Source of the DNA: a virus
Strand: one strand, 5' to 3'
Length of the DNA: 59,213 nt
Virus record (IMG/VR): IMGVR_UViG_3300047495_000062
Coordinates: 1 to 59,213 of that record
The translations under genes and the position numbers were made by a program. Each line of letters starts with the position of its first letter. Within the stretch, counting starts at the first letter, position 1. The notes beneath the pieces are model-generated. The model was given only the letters and a program-made list of their open reading frames with translations, was not told where the DNA came from and did not search any database. Positions 1 to 59,213 of the stretch are shown here, piece after piece.

Positions 1-17
1 CCGTAGGAGCGTATACA

Positions 18-548
18 GTGAACTACACGCCTTATATAGACGCTGCTGTCAAAGCTGGTGTCGAGATAGGAGCCTTGGGGCTCGTATGGTTCGTCACCAA
101 AGGGATCCCATCAACGGTCGCTGCCGTGCAGAAGAAGTTCAATCTACAGATCTCTGCACAGCAGTCAAGCAACCTGACGACTCAGGCGGAGAATGCTGCT
201 ACCTGGGCATTCATGCAGATCCCTGACATGGTCACCAAATTGGGTTGGGCTCATGCTGACGTGATTACCGAAGTGATTCGGTTGGCTACTCCGATGTTGG
301 CTGCCAAGGCTCCTGGTACCCTGGCAGATGTCGGCCTCACCTCTGACCTGACAGACGCCTCCAACAAGAAGGCCCTCGAGGATCTGATCGCACGTGCCAT
401 CCCTGCTGCAGCTGCCAAGGCCGTCGCCAGCCCTGCAACACCTCCTGCCAATGCAGGTGTTCCTGTTCCTGTTCCTGTTCCTGACCCTGACGCCGCTTCC
501 GCTTCCGCTTCCACTTCCACTTCCACTCTTCTCACCTCGAAAGGTTAA
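18..548 (+). CDS. Small membrane-associated protein, possible holin
   Basis: Starts at a GTG with a good ribosome binding site (taggagc, 7 bases upstream). The 176-residue product has a moderately hydrophobic stretch at about residues 16-30, then a helical, mostly polar domain to about residue 140. It ends in a low-complexity tail of alternating Val-Pro and Ala-Ser/Thr-Ser units encoded by 6-base DNA repeats. The layout of one N-terminal hydrophobic segment plus a long helical domain resembles LL-H type holins, but I do not see a clear family signature. It is the first gene of a run of structural genes, so a virion role is equally possible. The coding region is clear; the function is a guess. 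Confidence 0.75.
   Translation: MNYTPYIDAAVKAGVEIGALGLVWFVTKGIPSTVAAVQKKFNLQISAQQSSNLTTQAENAATWAFMQIPDMVTKLGWAHADVITEVIRLATPMLAAKAPGTLADVGLTSDLTDASNKKALEDLIARAIPAAAAKAVASPATPPANAGVPVPVPVPDPDAASASASTSTSTLLTSKG
458..530 (+). repeat. In-frame 6-base tandem repeats in the 3' end of the first gene
   Basis: Four near-perfect copies of gttcct are followed by copies of gcttcc and cacttc, all in frame, giving a Val-Pro then Ala-Ser/Thr-Ser tail. Several other genes in this window carry similar 6-base arrays. Confidence 0.85.
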
Positions 549-556
549 TACCTACT

Positions 557-1225
557 ATGTCAACCAATCTGTCTGCCGGCGCAGCAAATGCGTACGCCAC
601 GTTCGAAGCTCAAAGTGGCAACACCTACCAGGCCGATGCGAATGGCAATGTTACGGGCGTCGCCCTGGGTGATGTCACGAGCCTCATCCACATGGGTCTC
701 TTGCCTGCTCTCGGCATGGGCATCTACAAGATCAATCTCCTGGACCTGGCTTATACTTCTGCGGGTACTTCGATCGGGGCATCAGCTGCTACAGGCACGT
801 TCGGCAAAACGATCACGCCTGGTACGGCAGCCTATCTGGTTTCGATGCCGGCACTCAGCGCCACGATTACCAGTGTCCTCCAGATCTACAACAATATGTC
901 GTCCACCTATTTGCAGGGTACTCCTTTCTCGCTCGCCGTCAACGCCAACTATGTGCTGGGCAGCGGTACTATCGGAACGCATACCATCAATGCGAATTTG
1001 TACATCCTGAACGACAACGGTTCGATGTCAGCCGACCTGATCGCCGTCGCAGCCAAACCGTTGCTTCCAGGTACCAATGGCAACGGCACGGATGTGGTAT
1101 TCGCGGGTCTCTCCAGTCCTCTGGTCACTCCGGGCTGCCGATACATACTGCAGATCCAGACTGTCCACCAGGATACAGGTGCGTCGAACATCTACAGCAA
1201 CATCAACTCTGCCCGCTTCTACTAA
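557..1225 (+). CDS. Unknown virion-type protein upstream of the protease
   Basis: 222 residues, rich in Ala, Gly, Ser and Thr, without membrane segments, cysteine motifs or a recognisable enzyme motif. An AAGG site precedes the ATG. The composition (small and beta-prone residues, several Asn-Gly turns) is like head decoration or fibre proteins, and it sits 40 bases before the prohead protease gene. A decoration or stabilisation protein is a reasonable inference from position only. Confidence 0.7.
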   Translation: MSTNLSAGAANAYATFEAQSGNTYQADANGNVTGVALGDVTSLIHMGLLPALGMGIYKINLLDLAYTSAGTSIGASAATGTFGKTITPGTAAYLVSMPALSATITSVLQIYNNMSSTYLQGTPFSLAVNANYVLGSGTIGTHTINANLYILNDNGSMSADLIAVAAKPLLPGTNGNGTDVVFAGLSSPLVTPGCRYILQIQTVHQDTGASNIYSNINSARFY

Positions 1226-1265
1226 TCGGTATAGCAGTCAAGCCGAACTTTAAGGAGTACCACAC

Positions 1266-3224
1266 ATGAACGGCTTCCGGCACTTCCTGCCGATAACAAA
1301 GGTTGACGCAGTCAACCAGCTGGTCTACTGCACCTTTACGGAGGAAGTACCGGATCGTTCCAAAGAGATCCTGGACTACGATACCTCTGCACCTTTCTTC
1401 AAAGCATGGTCTGATGGCTTGGCCAAGACTACTGGTGGGAAGAACCTGGGCAACGTCAGGGAGATGCATCAACCCACAGTTGCTGCTGGACAAGTCACCG
1501 AGATGAACCTCGATGATTTGACCAAACGTATTCATGGCTGCATTAAGGTAACAGACGATGCCGCCTGGAAGAAAGTCGAAGCCGGAACCTACACAGGTGT
1601 CTCCATCGGAGGCAGCTACATCAAACGTTGGAACGACCCCAACAATATCGCCCTTAAGCGGTATACGGCTGATCCGATGGAAATTAGCCTGGTGGATCTT
1701 CCCTGCTTGCCGACGGCCACCTTCGAGCTAATCAAACGTGCACCCGTCACGGTCGAGCATAAGAATGCTACTGGCGAGGTTGAATCCACCTCTGTTGAAG
1801 AGCAGATTGTCACCACCACGGAACACTTCTCCAAGGTGAGTGATACGCCTCCTCCTTACAGTGAGCTCGACCCTGATCTGGCTCAGGTCTGGCAAGCACG
1901 TGACGGCAAGTCTTTCGCCAAGAAAGCAGACGCGGTAGCCTACAACGAAGAGCTGGACGCTGCTGATCTGCTCAAGTCACAGGAAGCTTTGACCACTGCC
2001 GTCAAAACTCTTTCCACCGATGCTCTTGGCCTGATGAACCAGATCGCGGCGGCTCTCTCAAAGAAGGATGGAGGGGCGGAGACTGTTATCGAGATTCCGG
2101 AAGGCACAACCTCAGGCGTCTCCAAGGCAACCCCCAGCCCCACACTACAAAGTGTTTCTTCTCCCGCTTTCGTGATGAAGGCCCATCTTAAGGCCGAACT
2201 GAAGAAGGCTGCAGAGGGCTCTTCAAGTGAGACAGTAAGTGCTATCCTCGCGAAAGGGCTCTACACTGTCGGACGGGTTGCAGACCTTCTGATGGAGCTG
2301 AGCTGGCTCAAGTCAGATTGCGAGTGGGAAGAGCAGTGGGAAACAGCTGTTGAGGGTGAGACGCCTTCTTCTCTTCCTAACATGTTTGCAACCGTTGTTG
2401 ATCAGCTATGCACCTTGCTGAGGCAGATGGTCGTCGAAGAGACCTCTGAACTCATGTCTGGCCTGGATGTCGAGGTCATCGACAGTTTTGCAATGTCTGC
2501 CGTTCCGGGCATGGCAGGCCTCCTCATGGCCAAAACGCTCATGGCCATGACAGAAGAAGAGAAGAAGGTCGAAGCACCAGAATACCTGGTCAAATTGACC
2601 CGAATGGCCAAATTGGCCAAAGGAATGGATCCGACGGCTGCGAAGTATATCCAGAAGGCTCATAATAGCCTCAGCAAGATGTCGACGGGGCTGACTTGTA
2701 CCGGTGCAGATACTGTTGCCAAGAAGGCTGCTTCGGCAAGCAATCCGATGTTCGATAACCTTCAGCAAGCCCATGATTGCATCTGTGCAATGGGTGCTTC
2801 CTGTGAAGCGGGTGACGCAGCAGGTACCGACGATTCCGAGGATATGGAGAAGCTTGCCAAGGTCTTCGGATTCTCGGATGTGGGCGTCTTGAAGGAGGGT
2901 CTCAGCAAAGTTGCCGTCGTAATGACAGAGAATGAGATCCTGACCAAGACGTTGAATGACATGAAACCTGGCATGGAGGCTCTCCTCAAGCGCGTTAAAA
3001 CCCTTGAGGACCAACCTCTGCCGGGTAAAGGTGTCACTAAGACATTCTCTGTCAGCAAACAGGCTGATGGAGTAATAGACGAACCGGGTGCTCTTGCCGG
3101 CGGCAAGATCATGTCTTCTGATGACCTCGTCAACCAGCTCGAGAAAAGCGGGCTGAGTCAAGATGAGGTCAACAAAGCCATGATGAAGCTAGCATTGCGC
3201 AACGGTCGTAGTGTGGGAGGTTAA
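1266..3224 (+). CDS. XkdF-like prohead serine protease fused to scaffold-like region
   Basis: The N-terminal ~160 residues match the XkdF/Peptidase_S78_2 pattern: an opening segment FTEEVPDRSKEILDY, a candidate catalytic His68 in REMHQP, and Ser113 in TGVSIGGSYI, followed by EISLVDLP. These proteases process the prohead by cutting the scaffold and capsid delta regions. The remaining ~490 residues are acidic/helical and Lys-Glu rich, as expected of a scaffold. The gene lies directly before the major capsid gene and no separate scaffold gene is present, so one polypeptide probably supplies both functions. A strong RBS (aaggag) supports the ATG. Total length of 652 residues is much longer than a stand-alone XkdF protease. 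Confidence 0.85.
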   Translation: MNGFRHFLPITKVDAVNQLVYCTFTEEVPDRSKEILDYDTSAPFFKAWSDGLAKTTGGKNLGNVREMHQPTVAAGQVTEMNLDDLTKRIHGCIKVTDDAAWKKVEAGTYTGVSIGGSYIKRWNDPNNIALKRYTADPMEISLVDLPCLPTATFELIKRAPVTVEHKNATGEVESTSVEEQIVTTTEHFSKVSDTPPPYSELDPDLAQVWQARDGKSFAKKADAVAYNEELDAADLLKSQEALTTAVKTLSTDALGLMNQIAAALSKKDGGAETVIEIPEGTTSGVSKATPSPTLQSVSSPAFVMKAHLKAELKKAAEGSSSETVSAILAKGLYTVGRVADLLMELSWLKSDCEWEEQWETAVEGETPSSLPNMFATVVDQLCTLLRQMVVEETSELMSGLDVEVIDSFAMSAVPGMAGLLMAKTLMAMTEEEKKVEAPEYLVKLTRMAKLAKGMDPTAAKYIQKAHNSLSKMSTGLTCTGADTVAKKAASASNPMFDNLQQAHDCICAMGASCEAGDAAGTDDSEDMEKLAKVFGFSDVGVLKEGLSKVAVVMTENEILTKTLNDMKPGMEALLKRVKTLEDQPLPGKGVTKTFSVSKQADGVIDEPGALAGGKIMSSDDLVNQLEKSGLSQDEVNKAMMKLALRNGRSVGG

Positions 3225-3310
3225 CCGGGGACGGAGCCCCTTCCAATAAGTGCCTAGACTGTATTCTTCAACACCAACGTAACCCACACTGAGAAAGCGA
3301 GTACCATAAC
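3225..3310 (+). other. Spacer with short GC hairpin before the capsid gene
   Basis: A short inverted repeat (ggggacggagcccctt, 3229-3244) lies in the 86-base gap after the protease gene. It is too weak for a confident terminator call; it may be an RNA processing or mRNA-stability element for the capsid message. Confidence 0.3.
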
Positions 3311-4831
3311 ATGAGCATTTGGGGCGGCAATGGCATGACTTCGGAAACGAAGGACATGCTCAAGAGTGCCCTCGGCAATCCTTTGGACGGCCGAGACTAC
3401 AAGACGCCGATGCAGAAAGGTGTTTCCCTTTCCTACGGCCTGACGTACTATGATCTGCAGGCTCCTGCCAAGAACCTGTATCCGATCATCACGCCTCTCC
3501 GCAACGCAGTGCCGCGCATCAAGCGCACGCACCCCGGCGATGCGACCCACTGGAAGCAGGTCAACTCCATCCTCGGTTCCGGCTACGACGCCATGGGCTG
3601 GGTACCGGAAGGACAGCGCTCGGGTACGATGTCGTATTCGACCAGCAACAAAAGCGCCTCCTACGTGACGCTGGGCGAGGAAGACTACCTGACGTTCGAG
3701 GCCGAAAGCGCTTCGGAAGGCTTCGAGGATGAGAACTCGATGGTCACCTTCCGTCTCCTACAGAAGGCTATGCGTAAGGAAGAAATGGCGATCCTGGGAG
3801 GCAATGCAAGCCTCCAGCTGGGTACGCCCGCCACGCCGACCGCTTCCGTTTCCGGTACGGGCAATACGTTGCCGTCGGCCACCTACCTCACCTCAGTCAT
3901 GTACCTGACGTTCGAGGGCTACAAGAACTCAAACATGACGAACGGTTGTGCGACCAGCAAAACCATCACGGGTGCCGAAGGCAAGACCTTCGTCCTGAAT
4001 GGAGGTAGCTCTTCGCCGTCTGCATCCGTCTCCCAGGCCGTTACTTTGGGTGCTGCCCTGAACCTGGTCGCGACGACCAAGCCGGGTGTGATGGCCTATG
4101 CCTGGTATGTCGGTACCGCAGGCAATCAGGTTCTGCAGGCGATCACGACCACCAACGTTCTGACGATCACGGGGCCCTTGGTTACCGGTACGCAGACCTT
4201 GGCTTCTGTCGGTACAGCAGACAATTCTGCCAACCCGAATCTGGCCTTCGATGGTCTGCTCACGCAGGTCCTGAATCCAGCCAACCTCGGCTACGTCAAC
4301 TACCTTGCAGCCGGCGCTACCCTTACCGCCTCCGGCAAGGGTTCGGTCAATGAGATCGACAACATGCTGTACACGATGTGGCAGCAGTACAATCTCGGGC
4401 CGACCGTGCTCTGGGTCAATGCTCAGGAACAGAAGAACATCACCACAAAGGTGCTGTCCAACTCTTCAGGCCCATTGCTGCGTTACGACCAGCCTGCCAG
4501 CGGCGCCCAAGGCGGATACAGCCTGACCGCCAACGGTCAGGTGGAATACTACTACAATCCGTTCACGGTCGACGGCGGCTACAAGCTGCCGATCAAGATC
4601 CATCCGGACATTCCGCCCGGCACGATCATCGGCTGGTGCGGAGAGCTGCCTCCGTGGTATCAGTCCAATGAGGTGCCGAACGTTGCAGAGATTCTGCTGC
4701 GTCGGGACTACTACCGCATGGACTGGCCTCTGCGTACCCGTCAGCGTGAGTATGGCGTGTACATGGAAGAAGTGCTTGCCGTGTATGCTACGTTCGCGAT
4801 GGGCGTCATCTCGAACATCACCAACGGCTAA
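3311..4831 (+). CDS. Major capsid protein (HK97-like fold predicted)
   Basis: 506 residues. The N-terminal part has a typical capsid pattern: residues after about 40 read as LYPIITPLRNAVPRI, followed by WVPEGQR and a long helix ending RKEEMAILGG. The C-terminal part has PGTIIGWCGELPPW and a Met-Asp-Trp-Pro segment near the end, as in many phage capsids. Between roughly residues 175 and 300 there is a Thr/Ser/Gly-rich beta-type insertion that looks like an Ig-like surface domain. The gene follows the protease-scaffold gene and is followed by a perfect 10-bp hairpin. Codon use is visibly more GC-rich and uniform than in neighbours, consistent with high expression. Confidence 0.92.
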   Translation: MSIWGGNGMTSETKDMLKSALGNPLDGRDYKTPMQKGVSLSYGLTYYDLQAPAKNLYPIITPLRNAVPRIKRTHPGDATHWKQVNSILGSGYDAMGWVPEGQRSGTMSYSTSNKSASYVTLGEEDYLTFEAESASEGFEDENSMVTFRLLQKAMRKEEMAILGGNASLQLGTPATPTASVSGTGNTLPSATYLTSVMYLTFEGYKNSNMTNGCATSKTITGAEGKTFVLNGGSSSPSASVSQAVTLGAALNLVATTKPGVMAYAWYVGTAGNQVLQAITTTNVLTITGPLVTGTQTLASVGTADNSANPNLAFDGLLTQVLNPANLGYVNYLAAGATLTASGKGSVNEIDNMLYTMWQQYNLGPTVLWVNAQEQKNITTKVLSNSSGPLLRYDQPASGAQGGYSLTANGQVEYYYNPFTVDGGYKLPIKIHPDIPPGTIIGWCGELPPWYQSNEVPNVAEILLRRDYYRMDWPLRTRQREYGVYMEEVLAVYATFAMGVISNITNG

Positions 4832-4849
4832 ATCGGCGCTAGGCTCAGC

Positions 4850-4873
4850 AAGGATCCCGGAGACGGGATCCTT
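4850..4873 (+). terminator. Perfect hairpin after the capsid gene
   Basis: A 10-bp perfect stem (aaggatcccg / cgggatcctt) closed by a GAGA tetraloop, 18 bases after the capsid stop codon. There is no strong T-run after it, so it is more likely a partial terminator or an exonuclease-blocking element that raises capsid mRNA relative to downstream genes. Confidence 0.6.
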
Positions 4874-4903
4874 CAGGCTTGCTAACGTAGAAGGGTTATT
4901 ACA

Positions 4904-5830
4904 TTGGCTCCAAATATGAACGACCTGACTACGCTAACAAACCTTAAGGGTTGGTTGAACACCAACTCTGCTGCTACTGCCAACCCAAATCCTTCTCAAG
5001 ATATCACCTTTCAAAGGCTTATCACGTCTACAAGCAGCAACATCCTGAGTGCCCTTTTGAGGCCTAGCTTTATCAGCCAGATATATACGGATGACGTCTC
5101 TTGCTTTGCAGGACGTCCGCAGGCACTTCTACGGCAGTGGCCTGTCACATCTGTCTTGTCGGTTAAGGCAAGCAACTGTGTTGTACCGGCTGCCACTGCT
5201 GGTAGTGGTTCAGATTCAGGTTACACATACGATTCCTGGGATGGCATGAGCCCAGGTAATCAGGCGATGCTATATACACCTGGTTATGGCTTTAGCTGCC
5301 AACCTGGGCAGAATAATGTCACTTACCAGGCTGGCTATCTTTGCAGTGATGCGTTGGTAATAGGTGAGGGTCAGATAGGATCTCCGGCCCAAAGCATCCT
5401 GCAGCCTTTGGAGAGCTTAGGTATTTGGTCATATGATAACGGCGTTGTGGGAGTCCCTTCTAACTCCCTTACAGGGTTAGCAGTCACCTTCACTAAAATT
5501 CCTTTTGCCGCTGGAACCTCTCCTGGAGCAGGTACCTACATGGTGCAGTCTGTAGAATCGACAGGTCTCCGTATGGACCCCCCGAATTATCTATTCTCAC
5601 CTGCAGACATTGGTGTAGACGTTGTCATAAGCTACAGCTATGTTCCTTATTCAGTTGAACAGGCTGCCATAGAAACTATCCAGGATATGTTATCATACAA
5701 GTCCAGAGTAGGTATCAAAAGCAAAAACCTTGGAGGTCAGGAAAGCGTTTCTTACATTGATCGGCTCAGCTTCATGCCTACCTCTGTTCAAGCTGCTTTG
5801 CAGCCTTATATGAGGACAACCCTCATATGA
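4904..5830 (+). CDS. Probable head-tail connector/adaptor protein
   Basis: 308 residues. I chose the TTG at 4904 because an aaggg site lies 8 bases upstream; the first ATG (4916) would be 20 bases from it. The start region (DLTTLTNLKGWLNT, then QDITFQRLITSTSSNILSAL) and the end (a helix VEQAAIETIQDMLSYKSRVG, then a Tyr-Ile-Asp/Phe-Met-Pro segment) fit gp6-like adaptors. A large beta-rich Ser/Gly insertion lies between. It overlaps the next gene by ATGA. The adaptor role is inferred from position between capsid and HK97 gp10-like genes and from these end regions. Confidence 0.75.
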   Translation: MAPNMNDLTTLTNLKGWLNTNSAATANPNPSQDITFQRLITSTSSNILSALLRPSFISQIYTDDVSCFAGRPQALLRQWPVTSVLSVKASNCVVPAATAGSGSDSGYTYDSWDGMSPGNQAMLYTPGYGFSCQPGQNNVTYQAGYLCSDALVIGEGQIGSPAQSILQPLESLGIWSYDNGVVGVPSNSLTGLAVTFTKIPFAAGTSPGAGTYMVQSVESTGLRMDPPNYLFSPADIGVDVVISYSYVPYSVEQAAIETIQDMLSYKSRVGIKSKNLGGQESVSYIDRLSFMPTSVQAALQPYMRTTLI

Positions 5831-6327
5831 GTGATACCTTATTCGAGGTAACAGGTATTGAGCGCATTGGTGCTCTCAAGGCAATCTTTGATGAGCTGCC
5901 TGCACATATCTATAAGCAATTGCAATCTGATCTGTGGCCTGTAGCTGAGCGTCTTGGAGAGCTGGCAGAAGAGAATGCTCCTGAGAAGACAGGCAACCTG
6001 AAAGCCCAGATCATTGCAAGGGTTGTCGCCAAAGACAGTGATACCATTAGTATCTTCGCGGCTTCAAAGGCTCCTTATGGTGCTATACAGAACGTCGGCG
6101 GTACGACCCGACCACATGTTATCAGTGCTATCAATACTAAAGCCCTGCAGTGGGTACACCTTGGAACATTCTTGATGTATGCTAAGTCAGTCAACCATCC
6201 TGGAGGTACTATTAAGGGAACCCATTACCTGCAGAAGGGTATGGAGCAAGTCATGAAGGAATTCATCACGGTGTGTGAAGATGCAGTGGCAACTGCCCTC
6301 ATCAATAGCATGGGGAGCTTTGAGTAG
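5827..6327 (+). CDS. HK97 gp10-like tail completion protein
   Basis: 166 residues with the usual gp10 outline: an N-terminal helix, the APEKTGNLK motif at about residues 56-64, a central APYGAIQNVGGTTRPH segment, and a C-terminal helix after a TKGTHYLQKG-like loop. Proteins of this family sit at the head-tail junction and help finish or attach the tail. The start overlaps the stop of the connector gene (ATGA), pointing to translational coupling, and a tail-terminator-type gene follows at once. Confidence 0.82.
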   Translation: MSDTLFEVTGIERIGALKAIFDELPAHIYKQLQSDLWPVAERLGELAEENAPEKTGNLKAQIIARVVAKDSDTISIFAASKAPYGAIQNVGGTTRPHVISAINTKALQWVHLGTFLMYAKSVNHPGGTIKGTHYLQKGMEQVMKEFITVCEDAVATALINSMGSFE

Positions 6328-6331
6328 TATC

Positions 6332-6796
6332 ATGTCAAACCTCTTCTTCGCACCCGCTCCAAATCCAAGCCGTGAGCAGATCATATCTACCCTCTATACT
6401 AGATTGCAGGCTGGTTTGGGGAGTTACTACACAACCATCCAAAGACGCCTGCTTCTTTGGAGTGATGTTCCAAAGGAAAACCAACCAGCTCTCTTCCTGG
6501 TTGAGCATAAGGAAGACTTTAAGAAGGAAGGCCGAGGACTGCCTCGAGCTCAGCTCTTCAAAGCCTCCATCATATGCTACTTTGATACCTCTGACCCCTC
6601 TATAGTAGGAGGTACCCTCATCAACAATGCCTTGGACCAGATAGAGGCTGTCCTCTTGCCGCCTCCAGGTTTCGATGCGCAAACCCTTAACGGAATTGTC
6701 AACAGGTGCTGGATTGAAGGCGAGATCTTCAAAGTACCTGGTGACATAGATGGGCAAGCTATGCTTGTAGTTCCCGTCTTAATACTGACCCCTTAA
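6332..6796 (+). CDS. Probable tail terminator protein
   Basis: 154 residues from the ATG at 6332, which has a gggagc site upstream; an in-frame ATG further upstream would overlap the previous gene. The size and order (after gp10-like, before tail tube), and the closing segment VPGDIDGQAMLVVPVLILTP, fit the tail terminator family of long-tailed phages that caps the tail tube. No catalytic motif is present or expected. Function is by position and general pattern. Confidence 0.75.
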   Translation: MSNLFFAPAPNPSREQIISTLYTRLQAGLGSYYTTIQRRLLLWSDVPKENQPALFLVEHKEDFKKEGRGLPRAQLFKASIICYFDTSDPSIVGGTLINNALDQIEAVLLPPPGFDAQTLNGIVNRCWIEGEIFKVPGDIDGQAMLVVPVLILTP

Positions 6797-6827
6797 TCGC
6801 CTTCAACCAACGACTGGAGCATGTAAC

Positions 6828-7112
6828 ATGGCTGACGAACAACAGGCTACTGCTGACGCCGCTGCCTCCACCAAAAGCACCTCTTCAAGTTCCGACATCA
6901 AATCGCTGGAAGCAGCGGCTGCCGAACGAGGCAAGGCCGTTATGCAGGCAGCCAGTTCAGGAGTCTCCAAGATCGAAGAGATCCTGGCAGGCTGGAAGAG
7001 CGACATGGTGCACAACACCATCCTCTCCCAAGATGTGGAGAAGCTGAACTACCTGGTCACGGTGGCTTTGCCAGAGCTGCAGAAACGTCTCCGGGCAAGC
7101 CTTCAACACTAA
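6828..7112 (+). CDS. Small Ala-rich helical protein
   Basis: 94 residues with a ggagc site 8 bases before the ATG. The first 35 residues are Ala/Ser/Thr/Asp-rich and probably disordered; the rest is predicted helical and ends in LPELQKRLRASLQH. I do not recognise the family. It lies between the tail terminator and tail tube genes, so a minor structural or assembly role is possible. Confidence 0.65.
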   Translation: MADEQQATADAAASTKSTSSSSDIKSLEAAAAERGKAVMQAASSGVSKIEEILAGWKSDMVHNTILSQDVEKLNYLVTVALPELQKRLRASLQH

Positions 7113-7183
7113 ACGGAGGTCCTGCTCGGCTCAACCCGACCCGACCCGACACGCCTACAATATGACAACGAAGGAGAAGTAGT
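7113..7183 (+). promoter_or_regulatory. 5' leader of the tail tube gene with cccga repeats and strong RBS
   Basis: The leader has four tandem copies of acccg/cccga (7135-7150), then an A-rich stretch and gaaggagaag immediately before the ATG at 7184. It lacks stable hairpins near the RBS, which fits high translation of the tail tube protein. Confidence 0.45.
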
Positions 7184-7936
7184 ATGGCTCAATATGGTTT
7201 CGGTGCGGGTGTTCTCTGGGGCATCCGCAATGATCAGACAGGTGGTACCTCAAGACGCTTCGGAGCGATGCAGGATATCAGCATCGACTTCGCTGGCGAG
7301 AGCAAGGAACTCTTCGGAGGTTCGCAGTTCCCGCTGGATGTCGCACGTGCCAAGATGAAGATTCAGTGCAAAGCGAAGTTTGCTGAGATTCAGCCGTCTC
7401 TGTATAATGACCTCTTCTGGGGCCAGACGCAGCTGACTACTGGCTCGGTCAACATAGCCAACAGCGAGGTCTCCACCACAGGCAGCTCTACCGGTTCGAC
7501 CTCAACCTTGGTAGCCGCCAATGCTTCAACGTTCACACTGGATCTGGGCGTCCGCTATGCTGCAACAGGTGTTCCTCTGAAGCTGGTCGCATCAGCACCC
7601 ACGGTCGGTCAGTATGCCGTCGCCGGTACAGGTACTTATACCATGTCTTCAGCAGACGCTTCTACAGCCATGCTCATAGACTATGAGTACTCCATCACAG
7701 GTACGGGTACCATCATCAACGGTACCAATCCTCTGATGGGGCAGGCTCCTCGCTTCATGGCGACCTTCTCGGAGAGCTACGAGAACAAGAATATCGTGCT
7801 CACGCTGTACTCTTGCATGTCAAGCAAACTCTCGATGCCGACGAAGATCGACGACTACATCATCGGCGAGATGGACTTCGAGGCGTACGCCAATGCCGCT
7901 GGCCAGGTCTTCCAGTTCAGCACGACGGCAACCTGA
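7184..7936 (+). CDS. Major tail tube protein
   Basis: 250 residues. The opening is like other tail tube proteins: a loop GVLWGIRN, then AMQDISIDFAGESKELFG and FPLDVARAKMKIQCKAKFAEIQP. The final part has MATFSESYENKNIVLTLYSC and IDDYIIGEMDFEAYANAAGQVF. A central Ser/Thr/Gly-rich section (about residues 92-165) looks like an inserted surface domain. Its codon use is like that of the capsid gene. It has the strongest RBS in the region and is followed by a long hairpin, as expected of an abundant structural protein whose mRNA is separated from the chaperone genes. Confidence 0.88.
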   Translation: MAQYGFGAGVLWGIRNDQTGGTSRRFGAMQDISIDFAGESKELFGGSQFPLDVARAKMKIQCKAKFAEIQPSLYNDLFWGQTQLTTGSVNIANSEVSTTGSSTGSTSTLVAANASTFTLDLGVRYAATGVPLKLVASAPTVGQYAVAGTGTYTMSSADASTAMLIDYEYSITGTGTIINGTNPLMGQAPRFMATFSESYENKNIVLTLYSCMSSKLSMPTKIDDYIIGEMDFEAYANAAGQVFQFSTTAT

Positions 7937-7937
7937 G

Positions 7938-7993
7938 GCTTGGTGAGGCAGGTCATCACTATCATCCTCTTTGGGTGATCTGCCTCACCAAGC
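7938..7993 (+). terminator. Long hairpin after the tail tube gene
   Basis: Arms 7938-7951 (gcttggtgaggcag) and 7980-7993 pair over 14 bp without mismatch, and the stem can extend by gtcatcac/gtgat. It starts one base after the stop codon. No long T-run follows, so it may reduce rather than stop transcription into the tail chaperone genes. Confidence 0.65.
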
Positions 7994-8037
7994 GCGCGTA
8001 ATGGCTTCGCCAGATGAGTGTTTCTTCCCTCCGCGAA
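7991..8037 (+). repeat. Intergenic repeat copy (GCGCGTAAT...TGTTTCTTC...CCGCGAAG)
   Basis: This copy has gcgcgcgtaat, then ggcttcgcc, then agtgtttcttc, then tccgcgaag. Related copies occur near 17.24, 25.23, 33.94 and 45.03 kb. The cttcgc/gcgaag parts can pair around the gtttcttc loop. Confidence 0.55.
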
Positions 8038-8064
8038 GGCGGATTCCTATGATAGGCACATACT

Positions 8065-8526
8065 ATGGATTTTCAGGTGGCTCCTCAATCACCCAACATT
8101 GTCCCTCCTTCTTCTGCCCCTGCTAAGAAGGAATTGCGTGGCAACATTACAAGGTTCTCCCTTGCAGGGCATTCTTTCGAAGTCGGTGAGATGAGTCTCT
8201 TGACGATGCGTAAATGTTGGTCTTCAATCGCCACCCTGATCGGAGACGCTTCTTCCGGAGGTAAGGTCGTCGAGAACCGTGATATCATCGAAGACCAGCT
8301 CAAAAGGTCGAGAGCGGCCTGTGAAATCATTGTATGCGCCATGGGAGGTAATCACCTATCAGGTGAGGTCGATGCCCTGGAGAATACTGTAGGTTTCACC
8401 CATATGAATGATGTCATTGCAAGTGCTTTGGAATTGCTGAGGGCCTGTGGCTTCCTGCGCCCTTTGCCTCTGACGGAGGTGATGCAGGAGCCAATGTCCG
8501 TACCAGAGGCCGTTCCAAATCCGTAG
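8065..8526 (+). CDS. Tail assembly chaperone, zero-frame product (G-like)
   Basis: 153 residues with a short basic/hydrophobic core (ITRFSLAGHSFEVGEMSLLTMRKCW) and a mostly helical body. It sits in the position of the lambda G gene, between tail tube and tape measure. Near its end, in a Gly-Phe-Leu-Arg-Pro-Leu segment, it contains a canonical -1 slippery heptamer that opens into the reading frame of the next short segment. The G-like product would bind the tape measure during tail assembly and is not part of the finished virion. Confidence 0.82.
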   Translation: MDFQVAPQSPNIVPPSSAPAKKELRGNITRFSLAGHSFEVGEMSLLTMRKCWSSIATLIGDASSGGKVVENRDIIEDQLKRSRAACEIIVCAMGGNHLSGEVDALENTVGFTHMNDVIASALELLRACGFLRPLPLTEVMQEPMSVPEAVPNP

Positions 8527-8795
8527 ATAAGCCTTTTGAGGGTGACTTCGATAAGCTCATCGCAGACATCCTATCTATGGATTCTGGCCTCTGTGGAGGG
8601 GACTGGGATAGATTTGAAGAAGTTATGACCTTCCGCAGGATCAATGCTTTGCGGGAGGCTTGGAATAAACTTCCTCCTCTGACTCTAGTCTCCGCTTGGC
8701 GTTTCAAACTGGGTGATAATAGACCCACAGGTAAGTCCATGCCTAACATGATCGAGCTGTTAGAACGCTCTGGACAAAAGACTATAGGGGGTTGA
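8065..8795 (+). CDS. Tail assembly chaperone, -1 frameshift product (GT-like)
   Basis: The frame -1 relative to the zero-frame chaperone is open from 8412 to the TGA at 8793-8795. Slippage at CCCTTTG (8460-8466) joins the first 134 codons to an extension of about 109 residues, starting Ala-Ser-Asp-Gly-Gly. The extension has a disordered, charged linker followed by a helical domain (CGGDWDRFEEVMTFRRINAL, then REAWNKLPPL). The stand-alone ATG at 8577 lacks a clear RBS, which supports expression by frameshift. The tape measure gene begins two bases after this stop. The frameshift is a prediction from sequence; the family behaviour is well known in long-tailed phages. Confidence 0.8.
8460..8466 (+). 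promoter_or_regulatory. Programmed -1 frameshift slippery site C_CCT_TTG
   Basis: In the zero frame the codons are CCT (8461-8463) and TTG (8464-8466), preceded by C. Slipping back one base gives CCC and TTT, a full match to the X_XXY_YYZ rule. It lies inside the 115-base window (8412-8526) where both frames are open. Confidence 0.78.
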
Positions 8796-8796
8796 T

Positions 8797-11604
8797 TTGA
8801 GCGGCGGTACAGGCGGCGGAGCCACTATCAACCTTAATGCCAATACTGCTGGCTTAAGGACCCAACTTCAGGCTGCCTCAGCACAACTGGCAGCCTTAAG
8901 AGCTCAGCTTGCCCAACTTGCTGCTACACCTAGCAATACAGCTGCCTGGCAAGCCTCTGTAGCTGCCTTGACGACACAGGCTCGTCTAGCTTCTGCTAAT
9001 CTGGCGGCCTTGCGTGCTCAAATAGTTGCTAACAACGCCGCCATGACTGGCCTAGGTAATAATGCTGCTCTGACGGGTCGTAAGCTTTCCAGCCTTATCG
9101 ATGAGAGCGTTGCAGGTCGTTGGCGCCAATTTGATGGCACGATGGCTTCTATTGTTGCCCGCATCTTCGAAATGAATTCAGGCCTAGGAGCTGCTGCTGT
9201 AGCATTGGGTGCTACAGCAGGTGCGATTGCTTATCTGGGCTATCAATGGTATGAGGCGGATAAGGCCCAACGTACCTATGTTGGTGGTGCGGCTATTACA
9301 GGCCAATTGGGTTCCGGTACTTTAGGGCAGATGCAATCTATCATCTCCACCCTACATGGGCTAGGTCAATCTCAAGGAGATATCAGAGCCGTAGTAAATG
9401 CCTTTGCAGGCCTTCCTCCTGAGGCGGCGAAGTACTCTGTTCAGCTTGCCGAGATTGCGGCTGCCCAGGCTAAGGCTATGCCTTCAGGTGAGATATCTAA
9501 ATTCGCTACCTCTCTGGCCAAGGACTGGTCTGAGGGTGCTGAAGGTGCCCTACGTTGGGCTAATGCTATCCATACCTTGGATCCTACTCAACAAGCCGAG
9601 ATAGAAGCGCTGGCTAAGGGAGGACAAGCACAGGAAGCGATGAATCGCATCCTGCAGGATATCTCTCCCTGGGTTGGTCAGATCAATTCTATGACCAAGG
9701 CCCGTATAGCTGCTGACCAGCTTACCTCCTCCCGTCGAGCCCTTAGTGGTGGTCGTGTACCTCAAGGAGATTCTCCTTCCAGTCAGTTGCAGCCCGATCA
9801 AAATACTCCTCGCAGGTCTGCTGATGAGGATGAATATACCGCTGCCATTATGAAGGGTGATACGGCTCTTCAAGAGCGAAAGAATGCCCTTGCGGAGGTT
9901 ACAGAGGCTCAACTTGCCTTAAAATATGCTCAAGGTACGAATAACCCTCAATCCATTGCAGCTGCTCAGGATGGTGTTGTTGCTGCAGAACGTAAGCTAC
10001 AAGAGATCCATACGGCAAGTGAGACAGCCCAATACGAGGCCACACTCAACAGCCTTGAGAAACAACTTGCCGCAGAAAGGGACTTCCCAGATCAGGTTGC
10101 TGCCATCAGAGCTAAGATGGCAAAGGCTACTGATACCTATGACGGGCCAGATACTCGTGGCGCTAACCAGGCTGACCAAGAAGCTGTCCGTGCAGCCCAG
10201 GAAGCAGCCGATGCCAGACTGAGAATTAAGATCACCGAGCTTGACGGTGAGATGGCAGCCGTTGCCAATAACAAGGGAGCAGAGATAGGTTTTGAAGACC
10301 AGAAGCTTGCAGCCATTGCAGCTGCAGGTAAACAAGGCACTGAACAGTACGTTCAGGAAGAGGCAAGAAGAGCTCAACTGGTTCGGGAAGCATCGAACCA
10401 GGAGATGGAAACAACCATCAGGAATTACCGTGCCCAGATAGAGGCTGCCAAGGGTAAGGTTGATCAACAGATTGCCCTTGAGCAGAAACTCCAGGCAGTG
10501 GTATCCTCCTACTACGGAGCTAATAGTCCTGAGGCGGCTTCTGAAGCTCAGCACATGGTTCAGCTGCAGTTAGAACAGGCAGCCCAGGAAAGGGAGATTG
10601 CTACAGAGACAGCACGTTTCCAGGTTGAGACTGCTCGTGAAGCCTACAGGGAGATGATTGAGGCTGCTCGGGGAGCCTTAGAAGCAAATAAGGGCAAGAA
10701 GGCTTCTCTACTTGACCTGCTGGGTATCGATACTACAGCCTCTGACCAAATCAAGTTGGACCTTGCTCAGCTGGCAAATGAATTCACTGCCACGGCTAAT
10801 GCTATCAAAGAGAACATGCGTACGGCTACTAATCCTGCTCAGACTACTGCTGACCTTGATCAGCTCAAACTAGCATGGCAAAAGTATAATGACCAGGTTA
10901 CGGACCTGAATCGTAAGGCTGCTCAGGATATCAGAAGCCAATGGCAGGCTACCTTCAACGGTATTAACTCTTCCTTGAATTCATCCGTGGCAGGTATGAT
11001 TACGGGACAGAAGACAGGCCTGCAAGCTTTACAAAGTGTATTCACTTCTGTCATCAATGCTATTGTTGGTGCTGTCTTGAAGATCCCAGAAGCCTGGTTG
11101 GAGCAATCCATAGAGTCCCTCTTCATCACCCGGAGCAGCGATGCTACTAAGCTTGCCTCCTCTACCTTGATCAGTACCCAACAGATTGCCCAGAATGCTG
11201 CCATAGCTGCTGCTGCCGCCTATGCAGCTACTGCAGGTATTCCCATTGTAGGACCTGAATTGGCTCCAGGAGCCGCTGCCACAGCTTATGCAGGTGCTCT
11301 ATCTTATGAAGGTCTGGCATCGTATGATGTAGGTACTATGAACGTGCCTTCTGACCAAATAGCCCAAATCCATCAAGGTGAGATGATCATTCCGGAGACC
11401 TTTGCAAGCGGCATCCGTAGTATGATGGGTGGGAGTGGCGGAGGCAACTCTTCCAGTTCAGATAATAGGGCCTTCCATTATTCTCCTACCTACCATGGCA
11501 GCGGCAATACAAAGCAAATGGCTGATAGATCAAAGGCTGACATGTATCGTACATTCATGAGTTGGGGTGCTAATGGCGCTACTAGACTTCCAGGAAGGGG
11601 GTAG
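8797..11604 (+). CDS. Tail tape measure protein
   Basis: 935 residues, starting at TTG (8797) with an aggggg site 6 bases upstream. It begins with a Gly-rich segment, then Ala/Leu/Gln coiled-coil repeats (ALRAQLAQLAA and similar). A hydrophobic segment lies near residues 128-152 (GAAAVALGATAGAIAYLG), followed by long Lys/Glu/Gln-rich helices. Near the C-terminus there is an Ala-rich hydrophobic region and the Gln-Ile-His-Gln-Gly-Glu-Met-Ile-Ile-Pro-Glu motif common at tape measure ends. Its length sets tail length, suggesting a tail in the range of about 130-150 nm by the usual rule of 1.5 Å per residue. It is the longest gene of the tail block. Confidence 0.93.
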   Translation: MSGGTGGGATINLNANTAGLRTQLQAASAQLAALRAQLAQLAATPSNTAAWQASVAALTTQARLASANLAALRAQIVANNAAMTGLGNNAALTGRKLSSLIDESVAGRWRQFDGTMASIVARIFEMNSGLGAAAVALGATAGAIAYLGYQWYEADKAQRTYVGGAAITGQLGSGTLGQMQSIISTLHGLGQSQGDIRAVVNAFAGLPPEAAKYSVQLAEIAAAQAKAMPSGEISKFATSLAKDWSEGAEGALRWANAIHTLDPTQQAEIEALAKGGQAQEAMNRILQDISPWVGQINSMTKARIAADQLTSSRRALSGGRVPQGDSPSSQLQPDQNTPRRSADEDEYTAAIMKGDTALQERKNALAEVTEAQLALKYAQGTNNPQSIAAAQDGVVAAERKLQEIHTASETAQYEATLNSLEKQLAAERDFPDQVAAIRAKMAKATDTYDGPDTRGANQADQEAVRAAQEAADARLRIKITELDGEMAAVANNKGAEIGFEDQKLAAIAAAGKQGTEQYVQEEARRAQLVREASNQEMETTIRNYRAQIEAAKGKVDQQIALEQKLQAVVSSYYGANSPEAASEAQHMVQLQLEQAAQEREIATETARFQVETAREAYREMIEAARGALEANKGKKASLLDLLGIDTTASDQIKLDLAQLANEFTATANAIKENMRTATNPAQTTADLDQLKLAWQKYNDQVTDLNRKAAQDIRSQWQATFNGINSSLNSSVAGMITGQKTGLQALQSVFTSVINAIVGAVLKIPEAWLEQSIESLFITRSSDATKLASSTLISTQQIAQNAAIAAAAAYAATAGIPIVGPELAPGAAATAYAGALSYEGLASYDVGTMNVPSDQIAQIHQGEMIIPETFASGIRSMMGGSGGGNSSSSDNRAFHYSPTYHGSGNTKQMADRSKADMYRTFMSWGANGATRLPGRG

Positions 11605-11613
11605 GAATAACTC

Positions 11614-12249
11614 ATGGCCCTAGTTTATCCAGTCCTTGCAGGACAGTCACTGCCTGTTGTCAAGAGACCTATTTGGAGTTCTGTTCGGGCTACGGCTGCC
11701 TCTGGCAAAGAGTACTCACATACCTACTGGACCAATCCTACCTGGGAGTGGGATATTCCTTATGAGTACCTTCCAGACGCCCAGATGAACGGTACTACCT
11801 ACAGTGACTTGAAAACCCTCATAGGCTTCTTCAATGCCGTTCAGGGTGACTATGGACGCTTCTGCTTTCAGGATCCCGACGACTACCAGATCAATCAATT
11901 CCCCCTAGGAGTTACTGATGGCACTACCACCAGCTATGTCATCCAGAGACCCTATGGGGTATCTCCAAACTATGCCTATGAACCTGTAGGCATCGTCAAC
12001 ACAGGTTCTCCTGTAAACGTCTACCTAGGCACTACGTTACAGACCAGCGGTTACACGATTAATACCAGTATAGCCTGCAATCAGCTGGTGACCTTCTCTA
12101 CAGCACCTACAGCAGGCGTCAACGTAAAGATAAGCTGCAACTTCTACTACTGGTGCCGGTTCAAGGATCCCACGTACGACTTTGAGAAGTTTGCCAACCT
12201 GTTCTGGGATACGAAGAAGGTCACCATCCATTCACTGAAGAGCCCGTAA
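11614..12249 (+). CDS. DUF2460 family distal tail protein (GTA ORF12-like)
   Basis: 211 residues. It follows the family pattern closely: ALVYPVLAGQSLPVVKRPIW near the start, EWDIPYEYL, LIGFFNAVQGDYGRFCFQDPDDY in the middle, and FYYWCRFKDPTYDFEKF near the end. In gene transfer agents the homologue forms the distal tail ring at the end of the tube. The start has a strong gaagggggtagga site and the gene lies directly after the tape measure. High confidence in family; role by analogy. Confidence 0.88.
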   Translation: MALVYPVLAGQSLPVVKRPIWSSVRATAASGKEYSHTYWTNPTWEWDIPYEYLPDAQMNGTTYSDLKTLIGFFNAVQGDYGRFCFQDPDDYQINQFPLGVTDGTTTSYVIQRPYGVSPNYAYEPVGIVNTGSPVNVYLGTTLQTSGYTINTSIACNQLVTFSTAPTAGVNVKISCNFYYWCRFKDPTYDFEKFANLFWDTKKVTIHSLKSP

Positions 12250-12254
12250 CAGCT

Positions 12255-13148
12255 ATGCCCCGTACAATCGATGCTGGTCTGAAGAATTTCCTAGTAAGCG
12301 GCCAGCCCTATTTCAAGGCAGGTCTCTATACTATAGCCCTGGCCAACGGTACAACCTACTACTGGAATGATTCTGATACCGACATCGTCTCTTCCGGTAT
12401 CACGTATTCTTCGACTGGTCCAGCTCTCAATCGCAGTTCATGGGAGGTTAAGAATACAGTTGACATCCCAGAGATGACCTTGGATCTATTCACCAGTGGC
12501 TCTGATATGCCTGACGGATCGAACATCCTAAACAGCATCCACAACGGCCTCTTCGCAGGCGGTTACATATCCTACTCCATCTTCTATAGGTCCTTAAGCG
12601 GGACTGCCTACCCTCCTCTATCTATCTTCAACGGTAACGTTGCCAAGATCACCATAGGCAATACGGTAAGCATTACCGTTAAAGGCCTTGACCATCAGTT
12701 TGCCCAATACATACCCAAGAACATCTACTCCAACCGATGCCTATGGTCTCTGTATGGGGCCGGTTGTGCCCCCAATCCAGGTGCTACGAATGGAGGCCCT
12801 TCACGTGCAGCACATACTTTTTCTAACACGGTAGGCGCAAGTCCCAACTCCATATACATCGCATTTGGCTCTTCAATGTCGGCAGACAGCCCATTGCAGT
12901 TCAATTTGGGTACTATCACGTTTACTAGTGGTGTTGCCAATGGCAATACACGTACCATCATCTCTGCAAGCACCTCAGCTGTAGAGCTATCCTACCCGCT
13001 ATATGAGGTCCCGGCCGTTGGAGATACCTATACGGTTACTCACGGCTGCGACCATTCCAAGAATGCCAACGGTTGTACCTTCTTCGGGAACAAGATCAAT
13101 TTCCGAGGCTTCCCATATATTCCGCCTGTATCGTCAGGACTTGTCTGA
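12255..13148 (+). CDS. DUF2163 family tail hub protein (GTA ORF13-like)
   Basis: 297 residues with the DUF2163 / phage BR0599 pattern. An N-terminal segment gives GLYTIALANGTTYYWNDSD. A middle Lys-Asn-Ile-Tyr-Ser-Asn-Arg-Cys-Leu-Trp-Ser-Leu-Tyr-Gly-Ala-Gly-Cys motif sits at about residues 156-172. The C-terminal CDHSKNANGCTFFGNKINFRG provides paired cysteines. In the GTA the homologue is part of the baseplate hub and coordinates an iron-sulfur cluster through such cysteines. It is separated by five bases from the DUF2460 gene and overlaps the peptidase gene by one base. Confidence 0.87.
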   Translation: MPRTIDAGLKNFLVSGQPYFKAGLYTIALANGTTYYWNDSDTDIVSSGITYSSTGPALNRSSWEVKNTVDIPEMTLDLFTSGSDMPDGSNILNSIHNGLFAGGYISYSIFYRSLSGTAYPPLSIFNGNVAKITIGNTVSITVKGLDHQFAQYIPKNIYSNRCLWSLYGAGCAPNPGATNGGPSRAAHTFSNTVGASPNSIYIAFGSSMSADSPLQFNLGTITFTSGVANGNTRTIISASTSAVELSYPLYEVPAVGDTYTVTHGCDHSKNANGCTFFGNKINFRGFPYIPPVSSGLV

Positions 13149-13717
13149 TGCCAATCAAACACCTCACTAATCAGCAGAACCTCAATGCGGTGCCTAAACC
13201 AGTACCTCCGAAGCCGGTTCCCATAGAGCTGCCTATTGTACCTGACCATGAGGCAGCACAGAGGCAAGCTGTCATCACTGAGGCCCTAACATGGCTAGGT
13301 ACTCCTTACAGGCAACTAGGCTACAGCAAAGGGCCTAAGGGGAGTGTTGACTGCTCAATGCTCCTTGTAGCTGCCTGGGTAGGTGGTGGTGTATTGCAGC
13401 CTTTCGATCCGCGTCCTTATCCTCCTACCTGGTTCATGCATCAGAGTGAGGAACGTTATCTTGCTTGGATGGAATCCTTGGCTGTCGAAGTCCCAGAGAA
13501 AGATGCCAAGCCAGGTGACATAGTCCTATTTAAGGTCGGGCACTGTTTCGGCCATTCGGGGATACTCGTCGCCTCTGATGAGTTTGTACATGCCTATGCC
13601 AAGGAGAAGTATACAACCAAGTCCTTCCTGACGGACACTTTAATTGGTTGGCGTACTCGTAAATTCTTTGACGTCTGGGCCAAGCTCCGACTTCTCTACC
13701 CTGCAAAGGTTGCCTGA
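13148..13717 (+). CDS. NlpC/P60-type tail tip peptidase (GTA ORF14-like)
   Basis: 189 residues from the ATG at 13148, which overlaps the stop of the hub gene (TGATG). Candidate catalytic Cys lies in GSVDCSML and candidate His in CFGHSGIL, the order expected for NlpC/P60 cysteine peptidases. The N-terminal 45 residues are Pro-rich and probably a flexible lead. In the GTA and related phages this protein sits in the tail tip and opens the cell wall during DNA entry. Sequence match and position agree. Confidence 0.87.
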   Translation: MPIKHLTNQQNLNAVPKPVPPKPVPIELPIVPDHEAAQRQAVITEALTWLGTPYRQLGYSKGPKGSVDCSMLLVAAWVGGGVLQPFDPRPYPPTWFMHQSEERYLAWMESLAVEVPEKDAKPGDIVLFKVGHCFGHSGILVASDEFVHAYAKEKYTTKSFLTDTLIGWRTRKFFDVWAKLRLLYPAKVA

Positions 13718-13718
13718 C

Positions 13719-16355
13719 ATGGGTTTGTTTGGATCGCCCAAGAACGTAAACGCTACTACCTACTACAGTCTGAATATCCAGACCTCTTTGCAGGGTATTG
13801 GTATTCCTGTTGTCATGGGTGCTAACCGTATCGGCTGCAACCTGATATGGTACAATGACTTCTCTAGACAGTCTGCCTCCGGCAAAGGAAGCGGTAAGGG
13901 AGGCAAGAGTGGAGACTATACCTATAGTGCCTCTATCATCTTTGCCATCTGTGAAGGGCCTATTGCTCCCATTACTACTTGCTGGTCTGAAGGCAACCCT
14001 ATAACGCTTGACCAGCTAGGACTTACGTTCTTCAGTGGGACTGAAAGCCAAGCACCTTGGAGTTATGTCGTATCCAACCACCCTACTCAGGCTATGGGGT
14101 ATACGCATACTGCCTACGTTTGTGCCGCGAACTACGCTTTAGGCTCTAGCGCTCAACCACCCAACATAGAGATAGAGGCTCGAGGATTCTTCTTCCAAGA
14201 TACAGTCACCATGAACTCCAACGGTAGTGAGGACGTTAATATTGCTCAGGCTGCTATGGCCCTACTTGTAAATGACTACTGGGGTCTGGGACTTCCTACA
14301 GCCTTGGCAGGTAATAATGCTGCCATGATATCCTACTGTAGAGCCCAAAGTCTTTGGATCTCCCCTGTTCTGAAAGATGGAGAGCAGGTCACCTCCATCA
14401 TGCAGCGGTGGGCTCAACTAGCTAACAGTTGGATCTTCTGGGATGGTACACAGATGCAATGGGTGCCCCTAGGGACCTCTACTATCACTGGCAACGGCAC
14501 TACCTATACACCTAACCGTTCGGTGCAATATAACCTGACGCTTGATGACTTCCTGGTTGACGAGAAGGATGAGACTGCTGTCGCCATAACGGTGGATATC
14601 CTTGACCCTGCTGATGGCTACAACCAGATGCAGTTGGACATCAATGATAGAGGCAATGCCTATAACAATACGCCCATAGTATGGTTTGACCAGTACCTAC
14701 AGGATCTATACGGCAACTTGCCTGCTCAGACTATCTCAGCCTCTGAGGTATGTTCGATACCCATTGCCAACACCATGGTAGCCCTCATCGGCAAGAGGAA
14801 TGCCTACATCAGGAACAACTACACATTTAAGCTGTCAGAACGCTTTGCGTGGCTGATCCCGGGTGACGTCGTTACCCTGACTGAACCGCGTCTAGGATTC
14901 AACCAGCTGCCGGTGGCCATCACTGACGTCAGTGGTGATAATAAGGACGTCATCACGTTCAAGGCAGAAGAATTCCCCTACGGAGCTAATGCTGCAGAAG
15001 CTTACTCAGGCTCTCCAGGCAATGAGTCGGATGGTACTCCTAACCAGTATGTCGCTCCTGGGAGTGTCAATACTCCAGCCTTCTATGAGCCTTTAGCCTC
15101 TGTTACAGGTGGAAATGCTACCATTGACATTGCCCTTAGTGGAGGGGAATGGTGGGGAGGCTGCGGCGTCTTTATCAGCTTTGACGACGTAAATTACAGC
15201 CAGATCGGGACTTGTGCTACTGGAAGTATCCAAGGTACTCTGACCGCTACTCTGCCAATCTCCTCTTCCTTTGACACAACCACCTTACAGGTTGATACCT
15301 CTGAAAGCTATAGTACCCCTAGTGCAGGTGTAACGGATGCTGATTCAATTGCAGCCCGTACTTTGGTTGTAGTTGACGCTGAGCTGCTTGCCTACGGTAC
15401 TAGTACTCCTGGTACTGCAACGTACGACACTACTTTAGGTTACCTCAACAGGGGTCTATACAATTCAGGTATTTCATCCCACTCATCTGGGGCAAGTTTT
15501 TCTGTGCTCGATCCTACCAGGTTATTCTCTTACAACCTGCCTCAATCATATACCGCTAGCACCATATATTTCAAGTTTCCTTCCGTCAATGTCTTCGGCC
15601 TAGCTGCTCAGGATTTAAGTGAATGTACTACTTACACCTACACTGTCACAGGTTCGGCTTATACAGTTGACCCTCCGACAGGCGTAACTCTAACGGTTAT
15701 TGATGGTATAGTGGCATCGGTAAATTGGACTCCAACTACGGATCCAAGATGCTCTAAGCAACAGATTGAGATGTCTTACGACGGGCAATACTCTTGGTCA
15801 GGTACCTTAGACTTAAGTGTAGACGAGGATGAATACACCCCCTCAATTCCTGGATCAGGTCAGAGCCCTTTTGCCAGAGTACGCAGTTGCAATATCTACA
15901 ACAACAATTCGACCTGGGTATATTCTACCCCTGTCTATGGACCCGGTGCCCCTGCAACATCCATAACCACACTTCCTACCCCCTCTGTGCATGCTGTAAT
16001 CTCGGTTGATCCTCCTACCTATCTTGATAACAGCATTACACAGCTAGTTCTGTACAAGGGGTCTGGTTCAGGGACTATAACTTCTTTTACGCCTTATACA
16101 AATGCTGCCCCTCCTTCTTACTCAGATCCTTCTTTTAGTGCTTTTACTACGCTTACAGTTGCTACTGGCGGAGGTGCAGGTACTATAAATCCTCCTTCAG
16201 GACCTTCAGGAACCTATGCAACTATTTCAGACTCTGCAATCTTTACGAGGGGTGCTGTAGGGTCTGTAGGCAACTTCGACTACTACTACTGGGAGGCTAT
16301 CAATGCTGTAGGAAGTTCCGTAGGACCTATGTCTGGTCCCATCTCGAAAGCATAA
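13719..16355 (+). CDS. Large tail tip / host-recognition protein
   Basis: 878 residues from the ATG at 13719, one base after the peptidase stop. The first ~420 residues form the putative phage tail domain: LQGIGIPVVMGANRIGCNLIWY near the start, a Gly/Ser/Lys-rich loop, then IIFAICEGPIAPITTCWSEG. It takes the place of the GTA megatron but is shorter. From about residue 440 on the protein is Thr/Ser/Gly/Pro-rich with repeating fibronectin-type III-like pieces (for example VDPPTGVTLTVIDGIVASVNWTP), suited to receptor binding. Host recognition is inferred from position and these domains. Confidence 0.85.
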   Translation: MGLFGSPKNVNATTYYSLNIQTSLQGIGIPVVMGANRIGCNLIWYNDFSRQSASGKGSGKGGKSGDYTYSASIIFAICEGPIAPITTCWSEGNPITLDQLGLTFFSGTESQAPWSYVVSNHPTQAMGYTHTAYVCAANYALGSSAQPPNIEIEARGFFFQDTVTMNSNGSEDVNIAQAAMALLVNDYWGLGLPTALAGNNAAMISYCRAQSLWISPVLKDGEQVTSIMQRWAQLANSWIFWDGTQMQWVPLGTSTITGNGTTYTPNRSVQYNLTLDDFLVDEKDETAVAITVDILDPADGYNQMQLDINDRGNAYNNTPIVWFDQYLQDLYGNLPAQTISASEVCSIPIANTMVALIGKRNAYIRNNYTFKLSERFAWLIPGDVVTLTEPRLGFNQLPVAITDVSGDNKDVITFKAEEFPYGANAAEAYSGSPGNESDGTPNQYVAPGSVNTPAFYEPLASVTGGNATIDIALSGGEWWGGCGVFISFDDVNYSQIGTCATGSIQGTLTATLPISSSFDTTTLQVDTSESYSTPSAGVTDADSIAARTLVVVDAELLAYGTSTPGTATYDTTLGYLNRGLYNSGISSHSSGASFSVLDPTRLFSYNLPQSYTASTIYFKFPSVNVFGLAAQDLSECTTYTYTVTGSAYTVDPPTGVTLTVIDGIVASVNWTPTTDPRCSKQQIEMSYDGQYSWSGTLDLSVDEDEYTPSIPGSGQSPFARVRSCNIYNNNSTWVYSTPVYGPGAPATSITTLPTPSVHAVISVDPPTYLDNSITQLVLYKGSGSGTITSFTPYTNAAPPSYSDPSFSAFTTLTVATGGGAGTINPPSGPSGTYATISDSAIFTRGAVGSVGNFDYYYWEAINAVGSSVGPMSGPISKA

Positions 16356-16422
16356 CACTACAACCAACCAACCACAACACAACACAACACAACCACAACC
16401 ACAACCACAGGAATGCTTCATC
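16356..16422 (+). promoter_or_regulatory. A/C-rich repetitive 5' leader
   Basis: The 67-base gap is almost entirely A and C: ccaacca, acaacaca and caaccac repeats, followed by caggaa 9 bases before the ATG. It cannot fold, leaving the RBS fully exposed, and looks like a translation-enhancing leader. Confidence 0.5.
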
Positions 16423-17229
16423 ATGGCTTGGAAATATGTCATCGCTACCGGTGCAATGTACCTGGACGGTATTTTGGCCGGCCACGCCTACTCAGGGCAC
16501 ATGCAGAGCGTGAATAATGCCTCACAACAAAACGCAGAAGATACAGGTCCCATTCCTGTAGGCCGTTACAGGATCGGTCGCCCCTACAATCACCCGACAC
16601 GCGGACCCCTGACCATGAATCTGCACCCAGCAGTTTCAAATGTCATCCAGAAGGGTGACTTCATGATTCACGGCGACACGCAATCCAACATGGAACGTGG
16701 TGCCCGTGAAGCCTCTGCAAGGGCAATCGTGATGACGGAAGTCGGCCGCAAAGATGTTGCGGAGTACGTCGAGGAAGGCGATGACATACTCTATGTCGTC
16801 GCAGACCTTAGCCATTCCACAAGGGAGATGGATGATCCTTTGCCAGGTACTCAACTGCATTCAGAGTTTGGCAACAGGGACGCTCCGACCTTCGAAGAAG
16901 GCAATGCAACCAATTCTGTTCCTGAACCGGGCGTAATCGACTCTTCGGATGAGCATGCTCCGGAAGACATCCACGGCAATCCCGATGTCAGCATCAAGAA
17001 CCCTGATGGCTCGCTGAAGACGCCTGAAGAAGGTGCAGGTATCAAGACCGACGGCCCTTCAGGCACCACCCAAGATACAGGTGGTGGCGACACCCAGAAC
17101 AAGAAGAATCCTGACGGCAGCCCTGCAGAGATCGATTTGAGCAAGGTCCCAGAGACCGAAACTGCTGGGCAGAAGAAGGAGAATGATCTGACAGCCCAGG
17201 AAGAATCCAAGGACAAACCCTCGGAGTAA
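16423..17229 (+). CDS. DUF2778/Tlde1-like L,D-transpeptidase fold, catalytic Cys missing
   Basis: 268 residues. Residues 1-125 match the DUF2778 (Tlde1 effector) pattern: HAYSGHMQSVNNASQQN, GPIPVGRYRIGRP and FMIHGD (His83). Family members act on peptidoglycan and keep an Ala-Ser-x-Gly-Cys-Ile sequence. Here the matching stretch is ASARAIVM, so Gly and the catalytic Cys are replaced by Arg100 and Ala101. Residues ~130-268 are acidic, Pro/Gly/Asp-rich and look disordered. It is the last + strand gene before a convergent hairpin. A binding or structural role at the tail tip is more likely than enzyme activity. Confidence 0.75.
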   Translation: MAWKYVIATGAMYLDGILAGHAYSGHMQSVNNASQQNAEDTGPIPVGRYRIGRPYNHPTRGPLTMNLHPAVSNVIQKGDFMIHGDTQSNMERGAREASARAIVMTEVGRKDVAEYVEEGDDILYVVADLSHSTREMDDPLPGTQLHSEFGNRDAPTFEEGNATNSVPEPGVIDSSDEHAPEDIHGNPDVSIKNPDGSLKTPEEGAGIKTDGPSGTTQDTGGGDTQNKKNPDGSPAEIDLSKVPETETAGQKKENDLTAQEESKDKPSE

Positions 17230-17236
17230 AGGAACC

Positions 17237-17290
17237 TACGCTTCGCGGAATACTTACTGTTTCTTCTTCCGCGAAGTGCCTAGGCAGGTT
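17237..17290. terminator. Hairpin between converging gene blocks
   Basis: Arms cttcgcggaa (17241-17250) and ttccgcgaag (17267-17276) are perfect 10-bp complements. The spacer contains tgtttcttc, the core of a repeat seen in other gaps. It lies between the last + gene and the first - gene, where a two-way terminator is expected; no T-run is present. Confidence 0.6.
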
Positions 17291-17325
17291 CTCGTATTTT
17301 CAGTTCAAGAGTAGGCAGTTACACC

Positions 17326-17778
17326 TTAGAAAGCCTTACCGCCCTCTGCCTCTCGAGCCTCTGGCTTATGATCTGGGCGCACCAGGTTATAAGCCAGTTT
17401 GGCTTCGATAGCCTGCGCTAGGCGAAGTTGCATTGCCCCGGCAGTATCGCAGATGCGAATGATGGTATCTGCGAACTCTTCCTCCACCATGGTGAAGCCT
17501 TCGATATGGTCGGACATCAGGTTCTTCCTGAAACCTTCCATTGCCTCGCTGAGCTCTGAATGAGCCAAGGCAATCCGCTCACCGAAGTTGAGTTCTTTTG
17601 CCGTGCCATCTTTACCATGCCACCACTCCATCGCGACAGCTTGTAGATGGCATACATTCTGAAGGTGCTCAATACCGTCGAAGGCTTTGCATTGGTCAGC
17701 CTTGAAGGATATTGTCTCCATATAGACCTGTGCATCGTGGGGATGGATGTCAGTCTTAATCGTAGTTTGCTTGCCCAT
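17326..17778 (-). CDS. MazG-like nucleotide pyrophosphohydrolase
   Basis: 150 residues, preceded by a perfect caggaggccc site. The all-alpha NTP pyrophosphatase pattern is visible: GERIALAHSELSEAMEGFRK, giving Glu-x-x-Glu, and MVEEEFADTIIRICD, giving a second acidic group (Glu-x-x-Asp) for magnesium. Such enzymes turn (d)NTPs into monophosphates. In phages they trim the nucleotide pool or counter ppGpp. It is the most distal gene of the leftward block, next to the polymerase and modification genes. Confidence 0.85.
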   Translation of the reverse strand: MGKQTTIKTDIHPHDAQVYMETISFKADQCKAFDGIEHLQNVCHLQAVAMEWWHGKDGTAKELNFGERIALAHSELSEAMEGFRKNLMSDHIEGFTMVEEEFADTIIRICDTAGAMQLRLAQAIEAKLAYNLVRPDHKPEAREAEGGKAF

Positions 17779-17850
17779 TGGGGCCTCCTGTGTTTGCGGA
17801 AGGAAAGTCGCATCTCAAGGGATTGGATTGGGGGGTTGTTCCGCTGGGGT

Positions 17851-18147
17851 TTATGTCAGAAGAGTGCTTCCAGGTTTTGTCCAACAGCCGTGCATGGCTG
17901 TAGCATCTACCCGGACATTCTCCGCTACTCTCTGAAACACGATCGAGCCATCAGGTCCTTGGCCGATAGGGAACATGAAGAGTGTCGGAGGATTCAGATG
18001 ACAGACCCTTGCCGATCCAGGGAGCCCTGGATAGGTGAATGCTCCACGAGCATGCTTGCAGGTCCCACATTGTCCTTGTACAGGTACAACCTCAGGTTGC
18101 TTGTTGGTCTGTTCTATTCCTCCGGAGAGGAAGTTATTCGGTTCCAT
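17851..18147 (-). CDS. Small Cys-containing protein
   Basis: 98 residues with an early CGTCKHARG (Cys-x-x-Cys), a later VCHLNPPT and a final HGCW, a spacing that could bind one zinc ion. The segment VCHLNPP(T) with a later FQRV recalls small phage/bacterial proteins of unknown role. It lies between the MazG-like gene and a short gene coupled to the polymerase. Function unknown. Confidence 0.7.
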   Translation of the reverse strand: MEPNNFLSGGIEQTNKQPEVVPVQGQCGTCKHARGAFTYPGLPGSARVCHLNPPTLFMFPIGQGPDGSIVFQRVAENVRVDATAMHGCWTKPGSTLLT

Positions 18148-18151
18148 AATG

Positions 18152-18424
18152 TTAAGACCTTCTCTTGATGATGTTGTCGTTTAACTGTGCCTCAAGCTGT
18201 TCGAGTTTACCTCCCTTGACTACTCCTTGACGGATGAAGGCCAAATGTGTCAGAGCTGTGCCTACTGACAACACTTGTGTGGTATGGCCCTGCCAGCAAC
18301 GGGAGACTTCCCAGTACAATCCGGTGGCTTTGGCCAATTCTGTCTTGATGACGATTTCACCTTTACCGCTAGTAGGATTTAACCAAGACATAGCCCCCTC
18401 CTGCTTTACCAAGTTCAATGTCAT
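18152..18424 (-). CDS. Small unknown protein coupled to DNA polymerase
   Basis: 90 residues. Its ATG overlaps the polymerase stop (ATGA), with an aaggag site 8 bases upstream inside the polymerase gene, so the two are translationally coupled. The protein is soluble, with a Trp-rich N-terminal part and a helical Gly-Gly-Lys-Leu-Glu-Gln-Leu-Glu end. I do not recognise the family. Confidence 0.72.
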   Translation of the reverse strand: MTLNLVKQEGAMSWLNPTSGKGEIVIKTELAKATGLYWEVSRCWQGHTTQVLSVGTALTHLAFIRQGVVKGGKLEQLEAQLNDNIIKRRS

Positions 18425-20880
18425 GATACCAACTCCTTACGCCATATAGACCATCTACGCCCTACGTCGGCTTCTGCAACAAACCCTACAGCAGTAAGGC
18501 CCCATTCAACTGGAATGGCTTGCATGCATTTAACCAGTATGTCTTTAGCCTCCTTGATCAATGCAGGATCGTCGGGACCTTCAAACATGATTTCGTCATG
18601 GACAATGTTAACTGGGAAGAATCCCAAGCATGCCAGAAGAGGTCTAGCCTTAGCAGCTCCCAGGATGTTAATGTCAGAGGCGATTGCCTGATGTGGAAAG
18701 TTAGAAGCCTCATTCTGCAGATCCCGTAGGTTCTCCTGGGTGACAATGTGGTGGCGTTTCTTCCGCCCGAAAGGTGTGAGCATCGTCTTACCCTCAAGGA
18801 CACAATCCCTACAGCTCTGTATAAACTTCTTTGCCTTAGGCGAACGGGCAAACCAAACTTCAATCCAGCGACGAGCCTCTTCTGGAGGGATGTTGAACTC
18901 CTCAGCTAGGCTCTCTGCAGTACGCCCATACACAATGCCGAAATTCACTGCTTTAGCACGCATCAATTCATCTTCGGCCTTGACCTCTTTCCTCTTATAC
19001 CTTTCTAACCAATCTCCTCCAAAGAAGTCTTTGGCAGTTTCCTTATGCAGGCTACGTTTACTGTTGGGGCTATATACCTCCAACAGGTAATCATCCTTCG
19101 ACAATAGTGTCAGAGAACGAAGCTCAGCCTGATTTAAGTCTGCCTTGATATAGACACGTCCTCGACCGGCATAGAACATCCCCCGTATTCTACGGTCCCG
19201 AGGTTGATTCTGCATGTTCGGCTTCCGAGAAGATAACCGTCCAGTCCGGGTACCATGGATGAGGTATGTCGCATGGACCCGGCCATCTGGACGGGTATGC
19301 TTCTCCAAGGAATCGACATAAGTAGACTTCGCCTTAGCTGCCTTGCGGTAGGCTTGTATTGCTGCCACCACAGGATGTTTCGCAAGATCGTCAAGATGAT
19401 CAGCATCTGTCGACCTATCGCCCGCCCGCTTGGGCTTAAGTTTGATGACATCATACAATAGGACCGCAAGTTGAGTTGGGGAATTGGGATTAACACTTGC
19501 GGACCCATACTTCTTGCAGACAGCATTAAGGCGTAGTTCGGCATCATCAATTTCCTTTTGCAGACGCTTCCTATTAACCTTGACAGCCAGAGGGCATAGC
19601 TCCAAACCATTCTGCTCAATGTGGTAGAGCAGTTCGCTGGCAGGCAGAAGTACCCTGGTATAAAGGGTCTCCAACCTCTTATCACGAGCCACCCACGGCC
19701 TCATGATCTGCCAGATCTGCAAGGTATTACTTACGTCGAGACTAAGATACTTATACAACACGTCTTTTGGGATGACTCGGTAGGAGGTTTTCTTATTTGG
19801 AAGGTATGGTTTAAGCATATTCTTGTAATCAGGTGCTCCGATAAGATCTCCTGCGACCTGTTCAAGATCATGGATCCCACCTCCCTCGTCAAGAGCGTAA
19901 GATAGGAGCATAGTGTCTTCTCCGACACTAACCCTCTCACATCCGGGAAGCTGTCGCAGGAAGCCGATATCGAACTTACCATTATGCCATATGAAGCGGA
20001 TAGAAGGACGACGGAAGAGGATCCCGAGAATATGCACGTACTTCTCAGGAACAACGAAGATGCGTTTGGGGTCAGCGGCCAAGCCGATGCACAGGATTTC
20101 ATCAGCTCCTTTTCCATCTGGACCATTCCAGCGGTTAAATCCTCCGGTCTCAATATCTGCTGCAACGTACTTTGCATTCCAAAGTTCCCTTACACATTGC
20201 GCCAACTTCTGGAAGGTGTCACATATCATTACGAAGTCAGGTTCTACAGGGCGCTTAAGGGCGAACTCACCTCTTGTAGCCAGGTCAACGGCATAGAACA
20301 GATCCATCTTGAACTGTCTGTAATTCCCTGTGCCTCTGAGAAGGGCTGCAGGATGAATTACTGGAAGTATGCCTAGACGAGAAGCATTGCTAGGTATCAG
20401 CTTACCACGCACCATAGTGATCTTATGGCCATAGTTGCCTGTCACCGAATGCAGAGCATGGTTACCCATAGTAATGATGATCTCACGAGGATGCTCCAGG
20501 ATCTGCCCCATCAAACGTTGATTGCAGATCCGAACACCTTGGGATAGCCGAGCTGTATTCTTTTGGGCGCTCTCGCCTATCTTACCTCTAGGAGGCAAGC
20601 ATTGCATTGCATTCAGAACGTAGATGTCTTCATTTGCATCTAGTCCTGCAACTCTCAAGGCTTCGCCAATTGTATTCCAGAACACTTTGCCGCTAGGGCC
20701 GAATAAAGGTATACCTGTAATTAGTTCTTGGGTACCTGGGGCCTCTGCGACTACAACTATTCTGGCTTTTGGATTCCCACGTGAGCCAACACGTGGGCCT
20801 CCAAAACAACACTCTGCACACGGAACCGTGGTATCGACCTTCTTAGGCCTATTACGGTCAGGTGTAAGAATTGTTGCCAT
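18421..20880 (-). CDS. Uracil-DNA glycosylase-like domain fused to family A DNA polymerase
   Basis: 819 residues in three parts. Residues ~20-200 resemble family 4/5 uracil-DNA glycosylases: AEAPGTQE, LNAMQCLPPRGK, HPAALLRG, and four cysteines (21, 24, 94, 119) placed to bind an iron-sulfur cluster. Residues ~215-400 form a 3'-5' exonuclease with DIETGG (Asp242, Glu244), HNGKFDIGFL and YLSLDV. The C-terminal half is a polymerase I-type domain: motif A KADLNQAELR, motif B RAKAVNFGIVYG, motif C VHDEI. No 5'-3' nuclease is present. It is the probable replicative polymerase. The glycosylase part may act as a uracil sensor during synthesis, which is inference. Confidence 0.93.
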   Translation of the reverse strand: MATILTPDRNRPKKVDTTVPCAECCFGGPRVGSRGNPKARIVVVAEAPGTQELITGIPLFGPSGKVFWNTIGEALRVAGLDANEDIYVLNAMQCLPPRGKIGESAQKNTARLSQGVRICNQRLMGQILEHPREIIITMGNHALHSVTGNYGHKITMVRGKLIPSNASRLGILPVIHPAALLRGTGNYRQFKMDLFYAVDLATRGEFALKRPVEPDFVMICDTFQKLAQCVRELWNAKYVAADIETGGFNRWNGPDGKGADEILCIGLAADPKRIFVVPEKYVHILGILFRRPSIRFIWHNGKFDIGFLRQLPGCERVSVGEDTMLLSYALDEGGGIHDLEQVAGDLIGAPDYKNMLKPYLPNKKTSYRVIPKDVLYKYLSLDVSNTLQIWQIMRPWVARDKRLETLYTRVLLPASELLYHIEQNGLELCPLAVKVNRKRLQKEIDDAELRLNAVCKKYGSASVNPNSPTQLAVLLYDVIKLKPKRAGDRSTDADHLDDLAKHPVVAAIQAYRKAAKAKSTYVDSLEKHTRPDGRVHATYLIHGTRTGRLSSRKPNMQNQPRDRRIRGMFYAGRGRVYIKADLNQAELRSLTLLSKDDYLLEVYSPNSKRSLHKETAKDFFGGDWLERYKRKEVKAEDELMRAKAVNFGIVYGRTAESLAEEFNIPPEEARRWIEVWFARSPKAKKFIQSCRDCVLEGKTMLTPFGRKKRHHIVTQENLRDLQNEASNFPHQAIASDINILGAAKARPLLACLGFFPVNIVHDEIMFEGPDDPALIKEAKDILVKCMQAIPVEWGLTAVGFVAEADVGRRWSIWRKELVS

Positions 20881-20889
20881 GACTAATCA

Positions 20890-21735
20890 TCAACCTCTAT
20901 GAACGCTAGTTCCTGTGGAAGCAACAGGGCTTGGTAGGGCTGCAGAGCGAAATCGAAGCATGTTCGATGCCCAGCTCCTTATGATGTAAAGGTTTGCAAT
21001 CGTCTCGGCCTCCACATTGTCAAAGTGACGTGTCCAGAAATCACCTCGTGGTCCTGGATCTACTTGGTCCAGTGATAGGAGCTTCTTATCTTGACCCATA
21101 CGAAGCGGTACCGCTGAGTCAATCCCCAAGACACCCCAAAGCTGCATTGCCTCGTAATCGTCCTTGATGCTGCTGCTGAAGCCCAACAGGTGTACGTATT
21201 TGCCGTAGAACCCGTGAAGTGGGAAGCTCCCTGTAAGCATCTTGACCAGAGGTACTCGGCTGCCGAGATCTTCCACTGCCGTACGGCCGATCCCCCAACA
21301 CCCGATCTTGTTGCCGAGAGCCGCGAAAAGCGCTTGTGCACACTCATACATCTCCAGATCGGTTCTGCCTTGGATTACACACATCCACCGTGTATCTGAA
21401 TTTGGCAGTTTGTACTTTGCTGCCATCTCCAGGCTCAGCTGGACCGTAGCCTTTGCGTCGCCTCGAACGTCCGGTAAGACTATCAGTTTAGGCTTGACGA
21501 TCTCAGCGGCATCCATGAGCATCTCTGGTTCAATGGGATGCCCAAGCTCGATCATCGAATTATCCAGGATCACCAAACTCGTCGGAGGAATGAAGCCCGT
21601 TTCTGGATCATAGTTGTGTGGCTGCTCCAGTACATCATGTGCCAACAGCAGATGATAAGTACCAGGAAGAAAATCTCCAATGGCCCTCAACTCCAAAAGC
21701 AATTGAGGAGGGGCTACAGGTGCGAACAAAGCCAT
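20890..21735 (-). CDS. dpdA: DpdA-type DNA guanine transglycosylase
   Basis: 281 residues with the tRNA-guanine transglycosylase core in a compact phage form. Visible are LDNSMIELG (Asp59), VLPDVRGD (Asp89), CVIQGRTD, WGIGRTA, KYVHLLGF and GIDSAVPLR. The Asp206 of the last motif takes the place of the nucleophile in the TGT signature Asp-Cys-Val-x-Pro-Thr-Arg. DpdA enzymes swap guanine in DNA for a 7-deazaguanine base. It lies in one leftward run with FolE, QueE, QueD and QueC, which make that base. An agg site precedes the ATG. Strong family and context support. Confidence 0.9.
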   Translation of the reverse strand: MALFAPVAPPQLLLELRAIGDFLPGTYHLLLAHDVLEQPHNYDPETGFIPPTSLVILDNSMIELGHPIEPEMLMDAAEIVKPKLIVLPDVRGDAKATVQLSLEMAAKYKLPNSDTRWMCVIQGRTDLEMYECAQALFAALGNKIGCWGIGRTAVEDLGSRVPLVKMLTGSFPLHGFYGKYVHLLGFSSSIKDDYEAMQLWGVLGIDSAVPLRMGQDKKLLSLDQVDPGPRGDFWTRHFDNVEAETIANLYIIRSWASNMLRFRSAALPSPVASTGTSVHRG

Positions 21736-21797
21736 TTTTCAAGTCCTCAAAAGAAGAGCCCCTTGCGAGGCCCTTATTCAGTCTAATGTCTTGCAGA

Positions 21798-22145
21798 TCA
21801 GGCGTAGGGATCTTCGGAGATCCAGCCTTCCCAACCGGACTTCTCGGCCTCAAGCAATTCGATCTCCAAGCCTCCGAGATGGAAGGTTTCCTTGGTATAG
21901 GTCTTCTTCCGATAGATATTGGTTCCTTGTGTCACGTAGACTGATACTGAATCGGGAACACCTTCGATATCCTGTGAGGAGCCTTGATGTGCATAAGGCA
22001 TCTCATAGCGTACCAGGATCTCCTTGACAGGAGAATCCATAGTCAGCTTGGTAGGCAATTCAAGCTCCGACAATGAGATATTGTCGGGAGTGGTCTCCAT
22101 CGCAACGGGCAGACGGCGAAGGTCGTTAACGTCCATCTTTTCCAT
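21798..22145 (-). CDS. Unknown protein inside the deazaguanine operon
   Basis: 115 residues from the ATG at 22145, chosen because a ggag site precedes it; the open frame continues upstream to an ATG at 22361, but that would overlap folE by about 150 bases. The protein is acidic, without membrane segments, and ends in a Trp-Glu-Gly-Trp-rich segment. It contains VSVYVTQGTNIYRKKTYTKE, a beta-rich piece. No family recognised. Its place between folE and dpdA makes a role near modification possible, but nothing in the sequence shows it. Confidence 0.6.
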   Translation of the reverse strand: MEKMDVNDLRRLPVAMETTPDNISLSELELPTKLTMDSPVKEILVRYEMPYAHQGSSQDIEGVPDSVSVYVTQGTNIYRKKTYTKETFHLGGLEIELLEAEKSGWEGWISEDPYA

Positions 22146-22212
22146 GGTGTCGTATATCTCCGGAAATAGTTGTTGAATATAGGTGTAGTCGTAGACTCGT
22201 GCCTCTGAAAGT

Positions 22213-22896
22213 TTATCCGTCAGTTTTAGCCTGACGAACAAGATCAAAGAACTCCTGTCGAGCCGCTGGTACGTCTCTAAACACACCTCGTAGGCTAGAC
22301 GTCGAGGTGGTGACTCGAGGAGAGTTAACTCCTCTGCAAGCCATGCAGGTATGTTCTGCATGAATAGTGATCATAGTTCCTGCTGCGTCAGCAACATTCT
22401 GTAGGGCGTCCGCGGTAGACTCACAGACAACCTCCTGTAAGGTGGGTCGAGAAGTTCCCATGGCTTGCACCAGTCTGGTGAGCTTGGATAGGCCGACAAC
22501 CTTTCCTCGAGGAATGTATCCGACATTTGCTCTTCCCAATGCTGGTAGTAGGTGGTGTTCACAAACCATGCGGAATGGAATGTTTGCTTGCACCACCATA
22601 GAGTGGATGCCTCCCATGCTTGGAGCTACATCAAACAGTTCCCCGAGCACTTCAGCAGGATCACAAGGCTGATTGAACTCCACCAGGTACCTGATGAAGC
22701 GTTCAGGAGTATCAGCCATACCAGGAGGTAGGTCTTCGTAGCCATAAAGGGCCTTTATGACTCGCTGCATGTGGTCTGCCGCAGCCATATGGTCTGGCCG
22801 ATGAATCTTCTTGAACCTGGAACTGTAGACAGGCATCACAGTCTCAGGCTCTACTTCTCGGCTTGCTTGTCTTGGCATCCTTGGCAACCTTGCCAT
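22213..22896 (-). CDS. folE: GTP cyclohydrolase I
   Basis: 227 residues, full length for type I GTP cyclohydrolase. Zinc ligands are Cys112 and His115 in VCEHHLLP and Cys184 in HTCMACRG. Other family parts are MADTPERFIRYLVE, FRMVCEHHLLPALGRANVGYIPRGKVVGLSKL and QERL-like helix substitutes. It opens GTP to dihydroneopterin triphosphate, the first step of 7-deazaguanine synthesis. The start has a gggag site 8 bases upstream; queE ends two bases before the RBS. The C-terminus is about 40 residues longer than usual and rich in Ser/Thr/Arg. Confidence 0.94.
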   Translation of the reverse strand: MARLPRMPRQASREVEPETVMPVYSSRFKKIHRPDHMAAADHMQRVIKALYGYEDLPPGMADTPERFIRYLVEFNQPCDPAEVLGELFDVAPSMGGIHSMVVQANIPFRMVCEHHLLPALGRANVGYIPRGKVVGLSKLTRLVQAMGTSRPTLQEVVCESTADALQNVADAAGTMITIHAEHTCMACRGVNSPRVTTSTSSLRGVFRDVPAARQEFFDLVRQAKTDG

Positions 22897-22898
22897 TT

Positions 22899-23870
22899 CT
22901 ATACTCCCTTAGCATGTGACCAAGCTAGGACATGCAGTTGTGGAAAGAGGTGGACATCGAACAGATCAGGCATCTTGCAGACCTTCTCAGCTAGGTCTTT
23001 GAAGTCTTGGCATATGTTGTGTCTAATACCTGACTGAGAAAAGGCTGTCTCAGAATGCGGGTACCTTTCATCTTCTGGGGGTCTTGCTGTTCCCACAGAC
23101 AAGTAGAAGGGTATACCTGGGAACTTTCGATGTAAGCTGCGAGCGAACTCTAGGTCTTCATCGGTAAAGATGACAACCTTCAAACACTTCTGCTGCCAAG
23201 GGACAGCTGACAACATAATGGAACTAAGTATCTTTATGTCCAGTTTCTTATCCATCCCACTGCTAGGAGGTTTCGGTGAAACCGTTACACAGGAACAAAA
23301 GTTAAGCCACTCAGGGAAGAACTGGCCTTGGGTTTCGACCGCGATCTGGTAGTGAGCTTTTCCGAGCTCACCTACTAGTTCATTGAGGTCATGCATACAG
23401 GGATCACCCCCACTCAAGGTAACCCAAGGCCTTGAAGGTGCTCCAGGAGTCAGGTCTATGAGTGCCTGGACAATTTGTTGGGAGTTCATCTGCTTGGCAT
23501 TGGCCTTGATCTGGACAGGATCAACGGCATTCATGGAGTCGCACCAGGTGCACCTATACCCGCATCCACCAAGTCTGATGAAATGGGACACGGTTCCAGC
23601 CATCATCCCCTCACCTTGAATGGTGGGCCCAAAGAGTTCGACTACCGGAAACTTTTTGGCATTACGTACGAAGAACCCTTTAGGCTTGAGTGCTGCACGG
23701 GTAGCTTCCGACATATCATACTCTCTGGGCCCAGACATCAGTAGCTCCTGTAACCGCGATTGGCAAGCCTGTACTTTACAAACAGTACAGGCCCTAAAGC
23801 AAACAGGGTCTTTGTGGGACGCCTCCAGATGCCAAGACCCCAAGACATCGGAAAGATTGTGATACCCCAA
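22899..23870 (-). CDS. queE: 7-carboxy-7-deazaguanine synthase (radical SAM)
   Basis: The core shows GPTIQGEGMMAG, FIRLGGCGYRCTWCDS (Cys103, 107, 110, the radical SAM CX3CX2C cluster), VTLSGGDPC and VSPKPPSSG. It turns 6-carboxy-tetrahydropterin into 7-carboxy-7-deazaguanine. The start is uncertain. A TTG at 23870 gives 323 residues with an unusual Cys-rich 44-residue N-terminal piece (CFRACTVCKVQAC). An ATG at 23738 with a perfect aggag site gives 279 residues, closer to the family. I give the longer form because the gap would otherwise be 142 bases in a tightly packed operon and its content looks coding. Confidence 0.9.
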   Translation of the reverse strand: MGYHNLSDVLGSWHLEASHKDPVCFRACTVCKVQACQSRLQELLMSGPREYDMSEATRAALKPKGFFVRNAKKFPVVELFGPTIQGEGMMAGTVSHFIRLGGCGYRCTWCDSMNAVDPVQIKANAKQMNSQQIVQALIDLTPGAPSRPWVTLSGGDPCMHDLNELVGELGKAHYQIAVETQGQFFPEWLNFCSCVTVSPKPPSSGMDKKLDIKILSSIMLSAVPWQQKCLKVVIFTDEDLEFARSLHRKFPGIPFYLSVGTARPPEDERYPHSETAFSQSGIRHNICQDFKDLAEKVCKMPDLFDVHLFPQLHVLAWSHAKGV

Positions 23871-23880
23871 CCATGCAGCA

Positions 23881-24438
23881 TCACACTACTCCTCCGGCTC
23901 CGTGTATGCGTGGAAAGAATTCAGCCTTGCAGTTGGGTGTCTCCCAAACTTCGACACCCGCCAGCTGAGCTAGACCCTTTGAAGCCTGATTGACAGGCCC
24001 CTCCATGATCTCGAACCAGAAGCGGGCAAGGCATTCGGCTGTTGGGATGAAAGGTACTACCAGAAGTTTGGTCTGTGTACCTCTCACCCCTTGAACCCTG
24101 ATAGACTTCTTGCCGGTATCAAGCTGCTGCCTGATATGCTGCAAGTTGTCTGTCTTCAGAAGAGGCTCCAGCATCGGGTCATCTATGAACATGATCATGC
24201 CATGATCACAGGGCTCATCGATGAACGTCATCATGACGTCCTTAAGAAAGCCGAAGTCCAGACCCATGTCCGTCTGTTCCCCTGAAGTGTGGAGTTCAGA
24301 AGAGTAGCAGTGTGCCAAGATTCTGTACCTGTGCCCATGGAGGTTGGCACATTTGCTTCCATGGGTTGGGACTCGATGCCCTGCATCGATCCCGATTTCT
24401 CGGGTGACTGTGAAGACACCTTCTGCATGCCCCGCCAT
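23881..24438 (-). CDS. queD: 6-carboxytetrahydropterin synthase
   Basis: 185 residues from the ATG at 24438 (TAATG overlap with the queC stop). Zinc and catalytic residues are visible: His21 in IDAGHRV, Cys30, His34 and His36 in KCANLHGHRY. LDFGFLKDVM and CDHGMI complete the pattern. It converts dihydroneopterin triphosphate to 6-carboxy-tetrahydropterin. It is longer than most QueD proteins (about 120-140 residues), with extra segments around residues 100-130. An open frame extends upstream inside queC but has no coding character. Confidence 0.92.
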   Translation of the reverse strand: MAGHAEGVFTVTREIGIDAGHRVPTHGSKCANLHGHRYRILAHCYSSELHTSGEQTDMGLDFGFLKDVMMTFIDEPCDHGMIMFIDDPMLEPLLKTDNLQHIRQQLDTGKKSIRVQGVRGTQTKLLVVPFIPTAECLARFWFEIMEGPVNQASKGLAQLAGVEVWETPNCKAEFFPRIHGAGGVV

Positions 24439-25178
24439 TATGCCGCTTCCTTGGTGTTCGTGTACACCGTCGGATCGATGAGGTCTGCTTCGAGGAAACT
24501 GCCTTTCCTTGCTCGGCAGGTGGGGCAAGTCCCGCAATGTTGCATTCCCCCTGCATAGCAACTCCAAGTCTTCTCGTAGGGTACTCCCATATCCGTACCC
24601 AGGCGAACGATCTCGGACTTCAGGTTGTGGATGAAAGGCGTGATCAGTCGAACGCGGTGATAGGTGCCGATGTAGATTGCAGCCGCCATCGCCCCGACGA
24701 ATTCCGGTGTACAATCCGGATAAGCCCAGTTCTGGGCATCCTCAGCATGAGCACCAAACCAGATCTGGGCTTCTGCTGTCATGCCCGCAATCTTGCTCTT
24801 GGTGCGTGGGTACAAGGCATCCTGCTCCATGACCCAGCCCTGGGCGATGCCTGCGATACGACTCAGGAGGCTGCCATTCCGAAACGGAACGTATGTCGGT
24901 GAGATACCATGAGGCAGGTCAGCATAGCTGCTATCGGGGATCTTGGATTGATCATCCGTCAGCATGCTCTTCGGAGGCTGAGACATATTGATGATGATAC
25001 GGTCGACGCCGTAATGGTCAGCAAAGTCATCTGCGAAGTCTGCTTCGCGGATATGCCGTTGACCGTAATTGACCCCGACGCTCAGGACATTTTCTTTGCC
25101 CAGCTCTTTGACTGCCCGAGCCAGACAGGTGGAAGAATCGATCCCGCCACTATGGAGGATGAATGCACGAATACTCAT
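24438..25178 (-). CDS. queC: 7-cyano-7-deazaguanine (preQ0) synthase
   Basis: 246 residues. The N-terminal PP-loop is HSGGIDSSTCLA (residues 9-20); YGQRH follows; a zinc site is formed by Cys207, 215, 218 and 221 near the C-terminus. It makes preQ0 from 7-carboxy-7-deazaguanine, ATP and ammonia. No amidotransferase domain is fused, unlike the Gat-QueC of phages that carry dG+. This points to preQ0 itself as the inserted base. The ATG has a ggag site 8 bases upstream and the gene heads the queC-queD-queE-folE run. Confidence 0.94.
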   Translation of the reverse strand: MSIRAFILHSGGIDSSTCLARAVKELGKENVLSVGVNYGQRHIREADFADDFADHYGVDRIIINMSQPPKSMLTDDQSKIPDSSYADLPHGISPTYVPFRNGSLLSRIAGIAQGWVMEQDALYPRTKSKIAGMTAEAQIWFGAHAEDAQNWAYPDCTPEFVGAMAAAIYIGTYHRVRLITPFIHNLKSEIVRLGTDMGVPYEKTWSCYAGGMQHCGTCPTCRARKGSFLEADLIDPTVYTNTKEAA

Positions 25179-25273
25179 TACTCTTCTCCGTACGTAATAG
25201 GTTGATGTGCCTCAACGTGAACAAGGCAATCCAAGGCTCGCGCCTACTTCATGTTTCTTCTTCCCGCAATCTG
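25179..25273. other. Intergenic region with repeat copy
   Basis: The 95-base gap upstream of queC has tgtttcttcttcccgc preceded by ccaaggctcgcgcc, a member of the intergenic repeat family. I see no clear promoter in it. Confidence 0.4.
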
Positions 25274-25510
25274 TTAAGGAGGGTTGTCACCGTATCTGAG
25301 AAAGCGTTCTACCTCCTCGAGGTAGATGCGCCAGATGCCGTCGACCTTGATACCCTCAATCTTGCCTTCGGTGCATAGACGTTCAACCGTCTTGATACCA
25401 AGACCAGACATGCGAGCTACCTCAGCCAACGACATCCAACCACGCATAGCAAGCAGGACTATACGATGTACCTGCTTTAGCTTCTCAGGGTCGGGTTCCT
25501 TAGCCGGCAA
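25274..25510 (-). CDS. Excisionase/MerR-type helix-turn-helix protein
   Basis: 78 residues with MSLAEVARMSGLGIKTVERLCTEG followed by IKVDGIWRIYLEEVERFL, the typical arrangement of small excisionase-like DNA-binding proteins. The start is probably TTG at 25510, overlapping the previous stop, with gaaggcggg just upstream; the RBS spacing is short, so an internal ATG is possible. It lies between the DUF669 gene and queC and could regulate the modification operon. This is inference. Confidence 0.72.
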   Translation of the reverse strand: MPAKEPDPEKLKQVHRIVLLAMRGWMSLAEVARMSGLGIKTVERLCTEGKIEGIKVDGIWRIYLEEVERFLRYGDNPP

Positions 25511-26066
25511 ACCCGCCTTCAGTGTTCAAGGGCGCAAGCACGTCCTTGATCTCGTTCCGCCAGTTGCCTTCGTACTTCCGCTTGCCGAGTTTCAGTCGGC
25601 ATTTGGCGCCGAGCAGACGACCTTCTTCTGCGACGACACCGGGCTTGAAGTTGGTCTTCAGGAGCTGTTCCTGATAGTTCTCGTCTGCACGGATACGCGC
25701 CAGAGTCTTCTTCACGCGAGAGAGGCCGCCTTCGTTGAAGGTGGTGTAGTAGTATTGCCGACGACCGTTGACCTTCTCATCTTCGTAGCCTTCGATCTCG
25801 AACACCCACGTCCACATCCAGTTGCCAGAGCGTTGGCTCTTGCCATACTCCAGGCTGAAGACGTTGGCTTCATAGATGCCATCCGGCAGTACCGGAAACT
25901 CCTGCTCGGAAGTACCGGAGAGGTCTACGACAAGACCCTCACCATCTTCTGTCTCTGCAGTCCCTTCACCGTCATCGGCTGCATTGAAGCTGACCTCGCC
26001 ACCCTCTGTGAAGGTGTCAGCGTCTTCGACTTCGACTTCGGTCTCAGGTGTTTTGACTTTAGTCAT
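25500..26066 (-). CDS. DUF669-type single-strand DNA-binding protein
   Basis: 188 residues with a perfect aggaggctat site. The first 60 residues are strongly acidic; the rest has the DUF669 pattern: LPDGIYEANVFSLEYGKSQRSGNWMW, FEIEGYEDEKVNGRRQYYY, and a C-terminal KLGKRKYEGNWRNEIKDVL. Such proteins take the place of a single-strand DNA-binding protein beside Sak4-like ATPases. The gene is next to that ATPase here. In this copy the acidic tail is at the N-terminus rather than the C-terminus. Confidence 0.8.
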   Translation of the reverse strand: MTKVKTPETEVEVEDADTFTEGGEVSFNAADDGEGTAETEDGEGLVVDLSGTSEQEFPVLPDGIYEANVFSLEYGKSQRSGNWMWTWVFEIEGYEDEKVNGRRQYYYTTFNEGGLSRVKKTLARIRADENYQEQLLKTNFKPGVVAEEGRLLGAKCRLKLGKRKYEGNWRNEIKDVLAPLNTEGGFAG

Positions 26067-26128
26067 TACTATAGCCTCCTAATAGGGGAGCGTCCACAAC
26101 GGCGGCTCCCTGCAACAACCTAGTCTTA

Positions 26129-27250
26129 CTAGGCTGTAGCGGTTTTCCTCGGGCGCACCAGCCGAGGGCACTGGCTTGCTTCGAGATACCCGACATCAAC
26201 CATGATTGATCCGATTGTAGGGTTATCGAAGTAAGGCTTTTTGTACCTGGAGAAGCGTGCCTTGGCAGCATACTTTGGCGTAGGAGAAATATACATCCTC
26301 CTCGGAGGCAGCTGGCTATCATCTGCTGCCTGGCCAATCACCAGATACCCAACTGTATCCATGAAGCCCTGGACTTGCCCTGCAAGTTTACCAGTCATCA
26401 TGGGTGAAAAGATTTGACGTTTACTCTCATCCTGAATGTAGCCCCTGGCACACGTAAACAGGATATGCAAAGGCAGATCTCGGAAGTTACGAATGAGACG
26501 CTGCACCATGGTGTGCTGCTTCTTGTACTCAGCCCATTCGGCCCCTTGAACTTCTTCATCCACCTTCGTAGCATCATTGACGCCTAGAAGCTGTTGCATG
26601 CAATAGACTTCAGCCTCCGTAAGGCTATCCATGATGACAGTCTGGTAGCGACGAATACGACCATCTTCTTTCAGGTTTGGCATCACCTGTTTCTGCAGAT
26701 CCCAGAGGCGCTTATCCTTTTCGGTCTCTGATATGTCGGCATCCCGAATAGAACAATGCGCCTTGAAGAAATCATACGTCCTGGCTATCTGTTTGTAGTT
26801 TGTCGTCCGAAGAATATCGATAAGACCAAAGTCATGGTCCGGATCATCAGGATCAAGAGTAAGAGTACCACCCTCAGCAGAAATAACGGCAACATCACGC
26901 ATACAAGGAACATCAACAGCTGTACCCATAAGCCAAGTCTTACCAGCACCATACTCTCCATAGACTAGGGCATTGAGACGGGGTACTTGGACAACTGCAG
27001 AAACATTCTCTCTTATCTGGAAGATCGGTCCTGCTTTGATAGGGCTTGTAGGACTGTCTGCTGTCTTTGCTGCCATTTTAGCAGCCTCGGTTGGCTGACT
27101 CCGTACAGGAGCTGCAGTAGTAGCCCCTGGAGAAACAGGGAGCTTGACAGTAGATGATCCATTCGGGACATTCACGCCGACGGCCCGTGCGGGAGTTGCA
27201 ACCAGTCCGCCGGTTCCTGCTGGTTTGGCAGTTCCAGATATTTCAACCAT
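26129..27250 (-). CDS. Sak4-like RecA-fold ATPase
   Basis: 373 residues. Walker A is GEYGAGKTW at about residues 103-111. VIMDSLTEAE is a Walker B-like segment and HILFTCARG a sensor-like strand. The N-terminal ~85 residues are Ala/Pro/Thr-rich linker. Sak4-type proteins are phage single-strand annealing/recombination ATPases, commonly paired with DUF669 SSB-like proteins, as here. The ATG at 27250 has a tgagga site and lies 79 bases inside the previous gene, an unusually long overlap. A later ATG (27079) would avoid most of it. Confidence 0.83.
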   Translation of the reverse strand: MVEISGTAKPAGTGGLVATPARAVGVNVPNGSSTVKLPVSPGATTAAPVRSQPTEAAKMAAKTADSPTSPIKAGPIFQIRENVSAVVQVPRLNALVYGEYGAGKTWLMGTAVDVPCMRDVAVISAEGGTLTLDPDDPDHDFGLIDILRTTNYKQIARTYDFFKAHCSIRDADISETEKDKRLWDLQKQVMPNLKEDGRIRRYQTVIMDSLTEAEVYCMQQLLGVNDATKVDEEVQGAEWAEYKKQHTMVQRLIRNFRDLPLHILFTCARGYIQDESKRQIFSPMMTGKLAGQVQGFMDTVGYLVIGQAADDSQLPPRRMYISPTPKYAAKARFSRYKKPYFDNPTIGSIMVDVGYLEASQCPRLVRPRKTATA

Positions 27251-28494
27251 GAGTTATCATCCTCAGATCTATCGACAGTTGAATACTCCATCTCGCCAAC
27301 CCAGTCCGCCCCATCGTCCTTATTGATGCATGCCTGATGAAAGGATGAGCATCTCCAAGAACAATCCCTTGTAGGGTTAGGGTAGATTGGCAGGTTGGGA
27401 TTGAGCATATCACAAGCCTCTTGCACTAAATGCTTTTGAGTGTTCATGATTTGGTGCCTGTTACGCTCTACGAAGTCACGGCGGATGAACTTATCTTGAC
27501 TGTCACCCTCCTGTTGTGCAAGCATATCAAGGAATTCAAGGTTGGCTTTTGGTGACTTTGTAATAGACCCATACATGTTCTTGAGGGCCTTGTAATACAG
27601 TGGGCGAGTAGTCACCTGGTTCTTGGCTACTGAGAATGCTCCTGTCGAGGACAAGAACCTAGGCTCATCAGGGACCTGCTTCTTATGCTGTTGATATACG
27701 AACCCAGCAATCTCCATTCCTGGATATAGAATGCTTGCAGCCCAGGTGTATAGGCTAATCTGGGGGTCTGTATCGAAATGTCCTGTTTCGAAACGTGCTG
27801 CCGTTTTATAGTCCAGGATCCAGAGACGCCCGAGCTCATCAATAATGATCCTGTCCATTGTCCCCGTAACAACTGCCTCATCCCATCCATAGGCCTGGAG
27901 TATATCCTCAGGGATAGGTAAGGAAATTCTAAACTTAACCTCTGTCTGTGGAACCCCATTGACGTGGTAAGTTCGTAAGGGATCACGGCTTCCCAGCCAC
28001 ACTTCATAATACCGAAGCATCCTTATACCGAGATCCACCAACTGCTCATGGTCGGTAGGAAGATTAGCCCTAGAATCCCTCTTACTCCATTTAACCCAAG
28101 CCATGTGATAGGCTCTAAGGGCTTCTTCTCCATTAGGGAACTTCCGGAACCCATGTCTATCTTCCAAAGCCCAATGAATAGCTGACCCGAGCCACAGAGG
28201 ATTGGCACGTGCCTTCCCTGTACGATTACCTCTATGTACCCAAGACCAATCCCACTTACGTCTGCACTCTTTGAACGTGACTCGGTCAGAGTTCCTTATG
28301 AAGGCAACCCTTCTTGGCAGTAATCCATTTCCAGGGTGAGATTCGGTCCCAAGGCGCGGCTTAACCTTACTCCAAAGGGTGAACTGTTCAGCACCCAGGG
28401 TTACGATCGGGTTCTCAGGTGTGAAGTCATTGAAAGTGCTATCAGGACTTTCATCCCAACCGGCTCCTCCAAAGTCATCATCCACCATTGCCAT
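27172..28494 (-). CDS. PD-(D/E)XK nuclease, RecB/Cas4-like
   Basis: 440 residues. The core reads LGSAIHWALED, then VTGTMDRIIID, then LWILDYKTA and DPQISLYTWAAS, which are the ordered motifs of RecB-type nucleases (metal-binding Asp, Asp, Lys and a QxxxY helix). Near the C-terminus DCSWRCSSFHQAC, plus an earlier Cys, could bind an iron-sulfur cluster as in Cas4/AddB proteins. It lies in a recombination group with the ATPase and SNF2 helicase. The ATG has a gggaggc site and a near-consensus promoter just upstream. Confidence 0.86.
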   Translation of the reverse strand: MAMVDDDFGGAGWDESPDSTFNDFTPENPIVTLGAEQFTLWSKVKPRLGTESHPGNGLLPRRVAFIRNSDRVTFKECRRKWDWSWVHRGNRTGKARANPLWLGSAIHWALEDRHGFRKFPNGEEALRAYHMAWVKWSKRDSRANLPTDHEQLVDLGIRMLRYYEVWLGSRDPLRTYHVNGVPQTEVKFRISLPIPEDILQAYGWDEAVVTGTMDRIIIDELGRLWILDYKTAARFETGHFDTDPQISLYTWAASILYPGMEIAGFVYQQHKKQVPDEPRFLSSTGAFSVAKNQVTTRPLYYKALKNMYGSITKSPKANLEFLDMLAQQEGDSQDKFIRRDFVERNRHQIMNTQKHLVQEACDMLNPNLPIYPNPTRDCSWRCSSFHQACINKDDGADWVGEMEYSTVDRSEDDNSWLKYLELPNQQEPADWLQLPHGPSA

Positions 28495-28519
28495 ACTCTA
28501 TCTGCCTCCCGATTCTAGT

Positions 28520-28548
28520 ATTATACAATGATGTCATAAGGAAATCAA
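28520..28548 (-). promoter_or_regulatory. Leftward sigma70-like promoter
   Basis: On the - strand: TTGATT (28548-28543), 17-base spacer, TATAAT (28525-28520). Starts about 20-30 bases before the nuclease gene. An AT-rich ATTAAAATAATTT block lies about 20 bases upstream of the -35. Confidence 0.75.
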
Positions 28549-28572
28549 GGAAGAAATTAGGCGGTGTCCAAA

Positions 28573-30036
28573 TTATTTTAATGATCCTAAACCCTGTTGG
28601 AGCATACGGCGGACATTGTCGACATTATGTAAGGTACGATTGGTATAGACGGTTTTCGAGTTTAGAATCTCCCACTGTTCTTGATCCGTCACAGCATTGT
28701 TGTGCTGGATGTAATAGAAGTTGACAGGGAGGACAGTTGTAAGACGGTGCTGACGATCTTCCGCCTGTTTATTCTCTTCAGGGTTATACTCCGCCCCAAG
28801 AAAGACACCCCATGAAGCCGTGTCAAGGTCAAAACTCTCCGCGAACTTAATAGATACCAATGCAATGCTGCCATGAGGGGCGTTCTTCTTGAACCTAGTA
28901 AGGGCTTCATCCAATGCTAACGTATCCATACCCCCTCGTAGTTCGATGATATGGTTTGGATCATACCCTTCAGATTCAAGGCGGGCTCTCAGAAACGGAA
29001 ATACCTTTGGGAAGGGTGTATAGATACACATGTGGGTAGAGTCGGCCTCTTCTAGCTTCTCGACAATCCAATCAATACCAGCACCATCAGGAGCACCAGG
29101 ATCGAGTAGCTTAGGGCAAACCAGAAGTTGCCTGAGACGAACAATCCTAGCCAAGACAGTAGGGCTAACAATAAGAGAGCCTTCAGTAAGTTCTGCAAGA
29201 GACTGTTCCAACAGTTGAACATAGACTTTCCTTTGCCAATCTGTCATATCGATGTACACGGGTTCCCTTTGCTTTTGCGGAAGCTCTGAAGCCACCTCAA
29301 GTTTGGTGCGCCGAATAAAGTAGCCTGCGAGTTGCCTCTGCAGCTCAGGAACGTTCTTAGGTCCTAGAAAAGCCTTCCCACCAAAGACCTGATCCACTGT
29401 ATGGACGTAGGAATCAATAAAACGCCAGTAAGAAGACCAAGTACGGCGATCAAGAAGATGCAGCAGGCCCCAGAGATCCTGTGGACCGCGCTTAACAGGG
29501 GACCCCGTGCAGATGATAAACCAGGGCGACTGGAGCCTTTTGAGGGCCGCATAAACTTTGGTCTTCCTGTTCGCGTGCTTGTGGGCTTCGTCGGTGAAAA
29601 TAACTTGCCAGAATATTGGCACATATCCAGCAGCCATATCTCTGACGAAGAGTTCTCGGGTACAACAGACAAAAGCATCCGCATTCCTTGTACACTGTTT
29701 CCATTTAGCCATACGTACGGCAGGCGTTCCAGAGATGCGAACAGGCAGTTGAAGTCCCCAAAATGGTGCCAGACGCCACCATGTGTAGAGAGCATTATTT
29801 CCAGCAAGGAGTAACGCTGGTCCCAGACCACCATTACTGGAGGCATCGGCTCGTCCTGTTTCTGCCCTACGAGATTTACTGAGCCTGACCCATATTGAGT
29901 ATGCCACTCCTGTCTTGCCGAGACCCATCTCGTCCGCAAGTATAACTCTACCTGGGTGTATGATACGACCTCTGGTAATGGCATGGTTAACAGCTTCCTC
30001 TTGAAAGGGTCTTAGAGTATATCTCTCTTGCTCCAC
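28573..30036 (-). CDS. SNF2-family helicase
   Basis: 487 residues, starting at GTG with a gagg site. Motif I is ADEMGLGKTG (residues ~33-42), motif II TDEAHK, motif III ICTGSPVKRGPQDLWGLLHLLD. Later are SIKFAESFDLDTASWGVFLGAEYNPEENKQAEDRQHR (abridged here as motifs V and VI). It is the compact phage type lacking extra domains. Such enzymes move along double-stranded DNA and are common in phage replication-recombination groups. It is read after the short gene behind the ligase. Confidence 0.9.
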   Translation of the reverse strand: MEQERYTLRPFQEEAVNHAITRGRIIHPGRVILADEMGLGKTGVAYSIWVRLSKSRRAETGRADASSNGGLGPALLLAGNNALYTWWRLAPFWGLQLPVRISGTPAVRMAKWKQCTRNADAFVCCTRELFVRDMAAGYVPIFWQVIFTDEAHKHANRKTKVYAALKRLQSPWFIICTGSPVKRGPQDLWGLLHLLDRRTWSSYWRFIDSYVHTVDQVFGGKAFLGPKNVPELQRQLAGYFIRRTKLEVASELPQKQREPVYIDMTDWQRKVYVQLLEQSLAELTEGSLIVSPTVLARIVRLRQLLVCPKLLDPGAPDGAGIDWIVEKLEEADSTHMCIYTPFPKVFPFLRARLESEGYDPNHIIELRGGMDTLALDEALTRFKKNAPHGSIALVSIKFAESFDLDTASWGVFLGAEYNPEENKQAEDRQHRLTTVLPVNFYYIQHNNAVTDQEQWEILNSKTVYTNRTLHNVDNVRRMLQQGLGSLK

Positions 30037-30037
30037 C

Positions 30038-30211
30038 CTACTTTTCCTCTGTATGCGACATTACAAACAGAGCCGTATCCAGACTACTGTTGCAAGCATT
30101 GTAGTGCCCAATGAACTCCCCCATCAGCTCGATGAACCTTTTACGTTCTTCCTGCCGGATAGAAAGGATGGCCCCCTCCATACCTTCAGTAGTAGTCAGA
30201 TCATGTTCCAT
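30038..30211 (-). CDS. Small unknown helical protein
   Basis: 57 residues from the ATG at 30211, one base after the ligase stop, with gaagagg inside the ligase end as RBS. It is highly charged and predicted as two helices (SIRQEERKRFIELMGEFIGH). The next gene starts one base after its stop. No family recognised; coding support is from RBS, spacing and codon pattern. Confidence 0.62.
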   Translation of the reverse strand: MEHDLTTTEGMEGAILSIRQEERKRFIELMGEFIGHYNACNSSLDTALFVMSHTEEK

Positions 30212-30212
30212 G

Positions 30213-31154
30213 TCAGTGTACCTCTTCGCCTTCATGAAGGAAGACAGGATGTCTTGGAGCTACTCCTGGTGTGGAGCCGTGCACCATGTATTTGTACGTG
30301 AACCGTCTGCCCTCCAGCTTGTGACGCTCATTGAACAGACGGGTCCTGAGATCGGCGTCCAGCCCAGAGCCGCAACTAAAGCTCCAATTATGACCAGTAC
30401 TATCATCCCGAGCCAGAAGGTTACCCACCATATCGACAGTGGTTTTACCCCCCTTCTTGGAGGATCTGACCTGGAACCCTCGGGTATCGGTTGTTGCTTC
30501 ATTTTCATTCCTCTCTAGGAGTTCATAGCCTGTAATGGTAGCTGTACTACGGTCCCATGCTTTCACCTTGAGCATGGCAGCTTCTCTCATTGTAGCACGA
30601 CCCTGCTTGTACTTGGATAGCAGATCCCGTATAATAAGACCTTCATAGCCAGTCTCTGCCGCCTGCAAAACGAGTTCTTGTACCTGACTAGGATCTCTCA
30701 AAGGCACCTGGGGGATCACCCAGATATCAGACTTCACAGAGACAGATAGTTGCTGCAGTACTCTCTTGTTTACTGAACGTAGGCGGCCGTCGTAAGTGGT
30801 TGAGGCATTGACATCATCGAAGACACACCACGTTGCCTTTACTTTGTCGGCGATCGATGTCACAGCCATTGCTCGCTTCATGGTGTCAGGACCATAAGGC
30901 AACCCCACTACAAGCTCTCCATCCAGTCCTGCAAGCTCTCCACTTTTGAACTGGTTCTGGACATAGACGTTCCGGATAGGTTTCATCGACCGAGACATGA
31001 GCACCCCATTGAGGTTGGTTGCTCGAATGCCGTCGATCTTCCAGGAGGCTACATACCTACCAGGATGTGCTCGTACCAGGCTGCGTAGGAAATCCATTCC
31101 AGGAACCTGTGATGTAGCCAACATGGGACGGAAAGGCTTATTTGCAAGGCTCAC
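30213..31154 (-). CDS. ATP-dependent DNA ligase
   Basis: 313 residues, starting at GTG with a ggggag site 8 bases upstream and GTGA overlap with the previous stop. Motif I is SWKIDGIRA with the adenylated lysine near residue 39; LDGELVVG is motif III; CVFDDV motif IIIa; YEGLIIRD motif IV; MLKVKAW motif V. The C-terminal ~100 residues form the OB-fold. It is short, like other phage ligases, with no extra DNA-binding domain. It seals nicks in replication or recombination. Confidence 0.92.
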   Translation of the reverse strand: MSLANKPFRPMLATSQVPGMDFLRSLVRAHPGRYVASWKIDGIRATNLNGVLMSRSMKPIRNVYVQNQFKSGELAGLDGELVVGLPYGPDTMKRAMAVTSIADKVKATWCVFDDVNASTTYDGRLRSVNKRVLQQLSVSVKSDIWVIPQVPLRDPSQVQELVLQAAETGYEGLIIRDLLSKYKQGRATMREAAMLKVKAWDRSTATITGYELLERNENEATTDTRGFQVRSSKKGGKTTVDMVGNLLARDDSTGHNWSFSCGSGLDADLRTRLFNERHKLEGRRFTYKYMVHGSTPGVAPRHPVFLHEGEEVH

Positions 31155-31378
31155 TTCTGGAACTCCCCAGCATGATAGTTTGTCATGATTGCATTCCGTA
31201 CAGCCTTAAGCTGTAGAGATAGCCTCTCTGAATGCCCCTTAGGTACTGTACACCCTGTGCTAGGTGATGTACATTCATTACCTGCAGCCTCCTTGCATAA
31301 AGGGCAAGGCACCATCCAAGTGTTGAAGCTACTTAGGTGCTGGTCTAAAGCCTCGGGGATATTTGTCCCAGGTTCCAT
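31151..31378 (-). CDS. Small zinc-binding type protein
   Basis: 75 residues with CPLCKEAAGNEC and a later Cys, then HSERL, a pattern seen in small phage proteins annotated as zinc finger-like. The ATG at 31378 has ggaagg 10 bases upstream but lies 50 bases inside the previous gene; a later ATG (31315) is an alternative without clear RBS. It overlaps the ligase start by four bases. Function unknown. Confidence 0.68.
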   Translation of the reverse strand: MEPGTNIPEALDQHLSSFNTWMVPCPLCKEAAGNECTSPSTGCTVPKGHSERLSLQLKAVRNAIMTNYHAGEFQK

Positions 31379-31901
31379 TTGCTACAAGCCTTCCGCGTAA
31401 AGTTTGATATGAGACACCCAAAGCCTTACAAGCATCTACTGCTAAGATAGGTGCTCCGTCTTGGCCTGGGACATACTTCGGAGGTATTCTTTTTGTTATT
31501 CCTTGCTGTTGTGGAGTAGCCCACCTGACATTGCCAGGCTCATAATTCCCATCAGGGTTGGGTGCCCTGTCAAGGCTCATCGCCTTAGCAGGTTTGAGTC
31601 CCATATACTTCAGGAAGCTTTGGTAGGCCTCCTCGAAGTCTTCTGCTTTCGTATCCTGGAAGACGAAGGATGCCTTTAACGTTATGGTCCCAAACCGCAA
31701 GCTTGAGGGCACCCACTCTTCATGAACTTTAATGCCTCGCCCACCATACTCTGCAAAGCTTACATGTGCCACATGATAGCAGCGCATCAACATATTACGC
31801 CAGGCCATCCGAGTACTCTTCTCAGCATCGTACGGCAACAGTTGGCGTTCAGCCTTCTGCTTCTTAAGCCGTGCAATGTAGCCTGGCGTCTTCTTGATCA
31901 T
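31329..31901 (-). CDS. HNH-like homing endonuclease family protein
   Basis: 190 residues. The pattern AWRNMLMRCYH, then YGGRGIKVHEEW, then SLDRAPNPDGNYEPGNVRWAT is the signature of a widespread phage group annotated as HNH-like or AP2-containing endonucleases. The C-terminal ~45 residues (ILAVDACKALGVSYQTLRGRL) look like a NUMOD1-type DNA-binding helix. Such genes are often mobile. Here it lies between the DUF1653 and zinc-protein genes and overlaps the latter. The typical Cys pair around the zinc is not obvious, so activity is uncertain. Confidence 0.72.
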   Translation of the reverse strand: MIKKTPGYIARLKKQKAERQLLPYDAEKSTRMAWRNMLMRCYHVAHVSFAEYGGRGIKVHEEWVPSSLRFGTITLKASFVFQDTKAEDFEEAYQSFLKYMGLKPAKAMSLDRAPNPDGNYEPGNVRWATPQQQGITKRIPPKYVPGQDGAPILAVDACKALGVSYQTLRGRLVANGTWDKYPRGFRPAPK

Positions 31902-31924
31902 AGCTTCTATGTGCCTTCGAGTGC

Positions 31925-32398
31925 CTACATTTCTCGGATGAACTTGAGAGCTGCCTCATTAACCTTGGAAAGTGCAGTGTAGGCCCTCTGCTGTCCTATG
32001 AGAGTTGCTCCCGTAATCCCTACAACTTCTTTGGCAAACCTGGCCGCCTTCAGATGTAGGGCAGTCAGGTTGGCCTGCAGGCGATCATTCTCCCACTTCT
32101 CAGGGGTCTGCATCTTATGTATATCTGAAGATGGATCCCAAAGCAGGTATCTCGAGATTATTACTGCACCAAAGCGTGCACCAGACGGGTCAGGACATTT
32201 AACCAGTTCATGCCATTGAACGAGTGGGCGATGAAATGTAATACCTTTTTGGCATATGGGAGGCTGTTTGAAGATTGGTACGTATTTGTGGTTGTCGGTG
32301 TAGATGACTTCATCTATGCCTTCAAGATTGGTAAAGGTCCCAAGGACTTGGTAGATGCCTCCTTTGTAATGCTTGTAGTAGGCGCCTATCTTCAACAT
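31925..32398 (-). CDS. DUF1653-like protein
   Basis: 157 residues from the ATG at 32398, one base after the previous stop, with gaggag as RBS. The first ~65 residues (KIGAYYKHYKGGIYQVLGTFTN, then EVIYTDN and the RPL segment) match the DUF1653 small beta domain. The remaining ~90 residues are helical and ended by ALSKVNEAALKFIREM, not part of that domain. Function of DUF1653 is not established. Confidence 0.7.
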   Translation of the reverse strand: MLKIGAYYKHYKGGIYQVLGTFTNLEGIDEVIYTDNHKYVPIFKQPPICQKGITFHRPLVQWHELVKCPDPSGARFGAVIISRYLLWDPSSDIHKMQTPEKWENDRLQANLTALHLKAARFAKEVVGITGATLIGQQRAYTALSKVNEAALKFIREM

Positions 32399-32399
32399 G

Positions 32400-33014
32400 T
32401 CAGGAGATCTCCTCAAAAGGTAAACGTGGGAAACGTGGTAGGCAAGAACAGGCTCCTGGAGTCGGACAGCCTTGAGGCTCTTCGAATTCAGATCTGACTG
32501 CGTCAGCAGCATCTATCGGGTTGCGTGCGGGCTTGGAAGTATCTTGGGCTAGAAAGGCAAGTACCTCAGGATCCCAAGGTCTATCGGGATGATTCCGATA
32601 CATGATGTTGGCAATTGCCCGATACGTCCGAAAGGCTGCAAACTCCAATGCACGACGAGGCCAATTGATATGCTGTGGAAATTGCCAAGCACAATGGAAG
32701 ATAGCACCTGCATGGTAGTTACCTATCCATGACAGGAGAAAGAGGTGATCACCATCTACAACCTGCAGATGTTCGAAGAACACAGCCCTTTCCCGGGCGT
32801 CCTTGTTCCTGAAGTTCAGACGGGTATTGTATTCCCCGTCAAAGAAGATCACACCATAGGCAAGCTTCCTGATTTCCGCCACGGTAGTATCCGTCAGATA
32901 GACTCCTCGCAAGGTGGGCCATTTGACATCTGTTCCTCGCATGGCAAAGATTGGAGAATCTTCCAATGGAAGCCTATTCCGCTTGATTCCTACCTTGGTA
33001 TATTTCGAGCTCAT
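32400..33014 (-). CDS. Unknown protein
   Basis: 204 residues. Soluble, with aromatic-rich central part (FLLSWIGNYHAGAIFHCAWQFPQH) and a C-terminal Cys-Pro-rich tail (GCPTPGACSCLPRFP). It follows the previous stop by two bases and precedes the DUF1653 gene by one base, so it is part of a tightly coupled run. The ordered HIN..R..LEF segments recall no family I can name. Confidence 0.7.
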   Translation of the reverse strand: MSSKYTKVGIKRNRLPLEDSPIFAMRGTDVKWPTLRGVYLTDTTVAEIRKLAYGVIFFDGEYNTRLNFRNKDARERAVFFEHLQVVDGDHLFLLSWIGNYHAGAIFHCAWQFPQHINWPRRALEFAAFRTYRAIANIMYRNHPDRPWDPEVLAFLAQDTSKPARNPIDAADAVRSEFEEPQGCPTPGACSCLPRFPRLPFEEIS

Positions 33015-33016
33015 CT

Positions 33017-33388
33017 CTACCAGTCCTGATCTGCTACACGATCATTGACAGCCCATCCAACAATACTGCTGAAATGACCATTGAAATAGCCTTTGAGGTC
33101 TCCCTTCAAGGCATTGTAGGCCTTAACAGGGATAGGCTGCCGCCTGGTCTTCTTTGGATCCCTATTGCTGGGATAGATCAGGCAATTGAAGTGGGTCATC
33201 TCTCCCATCCCAACCTCAGGTATTGGTTCAGAACTCGCAATCGGAACCTGAACCTTGATGATCTCTCTACTCACTGTAACCTCCAAGAAGTATTTGTCGA
33301 CAAGCTCCTCCAGAAAGGCTCTAGGCAAAGGAGATCTCTGAAGGATCTCTTCTACCCTCTCCTTAGACAGGATGATGTCGATGATCAT
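33017..33388 (-). CDS. Unknown protein
   Basis: 123 residues, ATGA overlap with the preceding gene. The N-terminal half is helical (KERVEEILQRSPLPRAFLEELVDKYFL), the rest beta-rich. No cysteine cluster or membrane segment. No family recognised. Confidence 0.68.
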   Translation of the reverse strand: MIIDIILSKERVEEILQRSPLPRAFLEELVDKYFLEVTVSREIIKVQVPIASSEPIPEVGMGEMTHFNCLIYPSNRDPKKTRRQPIPVKAYNALKGDLKGYFNGHFSSIVGWAVNDRVADQDW

Positions 33389-33594
33389 GACGTGCCATCC
33401 GTTCTTGGAGTCTGTGCCCCGATGAATTTCAGATCAGCTTTGTTCGATACCAACACTGCATTGGACTTATGCATTTGTACCGAACAGTATTGTTTCTTAG
33501 GCGTGCCGCAACTCAGACAGGTGCGATACCCTAAAGCATGACGACGAGGATCAAACTCCTCACCGCAAAGACAACACTCTGGCCATTCCTCCAT
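33385..33594 (-). CDS. Small zinc ribbon protein
   Basis: 69 residues with CCLCGEEFDPRRHALGYRTCLSCG, a clean CxxC-x16-CxxC zinc ribbon, followed by a basic tail (KKQYCSVQMHKSNAVL). This type (with LGYRTCLxCG) is common in phages as a small nucleic-acid-binding protein. Start overlaps the previous stop (TGATG). Confidence 0.78.
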   Translation of the reverse strand: MEEWPECCLCGEEFDPRRHALGYRTCLSCGTPKKQYCSVQMHKSNAVLVSNKADLKFIGAQTPRTDGTS

Positions 33595-33929
33595 CAGAAA
33601 GGGATCTCGTCGCCATTGGTATCCAGAGCCTGTATATCTGCTACATGCTCATCGTCTGTCCTGAATGGTATAGGAGAAGGAGGAGCTTCGACAGGCACTT
33701 CAGGAACAGGAAGTATGATATGCTCTGCAGAAGCCTCGGGGAAAGGCTTAACCTCAAGATACTCCAGAGCAGCAATCAGGTCAGACACTTCAGGATGCAA
33801 GACAAGACTCCTAACCTCTGTACAATACTTGACGCCATGTATTTGGCTAGTCAGCTTCTCCAGCAACTTGAAGTCGTCATGCGATATGACATACTTCTGA
33901 TAACCTATCGTAACCACCAACTCACGCAT
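33594..33929 (-). CDS. Unknown protein
   Basis: 111 residues from the ATG at 33929, which has an ideal aggaggcacat site; the open frame upstream of it has no support. N-terminal 75 residues are a small alpha/beta domain; residues 80-100 are Pro/Glu/Val-rich, and the end is acidic (DTNGDEIPF), like the acidic tips of single-strand DNA-binding proteins. That resemblance is only suggestive. Confidence 0.72.
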   Translation of the reverse strand: MRELVVTIGYQKYVISHDDFKLLEKLTSQIHGVKYCTEVRSLVLHPEVSDLIAALEYLEVKPFPEASAEHIILPVPEVPVEAPPSPIPFRTDDEHVADIQALDTNGDEIPF

Positions 33930-33935
33930 ATGTGC

Positions 33936-33968
33936 CTCCTTTTGCGCGCAAATCCAAGGGCTTCGCCC
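33936..33968. repeat. Intergenic repeat copy
   Basis: The sequence gcgcgcaaatccaaggg followed by cttcgccc resembles the first half of the copies at 8.0 and 45.03 kb (gcgcgcgtaat, ccaagg, ggcttcgcc) but lacks the gtttcttc part. Confidence 0.45.
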
Positions 33969-33973
33969 ATGCG

Positions 33974-34201
33974 TCAGAGCCCCCGCAAACACATCCTCAG
34001 ATATGCAGTATACTCTGCAGCTCTTCGAACCTTTTCCGAATCAGTCTCAGAGAACATAATCTTCTCCAGGCCTGCCAGGAGGAGTTCAATCTGAGGACGA
34101 TCCGCCTCAATAGTAGTCTTCTTGGTATTATGCAACCTCTCAGGCTTTCCTGAGATTATTGCACCCATCCATTCTTCTGGAGTCGCTTCACCTTCAGACA
34201 T
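33974..34201 (-). CDS. Small unknown protein
   Basis: 75 residues from the ATG at 34201, overlapping the end of the preceding membrane-protein gene by eight bases. Acidic N-terminus (MSEGEATPEEWMGAI), then helices ending RRAAEYTAYLRMCLRGL. No family recognised. Confidence 0.65.
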   Translation of the reverse strand: MSEGEATPEEWMGAIISGKPERLHNTKKTTIEADRPQIELLLAGLEKIMFSETDSEKVRRAAEYTAYLRMCLRGL

Positions 34202-34400
34202 CGAGCCAGATCCAAACCAGAACACGTACAATAATGCCTGCAAGGATTACGATCCAACCAAGCACCCAAACATCTCTAGTCCAGGTAGCAAGCAAAGCAG
34301 ACGTAAATTCTTGCTCTTTACGTGGAAGATTGCCCCATGCTAGGAAGCACATCAATGTTCCTACAAAGATAGCTGTATCAACCAGCTTGACCCAGATCAT
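34194..34400 (-). CDS. Small protein with two membrane segments
   Basis: 68 residues from the ATG at 34400, next to the previous stop (TGATATG). Two hydrophobic helices are clear: residues ~3-20 (WVKLVDTAIFVGTLMCFLAW) and ~45-66 (VWVLGWIVILAGIIVRVLVWI), joined by a short basic/polar loop. A hairpin topology fits class II holins or other small inner-membrane phage proteins. It is far from the endolysin gene (about 6.5 kb), so a holin call is tentative. Confidence 0.68.
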   Translation of the reverse strand: MIWVKLVDTAIFVGTLMCFLAWGNLPRKEQEFTSALLATWTRDVWVLGWIVILAGIIVRVLVWIWLDV

Positions 34401-34401
34401 A

Positions 34402-34692
34402 TCAACGCTCCTTCCTGATCTTATTATCCATGTCAAGTTGACCTCCACGACGAAGCGCCCCAAGATAATTCGCGACCTGCATATCCCGAATTCTGAAATC
34501 AGCCTCCCGAGAATTAGTTACCCGAAAGAAGCCATTATCATACCAACACTTGCAGATGTCGAGCTTTTCTTCTGTAGTCTTACCCTTCATATAGAGCCGA
34601 ACACGCTGCCAATCAGCATGCTGAACACAATGCACTTGTGCATCTTGAGGTGATATACCAGCAGCGATGCTCCCTGTCCACTGTCTCAGCAT
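34402..34692 (-). CDS. Small unknown protein
   Basis: 96 residues. Two in-frame ATGs lie six bases apart; the one at 34692 has the better spacing (9 bases) from aaggag. First gene after a near-consensus leftward promoter. Contains a CKCW pair and a basic C-terminus (LDMDNKIRKER). No family recognised. Confidence 0.68.
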   Translation of the reverse strand: MLRQWTGSIAAGISPQDAQVHCVQHADWQRVRLYMKGKTTEEKLDICKCWYDNGFFRVTNSREADFRIRDMQVANYLGALRRGGQLDMDNKIRKER

Positions 34693-34720
34693 GCTCATAA
34701 ACTCCTTGCTTCTATTTGAA

Positions 34721-34750
34721 ATTATACAATAGTGTCCTTGGGACAAGCAA
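34721..34750 (-). promoter_or_regulatory. Leftward sigma70-like promoter
   Basis: On the - strand: TTGCTT (34750-34745), 18-base spacer, TATAAT (34726-34721). An AT-rich attaaaaaactttaat block lies about 8-25 bases upstream of the -35, overlapping the stop of the preceding kinase gene. Confidence 0.75.
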
Positions 34751-34761
34751 GTGTCTAATTA

Positions 34762-35340
34762 TTAAAGTTTTTTAATGATTGATAGGTCCTTTTCGGCGAT
34801 AACATCCAGGATGCGTACAGCCCTCTGTTCTGCAGTACCTGCCCTACGGAGGGTGTGATAATTGATTTCCATGTCTTTCAGGACTCCCCTCAAAATGAGG
34901 TCATAACGATACCGATAGCCTTCCATGACCTTACGCATGCCGTCATCCTGCCCCGGAAAAGTCATCAAAGGGAAGTAGAACACGTAGTGAAATGTTTCCA
35001 GGCGCTTTTTAGTTAAAGACCTAACGCGGCACAAAGTCCCATAATCGATGAAGTCGCCGCAATAATTCAGGTAATAGGCGAAGTGATCTGCAGGAGATCT
35101 GTCGGAGACTATGTTGTCTCTCGTCCTAAACGTCTCCCATTGCCCCTCGCGGATCTGATCCTGGATAAGGATCTTCATGGGGGGCGTGAGTAGATCGAAA
35201 TCTTGCTCCATTGCAATTTTGTTGGCTGCGTAGACTTGTCTAGAGATGCTAGGCACCGTCTCAAGAGTAGTCAGGTTCAGGAGAGCAGCCATGGTGGTTG
35301 TCTTACCCGTTCCTCCGGCACCGCAAAAAGCTACACGCAT
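34762..35340 (-). CDS. P-loop kinase-like ATPase (AAA_28 / nucleotide kinase type)
   Basis: 192 residues. Walker A GAGGTGKTT at residues 7-15. Then ISRQVYAANK, IVSDRSPADHFAYYL (lid/substrate region as in thymidylate kinase and NadR-type kinases) and a Tyr-Arg-Tyr-Arg-Tyr-Asp segment. It likely phosphorylates a nucleotide or nucleoside; the substrate cannot be read. The gene lies two bases before the RuvC-like gene. It ends inside the promoter region of the next gene. Confidence 0.78.
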   Translation of the reverse strand: MRVAFCGAGGTGKTTTMAALLNLTTLETVPSISRQVYAANKIAMEQDFDLLTPPMKILIQDQIREGQWETFRTRDNIVSDRSPADHFAYYLNYCGDFIDYGTLCRVRSLTKKRLETFHYVFYFPLMTFPGQDDGMRKVMEGYRYRYDLILRGVLKDMEINYHTLRRAGTAEQRAVRILDVIAEKDLSIIKKL

Positions 35341-35341
35341 G

Positions 35342-35869
35342 TTATTGATCCCTTATTGCTGGTTGTGAAGGCCATAGGATGTAGTAGGCCGCATGCCTCA
35401 TACTATCCCTGGCATGATTTTGGCCTCTGTTGTAGAACCCCCATTCCTTCAATTTGTTATCCGTACAGAAGCCTTTCGCAACTTGAGCCATCTGTTTGAC
35501 GTACGGAATCCGAGGACGCGAAAACTGGCATATAGCTTCAATGCTTCCAATGAAACGAGGAGTATGCAAAGCAGCCCAGGTATGCTGAACAGTCTTATGG
35601 CTATATACACGATAGTCCTCCATTACAACCTGTGCAGGTTTCAGATCTTGAACGTCTCCATACTTACCCCACTTCTCGATCCAGTCACGCATGATGCTAG
35701 GAGCATTGCGCATATCAGAGGTATTGAGCTGCTCCGCATGAATCAACGCAAACCCTGAGAAAACGCTTACACCTGTAGTCTCTCCAGGATCAATTGCAAG
35801 GAGTCTATACGGCGGAGGCTTCTTCCTCGGACCTTCTGGCAGCTTCGACCAAAGCTCTTGCAAGTTCAT
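35342..35869 (-). CDS. RuvC-like Holliday junction nuclease
   Basis: 175 residues with an RNase H-fold order of acids: LLAIDPGETTG (Asp near residue 26), VVMEDYRVYSHK (Glu near 89), and HARDSMRHAAYY (His/Asp near 155). This is the layout of phage RuvC-like resolvases, which resolve branched DNA before packaging. The start overlaps the previous gene by 65 bases. Confidence 0.82.
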   Translation of the reverse strand: MNLQELWSKLPEGPRKKPPPYRLLAIDPGETTGVSVFSGFALIHAEQLNTSDMRNAPSIMRDWIEKWGKYGDVQDLKPAQVVMEDYRVYSHKTVQHTWAALHTPRFIGSIEAICQFSRPRIPYVKQMAQVAKGFCTDNKLKEWGFYNRGQNHARDSMRHAAYYILWPSQPAIRDQ

Positions 35870-36257
35870 ATTTCATGCGCTCTTCTTCTGTCATAAGGCT
35901 CGGTAACGGAGGAAGTGTATATTTTGCCCCCGTCGGGATTTTGTCGATCCGGACATCGTAAAGGAGGTCTTTCCGAGATTGCCGAAGCTCAGCAGCAGCT
36001 TCAGATGTCTTAGCCTTGAGCTCAGAAGGGTAGATCTTACGAGGCTTGCCAAGCACCTTGTAATTCGTAATAGCTCTTGTCTTTTGACCCTTCTTATCGC
36101 TTTGGGCTTTAGGACCCCATTCTGGGTGGTTCTTGGCACGGGCTTTGATCGTACCGTGATCTACTCCCTCATGATCAGCCATATCAAAGATGGAGATTGA
36201 GGGGTCTTTCCAAGCCTTCTCCATATACTCCTGAGATTCCTTGGACAGCTTGATCAT
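35805..36257 (-). CDS. Unknown helix-turn-helix-like protein
   Basis: 150 residues, aagg site before the ATG. The N-terminal part (ISIFDMADHEGVDHGTIKARAKNHPEWG) looks like a DNA-binding helix-turn-helix, similar to small terminase or regulator N-termini. The rest is charged helix. A terminase small subunit role is conceivable but the gene is far from terL. Confidence 0.68.
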   Translation of the reverse strand: MIKLSKESQEYMEKAWKDPSISIFDMADHEGVDHGTIKARAKNHPEWGPKAQSDKKGQKTRAITNYKVLGKPRKIYPSELKAKTSEAAAELRQSRKDLLYDVRIDKIPTGAKYTLPPLPSLMTEEERMKYELARALVEAARRSEEEASAV

Positions 36258-36365
36258 GGCACGGACCTTAACCTATGCTTGTAGGAGTGAAGAAGACAAA
36301 AAGAACCCCAGGAGCTTTCGCTCCCAGGGCTGAGTTGTAGCTACCGTCGATGAAGGGAGGGAGGA

Positions 36366-36878
36366 CTACTCGACGGATTCTTCGGCCGGAGGCATCTCGG
36401 CATCGGCTGTCATCTCGGCATCGGCTGCGGTCGGCACGGTCTGACCTGCTGCTTCTTTCTTGGTCTTCCATGCTTTGAAGCCGGCGAACACGATCTGGTA
36501 AGGCACCGGCGACAGCGACAGGCCGGCGTTCAGTTCCTTCGTGATCTCGGATTTCGTCGCACCGGCATCGAGGCGTTTGTGGATGTAGTCGATGCGAGCT
36601 TCGCCGTTCGTCAGCATGATGCGGGCGCCGGTCTTCTCGGATTTCGGCTGATGGGCTTCGTGAGCGGCGAGCACCTTGCGTGCGCTCTCGACTTCCGTAT
36701 CGCTGGGTTTCGGAGGCAGCTCGCTCACAGTGCCGACGCCGGCTGCTGGAGTCGCGGCCGTTTCGACTGGCGGCAGTTCGGCTTCTGGAAGGGTCTCGGC
36801 CAAGGAGCCGACTTCGTCTTCCTTGGTCATCATGCTTTCGTGGGTCTGATTGTGTTGGCCGTGCGGTTTGTGTGCCAT
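36366..36878 (-). CDS. Helix-turn-helix protein, paralogue 1
   Basis: 170 residues with a strong aggaggctacc RBS. The N-terminal ~70 residues are disordered (Pro/Glu/Ala). Residues ~90-140 hold ARIDYIHKRLDAGATKSEITKELNAG, then PYQIVFAGFKAW, a helix-turn-helix also seen in the products at 46.9 and 50.9 kb. Acidic tail with AEMTADAEMP. Its GC-rich, uniform codon use is like the capsid gene and unlike its neighbours. Its promoter has TATAAT and an upstream TTAA box. Possibly an abundant DNA-binding or regulatory protein; function inferred. Confidence 0.8.
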   Translation of the reverse strand: MAHKPHGQHNQTHESMMTKEDEVGSLAETLPEAELPPVETAATPAAGVGTVSELPPKPSDTEVESARKVLAAHEAHQPKSEKTGARIMLTNGEARIDYIHKRLDAGATKSEITKELNAGLSLSPVPYQIVFAGFKAWKTKKEAAGQTVPTAADAEMTADAEMPPAEESVE

Positions 36879-36945
36879 GGTAGCCTCCTGTAATTGAGGG
36901 ATGCTCTTGCACTATTGCAATGCTATCTGCTCGCTTACAATAAGA

Positions 36946-37003
36946 ATTATACAATAGCATCCTCGAGGTCCTCAACACAAATTACACGGTCAGTCCATTA
37001 AAC
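36946..37003 (-). promoter_or_regulatory. Leftward promoter with upstream TTAA box
   Basis: On the - strand: ttaacaaagtttaat (near 37003-36987), then TTGAGG (36975-36970), 18-base spacer, TATAAT (36951-36946). Placed about 65 bases before the ATG of the helix-turn-helix gene. Confidence 0.75.
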
Positions 37004-37037
37004 TTTGTTAATCTAGTGGTTATCTGGATCTGGGTCT

Positions 37038-37172
37038 TTATTCCGGGCCTGGGCCTGACCAGTCATCAGGGTCATCATACTCCCAAGGGTATTCAGGTGC
37101 GTGATCACATTCCCACCACAGCCATAGTATGGTCGGGATGGCTACAATCAGCCACATCTTGACCCACCACAT
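37038..37172 (-). CDS. Small membrane protein, 44 residues
   Basis: ATG at 37172 lies one base after the primase stop and has aggaaaggaac as RBS, so it is probably coupled. Residues 2-20 are a Trp-rich hydrophobic segment (WWVKMWLIVAIPTILWLWW), followed by an acidic tail with Tyr, Asp and Pro. A single-pass inner-membrane protein with the tail possibly outside. No family recognised. Confidence 0.68.
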   Translation of the reverse strand: MWWVKMWLIVAIPTILWLWWECDHAPEYPWEYDDPDDWSGPGPE

Positions 37173-37173
37173 G

Positions 37174-39813
37174 TTAAGGTTCCTTTCCTACGCACCAAAA
37201 GATCTTATTACCTTCTATGCCCCGCATTCTCACGTTGCATACCTTATCCAAAGTACTACGATGGGCCATCATATACTTACCTAATCTACGTTGGTTAGAT
37301 AGCTGTACATTCTGCATGTACTCAGCTGCTCCGCTTGCCCAATCACAGACATCTACCGTCGCAAACTTGACATAGCCAGGCTGCTTCGTGAACTCAGACT
37401 GTTCTAAGGCATCAGAGACATAGTCTTTGATCCCGTTAAGGGTCCAGTCAGCATCGGCCATCGAGGTAGCTTGTACCTCTTTAATGACCGTACGTAGGAA
37501 ATCCGTATTAAGACCTATGACACGTCCAGCAATCGTAAGGCACTGCTCTAGGTGAGCCAACCTATTGGAGGTGACAAAGTCATCATCCCAGCCACCTTTC
37601 TTCTTTTCCCTAGCAGCCATATTCAAGAAGCGATGCATGAACACCAACTGATGGGCTACCCAAGCTTCTCGACCTCCATGCTTATCCAAATGCTTTGATG
37701 CCCAATCACCGTCAGGCTTTTTACCTAATGAAGCAGCCTCAAAGATGGCAGCTCTCTGGATAATATCTGTATTCGTAAAGGGCATGTTGATTGCGGTAAT
37801 AGCAAAGGTACAGGTAATAGGAGCCCGTATCTCTTCAGTCTCCGTATATAACTTCCGCATCCCAATCATAGGCTTAGGCTCAGTAATGAGACGACATATC
37901 TCGTCGCTCATCTTCTGCTTTAGATCGGACTTACTGAAGTGTACGTTATCCGTTACATGAAGGCCACCAGCATTACTAATGCTAGCGTACCAATCACGGA
38001 TATCGTTAGGTATATTCCTGAGCTCCGTGCGTCCCGTGAGAACTGCCAAGCGAAGGCCGTACAAACTGCTTTTACCACTTCCAGCTTCCCCTAGCATGAT
38101 TTCGATAGGTAATTGGGTTCCCTTCCACCTTTGGAAGAAGGGTGAGATATAGAACAGAAGCAAGGCATAGTCTCTCATAGCCTTGCCTGCAGGCGTCAGT
38201 GTATCAGAGTCAGCATTGATGATGCTATTCCGACCTAGATTCGAATCATAGACAGCTTCAGCCCAAAAAGGCTGGAAACCTTTATTGGCTTGGAATTCCT
38301 CGAAGTACTCTAAAACCTTCTCAGTATCTAATGGTTCGACCTGGTCGCTCTCAAAGAGGATATTGTTCGTTCCATTAACATGGAGCCGTAATGGATCGGC
38401 AATGTCACCGGATACTGCAAAGTATTCCGAATCACTTGCCTGGACTGCGACTCCATTAGGATTCTGAGGGTCGCTATCGTGTGAGATAAGGCATGTGACC
38501 CTTTTAGGGTGAACATCGGCAATAGGCTCCTCCCCAGTAAATTGGGAGGCCAACCATATAAGGACCCGCTGATCATTCGCAGTGAGTCCGAATTCCTTGT
38601 AGATAAGCGTGCCAAAAGGGCTTTTATGTAAAACTCTGCCATCGCGGGCGAGAAGGACGGCAGGCATGAGCTTATGAGTCTTTCCGTCGTAGTAAAAAGG
38701 CTCTCCTGTACCAGGATCTCTAAGCCTGAGACCTCTGGCATCAAGTTCAGTGAGGATGACACTAGCAACTTGCTGCGTAGATTTCCGACTGAGGGCATTC
38801 TCCAATTGAGCGTTGACATATCCTCTTGGGTTAGGATGCTTTGGAAAAGCTTGTCGGTCGTTGAATGCGAATCCCAATCGCTGGAGGAAGTCAGGTAAGT
38901 TACCTGCGACAAGATAGTCATCGAGTCCTGTCTTGGATCCTTTACCTCCCTTGTCAATAGATTGATCGGTACCGTCTTCGTCCCCCAAGCCTGATCTAGA
39001 GTCTCGTCTACCCATATCAGGTAGGATGATTTGTCTGATTTGAGAAGAGGTAAGCCCTAGGAATCTGAGTTCGTATGCGAGAACAGCTGCTGCACGTGCT
39101 ACCTCTGCTTTCAAAGTCCCGAGACGGTCACTGTCAAAGATGATAAACACTGTCAGGTTCAATTGCAAGATCATGTCGATCAGATCTGCAAAGCCTTCTG
39201 CCAATGTAGCTGTCTCTGGCAACCGAGAATCATTTGATGGTAGTCGGGCCTTAATAGGGCTTTTATCTCCCTTTGAGCTTAATTCCGTCTCAGAGCTCAA
39301 TGTAAGGGTTCTGTTACGCCAACTGTCTACTCCCCCGAGACCAACAGTAGGTATACCCATTTTCGTGGCACAGGCTGCCTTCTTCTCGCCCTCCGTAATA
39401 ATTACCAGCTTCATGCTGGGATTCTTCTTACACCAGTTGAACAAGGTTTCTTTGAACCCTGGTGGGAAATATATATGGTTTGGAGCCTTCTTAGGCTGTC
39501 TATATCTTGTACCGCCTTCCTTATCCGGGTTGAGGATCTTTATCCGATAAAAAGGTAACAGTTCCTCATTTAGCGACAAGTATGGTATTACATAACCATC
39601 TGTTTGGCCGCCACACCCTGCTGTAGCTCTCTCACTCCCACCCAGGACACGTATTTGCATGTCTTCAGGTGTAAGACCAGAAGCCTCTAGATCTGCCAGG
39701 ACCGCTTCAGAAGGAAAATCTCTTGAACGGCTGGAATCTGTACGCTTGATAACTGTCTGGGAATTAGAACCGAAGCCGGGTGGGGACGACTTACTCCCCG
39801 TATCCACTTCCAC
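37174..39813 (-). CDS. Primase-helicase (DUF3854/TOPRIM-like plus helicase domain)
   Basis: 879 residues, starting at GTG with an aggag site 9 bases upstream. The first third contains VIITEGEKKAACATKMG, then FIIFDSD, the acidic motifs of DUF3854 TOPRIM-type primase proteins. After a linker, the last third has Walker A LGEAGSGKSS near residue 573, LHVTDNVHFSKSDLKQKMSD and FAITAINMPF, as in phage D5/virulence-type helicases. It most likely primes and unwinds at the replication fork with the family A polymerase. Confidence 0.87.
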   Translation of the reverse strand: MEVDTGSKSSPPGFGSNSQTVIKRTDSSRSRDFPSEAVLADLEASGLTPEDMQIRVLGGSERATAGCGGQTDGYVIPYLSLNEELLPFYRIKILNPDKEGGTRYRQPKKAPNHIYFPPGFKETLFNWCKKNPSMKLVIITEGEKKAACATKMGIPTVGLGGVDSWRNRTLTLSSETELSSKGDKSPIKARLPSNDSRLPETATLAEGFADLIDMILQLNLTVFIIFDSDRLGTLKAEVARAAAVLAYELRFLGLTSSQIRQIILPDMGRRDSRSGLGDEDGTDQSIDKGGKGSKTGLDDYLVAGNLPDFLQRLGFAFNDRQAFPKHPNPRGYVNAQLENALSRKSTQQVASVILTELDARGLRLRDPGTGEPFYYDGKTHKLMPAVLLARDGRVLHKSPFGTLIYKEFGLTANDQRVLIWLASQFTGEEPIADVHPKRVTCLISHDSDPQNPNGVAVQASDSEYFAVSGDIADPLRLHVNGTNNILFESDQVEPLDTEKVLEYFEEFQANKGFQPFWAEAVYDSNLGRNSIINADSDTLTPAGKAMRDYALLLFYISPFFQRWKGTQLPIEIMLGEAGSGKSSLYGLRLAVLTGRTELRNIPNDIRDWYASISNAGGLHVTDNVHFSKSDLKQKMSDEICRLITEPKPMIGMRKLYTETEEIRAPITCTFAITAINMPFTNTDIIQRAAIFEAASLGKKPDGDWASKHLDKHGGREAWVAHQLVFMHRFLNMAAREKKKGGWDDDFVTSNRLAHLEQCLTIAGRVIGLNTDFLRTVIKEVQATSMADADWTLNGIKDYVSDALEQSEFTKQPGYVKFATVDVCDWASGAAEYMQNVQLSNQRRLGKYMMAHRSTLDKVCNVRMRGIEGNKIFWCVGKEP

Positions 39814-39825
39814 GTTCTAATTCTC

Positions 39826-40176
39826 CTAGGGCCAAATAGGTTCTTGTACCTGCTGCAATTCGGCCTCTGCAGGAGCTGCTACAGGAGGCGCGAGACTGAT
39901 CTTAACCAGGGTCCGAAACTGGCCAATATTGCTGGTAGTAGGCTCCTCTTTACGGACCACCACACCTTCATTGATCATCTCCTGTAATACGGGCCTCCAG
40001 AGCCTTGGAGACATATTCGGGCCTATCGAGATCTGCAACATCGAGGCCGACAGTATAGGATAATGGGTCAAGATGAACTCGATCCTCTCCCGAATGCGGG
40101 TTGCATCTTCCCGAGGAGCAAGCCTAGCATTATCTATCTGCTCTGCAAGCTCAACATGGTCTGTTGTTACCGTCAT
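39826..40176 (-). CDS. Probable winged-helix DNA-binding protein
   Basis: 116 residues. Residues ~25-85 have the helix-helix-strand-strand order of a winged helix (RERIEFILTHYPILSASMLQISI, then WRPVLQEMINEGVVVRKEE). Pro/Ala-rich tail. Start overlaps the previous stop (TAATG). Lies directly upstream of the primase gene, suggesting a replication or loading role; not proven. Confidence 0.7.
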   Translation of the reverse strand: MTVTTDHVELAEQIDNARLAPREDATRIRERIEFILTHYPILSASMLQISIGPNMSPRLWRPVLQEMINEGVVVRKEEPTTSNIGQFRTLVKISLAPPVAAPAEAELQQVQEPIWP

Positions 40177-40829
40177 TATACTTTTCCGATTCCTACTGGT
40201 TTGGCTGGCTTGGCCTTAAATCTGATCTGGGTCATGGTCAAAGGCACCTCACATTTCCGAAGCAGAGAGGGCCACTGCTTCAAGGTTTCCCTAACTGCAT
40301 CAGGAGAAATCCTTGTCTGCTGGAAGGAGATCTTTGTCGCCGCAAAAGCGTCTCCATGGGCCTCAGGCTCGTCTTTGGAAAGTTCGATTTCTTCTCCTGT
40401 CTCGTCATCTTTGACCTTAAACATTGTTGCAGGCCATCTCGCCTTCAAAGCTGCCCCATACATCTTGTCTAGGGCCTTTAAGTTATTCATCTCCTTCCTG
40501 ATCTCACCTACAGTATCAACGAGCATAACCACTGTAGCATTGGAAAGGTCTGGAACTCGGAACTTGTCTTCTCGTACACGCTGTCCGACAATTTCAAGGC
40601 CCAGTCTTTCGGCGATCTGTAAGGGTGTCCACCCTTGCTCAGCCAATACTCCGAGTACTTCATCCAAGAAGTCATCGGCTCCTGTGGAGGCATATTCGAC
40701 GGCATCGATTTCATCCTCCAAGGTTGGAGCCTGTTTGAATTCTGTAACCTGTAGGCTGTCAAGATAATGCTTGACAGTAGCTCTCCTACCTCTTGAAAGT
40801 AGGGTTATCCCATCTTCATTGACACCCAT
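40176..40829 (-). CDS. Unknown replication-region protein
   Basis: 217 residues from the ATG at 40829 (gtggag RBS), just downstream of a promoter whose -10 is at 40862-40857. N-terminal ~60 residues are mixed. Residues ~75-115 have a helix-turn-helix look (EQGWTPLQIAERLGLEIVGQRV). C-terminus is basic (RFKAKPAKPVGIGKV). Coupled to the winged-helix gene. No named family. Confidence 0.7.
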   Translation of the reverse strand: MGVNEDGITLLSRGRRATVKHYLDSLQVTEFKQAPTLEDEIDAVEYASTGADDFLDEVLGVLAEQGWTPLQIAERLGLEIVGQRVREDKFRVPDLSNATVVMLVDTVGEIRKEMNNLKALDKMYGAALKARWPATMFKVKDDETGEEIELSKDEPEAHGDAFAATKISFQQTRISPDAVRETLKQWPSLLRKCEVPLTMTQIRFKAKPAKPVGIGKV

Positions 40830-40856
40830 AACCGCTACTCCACCCAACAATCTACA

Positions 40857-40886
40857 ATTATACCACAATCTCAAAGGGCATATCAA
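40857..40886 (-). promoter_or_regulatory. Leftward sigma70-like promoter
   Basis: On the - strand: TTGATA (40886-40881), 18-base spacer, TATAAT (40862-40857), 28 bases before the ATG at 40829. The upstream side is the end of the endolysin gene. Confidence 0.75.
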
Positions 40887-40895
40887 GGAAGAATT

Positions 40896-41801
40896 TTAAG
40901 CATCCTTGAGAGGCATGTTGAACAGCTTACATCCTATGGTATAGGCCTCAGAGAATTCCGAGAGGCCGTATTCGCCCCCATTGACCAGCCTCCGTGCCTC
41001 TGCAAGGTCACCCTTCATGAGGGCACGCTTCATTGCCGTATAGACACGACTGATATAGATAGCCAAGAGATCAGCAGCCATATCAATGGTATTAGCCAGC
41101 TCTGGGTTACTAACAATGTCTACCCCCAAAATATGTCCTTCTTCGGTGTAGTTGTTTAACCCCGTAAGTTGGATGAACCCAGAGCCTCGGTAGTTCGCCC
41201 CATCAGGAGCTCCTCTATTGCCGAGATCTTTCCGATTGTCATAGAGGTCGAAGTCGTGTAGTGCATGAGGGCTGGTGTTGTATCGGGAGACGAACTCCCT
41301 CGTAGGGATCCAACTCTCACACTCTGCCCGAATTGTTGCTAGGGCCGCTAGGACTGTACGTGTTTGGATGATGTCGTACTTCTGTAGACTGGCCAAGACA
41401 TAAGGCAGGTTGTTCGTAATCGATCTCACATGCGTATTGGGGAACATCTTGGCGACCATTGCCACAGTGATGTCAGGGAAGATGGTAGGTGCTACAGAGG
41501 CAGCAATCTCTGTAGGGCCTGCCCCAAGATCCTCCAACGTGATCTCGCCTGCTTTGCCGTCATCCAGAAGCCCTTGGCTGAGCTGGAAGTTCTTCAGAGC
41601 TGCTTCCGTACCAGGTCCAAAGCTGCCATCAGCATTGCCTGGATTGAATCCTGCTTGCTTCAGAGCATTCTGCAATTTGACTACTGCAGGACCACTCATA
41701 CCCTCTACCAGCATGGGAGGTAGAGCGGAATTTCGGGCGATCATGGAAACTTTGGGAGGAGTACCCTTACCACTGTTAGCTGTTGTCACTGGCGCTGTCA
41801 T
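40896..41801 (-). CDS. Endolysin: peptidoglycan-binding plus GH19-type glycosidase
   Basis: 301 residues. Residues ~35-95 form a peptidoglycan-binding domain 1 (VVKLQNALKQAGFNPG, then ADGSFGPGTEAALKNFQ). The second half fits glycoside hydrolase 19 lysozymes, with AECESWIPTREF giving the catalytic Glu candidate, then GANYRGSGFIQLTGLNNY. It has no signal peptide, so release should need a holin. It is expressed leftward with early genes rather than with the late + strand genes. The RBS is taggatgg. Confidence 0.88.
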   Translation of the reverse strand: MTAPVTTANSGKGTPPKVSMIARNSALPPMLVEGMSGPAVVKLQNALKQAGFNPGNADGSFGPGTEAALKNFQLSQGLLDDGKAGEITLEDLGAGPTEIAASVAPTIFPDITVAMVAKMFPNTHVRSITNNLPYVLASLQKYDIIQTRTVLAALATIRAECESWIPTREFVSRYNTSPHALHDFDLYDNRKDLGNRGAPDGANYRGSGFIQLTGLNNYTEEGHILGVDIVSNPELANTIDMAADLLAIYISRVYTAMKRALMKGDLAEARRLVNGGEYGLSEFSEAYTIGCKLFNMPLKDA

Positions 41802-41813
41802 TTGAATGCCATC

Positions 41814-41990
41814 CTATTTCTTCTTGACTGTGGAATGCGGAAGATTCCTTTGGGTGCAGTAGCCTCCAAAGAAGTTAGGTTGGTGTTTGAACTCGTCCAA
41901 TTTGGACATGCAGCTGTTGTAGTCCTTCCGCGGGATCTCTACAACAGCTTGCGACGTCACCAGGAACAAAACCAGCGTCCACGTAAACAT
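41814..41990 (-). CDS. Small secreted or anchored protein before the endolysin
   Basis: 58 residues. Residues 1-15 are a clear signal-like segment (FTWTLVLFLVTSQA), followed by a charged domain with two cysteines (27 and 45) and a basic end. The stop is 12 bases before the endolysin start. The RBS is weak (ggag about 15 bases upstream). Its position makes a lysis role (spanin subunit, or regulator of the endolysin) possible. Confidence 0.55.
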   Translation of the reverse strand: MFTWTLVLFLVTSQAVVEIPRKDYNSCMSKLDEFKHQPNFFGGYCTQRNLPHSTVKKK

Positions 41991-42003
41991 GGGGATGCGT
42001 CTT

Positions 42004-42363
42004 TCACTCCGTTAATGCAGAAAGTCCTTCACTAGACATGCTGCTGTTCAGATGGAATTGGTCATGCTCGTTTTCGTAGTAAATGAATGAACCCCCCTCC
42101 AGTTTGACCTTGATATCTGGTTTGTCGGCGATCGCCATATATCGCCTGCCCCAGCTGACATGCTTGCAAGCAGCTGCGCCACTACGCATAGTAGCAGGAC
42201 AATCGCAACGACCCCCTCCGCGTATGTCGCCACGCAAAGAGTACTCACTGTGTACATCCCCATCCAGTGTCTTGGTGATCTTGAGCATGGGTTTCTGTGT
42301 TTCCGGATCTGCTACCAGTTTGAACAGGTACTCGAACGGAGCTACTTTACGTTTGCTGGCCAT
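42004..42363 (-). CDS. SWIM-type zinc finger protein
   Basis: 119 residues with taggag before the ATG. The motif RCDCPATMRSGAAACKHV fits the SWIM pattern CxC-xn-CxH, which usually serves DNA or protein binding. The protein is otherwise a small alpha/beta domain. No helicase or transposase domain is attached. Lies two genes before the endolysin. Confidence 0.72.
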   Translation of the reverse strand: MASKRKVAPFEYLFKLVADPETQKPMLKITKTLDGDVHSEYSLRGDIRGGGRCDCPATMRSGAAACKHVSWGRRYMAIADKPDIKVKLEGGSFIYYENEHDQFHLNSSMSSEGLSALTE

Positions 42364-42380
42364 TACATAATCTCCTAACT

Positions 42381-42422
42381 AACCAACCATCTTGGTTAAA
42401 GCTACCTCTAACCTGTAGAGGT
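42381..42422 (-). repeat. Paired intergenic hairpins
   Basis: Two short inverted repeats: aaccaa/ttggtt (42381-42397) and acctcta/tagaggt (42404-42422). Similar pairs lie at 44018-44032, 46173-46212 and 46805-46861. They may be RNA processing or partial termination signals between leftward genes. Confidence 0.5.
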
Positions 42423-42439
42423 AACCTAAACCATGACAG

Positions 42440-42468
42440 ATCAGAACAGAACAGAACAGAACATAACA
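42440..42468. repeat. 5-base tandem repeat (cagaa) at a gene end
   Basis: Four tandem copies of cagaa (42443-42463) overlap the C-terminal codons of the gene on the - strand. Confidence 0.7.
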
Positions 42469-43223
42469 TCGCCTATTTGGTGAACTTCATCCAAAGCCTT
42501 GTCCGCTCTGCTGACCACATCCTGGAACTCAGACTTGCGTTCTTCACGACGCCGGATCAGCAGGGCCAGGATATTGCGAAGATGTCCATTGGACAGCTCT
42601 GCAACCTTGATATCTCGACCATCCGCAGTAGCCCAAACAGCAGCCCAGTTGGGATGTGCTTGGATCATCTCCTGAACCTGAAGTCTGGAAGGCGTCGCCC
42701 GAGAAGAGAACCACTTCGTGTTCAGTTCAGGGTTCTGAACACGTTGCTTGAGCTGTTCGTTTTCAGCCTTCAAAGCTTCGTACGTATCGACGGGAATCGT
42801 CATCTCTCGAATCTTTCTTCCCCCCTCGTCTCTCGCCCCACTTGCAACTGTTTCTGCCTGCACAGGTATCCCACACCTGGTTATGCGATCATTGATCTGC
42901 TTTACCAGGCCCTTCAGCTGGTTGTGGGAATATTCAAGGTCACCAAGGCGGATATCGATGAATCCGATCGTCTGCTTGGTTGATGCCTCTTCATAGGTAG
43001 GCGTGCAGGCTGAATAGGCCTTGGTCGTAAGAGGACTGCAAGCAGCTGCTTCGGTCGAGGCTGCTGCCTCTAACTCGGCCTTCTTTGCCAGACGAGCTTG
43101 ACGGCGATGGAGAGCCTTTGCCTTCCTCTCGGCCTCTTCCTTGTTGGCTTTCCGGGTGATGGCTGCTTTCTGTCCACGTGTCAGTGTCTCGTACTCAGTC
43201 TTTGCCTTTGATTTCCGTACCAT
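42441..43223 (-). CDS. Unknown basic, coiled-coil protein
   Basis: 260 residues. The first 50 residues are very basic and helical (RGQKAAITRKANKEEAERKAKALHRRQARLAKK, in part), then Ala/Thr-rich linker, then a helical middle (TYEALKAENEQLKQRV, a coiled coil). The C-terminal ~90 residues include WAAVWATADGRDIKVAEL. The stop codon is within agaac tandem repeats. Likely nucleic-acid binding; function unknown. Confidence 0.7.
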   Translation of the reverse strand: MVRKSKAKTEYETLTRGQKAAITRKANKEEAERKAKALHRRQARLAKKAELEAAASTEAAACSPLTTKAYSACTPTYEEASTKQTIGFIDIRLGDLEYSHNQLKGLVKQINDRITRCGIPVQAETVASGARDEGGRKIREMTIPVDTYEALKAENEQLKQRVQNPELNTKWFSSRATPSRLQVQEMIQAHPNWAAVWATADGRDIKVAELSNGHLRNILALLIRRREERKSEFQDVVSRADKALDEVHQIGDVMFCSVLF

Positions 43224-43377
43224 TACGCAATAATTCCTCTACTACGGCCTTGGCCCGATTGTGGTCCTCAATAGCCTTCAATACGTTTGCTATGGCAAAC
43301 TGTTGAGCCTGGTGAGCTTTGTTGACCTTGTGTCTGTTGAGCTTCTTAGCCCTACGTTGTTTCTGTTGCCATCCCAT
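43195..43377 (-). CDS. Small basic protein
   Basis: 60 residues from the ATG at 43377, which has aaggg 7 bases upstream; the open frame extends further but without support. The first 20 residues are strongly basic (MGWQQKQRRAKKLNRHKVNK), the rest helical. Overlaps the next gene by 29 bases. Possibly nucleic-acid binding. Confidence 0.62.
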   Translation of the reverse strand: MGWQQKQRRAKKLNRHKVNKAHQAQQFAIANVLKAIEDHNRAKAVVEELLRNGTEIKGKD

Positions 43378-43423
43378 TCCATTACCCTTCCCTAACCCAA
43401 TGCTGTCATCTCGGCCGGCAGTC

Positions 43424-43747
43424 CTACGTATTACGTACGACTTCCGGAACAGTATCTTCGATGATGCTTTCGGTGAAGTCGCGCATGGCATTGGTGAGCT
43501 TCTGCTCTAAAGTCAAAGCCTTTGCAGGATGATCATAATCCATGAAGTTGGCGACTGGAACAAGCCCGAGAGTGGTCAAGCAGTTCTCACAGAGAAGGCC
43601 TTTGGCTACTGAAGTGCCCTTGTATTCCGCCATGTCGCGGCCATCGGGCTCCAACGTGTTCGTACGGACATGTATCCGTCTCATGCCGAATACATTATCC
43701 TGGTCGCATTTGCACATATCGCATGTGATCGTGATTTTAACGCCCAT
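43424..43747 (-). CDS. Zinc ribbon-like protein
   Basis: 107 residues with CDMCKCD near the N-terminus and CENCLTTLG around residue 53, two CxxC knuckles about 44 residues apart, as in a treble-clef or ribbon. The C-terminal helix is acidic. Start overlaps the preceding stop. No named family. Confidence 0.72.
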   Translation of the reverse strand: MGVKITITCDMCKCDQDNVFGMRRIHVRTNTLEPDGRDMAEYKGTSVAKGLLCENCLTTLGLVPVANFMDYDHPAKALTLEQKLTNAMRDFTESIIEDTVPEVVRNT

Positions 43748-44007
43748 CAGTGTCTTCCTCTTCTAGGTACGCCGAATAGACGAAAGCGTGCCTGCTTACG
43801 AATAATGGCATTGTTGACAGCCTTCATGACTTTTACCTCAGCCTCTGCATCCAGCAGTAATTGATCCAGTTCTGCAAGTTGTGCTTGTACCTCTGCAGAA
43901 TGAACAACAACCTCTTCTGTTTCCTCAGGTAATCTGATCTTCTTCAGATTATTACCTGCACCTTTCAGAAGTGCCTGAAAGTCAGCTGCTGAAATCTTAT
44001 CAGTCAT
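43747..44007 (-). CDS. Small unknown helical protein
   Basis: 86 residues with an ideal ggaggaggc RBS. Long central helix (AQLAELDQLLLDAEAEVKVMKAV) that could form a coiled coil, basic C-terminus (RFRLFGVPRRGRH). No family recognised. Confidence 0.68.
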   Translation of the reverse strand: MTDKISAADFQALLKGAGNNLKKIRLPEETEEVVVHSAEVQAQLAELDQLLLDAEAEVKVMKAVNNAIIRKQARFRLFGVPRRGRH

Positions 44008-44017
44008 AAAGCCTCCT

Positions 44018-44075
44018 CCAACCTCATGTTGGTAGAAATAGCCCGTTTATATGCGCTGAGACGCAACGTGCTACT
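44018..44075 (-). repeat. Intergenic hairpins
   Basis: ccaac/gttgg around ctcat (44018-44032), followed by an imperfect pair gtagaaatagc / gctacttctat (44033-44080). Same general type as the pairs near 42.4 and 46.8 kb. Confidence 0.4.
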
Positions 44076-44095
44076 TCTATCAGCATGAGACTGAG

Positions 44096-44479
44096 TTAGC
44101 CTACCCAGCCTGGCAAATCTAAATTCCTATTCCGACTACACATCCGATCCAACAAGCACGATTGTGGAAACCCACAACCTAGGCACTGATGAAAATCCTT
44201 CTTCTCCATGATTGGAGGTGCTATCCGACGTCTGACAATCTCGTCATAACTTTCTTTCGCCTGCTCAGTCAATGTAACTGATGCAGGCCTTGTCACCTCT
44301 TCGAAGCCTACAACCTGAATCTCACTGACTAGATCGCAGAAGGCATCCAAGCAATGCTCGTCATGGCCAATAACAGCTTCATTCATGAGATGCTCGACGA
44401 TTTCCTTCGACATTGCCTTATCCGAGATTCTCACCCGAACAATAGCCACCTTTCCATCATCACCTGAACTCTTAGACAT
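44096..44479 (-). CDS. Unknown protein with C-terminal Cys cluster
   Basis: 127 residues from the ATG at 44479, four bases after the stop of the preceding small gene, whose end supplies gagg. The C-terminal ~30 residues hold CLGCGFPQSCLLDRMC, four cysteines that could bind zinc or an iron-sulfur cluster. N-terminal part is a small alpha/beta domain with VAIVRVRISD. No family recognised. Confidence 0.7.
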   Translation of the reverse strand: MSKSSGDDGKVAIVRVRISDKAMSKEIVEHLMNEAVIGHDEHCLDAFCDLVSEIQVVGFEEVTRPASVTLTEQAKESYDEIVRRRIAPPIMEKKDFHQCLGCGFPQSCLLDRMCSRNRNLDLPGWVG

Positions 44480-44483
44480 TTCC

Positions 44484-44657
44484 TTAGTCCTCAACAATCA
44501 TTATACCTGCATCAGCCATTGCACTAACCCAGGTAGCCTTGATCTCATCGAACTCCTTTTCATTCAGTTTTCCCGATAAAGAGAGCTTCATGACAGCTAA
44601 AGAGTACTCCCTGGTAGGCGTAAGAATCTGACTAGCCTTGACTACACGCATAGACAT
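44484..44657 (-). CDS. Small unknown protein, 57 residues
   Basis: ATG at 44657 with aaggagagg 10 bases upstream; first gene behind a near-consensus promoter. Two helices (YSLAVMKLSLSGKLNEKEF and ATWVSAMADAG). No membrane segment. Coupled to the next gene. Confidence 0.66.
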   Translation of the reverse strand: MSMRVVKASQILTPTREYSLAVMKLSLSGKLNEKEFDEIKATWVSAMADAGIMIVED

Positions 44658-44685
44658 AAGAATTTCCTCTCCTTGATATTCTATT

Positions 44686-44746
44686 ATTATACTAGATGCC
44701 CTATAACGAAATCAAGTGCCAAATAGGACAATTAACAAAATTTAAT
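44686..44746 (-). promoter_or_regulatory. Leftward promoter with upstream TTAA box
   Basis: On the - strand: attaaattttgttaa (44746-44732), TTGATT (44715-44710), 18-base spacer, TATAAT (44691-44686). Transcription would start about 20-25 bases before the ATG at 44657. Confidence 0.78.
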
Positions 44747-44993
44747 TGTCGCTCTCCTCACGGCGAGGCTTCGTAATCGGTCCTGGAATTTTCGCACCAA
44801 CCCTTAACGGAATTGTCAGCTGGTCAGACTTCAAACCATTGATCCGGACGACGCAGATCCCTCCGATGTTGATCCACAACACGGAGGCATCATCATTCCA
44901 GCTGACTTCAACAGGCCCTTGTGGGTATGTGATGTCTGTGAGGTTGTCGCAGAGATCATTCTCAGTAGGATTCAACAGGTTTCGAATTGTCAT
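44742..44993 (-). CDS. Small unknown protein
   Basis: 83 residues. Beta-rich (VEVSWNDDASVLWINIGGICVVRI), acidic tail. The RBS is weak. The stop codon overlaps the TTAA box of the next promoter. No family recognised. Confidence 0.62.
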   Translation of the reverse strand: MTIRNLLNPTENDLCDNLTDITYPQGPVEVSWNDDASVLWINIGGICVVRINGLKSDQLTIPLRVGAKIPGPITKPRREESDN

Positions 44994-45004
44994 GTGTCTG
45001 ACTT

Positions 45005-45062
45005 TTGGTTAACGGGAGAAGAAACACTTCGCGTCGGGCTTTAGCCCTTACCTTGGATTACG
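45005..45062 (-). repeat. Intergenic repeat copy
   Basis: Read on the - strand: gcgcgcgtaatccaagg, then aagggctaaagcccg (a small hairpin), then agtgtttcttctcccg. Same order of parts as the copy at 7991-8037 on the + strand. Confidence 0.55.
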
Positions 45063-45066
45063 CGCG

Positions 45067-45417
45067 CTAGAATGCCGGAGTATCGTCGTGGATATCAAGC
45101 CCACCCATATCCTCTCCGTCATCTTGGTCGAGTTCTTGCCAACCCTCACAGAGATCAGACAGTTCCGAGAAGCCAGGCATCTTATAGATATTCCGGTCCT
45201 CAGGCGCCCTCAACCACACGTCATTGAGAAGGTTGAGCATTCCATTTGAATTGTGCTCTTGCAGGAACAGATTGAACTGCCCCACCGTGAAGGTGCTATG
45301 GGTCCCAAAAGGGCCGGCCATTGATTGCATTCTCGGTACAGGTAAGAACTCGACAACACATGCTCGGATGTTGTCTTCGTCGGCCTGAAGTCTAGCCCAC
45401 CACTCTTCCTCTGTCAT
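45067..45417 (-). CDS. Unknown acidic protein
   Basis: 116 residues from the ATG at 45417 (ggagg 5 bases upstream); an ATG at 45429 adds four residues. Trp-rich N-terminus (EEEWWARLQAD) and very acidic C-terminus (LDQDDGEDMGGLDIHDD). Acidic small phage proteins often mimic DNA or inhibit host enzymes, but nothing specific is visible. Confidence 0.68.
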   Translation of the reverse strand: MTEEEWWARLQADEDNIRACVVEFLPVPRMQSMAGPFGTHSTFTVGQFNLFLQEHNSNGMLNLLNDVWLRAPEDRNIYKMPGFSELSDLCEGWQELDQDDGEDMGGLDIHDDTPAF

Positions 45418-45429
45418 TACAGCCTCCAT

Positions 45430-45696
45430 TCACTCCCGAAGATAGACGTGCCACACAAAGGCACCCTGCCCACTGAAAAACGTCCCGAGGTACTTTCCGG
45501 GATTGCTCGGAAGCTCCCAGCCGGTACCGTAGATCCTTACCTCAACAGACTCCTTGTGGTTGGTAGTAACCACCTCTACCCAGAGCATAAGCTCCTCATT
45601 CTGGACGCCGACATGTAGAGGCTTTGCACCGGCCGGCATCTGGATCACTTGCCGATCTGTAACCCTAAGAGGGTACTTCCATATGTTCCTTGACAT
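45430..45696 (-). CDS. DUF7352-like conserved small protein
   Basis: 88 residues with a gaggaggtgaagg RBS. The pattern NIWKYPLRVTDRQVIQMPAGAKPLHVGVQ, then IYGTGWELP, then YLGTFFSGQGAFVWHVY (abridged) is shared by a conserved small beta-barrel family in many phages. Function unknown. Confidence 0.78.
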   Translation of the reverse strand: MSRNIWKYPLRVTDRQVIQMPAGAKPLHVGVQNEELMLWVEVVTTNHKESVEVRIYGTGWELPSNPGKYLGTFFSGQGAFVWHVYLRE

Positions 45697-45718
45697 TATC
45701 CTTCACCTCCTCCACCCG

Positions 45719-45772
45719 GAACGTTAAAGAGGAGCAAGTCCGGGTACTTGCTCCTCCTGCTGCCTAACGTTC
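45719..45772. terminator. Strong hairpin before the DUF7352-like gene
   Basis: Inner arms gaggagcaagt (45729-45739) and acttgctcctc (45746-45756) are perfect 11-bp complements around ccgggt; outer arms gaacgtta and taacgttc add a second stem. On the - strand it is followed by ttt only, so partial termination or processing is as likely as full termination. Confidence 0.6.
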
Positions 45773-46172
45773 TAACAGCTTGCCGGAGGATATGTTAGTG
45801 AGTATCCTCATACACTACACCTGTTCCGTTAAATGCGGACATCTCCATTGTCATTTGACGGGAGATAATGGTGTTCTGGTACGCGTAGTCATTGTGTAGC
45901 GAACCACACCGAGCTATTCATCCAGCTCACCCAGCCACAGTGCTGGTATCTTGGCACGTTTCTGTGCTCCATACACCGGCCACTTCGGTGCGGTTGCAGT
46001 AGTCCACGATCAGCATGTTTCTCGTCCTTGCGCTACGCGCTACGGGCTACCCGCTACGTTAGGGAGTAGTCCCGTCGGCGCCGATCGATCAGGAGTGGGT
46101 GTTGCTGCCTGTAACGTTTCCGAACAGCAAGTTGAACATTCGCCAAACCATTTGTGTGATCCTTTCTAGTCA

Positions 46173-46212
46173 CCAACCCCACTGGTTGGAAGAAGCCATT
46201 CACTTGGAATGG
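46173..46212 (-). repeat. Paired intergenic hairpins
   Basis: ccaac/gttgg (46173-46189) and ccattc/gaatgg (46196-46212) just after the stop of the gene at 46239. Confidence 0.45.
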
Positions 46213-46238
46213 TTTCCTTCAGCCCGCGGTGTGTCTGC

Positions 46239-46781
46239 CTAACCCTCTATGCCAAGATAGCGGAAGGCGTAGGATTCAGACTGTGTCGAACCCAACTTCT
46301 GATGTATCTCGTTGATCTGGTAATCGATCCGAGCCGCAATTGCGATCTCCTCGACGGAGGAAAGTGTCTTCAGATAATGCTCCTTGTAGTACTTGAAGCC
46401 TGCCTCCGTGAAGCCCCATTGAAAGGTAAGCCTCTTGGCATGTACGCTTGGAATCAGGTAGGCAATCCTGAGCCAAGCATCACCAGCGAACAGATGATCC
46501 ATTTGCTGACCGAGAATGCGATGCATTCCCGCCGAACGGTGTTCTTCACAGAACAACGTCATACGTGGATTGTTGTACATGATTTGCTTCGCCATGTAGT
46601 CCAGATCCAAGATTCTGCAGGTAACCACGAAGCGGACATCCAAGTTGCCCTCTTGCAGGTAGTTATCATAGACCTGCTTCGCTCCTGGCAGGTCAGAGGC
46701 ATAGACCTCGAACTCTTTGCCGTAAACCTTATCAGTCGCTATGACCGAATAGTTGATGACGTGTTTAGCTTCGCCTGCCAT
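46239..46781 (-). CDS. Unknown protein
   Basis: 180 residues, gaggat RBS. N-terminal 30 residues are beta-rich (INYSVIATDKVYGKEFEVYA); later FCEEHRSAGMHRIL and helices. No cysteine cluster, membrane or enzyme motif I can name. It shares the VIATDKVYGKEFEVYASDLPGA-type opening with small proteins such as the one at 48137 only loosely (both begin with a strand, then KEV/KEF and a short ligand-like loop). Confidence 0.7.
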   Translation of the reverse strand: MAGEAKHVINYSVIATDKVYGKEFEVYASDLPGAKQVYDNYLQEGNLDVRFVVTCRILDLDYMAKQIMYNNPRMTLFCEEHRSAGMHRILGQQMDHLFAGDAWLRIAYLIPSVHAKRLTFQWGFTEAGFKYYKEHYLKTLSSVEEIAIAARIDYQINEIHQKLGSTQSESYAFRYLGIEG

Positions 46782-46804
46782 ACATAGGCATCCTCTGTGC
46801 TAAC

Positions 46805-46861
46805 CCAACAACAATCTGTTGGTGGCTGCCTCTACATGTAGCAAGAGTGTACATGTAGAGG
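46805..46861 (-). terminator. Paired hairpins upstream of an unknown gene
   Basis: ccaaca/tgttgg (46805-46822) and a perfect 12-bp stem cctctacatgta (46829-46840) / tacatgtagagg (46850-46861). Lies between the helix-turn-helix gene and the next leftward gene. Confidence 0.55.
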
Positions 46862-46892
46862 TAACCATCAGCAGACCGTCAACGCGACGTAA

Positions 46893-47666
46893 TCAGACGC
46901 TGTAAGTCGTCTGCGTCACCAGAAGATCACTGCCTTCAGCAACCTTCTCCTCGAGCACCTTCGTGACATGAGCGTTCAGCTCTGCCACATTGCCATTGCC
47001 GCTCTCTACTGCGACTTTCGTCGACGCAGAACCAGCAACCTTGTTACGACGTGCCGGCTGCAACAAGATGTTGCGAACGTGCTGATACAGAATCGGATCC
47101 CCGTTACGCGTCTTGAGTCCCGACTTCTGAATTGCCGTGCGCGAGTAGCCTTTCGCCGCCATTGCACGAATCTTGTCGCTCGTCGAATTGAACTGCGCGA
47201 AATCTGCGAGATTCGGAATCTCCGTGCTCGGCCGCACCGCGATAACCGATGCATTCGCTGTCGCTGTCGCTGTTGCTGTTGCCGCATTCGCCAGATTCCG
47301 CGTCATGATCTGTTCGACGCTGAGCGACTCCACTTCCGTGATCGCATCGCGCTCTTCATCCGACATCACAGCGCCACCTTCGACCGAATCCCAACCTTTC
47401 GGCGATTCCTGATCCTGATCCTGATCGACGACATTGCCGAGATTCACCTCGACAGCGCCGTTGTTCTCCTGAATCACCTCGTCGAAGCTCTGCACGATCT
47501 GCGTGTCGATCTTACGAGCCGCATTGCCATTGAACTTACCCATGTTGGTATCTACCTCATGTGCTCGCACATTGCGAGACTTCCCAGCAGGAGTGCTGGC
47601 AAAGAGAGCTGTCTCAGACTTTTGAGAGCTCCCTTTGTCAATGCTCCTGGTTCTTTTCATGTGCAT
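46893..47666 (-). CDS. Helix-turn-helix protein, paralogue 2
   Basis: 257 residues; starts are possible at 47666, 47660 or, with its own gagg site, at 47543 (MGKFNGNAARK). Residues ~158-205 hold SDKIRAMAAKGYSRTAIQKSGL, then ILYQHVRNILL, the same domain as in the products at 36.4 and 50.9 kb. N-terminal region is disordered; Asp-Gln and Ala-Thr runs are coded by 6-base repeats. From about 47540 down the codon use is GC-rich like the capsid gene. A promoter with TTAA box precedes it. Likely DNA-binding regulator or nucleoid-type protein. Confidence 0.8.
   Translation of the reverse strand: MHMKRTRSIDKGSSQKSETALFASTPAGKSRNVRAHEVDTNMGKFNGNAARKIDTQIVQSFDEVIQENNGAVEVNLGNVVDQDQDQESPKGWDSVEGGAVMSDEERDAITEVESLSVEQIMTRNLANAATATATATANASVIAVRPSTEIPNLADFAQFNSTSDKIRAMAAKGYSRTAIQKSGLKTRNGDPILYQHVRNILLQPARRNKVAGSASTKVAVESGNGNVAELNAHVTKVLEEKVAEGSDLLVTQTTYSV
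47256..47283. repeat. In-frame 6-base repeats (Ala-Thr)
   Basis: Copies of gctgtc and gctgtt in tandem, coding alternating Ala and Thr on the - strand. A second array (cctgat x3, 47406-47423) codes Asp-Gln. Confidence 0.8.
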
Positions 47667-47687
47667 ATTTCCTTCTCTTGATTTGAA

Positions 47688-47742
47688 ATTATACTACAAA
47701 CCACTTGGGGCAATCAACTGGTTTTTTATTAACAATTGTTAA
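47688..47742 (-). promoter_or_regulatory. Leftward promoter with perfect TTAACAATTGTTAA palindrome
   Basis: On the - strand: ttaacaattgttaa (47742-47729), TTGATT (47717-47712), 18-base spacer, TATAAT (47693-47688), just before the helix-turn-helix gene at 47666. Confidence 0.8.
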
Positions 47743-47759
47743 GCACGCCACTGGCCTTG

Positions 47760-47954
47760 TCATGATGTGATATCCGTTACCGCTGCTGTGAGCTCTGCCA
47801 GAGCATTCATGTCTTGTTCCATGATAGCCTTCTTGAACAGACACATCAAGTAGTAACTGTCCATCTCTGCAGTAACCTTACACTCTATGTGCAAGGTAAA
47901 TTCCTCCTCTGTAGGTGGAGGAGCTGGTTTGGTGATTTTGACCGGAAAGGGCAT
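47760..47954 (-). CDS. Small unknown protein
   Basis: 64 residues with aggagacc RBS. Pro-rich N-terminus, then ECKVTAEMDSYYLMCLFKKAI. No family recognised. Confidence 0.66.
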   Translation of the reverse strand: MPFPVKITKPAPPPTEEEFTLHIECKVTAEMDSYYLMCLFKKAIMEQDMNALAELTAAVTDITS

Positions 47955-47986
47955 TTTATTGGTCTCCTGTTTTTGTTCGTATGCTT

Positions 47987-48047
47987 ATTATAGTCTAAGG
48001 GCTAATAAGGTTTCTAGTGCCAAATCATGTGCTTAACAAAATTTAAT
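47987..48047 (-). promoter_or_regulatory. Leftward promoter-like element, weak -35
   Basis: On the - strand: ttaaattttgttaa box (48046-48033), TATAAT (47992-47987), but the hexamer 18 bases upstream is TAGAAA, a poor -35. May need an activator. Confidence 0.5.
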
Positions 48048-48136
48048 GAATGCACTTCCTACCTGGTGCTGCTTCAACAAAACCCCCTTTACGGAGGTTC
48101 TGTCGCATCTCACGCTTCAGCGAAGGTTTGTTCGCG

Positions 48137-48373
48137 CTATATTTCCGAACTGTGGAGGAGTTTGGCGGTGATGAATGTGCGTCCATGTTCAAGGAGGAAG
48201 CACTTCTGAGCTTCCTCAAATGTACCTTCGTAGTCACGTGAACAGCCGAGGTAGTCATGGATCACGTAACAATGTCCAGGCTTGCCAGGCGAATCATGTA
48301 CCTCGAACTCTGTAGTAGCAACCTCCTTGGTTGCCTTGATGGTGTACGTGATGTCGAATGTCATGGTTGTCAT
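48137..48373 (-). CDS. Small unknown protein
   Basis: 78 residues with cggag RBS. Beta-rich (FDITYTIKATKEVATTEFEVHD) then GHCYVIHDYLGC. Short open frames overlap its end in other frames and are not supported, apart from a possible 21-codon frame at 48043-48108. Confidence 0.68.
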   Translation of the reverse strand: MTTMTFDITYTIKATKEVATTEFEVHDSPGKPGHCYVIHDYLGCSRDYEGTFEEAQKCFLLEHGRTFITAKLLHSSEI

Positions 48374-48441
48374 GGTGTGCTAATTCTCCGTTTGGTAGTT
48401 GTTGTAAAAACCCTGCCTAACTCGCCAGCCTTACTGAAAGC

Positions 48442-48468
48442 GAATCAGTCGTTTGAATCAGTCGTTTG
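48442..48468. repeat. 13-base direct repeat
   Basis: gaatcagtcgttt occurs twice in tandem (48443-48455 and 48456-48468), just at the end of the next gene. Confidence 0.7.
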
Positions 48469-48709
48469 GATGGAGCTTCTCCCACATCTGCAGGTCGAAT
48501 TCAACGGTGCAACTTGTTTTGGTCACCATGTCAAGGATGTGTTTCGGATCGGCGTAGCCTGCATTGCGTCGGAATGTTTCCGTTCCGCTCAGTAGCATCT
48601 TCATCTTGTCGAAGCAGTCTGTCTTGAGCTTCCTGACATGATCGCGAATTTCCTCGCGAGACATGATCTCAGCCTGTTGTGCTGTAAGATTCGCCATTTT
48701 CATCTGCAT
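48458..48709 (-). CDS. Small unknown helical protein
   Basis: 83 residues. The leader is aggaaaaggaaaaggaaa, giving several possible RBSs for three closely spaced ATGs (48709, 48703, 48697). Helical, charged, with REEIRDHVRKLKTDCFDKMK. No family recognised. Confidence 0.68.
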   Translation of the reverse strand: MQMKMANLTAQQAEIMSREEIRDHVRKLKTDCFDKMKMLLSGTETFRRNAGYADPKHILDMVTKTSCTVEFDLQMWEKLHPND

Positions 48710-48754
48710 TTTCCTTTTCCTTTTCCTGTACTCTTTCTTTTTTCTGTACTACTC

Positions 48755-48820
48755 ATTATACTAAAAGGGCTGCAACCGAAGCAAGTGCCAAATTTAGACG
48801 GATACATTAAATTTTGTTAA
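48755..48820 (-). promoter_or_regulatory. Leftward promoter with upstream TTAA box
   Basis: On the - strand: ttaacaaaatttaa (48820-48807), TTGCTT (48784-48779), 18-base spacer, TATAAT (48760-48755). Confidence 0.78.
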
Positions 48821-48825
48821 GCCAT

Positions 48826-48848
48826 ACATACATACATACATACATACT
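48826..48848. repeat. 4-base tandem repeat (cata)
   Basis: Five to six copies of cata, just after the stop of the next gene. Confidence 0.75.
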
Positions 48849-48853
48849 TAGCT

Positions 48854-49234
48854 TTAATCTTCGGTGACCTGGAAGCGCTTGGATTCTATGATGCGTTCAC
48901 GTAGGGCCTGGGCCTTCAGCTTTTCGAACCTACTATGGGTGGGCGCGCGGGCAACGTGTTCGATAGGGGCTTTGTGTGGAGAGTATTTGCGGATGACGGC
49001 ATTGAGGTGGTGAAGGAAGTTTTGGCGATGCAGGTCCTTGATGGTACGGGACTTGATGTTGTTAAAAGGTACGTTATAGGCGTACGCTATGTTTTGCATC
49101 AGGCTCTTTTGCTGTCCGGTATGATACCTGACATAGAGGGTGTCAATGACCTCACCCTCTACCGTGATAGTGAACTCGAATACTACGTCGATAGGGGTGA
49201 GGACCTCAGATCCGTCTGGTTTCCTGATTGCCAT
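48854..49234 (-). CDS. Unknown protein
   Basis: 126 residues with taggag RBS. N-terminal beta part (VVFEFTITVEGEVIDTLYVRY), C-terminal basic helices (HSRFEKLKAQALRERIIESKRF). No family recognised. Confidence 0.7.
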   Translation of the reverse strand: MAIRKPDGSEVLTPIDVVFEFTITVEGEVIDTLYVRYHTGQQKSLMQNIAYAYNVPFNNIKSRTIKDLHRQNFLHHLNAVIRKYSPHKAPIEHVARAPTHSRFEKLKAQALRERIIESKRFQVTED

Positions 49235-49289
49235 TATGGAGCTCCTATCCTATTCTACCTACCTACCTACTTTTCTGTGCCGGTTTGGT

Positions 49290-49649
49290 TTATTTACGGC
49301 TACGGACGAGGTGTGTTGGGGTGTATGGGATGTCAAAGGTCCAATTCTGGGAAGGTTCCATACCTACTGTAACTTCGAACGTGTTGTGCGGAAGGGTGAT
49401 AGTAATGGCTCCTCTTTTGTGGGGGAGGTTGAAGACGTTACTATAGAACTCTACGAACGCTTCGTGGCCGTCAGGACCGTCAATGACATAGGAACCTTCA
49501 GGAGACCTGAATACGTTCCGGAGGATCCAGCCCTCTAAGTCTTTCCGGGATGAAAATGCTCTGACAGCAATACCTGTTTTGGGGTTGTATGGCTCTCCTG
49601 TAAGGACGTCTTTTTCTGGTAGCACTGCCAGAGTGTATACTGTTTGCAT
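49290..49649 (-). CDS. Unknown protein
   Basis: 119 residues, agga about 10 bases before the ATG. Alpha/beta domain with FSSRKDLEGWILRNVF and a beta-rich end. The 5' leader is a long CA-rich simple repeat. Last gene before the repeat-rich gap; its promoter is at 49768-49796. Confidence 0.68.
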   Translation of the reverse strand: MQTVYTLAVLPEKDVLTGEPYNPKTGIAVRAFSSRKDLEGWILRNVFRSPEGSYVIDGPDGHEAFVEFYSNVFNLPHKRGAITITLPHNTFEVTVGMEPSQNWTFDIPYTPTHLVRSRK

Positions 49650-49651
49650 GT

Positions 49652-49732
49652 TGTGTGTGTCCTAGTGTGTGTGTATGTTGCATGTTGTGTGTGAGTGTAA
49701 GTGTGTAAGTGTGAGTGTGAGTGTGTGTGTAA
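49652..49732 (-). repeat. CA/TG microsatellite leader
   Basis: About 80 bases of tg-rich simple repeats on the + strand (cacaca, cacact on the - strand), forming an unstructured leader to the gene at 49290-49649. Confidence 0.75.
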
Positions 49733-49767
49733 TATCGTGTGGAAGAGATAGTTGTAAGTAAGCCTAC

Positions 49768-49796
49768 ATTATATAGGAATTTAGGGACACAATCAA
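49768..49796 (-). promoter_or_regulatory. Leftward sigma70-like promoter
   Basis: On the - strand: TTGATT (49796-49791), 17-base spacer, TATAAT (49773-49768). A degenerate attaacaattatta block lies just upstream. Confidence 0.78.
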
Positions 49797-49963
49797 CGTA
49801 ATAATTGTTAATGTTCTTGGTTTGGTTGGTTGGTGAGATAGGATAGGTAGGAGAGGTAGGTAGGAGATAGGAGGTAGGAGATGTGCGATTACCCTAGGGT
49901 TACTGTGGTATTCGTGTATCAGAATTCTAACTTCCTACAGGTAACTACTATAAGGATCTATTA

Positions 49964-50238
49964 TTAACTCATTGATTTCATTGAGGTTGTTAGTTAAGTA
50001 GTAATAGTGGTAGAGTAATGTAAAGGTGAGAAGAGAGGCAGGGTAGGGGAATAGTTGTAAACCCTAGGTATAGAGGGATAGTTGTAAACCCTAGGAACCC
50101 TAGGAACCCTAGGTACAGGGGGCCATACCATACCTATACATATCCTACAATGCTTTGTAATGCCTTGAAGATAGAGATAACAATACCCATCTACTGAAAC
50201 TACTTAACTAAAAGCTCTAATGATTTCAATGAGTTACA
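49964..50238. repeat. Large imperfect inverted repeat
   Basis: Arms 49964-50007 and 50193-50238 match at 34 of 44 positions when one is reversed and complemented, including taactcattga and agttaagtagt blocks. The 185-base centre holds the ccctagg repeats. Confidence 0.75.
50051..50113. repeat. Direct repeats with ccctagg core
   Basis: atagttgtaaaccctagg occurs at 50051-50068 and 50078-50095, followed by two more aaccctagg units (50096-50113). Confidence 0.8.
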
Positions 50239-50305
50239 AAGTTGTTCTTTTAGTAGTTCCATCTGGAAAAAAGGCAGTGCAAATCAAGGCAACATAGGGT
50301 GTCAT

Positions 50306-50619
50306 GGGACCGACCAACACCTTGGACACCCCCACGCCAACTACCATCGCTCCGCGACTGCGACGAGACCTCCGCAAAGCCCTGGGACCGACCAAGAACT
50401 GCGGTCTGTAAATGGCAACCAAACGGATCCTACTCCCGAATGGTTTTGCAAAACTTACGCCGTACCGAGGTCGCCCTACCTCCCGCCCGGTAGGGCCGGT
50501 CACGGCTAGCCCAAGGTAGGTCCGTAGGTAGGGCCCCCTACACGGGTCAAGGTAGGGCCGTCGAACCGGACATGAATGGGCTAGCCCACCCAAGCGTCGT
50601 GCCTGGATGGACTAGCCCA
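50306..50619. repeat. GC-rich repeat cluster
   Basis: tgggaccgaccaa at 50305-50317 and 50383-50395; ctagccca at 50506, 50581 and 50612; ggtaggg(cc) at about 50489, 50527 and 50550; gccctacc/ggtagggc hairpin at 50473-50496. Confidence 0.7.
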
Positions 50620-50629
50620 ACTGGACTGG

Positions 50630-50776
50630 CTATTCAGCCAACGGCCGGCATCGTGGTTTGGGCAGATCGCCCAACAGGTCAAAGACCTCACACAGGTCAG
50701 AGTAAGTATCCAGCACGTCCTCCTGCTCAGCACGCTCAATAGCGTATAGCAGGTCAGCTGTTTGTCTATGCGTCAT
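50630..50776 (-). CDS. Small unknown protein, 48 residues
   Basis: ATG at 50776 overlaps the stop of the preceding micropeptide (ATGA). Acidic, helical (LLYAIERAEQEDVLDTYSDL), with a Pro/Cys-rich end. No family recognised; support is from coupling and reading-frame pattern. Confidence 0.58.
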   Translation of the reverse strand: MTHRQTADLLYAIERAEQEDVLDTYSDLCEVFDLLGDLPKPRCRPLAE

Positions 50777-50850
50777 GATATGACTCCGAAGTACGACATC
50801 AGACCTGCAACCAGCATCGCGACATGGAACAGAATTATGATGTAGTACAT
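50773..50850 (-). CDS. Hydrophobic micropeptide, 25 residues
   Basis: ATG at 50850 with ggag 6 bases upstream. Nearly the whole peptide is one membrane helix (YYIIILFHVAMLVAGLMSYF). Coupled to the next small gene by ATGA. Confidence 0.58.
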   Translation of the reverse strand: MYYIIILFHVAMLVAGLMSYFGVIS

Positions 50851-50877
50851 AGTGAACTCCGATCTCAGAAAGAGGTA

Positions 50878-50897
50878 GTGGTCACTTTCGTGACCAC
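50878..50897. terminator. Hairpin after the third helix-turn-helix gene
   Basis: gtggtcac / gtgaccac, 8-bp perfect stem around tttc, nine bases after the stop codon at 50906 on the - strand. Confidence 0.5.
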
Positions 50898-50905
50898 CGA
50901 TCTCA

Positions 50906-51130
50906 TTATTTACCGCGCACCTCAAAATCTTTGATCGTGTTGTAGACGTGCTGAAACCTGAGATTCAGACCATTTTTGTCCTTGACCAATTTCGAGATCT
51001 CGCTCTTCTTTTTACCGATCGAGTGCAGGTAGAGAATTTTCGCACGAGTGGTTGCGAAAGAAGACAGATCCACTTCTTGAGCAGGTACTGGTGTATAGAG
51101 TTCGTTCGCAGTTTCGATTTCGTTGGTCAT
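50906..51130 (-). CDS. Helix-turn-helix protein, paralogue 3
   Basis: 74 residues with aggaag RBS. It is almost only the domain: TTRAKILYLHSIGKKKSEISKL, then LRFQHVYNTIKDF, shared with the products at 36.4 and 46.9 kb. It is the first gene leftward from the divergent control region, opposite the late promoter, so a switch role is plausible. Confidence 0.78.
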   Translation of the reverse strand: MTNEIETANELYTPVPAQEVDLSSFATTRAKILYLHSIGKKKSEISKLVKDKNGLNLRFQHVYNTIKDFEVRGK

Positions 51131-51481
51131 TTTATGATCTTCCTGTTTATGAGATTCGAACCATTTCTCATCTCATGTTATTATATTACTTTACTATTGT
51201 TTCAGACTCACGTGTTATTTTCGCTTGTCTGCTACGCGTTATTCGAGTGTCACCCTTTTTGCTTATCTGCTCCTCTGTCATTCTATACCTACAGTATAGG
51301 TTATATTATGTCGGTCTACACGTGAACAATTCTCCGTACCTGGCGGACATCACCAAAAATCGGATTTTTGCAGGTTTCAAACCTTTCGGCATAGTTCCTT
51401 CTTAATCATGCTTAACAATTGTTAATTTGTCCCCATAAGTTTTTCCTTGACATCTTTTTGTACGTCCACTATAATATGTAC
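51131..51481. promoter_or_regulatory. Divergent control region, 351 bases
   Basis: Between the leftward helix-turn-helix gene and the rightward late genes. Contains a leftward TATAAT (51185-51180) without a clear -35, palindromes acctacagtataggt (51288-51302) and aaaaatcggattttt (about 51354-51368), and the late promoter with its TTAA box. No supported gene. Confidence 0.6.
51412..51475 (+). promoter_or_regulatory. Rightward late promoter, full consensus
   Basis: ttaacaattgttaa (51412-51425), TTGACA (51447-51452), exactly 17 bases, TATAAT (51470-51475). The expected start point is 51481-51483, on the ATG at 51482. Confidence 0.85.
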
Positions 51482-53059
<1,578 letters not shown>

Positions 53060-53075
53060 GAAAGGCACAAACACT

Positions 53076-53444
53076 ATGCGTTATTCAGCACTCGCGGTCA
53101 TGTTGACCCTTGCAGCCTGCGATCCAGCCACGCTCGCCAAGAACACCTCCACCTTCAACAGTGGAGTCTCCACTGCGACGGCAGACCTCCAGTCAGCGGT
53201 TGACTTCTACGGCTTTGCCAAAGGAGCGGCCGACCTCGTGGTCCTGGTCAAACCCCAGTATGCTGCGCCCGTTGCAGCAGTCGAAGCCAAACTCGATCCG
53301 CTGGTCGCACAAGCACAGACCTATATCACCAATGGCACGACCGACATTGCGGCGGCCGAGGCCTTGGTGACGGAGATCAATACCGACGCCAAGACGTTGC
53401 AGATGACGGTCGCCACCCAAGTCACTGTCACGCCGAACAAGTAA
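53076..53444 (+). CDS. Small lipoprotein
   Basis: 122 residues. Signal peptide with lipobox Leu-Ala-Ala-Cys (Cys15), so the mature protein is lipid-anchored. Mature part is helical, Ala/Thr/Val-rich. RBS is agaaagg. It lies directly before terL. An outer-membrane spanin or an entry-exclusion lipoprotein is possible; it is not Pro-rich like lambda Rz1. Confidence 0.78.
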   Translation: MRYSALAVMLTLAACDPATLAKNTSTFNSGVSTATADLQSAVDFYGFAKGAADLVVLVKPQYAAPVAAVEAKLDPLVAQAQTYITNGTTDIAAAEALVTEINTDAKTLQMTVATQVTVTPNK

Positions 53445-53450
53445 TGAGGA

Positions 53451-55769
53451 GTGTCAGCCGGTAATATCACAGACCGCACACGCGCTCTGAACTCGCTTGA
53501 AGGTTTCCAGGCTGCTCGTCAAGGGCAGCCTGGAACCGGGAAGGAGCGATCGACAGCTGACCATTTAGGTATCTATGACAGCTCCCACCATTCACATGAT
53601 CACCTCACCCAGGTTAAAGAGGCTGATGCCTTAGAGCAGCAGATCCAGTCTGTACTGCCTTACCTGACCGAAGCAGAGATGAATGAGCTTGACCTGCTGC
53701 TCGACAGCTGGACGCCTCCACCTTGGACGCCTCTGCCAGGCCCTCAGACGATGGCCCTTGAGAGTGATGCGGACATCATCTTTTACGGAGGAGCTGCGGG
53801 TGGTGGAAAGACAGATCTACTTCTTGGGGCCGCACTATGCCGTCATAGACGGAGCATTATTTTTAGACGGGAGTTTGCTCAGCTCAAAGGCGTTAGAGAG
53901 CGCGCAGAAGAAATCTACGGTGCTCTCGGAAGCTTTAATGGCCAGCTCGAACTCTGGCGCCTCAAGAAGCCACCATATTCCGACGTCCGGGTCGAGTTCG
54001 GAGCCTGCCAGTGGGCTGGAGACGAAAAGAAGTACCAAGGCCGACCACACGACCTCAAAGCCTTCGACGAGATCACCCACTTTACCGAGGCACAGTTTCG
54101 ATTCCTCATTACCTGGAATCGTACTACTACTGTTGGCCAGCGTGCTCGGGTTATTTGTGCTGGTAACCCTCCCACTGATGCTGAAGGTGACTGGGTCATC
54201 AAATTCTGGGCCCCCTGGCTCGATCCTCGTCATCCTAATTCAGCCAGACCGGGAGAACTTCGTTGGTTTGTTACGGATCCCCAGACAGGAGAAGATCTGG
54301 AGGTGCCCTCCGGAAGACCCCTATACCTGCTCAATGACGACGGAGAACAAGAACTAGTCCAACCGAAGTCCCGCACGTTTATCTTTGCCCGTGTGGAAGA
54401 CAATCCACATTTAATGTCATCCGGCTATAAGTCAGTACTACAGGCCCTCCCTGAGCCTCTGCGTTCACGCATGTTGAAGGGTAACTTCAACGTAGGAGCC
54501 GAAGACGCTGAATGGCAAGTAATCCCTACGGCCTGGATTTTAGCCGCTCAAATGAGGTGGGAGCCTTCTTATGCAGCCTTCTTGGCCCGTACGCATCACA
54601 CTAATCACCCTTCTGCTGGTGGTGATCTTCATGCTGTTCAAGGCTCTGCAGATCCTGAAGTCCAACAACATGCTGATGCTCAAGATGGTATCAGTCCTCC
54701 AGCAGGACGTGGTAGCCTTGACAGGGGCTCAGCAGGGACTGAAGATTTTCGGGGAAAAGTTTCTGGCCACTCTGATGCCGAAGGAAAAACCCCTCGCGGA
54801 AACCTTGCTGGATCAGTTTCCCCCAAAGGACAAACCCTCACCGAAACCGCCGCCACAATCCAAGCCCTGAGAGATGCGTCTTTCACTCCGCAAACCGCGC
54901 AGGCCTCCCCGGGCACAGGGTTCGATCTCAGCAAAGACATGTCTGATGATGAGGTTGCACGTCTGCCTGTTGAATTGCAGGTAGAGTATTATGAGCGCCG
55001 GTTGGGAGGTAGCGGCGGTATTGGGATCAATGGCCGCAGCGGCGTTGATCTCGCTACCATTCTGGGAGACGATCCCATTGCAAAAGATGTCAACACCTCT
55101 AACGAAATTGGTGCCCGTACAGCCGTTATCGGGGTTGACGTCTCCCGGGGAGGAAAAGACAAAGCAGTCTTTACCGAACGCAGAGGTAGATGGTTTGACA
55201 AGCAAACCGTTGTCCCTGGAAAGCAAGTTCCTGACGGCAATGCCATTATCCAAACGCTCATCAACCTAGGCCATCAGAAGAAACGTATACAGATCGACGT
55301 CGTCGGTGTAGGCAGTTCTCCTGTTGACTTGGGTCGTCTGTATGAGATGGAGATCATTGCCATGAATGGGGCTGAGTCCTCAGTGGCAAGGGACCGTAGT
55401 GGTAAATTAGGTTTTGCAAACCTCAGGGCTGAATACGCATGGAAGCTCCGTGAAGCCCTCGATCCAGAGTTGGGGGATAATCTGGCTCTTCCTCCGGATC
55501 CGGAGTTGGTCTCTGACCTCTCATCGTTACGCTGGGCGTTGTCTCGCAGAGGTATCCAAGTCGAAGATAAAGCCGCCATCAAAAAGCGTCTGATGCGTTC
55601 AACAGATAAAGGCGATAGCTTGATCAACGCACATGCTATACCGCATCAAGTTGGAGGCGCTTACCTGGATTACTATGCGGATCAAGTAGAGGAAGCAGTT
55701 GCTGCTATAGAGGCTGCTGGAGGTGACAAGCTCACCATAGAACAGCGCCAACAGGTGCACAATGCTTAA
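53451..55769 (+). CDS. terL: Terminase large subunit with a long inserted linker
   Basis: 772 residues from the GTG at 53451 (agga adjacent, so spacing is poor and the exact start is uncertain). Walker A GGAAGGGKT at residues 113-121, Walker B LKAFDE near 202-207, motor end GNFNVGAEDAEWQVIPTAW. Nuclease domain begins at about 555: VIGVDVSRGGKDKAV (Asp near 562), IQIDVVGVGSS, and a Gly-Asp-Ser-Leu-Ile-Asn segment. Between about 376 and 550 is a poorly conserved-looking hydrophilic linker, where most relatives have a short one. It drives DNA packaging. Confidence 0.9.
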   Translation: MSAGNITDRTRALNSLEGFQAARQGQPGTGKERSTADHLGIYDSSHHSHDHLTQVKEADALEQQIQSVLPYLTEAEMNELDLLLDSWTPPPWTPLPGPQTMALESDADIIFYGGAAGGGKTDLLLGAALCRHRRSIIFRREFAQLKGVRERAEEIYGALGSFNGQLELWRLKKPPYSDVRVEFGACQWAGDEKKYQGRPHDLKAFDEITHFTEAQFRFLITWNRTTTVGQRARVICAGNPPTDAEGDWVIKFWAPWLDPRHPNSARPGELRWFVTDPQTGEDLEVPSGRPLYLLNDDGEQELVQPKSRTFIFARVEDNPHLMSSGYKSVLQALPEPLRSRMLKGNFNVGAEDAEWQVIPTAWILAAQMRWEPSYAAFLARTHHTNHPSAGGDLHAVQGSADPEVQQHADAQDGISPPAGRGSLDRGSAGTEDFRGKVSGHSDAEGKTPRGNLAGSVSPKGQTLTETAATIQALRDASFTPQTAQASPGTGFDLSKDMSDDEVARLPVELQVEYYERRLGGSGGIGINGRSGVDLATILGDDPIAKDVNTSNEIGARTAVIGVDVSRGGKDKAVFTERRGRWFDKQTVVPGKQVPDGNAIIQTLINLGHQKKRIQIDVVGVGSSPVDLGRLYEMEIIAMNGAESSVARDRSGKLGFANLRAEYAWKLREALDPELGDNLALPPDPELVSDLSSLRWALSRRGIQVEDKAAIKKRLMRSTDKGDSLINAHAIPHQVGGAYLDYYADQVEEAVAAIEAAGGDKLTIEQRQQVHNA
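54571..54870 (+). CDS. Membrane protein nested in terL in another frame
   Basis: 99 residues in the +1 frame inside the extra linker of terL. The ATG has gtgggag 7 bases upstream. Residues ~8-27 are a strong membrane helix (RITLITLLLVVIFMLFKAL); then a helical part with VLQQDVVALTGAQQGLKIF; then a Lys/Pro tail (PPKDKPSPKPPPQSKP). The overlapped terL residues (about 374-473) read as unstructured Gly/Ser/His/Asp-rich text, as expected if this frame carries the selection. Could be an inner-membrane spanin or holin paired with the nearby lipoprotein. Function is inference. Confidence 0.62.
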   Translation: MQPSWPVRITLITLLLVVIFMLFKALQILKSNNMLMLKMVSVLQQDVVALTGAQQGLKIFGEKFLATLMPKEKPLAETLLDQFPPKDKPSPKPPPQSKP

Positions 55770-55974
55770 TCCAGCAGTTCTTGACCGTATTTGTCATCTG
55801 GCGATGAACGATGATATCCATGCCCAGGCAGCTCTGAACGTGCTACTTCCATACATAAGTGTGGATGCTGGTAGCATGCCTGCAACTGACCTTGGTCGCC
55901 TGGAAGAGCATATCAAGAAGATGCAGGTTGATAACGATGAGCAGGAATTCAACTTGAGTGATATCCATGGCTGA
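55762..55974 (+). CDS. Small protein between terL and portal
   Basis: 70 residues, overlapping the terL end by eight bases and the portal start. Helical (LDRICHLAMNDDIHAQAALNVLLPYI; LEEHIKKMQ), acidic end. Small helical proteins in this place are common; role unknown. Confidence 0.66.
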   Translation: MLNPAVLDRICHLAMNDDIHAQAALNVLLPYISVDAGSMPATDLGRLEEHIKKMQVDNDEQEFNLSDIHG

Positions 55975-57538
55975 TTTCCTATCTGACGGATCGCAACGTA
56001 CTGACCTCTCTGCACAAGCAGCAATGCTGACACCTGTCAAGGGTTTGGCGGCTGCTGTGATGGCTTCCGCACGCAACGTCATCCAGACTGTCACGCCTAC
56101 GACTTGGTTCGGACCTTGGCAGCCTTTGCCTCCGATGGCTCCTCCTGGATCAGATCGTAAGTGGGATTATCCCACAGGCATGAATCTAAACTACAATCCG
56201 CGGTCTAGTGAAAGCGTTACTTTCGAAGACATGCGGATACTGGCAGATAGCTGTGAGATCCTGCGCATCATCATCGAGGCTCGTAAGGAGCAGATGGCTG
56301 CGATGGATTGGGTCATCCGTCCACGCTTACGTACGACTACCGGCCTTGGCCGTCTGTATTGGGATCCCAAACAGAAAGCTGAGGATGACCAGTATACGAT
56401 TGACGAGGGTACACGTAGCCGTATTCAGGCTATCACTGAATTCCTCCGTTATCCTGACAAAGAGCAGGATTGGGATCAGTGGGAACGCAGCATGCTCGAA
56501 GAGATGCTAGTGACGGATGCTGCTTGTCTTCAACGTCGCTATACCCGTGGCGGCAAGCTTTATGCATTGGAGCAGATGGATGGAGCCAATATCAAGCCTC
56601 TTATTACTGGATCTGGGAGGCGTCCTGTTGCTCCTGACCCTGCATATCAGCAGGTCATTAAGGGAATCGTGGCTGCCGACTTTACAGACAGGGAGATGTT
56701 TTATCTCCCCCGCAACGTCCGCGTCAACAAGATCTACGGTTATTCACCTGTCGAGCAGGTCATCATCACGGCCAACACGCAGATAAGGCGTGCGATTAGC
56801 CAGCTCCAGTACTATACTGAAGGCACCCAACCAGATGCGTTTATCGGGTTGCCGAAAGAATGGAACCTTGACAACATCAAGGGGTTCCAGGCGTATTTTG
56901 ATGCGCTCATGTCAGGCATGCTTGGCAAGCGCCGCAAGATACGCTTTATGCCTGGTGAATTCAAGTACCAGGAAACCAAGCCTCCTCCATTGAAGGACAT
57001 TTATGATGAGTGGCTCGCTCGTATATTGTGCTTTGCAATTGGCGTGCCAGCAACCCCCTTCATCCAGCAAATGGCGCGATCTGCTGGCCGCGATAATGAG
57101 TCACAGGCGCTTGAGTCTTCGAAAGCACCCACTTCCAGATGGGTGAAGAATTTCCTTGACCGAATAATCCGGGAAGACTTCGATTCCCAGGACTTGGAAT
57201 TCCTGCACATCAGCAATGTTGAGCAGGATCCCAAAACACAGATGGAGATCGATGTCGGCTATACCAAAGCAGGCATCGACTCCATTGATGAGGTACGTGC
57301 AGAACGTGGTCGTGTTGCAGTTGGCGGTGTTGCTGCCAAACCCATGCTGGCTACAAATACTGGTTATGTTGCCCTTGATAACATGACCAATGCCAATCAG
57401 ATGCTGCTCGCCAACAAAGAGGTTCCTGCTTCTGATGTCACTCAGGCTCAGCAGAATGCCGGAATAGATTCGACCAACCCGAATTCTCCAACTGCTACGA
57501 CCTCGCCAGTACCTAAATCGGAGCCTGATGCATCATGA
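55967..57538 (+). CDS. Portal protein
   Basis: 523 residues from the ATG at 55967; a GTG at 55958 would add three. The portal pattern is clear: FEDMRILADSCEILRIIIEARK, then MDWVIRPR, QMDGANIKPLI, MFYLPRNVRVNKIYGYSPVE and a stem-like helix, and WLARILCFAIGVPATPF. The C-terminal ~60 residues are Thr/Ser/Pro-rich. Dodecameric ring at one head vertex for DNA passage; partner of terL. Confidence 0.9.
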   Translation: MADFLSDGSQRTDLSAQAAMLTPVKGLAAAVMASARNVIQTVTPTTWFGPWQPLPPMAPPGSDRKWDYPTGMNLNYNPRSSESVTFEDMRILADSCEILRIIIEARKEQMAAMDWVIRPRLRTTTGLGRLYWDPKQKAEDDQYTIDEGTRSRIQAITEFLRYPDKEQDWDQWERSMLEEMLVTDAACLQRRYTRGGKLYALEQMDGANIKPLITGSGRRPVAPDPAYQQVIKGIVAADFTDREMFYLPRNVRVNKIYGYSPVEQVIITANTQIRRAISQLQYYTEGTQPDAFIGLPKEWNLDNIKGFQAYFDALMSGMLGKRRKIRFMPGEFKYQETKPPPLKDIYDEWLARILCFAIGVPATPFIQQMARSAGRDNESQALESSKAPTSRWVKNFLDRIIREDFDSQDLEFLHISNVEQDPKTQMEIDVGYTKAGIDSIDEVRAERGRVAVGGVAAKPMLATNTGYVALDNMTNANQMLLANKEVPASDVTQAQQNAGIDSTNPNSPTATTSPVPKSEPDAS

Positions 57539-58740
57539 GAATCCTGAAGAACTCCCTTATATTGGCTGCAGCATGGCTTACCCTCTCAGGTATCTACACC
57601 TGTGCAGAGGCGGGTAGTAACCTGTCAAAGGGAAAGCTTTCCGATGGCTCCGTGATCGATGCTACCGCAATATGGTGTGCTAACAATGATGGCACGGCTT
57701 CGGTATGCAACTTCGGCGGTGGTGGCGGCGGGGGCACAGTAAGCCAGGGCACCGCCGCAGCCGCTTCCGGTGCATGGCCAGAATTCATCACGGTCGGTGG
57801 GGTTGCGGTGGGTGCCGGCAACCCCCTATCGGTTTCCGACGCTTCGCTTTTGGCGGCATTGGGCTCGCCGTTTCAGGCTGGCGGATCAATCGGCAACACT
57901 ACTTTTGCGGTAACAAATTCTGCACTTGGCATTACACAAAGTGGTGCTATCGCCGGGGCAACGGGCGTTTTGTCAATGGCGGAAACACTTAATGCCGCGC
58001 CGTCTTTTTCTGTAAGCACAGCAAATCCTTTGGTTCAAAACGTTAAAGGAGCGTTATCAGTTACTTTTGCAGCTATGGGAACACCAACTAACGCAAATCC
58101 AAGCGCGTCTGCAATACCATCTAGTACTGCATCTGGTTCCTATTCTCCCTTGATTATAGCTGCATATAATTCAACGCCATTGGTGTTGGCTAATGCTCAA
58201 TCTGCCCAACTTGCTGAAAATACCGCAGCACAACTTTATATTGACAACGAAGGTTTGAAAACCAGCTATCGCGTATCGGGCGCGATTACGCTTGCCGCAA
58301 CGCCTACCGATGTTTTTGTGCTGCCTGGCTCGGCAAGCAAGACGGTGCGGTTGCGCCGGCTGCGCATTTATTCAGCGGCCACTACGGCAGGCACCATGAC
58401 GCTGAGCTTGGTCAAACGCTCTGCGGCGGATACAGGCGGCACAAGCACAGCGACAACGGTTGTGCCGTTGGATAGCGCCGACGCGGCTGGATCGGCGGCG
58501 CCGTTGACTTACACAGCCAATCCTTCGGCGTTGGGAACGGCGTTAGGTTCGGTCGATACAGCGCTGATAGATTTTGGCCTGACGGCAAGCGGCCCGGTAT
58601 TTGATGAGACGTTTGGACAGGCCGGCGCGCAAACCGTGGTGTTGCGCGGTGTTGCCCAAAACCTGGCAATCAACCTAAATGGTGGCACGCTACCGACAGG
58701 CGCTCAGTTTTCTTATGTTTGTGAATACACGGAAGAGTAA
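57535..58740 (+). CDS. Secreted or fibre-like protein with signal peptide
   Basis: 401 residues, ATGA overlap with portal. Residues 1-27 look like a cleavable signal peptide (SLILAAAWLTLSGIYTCAEA). A run of nine Gly follows near residue 63. The rest is Ala/Ser/Thr/Gly-rich beta-type, ending in a compact domain. From about 57700 the codon use shifts (more gcg, ggc, ttg and aat/aaa mixed) compared with portal. A virion protein with a signal peptide is odd; possible recent acquisition. Function unknown. Confidence 0.75.
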   Translation: MRILKNSLILAAAWLTLSGIYTCAEAGSNLSKGKLSDGSVIDATAIWCANNDGTASVCNFGGGGGGGTVSQGTAAAASGAWPEFITVGGVAVGAGNPLSVSDASLLAALGSPFQAGGSIGNTTFAVTNSALGITQSGAIAGATGVLSMAETLNAAPSFSVSTANPLVQNVKGALSVTFAAMGTPTNANPSASAIPSSTASGSYSPLIIAAYNSTPLVLANAQSAQLAENTAAQLYIDNEGLKTSYRVSGAITLAATPTDVFVLPGSASKTVRLRRLRIYSAATTAGTMTLSLVKRSAADTGGTSTATTVVPLDSADAAGSAAPLTYTANPSALGTALGSVDTALIDFGLTASGPVFDETFGQAGAQTVVLRGVAQNLAINLNGGTLPTGAQFSYVCEYTEE

Positions 58741-58788
58741 GAGGCCTGGACTAGTAGTTTGGTCTTGGCAGTGTGAGGGTTAAGAGAC

Positions 58789-59213
58789 GTGAACAACATT
58801 GAACTCCAAGTACTGGGTCCGGGAGTAATTCCTGTAGACCAGTATTTTGCTTCCAAATCCACTACGGATATTACTCCGTTGAGTATTGGGGCATTTGGAG
58901 TTCTTGTCGCTATAGGGAACGCTGGCGGTGAAGGTCCTGACTCAATACTGACCTGGGAGCCTCTCATCTCGGCTCCTCCTGACCTTACCTTTGAAATGAC
59001 TTACCAGGACAACATTTCAGGTCAATGGTCAGTTTCTGGAGGGAATGCTGGGACGCTATATGCTATCCAGGCACAGTTTGTTACTGTCCAGGGTAATAAC
59101 ATTACCAGGGTTGTTTACCTCCCCTGTATCCAAGGGGGACTGCTAAGTTCGACCAATCCGCCTTCTCAGATCATCAGAGGCTTTCCAGGCCCTCAAGGTG
59201 TCTCGATCCAGTC
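58789..59213 (+). CDS. Fibre-like protein, 3' end outside the window
   Basis: Starts at GTG 58789 with gagggttaagag upstream; open to the last base (141 codons seen). Beta-rich with ITRVVYLPCIQGGLL; near the end begins a collagen-like GFPGPQG segment, common in tail fibres. No stop in the window. Confidence 0.72.
   Translation, partial: MNNIELQVLGPGVIPVDQYFASKSTTDITPLSIGAFGVLVAIGNAGGEGPDSILTWEPLISAPPDLTFEMTYQDNISGQWSVSGGNAGTLYAIQAQFVTVQGNNITRVVYLPCIQGGLLSSTNPPSQIIRGFPGPQGVSIQ

Follow-up and report, generated by a model that had tools for sequence, protein, structure and literature searches.

A virus operon that probably produces preQ0 and, by way of a compact DNA-guanine transglycosylase (DpdA), places dPreQ0 in the phage DNA against restriction is described here. 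It lies in IMG/VR record IMGVR_UViG_3300047495_000062, a bacterial virus that is known from environmental DNA alone and was analysed over its whole length of 59,213 bases (the window). In the proposed pathway, FolE, QueD, QueE and QueC would make preQ0 from GTP inside the infected cell, and the compact DpdA would replace guanine with preQ0 in the phage genome through a base exchange of the TGT type, with D206 as the putative nucleophile and D58 and D89 as candidates for base recognition and acid-base work. The product, 2'-deoxy-7-cyano-7-deazaguanosine, would shield the genome from host restriction enzymes. We infer each enzymatic step, the identity of the base and the anti-restriction role from known families. 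The preQ0 disguise against restriction is already known, and the window appears to hold a further member, with a compact enzyme that is common to Campylobacter phages.

All genes of the preQ0/DpdA locus, which the original prediction had placed at 20890-25178, were recovered there on the minus strand. The queC gene (24438..25178, 246 aa) encodes a 7-cyano-7-deazaguanine synthase (PF06508, 8.6e-48), and its stop overlaps by one base with the ATG of queD (23881..24438, 185 aa), a 6-carboxytetrahydropterin synthase gene (PF01242, PTPS, 2.4e-26; PHROG QueD, 8e-30). It is followed by queE (22899..23738; TIGR03365, 223.1 bits at a cut-off of 206.1), whose start was set at the ATG at 23738, preceded by AGGAG, within a longest frame that opens at 23870. 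The folE gene (22213..22896, 227 aa) encodes GTP cyclohydrolase I (PF01227, GTP_cyclohydroI, 1.1e-42). FolE, QueD, QueE and QueC, which mark the preQ0 group (second group in PMC6884629), are thereby all found in the window. The compact dpdA (20890..21735, 281 aa) was assigned as a DNA-guanine transglycosylase gene by a 46-member alignment, by hhalign to DpdA1 and TGT, and by context. Directly downstream of it lies a DNA polymerase A gene (polA, 18421..20880, minus strand; PF00476, 9.6e-67) with an N-terminal uracil-DNA-glycosylase domain (PF03167, 1.5e-19). The replication and recombination genes upstream (25274..31154, minus strand) belong to the same conserved cassette, their order being kept in relatives; family matches identify them as HTH, DUF669 SSB-like, Sak4-like AAA, exonuclease, SNF2 helicase and ATP ligase genes. 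In a scan for promoters and terminators, sites were no more frequent than in shuffles.

Between folE and dpdA, an open reading frame of 115 aa is found at 21798..22145 (minus strand), starting with the ATG at 22145 and with GGAG upstream. This unrecognised gene of the original prediction does exist, but it is not conserved, and the slot that it occupies is variable, being empty or filled otherwise in relatives. A search of phages and IMG/VR returned no relative and no function, and the frame is an orphan outside the operon core that probably plays no part in the modification pathway.

The 281-aa protein had no usable match in Pfam, PHROG or NCBIfam, so that the swapping enzyme of this clade is not only small and poorly annotated but also unnamed by these collections. 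A homologue in Flavobacterium phage vB_FspM_immuto is annotated as 'DNA guanine transglycosylase', and other relatives are deposited as 'hypothetical' or even 'NadR'. A scan of IMG/VR with the single protein as query returned no matches; relatives there were gathered by a profile scan. Membership in the compact family was established through a homology chain from the window via immuto to CP220, and by a tree. In the 46-member alignment, homology spans the whole protein of ~265 aa with invariant LDNS, PD, HLLG and D206 motifs, and residues D58, D89, Q122, H182 and D206 of the window DpdA sit in TGT-type motifs. With hhalign, the 46-member family reached E-values of 2.5e-5 against DpdA1 and 5.7e-5 against E. 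coli TGT, while unrelated controls scored 0.026 or worse. The alignment is colinear and sets D58, D89 and D206 in register with the catalytic motifs of both. The profile of the window clade alone scored weakly (0.016 against TGT and 0.011 against DpdA1). The 281-aa protein is thus very probably a member of the TGT/DpdA superfamily by remote homology, and the TGT-type acidic motifs that had been claimed for a compact DpdA appear in the aligned aspartates, the putative nucleophile included.

Judged by sequence, the window DpdA is a member of a separate compact family and not of the CAjan/9g (DpdA1) type, a distinction missed in the original prediction. The DpdA1 profile, which does recognise CAjan and Dp-1, had no match among the window ORFs at E 10 or in ten related records, and tblastn with the CAjan DpdA did not reach the compact family. 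PF01702 (TGT) was dropped as an uninformative test for DpdA because it missed the CAjan and Dp-1 DpdA as well. In ten phages of the family, including CP220, the compact protein is the only DpdA candidate. We take the compact family of CP220 and immuto to be the published DpdA3 subfamily; DpdA3 and DpdA4 are reportedly the subject of Cui et al. 2023.

In the DpdA tree, the window protein is located in a well-supported clade with the isolated Brevundimonas phages vB_BpoS-MaInes and StAshley (37% aligned identity). Both share with the window the order of the genes for exonuclease, AAA, SSB and DNA-binding proteins, queC, queD, queE, a small ORF, dpdA and polA, but their folE is located elsewhere, beside a dNMP kinase and a xanthine phosphoribosyltransferase gene. 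Their DpdA is annotated merely as hypothetical, and their capsid genes are unrelated to those of the window. The gene neighborhood is conserved across the clade: dpdA ends the same gene cluster in all 20 related contigs with enough flank (20/20), and all four preQ0 genes adjoin it in 20/20 clade loci with flank. Among 80 loci, polA is found within 300 bases of dpdA in 27. The window clade has kept all four preQ0 genes with no QueF seen, whereas the sister clade carries QueF and a GART-like gene. Several DpdA positions separate the two clades, e.g. F186/C, S207/T and R212/V.

The window QueC contains the motifs SGGIDS, YGQRHIRE, VPFRN, YPDC, CY and CGTCPTC and agrees with the canonical signature of cluster 1 (SGGxDS, YxQxHxxE, VPxRN, YPDC and Zn cysteines; PMC13329287), the first Zn spacing being C(x)7C and not C(x)8C. 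It has no amidotransferase domain, as originally predicted, since its 246 aa are nearly all QueC domain, and the Gat domain of Enterobacteria phage 9g finds no match in the window. Searches of the window record for QueF (PF14489), the Gat domain, GART and a DpdA1-type homologue were likewise negative, which bears out the predicted absence of a QueF-like gene. Neither the Gat-QueC fusion of the dG+ type nor the QueF of the dPreQ1 type was found, and the absence of QueF and Gat agrees with the preQ0 group (PMC6884629) as far as a possibly incomplete contig can tell. The canonical QueC motifs and a clade with four preQ0 genes and no QueF make dPreQ0 the best prediction for the base of the window phage. 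The original pathway reading is supported by the four preQ0 enzymes, the canonical QueC, the transglycosylase with TGT motifs and the lack of any QueF or Gat in the searches.

Escherichia phage CAjan and Mycobacterium phage Rosebush have the gene set of the window (DpdA, FolE, QueD, QueE, and QueC without amidotransferase), albeit with a DpdA of another subfamily (DpdA1), and dPreQ0 was measured in their DNA (PMC6884629). Phage 9g, which carries dG+, has a broadly similar replication and preQ0 cassette with homologous FolE, QueD, QueE, QueC, Sak4 and ligase, but encodes DpdA1 and a 471-aa Gat-QueC in place of the plain QueC. Immuto shares the compact DpdA with the window and differs by QueF, a GART-like gene and a QueC without Zn cysteines.

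The same machinery could instead insert dADG, either because QueC releases its intermediate ADG (PMC13329287) or because dPreQ0 is hydrated later. The best-studied relatives of the compact DpdA point this way: Campylobacter phages CP220 and CPt10 belong to the same family, have preQ0 genes, and carry dADG, not dPreQ0, at 100% of G (PMC8306585); preQ0 or ADG was also predicted for phages with the gene set of the window (PMC6884629). However, these phages are part of the sister clade, their dpdA is not clustered with the preQ0 genes, and CP220 and the window fall on opposite sides of the deepest split in the DpdA tree. The CP220 QueC is altered to YGSNH and FPDC, whereas all window motifs are canonical, and CAjan and Rosebush carry dPreQ0 with an equal gene set. 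Insertion of dADG is therefore unlikely. This known alternative for the gene set had not been considered in the original prediction.

Slightly less likely still is that preQ0 is inserted and then converted (to dPreQ1, dG+ or another base) by an off-contig enzyme, an unrecognised phage protein or the host. The window contig lacks end repeats, and lengths of 62-75 kb in several relatives suggest that a few genes, a late-step enzyme possibly among them, may be missing; many window ORFs have no assigned family, and in the sister clade QueF is accompanied by a GART-like gene. Against such a conversion, searches of the window for Gat, QueF and GART homologues were negative, and QueF scored over the cut-off in 0 of 18 related records, the weak matches in the window lineage falling on folE. 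That the operon merely raises preQ0 for host tRNA queuosine, with another role for the 281-aa protein, is very improbable: some phages with preQ0 genes but without DpdA are proposed to boost queuosine (PMC6884629) and the DpdA assignment is one of remote homology, but the catalytic motifs of the 281-aa family line up with those of DpdA1 and TGT, its genes keep company with preQ0 genes and often with DNA polymerase, and it provides the sole DpdA candidate in CP220, a phage with modified DNA.

If dPreQ0 is the base, replacement in the window clade may be limited to motifs, as in CAjan and 9g, or near complete, as in the Campylobacter relatives. The highest dPreQ0 levels given in PMC6884629 reach about 28-32% of G. 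Substitution could be total in the window clade because some phages of the compact family have reportedly exchanged every G, a point that the original prediction had also missed; a fully cyano-deazaguanine genome, with nearly every guanine replaced by preQ0, is nevertheless a tentative and rather doubtful suggestion. Avoidance of restriction sites, considered as evidence of complete modification, was suggestive, but it is confounded by host and composition.

With this analysis, the known range of 7-deazaguanine DNA modification gains a phage clade composed of IMG/VR contigs and the two Brevundimonas isolates. Because MaInes and StAshley are isolated, insertion of preQ0 by a compact DpdA, at all guanines or at motifs, is directly testable. 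The QueC motifs are canonical in the phages without QueF and altered in CP220 and many QueF-bearing phages, and their status could be tested as a rule for predicting the end product from sequence.

The window is a linear contig of 59,213 bases without end repeats. The predicted preQ0 gene set is borne out by strong family matches for all four genes, which lie on the minus strand: queC (25178-24438; QueC family match, 8.6e-48), queD (24438-23881; 2.4e-26), whose ATG overlaps the queC stop by one base, queE (ATG at 23738, ending at 22899; score over the TIGR03365 cut-off) and folE (22896-22213; 1.1e-42). A small orphan ORF (22145-21798), dpdA (21735-20890; 281 aa) and a DNA polymerase A gene (20880-18421) follow on the same strand. 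As originally predicted, QueC lacks an amidotransferase domain: its 246 aa are nearly all QueC domain, compared with 471 aa for the Gat-QueC of phage 9g. The expected lack of a QueF-like gene also held, since neither QueF nor a Gat domain, GART-type transferase or DpdA1-type protein was detectable in the window contig. The operon belongs to an already known kind of DNA-modification system; what is refined in the earlier reading is the assignment of the enzyme to a compact DpdA subfamily, in a QueF-less clade.

By itself, the 281-aa protein gave no usable match in Pfam, PHROG, NCBIfam or PDB. Relatives found by tblastn are encoded in the Brevundimonas phages MaInes and StAshley (34%, annotated 'hypothetical'), in Bacillus BSTP phages (one copy labelled 'NadR') and in Flavobacterium immuto phages (annotated 'DNA guanine transglycosylase'). 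The immuto protein shares 43-44% identity with a protein annotated as hypothetical in the Campylobacter phages CP220, CPt10 and CP21. When IMG/VR was searched with a profile of five sequences, 233 related stretches matched, and the best 80 of them were retained. In an alignment of 46 members, P9, L31, H33, I56, D58, N59, S60, E63, H182, L183, G185 and D206 never vary, and P88, D89, Q122 and G123 are almost invariant.

The family profile was compared by hhalign with a profile of ten phage DpdA1 proteins (E 2.5e-5), with E. coli TGT (5.7e-5) and with a TGT profile (8.4e-5); the controls, which were unrelated window proteins and TGT in shuffled or reversed form, scored 0.026 or worse. The catalytic motifs are colinear: LDNS..ELG aligns with LDSGAFSA..LG, PDV.GD..T with LDGIGDPLQT, HLLG with HAFG or LMGVG, and IDSAVP with CDSSSW or FDCVMP. 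The last pairing places D206 on the TGT nucleophile, a residue whose identity is established. The proposed compact DpdA with TGT-type acidic motifs is therefore supported, as a probable remote homolog of TGT and DpdA1; the window clade alone reached 0.011-0.016, and a PDB profile search ranked a DNA-guanine transglycosylase (7ui4) first at only E 0.021. The Pfam TGT model also fails to match CAjan DpdA, so its silence on the 281-aa protein is uninformative. The DpdA1 profile, which matched CAjan and Dp-1, hit nothing in ten phages of the compact family (CP220 among them), leaving the compact protein as the sole DpdA candidate detected in them. On sequence grounds, the window enzyme is assigned to a compact subfamily distinct from the CAjan/9g type.

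A tree of 52 family members places the window with the Brevundimonas phages in a 19-row clade (support 100/100). All four preQ0 genes are kept in 20 of 20 window-clade loci with enough flank, the other three being cut by contig ends. The usual gene order is exonuclease, Sak4-like AAA, DUF669 SSB, (HTH), queC, queD, queE, folE, dpdA, polA. The cassette of phage 9g is broadly similar, with homologous FolE, QueC, QueD, QueE, Sak4 and ligase, but its DpdA is of a different subfamily. The distribution of QueF can be explained by a single change over the whole tree, its bearers lying on the far side from the window. Whole-record searches of 18 records of QueF-less lineages gave no QueF above cut-off, and the weak sub-threshold matches sit on folE genes by coordinates. 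Two members of the QueF-less clade, both Brevundimonas phages, are in culture, so that the base and the extent of its use are directly measurable. QueF and a GART-like formyltransferase gene co-occur beside compact dpdA in IMG/VR loci L031-L082; of the 80 loci retained, QueF is present in 31, all with the GART-like gene.

The predicted base, dPreQ0, is kept as the best available prediction, given a canonical QueC signature and a contig in which neither QueF nor Gat was found. dPreQ0 was measured in CAjan and Rosebush DNA (~32% and ~28% of G; PMC6884629). dADG must be considered, because CP220 and CPt10, in which all dG is reported replaced by dADG (PMC8306585), share the window's DpdA family. 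ADG is a QueC intermediate, and the experimentally refined QueC signature comprises SGGxDS, YxQxHxxE, VPxRN, YPDC and Zn cysteines (PMC13329287). This signature is intact in the window and most of its clade, whereas CP220 QueC (L088 record; also L097) departs twice, with YGSNH for YxQxH and FPDC for YPDC. The difference is taken as support for preQ0 and not as proof, since this sequence argument draws on one dADG lineage. A late-step enzyme encoded outside the contig is possible. The altered CP220 signature might cause the halt at ADG. QueC is also altered in phages with QueF and the GART-like gene (L031, L036, L051, L053, L055, L069, L079, L098 and others), some having YGQKQ with YWDT/YHDT and others lacking the Zn cysteines.

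In Cui et al. 2023 (Nucleic Acids Research), a subfamily permitting full replacement of G is reportedly named DpdA3. The restriction pattern of Campylobacter phage DNA fits complete replacement: it withstands enzymes with G and C in their sites, and A/T-only enzymes cut it (PMC6481058). CP220 lies across the compact family's deep split from the window, so that carrying complete replacement over to the window phage would be a guess. G-containing hexamer palindromes show hardly any avoidance in the window (observed/expected ratio 0.95, 5-95% range 0.90-1.00) or in close relatives (0.96), compared with 0.69 in 9g and CAjan. Palindrome avoidance is a weak signal, since it does not separate MaInes, which has dpd genes (0.88), from Polewnik, a phage of the same host in which none were found (0.84). 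A/T-only hexamer palindromes, unlike G-containing ones, seem under-represented in the window (mean 0.59 over 8 motifs), as expected if only A/T-only sites were still cuttable, albeit with small numbers.

The unrecognised gene noted in the operon is present at 21798-22145, but is unlikely to belong to the modification core: it has no relative among phages or IMG/VR, and related loci have either nothing or different small ORFs between folE (or queE) and dpdA. Two close relatives encode a conserved protein of 60-61 aa (AY.FYDG..WLPKSQCEW) between folE and dpdA (L007:7812-7994, L008:7816-7995), absent from the window.

The DNA polymerase A (18421-20880) has a uracil-DNA-glycosylase domain at its N-terminus (UDG 1.5e-19, PolA 9.6e-67) and matches, nearly full length by tblastn, those of MaInes/StAshley (39%) and Streptomyces phage Zuko (24%). 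The probable capsid protein (3311-4831) shares 40% identity with one from Brevundimonas phage Polewnik, in which no preQ0/DpdA genes were detectable within the 50 kb searched. A Polewnik-like capsid protein beside a MaInes-like replication cassette indicates genome mosaicism. The host may be Caulobacterales-like. In a MAG holding a compact-DpdA contig (L104 / G019:C23), the tRNA-TGT gene contains 13 in-frame TGA codons, which suggests TGA recoding in that bacterium.

Follow-up and report, generated by a model that had tools for sequence, protein, structure and literature searches.

The terL locus and an open frame nested in it

The stretch of DNA analysed here (59,213 nucleotides of the IMG/VR virus record IMGVR_UViG_3300047495_000062, hereafter the window) carries its terminase large subunit gene, terL, at 53451..55769 on the plus strand (772 codons). 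The assignment is based on PHROG 979 (E 1.4e-40) and on alignments: the protein has a Walker A motif (GGAAGGGKTD) and, on the nuclease side, the sequence GVDVSRGG, which aligns with annotated TerLs. The listed GTG start at 53451 is directly abutted by GAGGA, and a protein begun at 53679, the following in-frame start, would lack conserved residues. None of the TerL relatives examined exceeds about 58% identity to the window protein, and a PDB search with the TerL profile did not match any solved structure.

Several neighbouring genes are relevant to the interpretation of this locus. The likely terS gene (51419-53059, plus strand) is very long (546 codons) and contains (Gly-Ser)n repeats; no ORF of the window exceeds the codon z of 5.4 reached by a +1 ORF inside it (52593-53024), a value to which these repeats probably contribute. 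Between terS and terL there is only an orphan lipoprotein gene (53076..53444, plus strand) with the lipobox LAAC and Asp at position +2, which is the sole lipobox gene with an ATG start that was found in the window. A candidate endolysin gene (40896-41801), recognized by PG_binding_1 and a weak match to Glyco_hydro_19 (chitinase class), is located 12 kb from terL on the minus strand. Genes for 7-deazaguanine synthesis, encoding GTP cyclohydrolase I, QueE, a QueD-like PTPS and a QueC-like protein, were also found on the minus strand (22213-25178) and suggest deazaguanine modification of the phage DNA.

Within terL, a 99-codon ORF named P0002 runs from ATG to TGA in the +1 frame (54571..54870, plus strand). 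A Shine-Dalgarno-like GGGAG (54559..54563) is present 7 nt 5' of the ATG and overlaps the terL codons of RWxP, a motif that is conserved among relatives in the alignment. Thus, P0002 has the open alternative frame, the start and the ribosome site that are expected of a nested gene. DNA at 54592..54657 encodes a predicted membrane helix (residues about 8-29), with a maximal 19-residue Kyte-Doolittle mean of 2.62 in the N-terminal segment, and DNA at 54775..54867 encodes a Lys/Pro-rich tail (residues 69-99). In the single-sequence AlphaFold model, residues 5-68 form one helix, with pLDDT 95 at residues 11-20, and the tail is predicted to be unstructured. These results confirmed the original prediction of a 99-codon frame with a ribosome binding site, a strong membrane helix and a Lys/Pro-rich tail.

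A sigma-70 scan upstream of the ORF detected no promoter. The 90-nt region at the start was weakly structured compared with shuffled sequences (z +2.6); however, equally weak structure occurs in 6% of terL windows and shorter windows at this start are ordinary, and accessibility of the start site was therefore set aside as support for P0002. No homologue of P0002 could be identified in Pfam, PHROGs, NCBIfam, phages, viral contigs (phages and viral contigs being searched by tblastn) or the records of 17 relatives, and a fold search found none either.

A long, variable linker shared by a clade of terminases

P0002 covers the first part of the segment joining the ATPase and nuclease domains of TerL, which extends from ...QMRW to GVDVSRGG (54564..55133). 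This linker comprises 190 residues in the window protein, as against 11-26 residues in the TerLs of isolated phages and most other relatives, so the additional residues noticed at the domain junction are real. For example, the large terminases of Bordetella phage BPP-1 and Acidovorax phage AP1 are homologous to the window protein in both the ATPase and the nuclease domain (matched parts 45-52% identical), and terminases of this kind have the short linker, whereas linkers of 87-251 residues were found in at least 17 relatives that represent the closest TerL clade. The individual lengths are 87 (L002), 93 (L017), 96 (L199), 106 (L192/L208), 118 (L014/L015), 123 (L196 and L202), 125 (L018), 127 (L009), 128 (L016), 135 (L193), 139 (L011), 142 (L012/L013), 144 (L010), 167 (L169/L197) and 251 (L207). 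Judging from these alignments, a long hypervariable linker is an inherited feature of this TerL clade, whether or not P0002 is a gene.

The long linkers align poorly with one another, except for RWxPxYxxYL at the start and, usually, GVDxSxLLTxxQRKLN near the end (L010, L011, L016-L018, L169, L192, L193, L196, L199, L202 and L207). The latter motif, of which the window TerL has a degenerate copy (GVDLATILGDD..., 55041..55094), is possibly a docking site. The window linker itself is probably disordered: an AlphaFold model built from the TerL alignment was poor (mean pLDDT 45) and had its lowest confidence at the linker, which weakly favours disorder.

The question of whether the linker is unique to the window or common to its relatives was thus answered in favour of the latter, and P0002 did not share its distribution. 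In none of the 17 long-linker relatives is there, at the position of P0002, a complete +1 ORF from start to stop that includes a membrane helix, and conservation of the frame under purifying selection, which would be expected of a nested gene, was accordingly not observed. In these relatives the +1 frame is broken, as it should be if P0002 were not a gene, yet their linker sequence, which on the same expectation should have been kept, is likewise unconserved. Leu-rich +1 stretches do occur at the opposite end, in the DNA coding for GVDVSRGG, in L010, L018, L193, L196 and L202, and a 64-codon TTG-started +1 frame with a helix is present at that end in L009.

Chance, codon usage and runs of T-ending codons

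We evaluated P0002 against shuffled sequences in which the TerL protein was held fixed and synonymous codons were resampled or permuted. Of the synonymous shuffles, 18-22% had a +1 ORF of at least 99 codons within the linker, so the length of P0002 is unremarkable; longer +1 ORFs are present nearby, in terL (224 codons) and in terS (143 and 119 codons). When a hydropathy of at least 2.6 was required in addition to this length, the proportion dropped to 0.08% and 0.04% in gene-wide shuffles, compared with 0.6% in linker-only shuffles. Nested +1 ORFs that combine ATG, a Shine-Dalgarno sequence and an N-terminal helix number two in 1.24 Mb of related gene sequence, P0002 included, by criteria chosen after this ORF had been seen.

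The +1 codons of P0002 also resemble the phage's own usage, with z values of 4.7, 4.3, 4.0 and 3.1 under four nulls (about 4.2 gene-wide, and 3.1 when only the span of the ORF was permuted). Without the helix part, z remained at 3.35 against gene-wide shuffles and at 2.74 against shuffles within the linker. Calibration on 460 nested +1 ORFs of at least 80 codons from this and related sequences gave a mean z of 1.9 (sd 1.2), among which P0002 ranked 17th by z and 20th by score; 3.7% reach its z. Several higher-ranking ORFs are probably true genes lying within spurious longer frames, such as L005 6092-6550, which is annotated as Bbp23. Further +1 ORFs in this terL that are unlikely to be genes have z of 2.7-2.9, and the proven overprinted genes all fall below P0002 in the same test (phiX174 E, 2.05; T7 18.7, 2.53; lambda Rz1, 1.17). 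The score per codon of P0002 (0.139) is in the range of the clade's stand-alone small membrane ORFs. By this measure, P0002 looks no less gene-like than real cases, although the codon test separates real genes from background poorly. Dual coding would be consistent with its codon statistics.

The helix of P0002 coincides with an unusual run of terL codons, as 16 of the 22 codons at 54592..54657 end in T, compared with 30% over terL. Such runs lead to Leu-rich +1 stretches, and they are common in this clade: runs of at least 16 T-ending codons in 22 occur at 45 per Mb of gene sequence, versus 6.5 per Mb in other relatives, and five are located within the window's own genes. For this reason the helix of P0002 counts for less than it would elsewhere. 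A second run of terL (54114-54179, plus strand), in the conserved ATPase domain, contains WNRTTTVGQRARVICAGNPPTD, which reads as GIVLLLLASVLGLFVLVTLPLM in the +1 frame, and this Leu-rich stretch sits inside the 224-codon +1 ORF. Helices therefore arise readily in the +1 frame of this terL.

In the 594 kb of the clade we identified 15 nested +1 ORFs with a helix, only two of which have z above 4, P0002 and a 145-codon ORF of relative L198 named P0004 (L198:4502-4939, plus strand). P0004 starts with TTG behind GGAGGAGGG and has an N-terminal helix (hydropathy 3.13), a Pro/Arg-rich tail and a codon z of 4.1. Its host gene, an esterase-cellulase-like fusion within whose linker it lies, directly precedes the portal gene of L198. 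P0004 was considered as a homologue of P0002 and rejected, as no significant similarity was found.

Possible origins and roles of P0002

Four readings of P0002 were weighed, and the likelihood given to each is a judgement from the evidence, not a computed posterior. The reading that we favour, although by no means strongly, is that P0002 is an unselected open frame, an unproven candidate rather than an established gene. A long, fast-evolving and probably disordered linker would place little protein-structure constraint on its DNA, and the +1 frame over it would be open for 99 codons by happenstance. A local run of T-ending terL codons, rich in Gly, Ala, Ser and Asp, would then produce a Leu-rich helix in the +1 frame. 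The ORF would most likely exist without selection, although occasional translation is possible. The proportion of shuffles with an equally long ORF (18-22%), the rate of T-ending runs, the absence of the ORF from all 17 relatives, the lack of homologues and the z of 2.7-2.9 of other terL ORFs all favour an unselected frame, and we infer that P0002 lacks a function. It is opposed by the rarity of a long ORF with such a helix (0.04-0.6% of shuffles), the codon z (4.2 gene-wide, 3.1 within the ORF), the rank of 17 among 460, scores above those of proven genes and the ordered arrangement of ATG, Shine-Dalgarno-like sequence and helix.

A less probable but serious alternative is that a membrane gene arose de novo by overprinting, the +1 frame of a pre-existing linker having gained a start and a ribosome site. 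Its product would be a small single-pass protein, translated from a start site within the terL message, and might influence the timing of lysis or interfere with the envelope. The codon z with TerL held fixed, its persistence beyond the helix, its excess over phiX174 E, T7 18.7 and lambda Rz1, and the similarity of the score per codon to that of stand-alone membrane ORFs argue for such a gene, as does the presence of both ATG and GGGAG. The mechanism has also been described, since T at third codon positions becomes T at second positions in the +1 frame and +1 de novo proteins are enriched in hydrophobic residues (PMC8227390). P0004 is a comparable membrane ORF, likewise nested in the +1 frame, over the linker of another gene; that overprinting in the permissive linker of the packaging motor was independently repeated there is a tentative proposal, slightly less probable again. 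Against a de novo gene stand the lack of any P0002 homologue, the high background of T-ending runs in the clade and the generally raised codon z of open nested ORFs.

Known nested genes provide partial parallels. The nearest precedent is gene 19 (terL) of T7, which contains 19.2 and 19.3, annotated genes of 85 and 57 codons in the +1 frame, as is P0002. However, these have no strong membrane helix (maximal hydropathy 1.1), are hypothetical in the record and lie in a TerL of ordinary length, and no sequence similarity to P0002 is claimed. Gene E within D of phiX174 resembles P0002 in its +1 overlap, its size of about 90 codons and its single membrane helix, which arose where T-rich third positions of D became second positions of E (PMC8227390). 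P0002 had no match to E in the phage collection, which includes phiX174, or in Pfam, PHROGs and NCBIfam. E is proven and is the sole lysis protein of a small ssDNA phage, whereas P0002 is an ORF known from its sequence in a tailed dsDNA phage that has an endolysin candidate of its own.

Embedded two-component spanins, such as lambda Rz/Rz1 and T7 18.5/18.7, are likewise small envelope genes nested in the +1 frame (PMC6139136), and those of T7 immediately precede terL, as does the lipoprotein gene of the window. In this clade the terS-terL interval holds variable small genes, some of them envelope-related, including a lysozyme and a holin-like protein in L012 and a membrane protein and a peptidoglycan-binding lipoprotein in L016. 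Given these envelope genes and the T7 spanins and nested genes at the same place, a lysis-related role is conceivable. The original prediction went further and suggested that the two could form a spanin-like pair. P0002 would then be the inner-membrane and the lipoprotein the outer-membrane partner. This pairing fits the lipobox LAAC, the position of the only ATG-started lipobox gene, the envelope genes of L012 and L016 and the single-sequence model, in which the N-terminal helix runs on into a long helix. However, Asp at +2 retains lipoproteins in the inner membrane of E. coli through Lol avoidance (PMC5727369), and such retention is predicted here. In lambda and T7 the lipoprotein gene lies within the gene of its partner, whereas here the membrane ORF is nested in terL and the lipoprotein, with its Asp at +2, is separate. 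Neither protein had a homologue or a spanin family match in the databases searched, Pfam and PHROGs among them. The Asp at +2 and the distant, opposite-strand endolysin candidate argue against a compact pair, which we consider improbable.

Least probable of all is that a stand-alone membrane gene entered terL, which stayed open through it, as had been thought: the window linker does exceed most in length, but relatives without the ORF have long linkers too (that of L207 is the longest, so the linker does not need P0002), the P0002 start lies in sequence alignable to relatives (RWxPxYxxFL), and no stand-alone homologue was found in phages, viral contigs or the relatives' records, and we reject it.

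Taken together, the original observation is confirmed and its interpretation partly supported. If P0002 is untranslated, it is a warning that clustered T-ending codons readily yield membrane-like +1 ORFs, and that a helix and a ribosome site are too little to believe such ORFs in phages with T-ending runs. If it is translated, P0002 would clearly exemplify how a membrane gene can be born in the disordered linker of an enzyme essential for packaging. The linkers between domains of phage proteins might then be seen as nurseries of new envelope-active genes.
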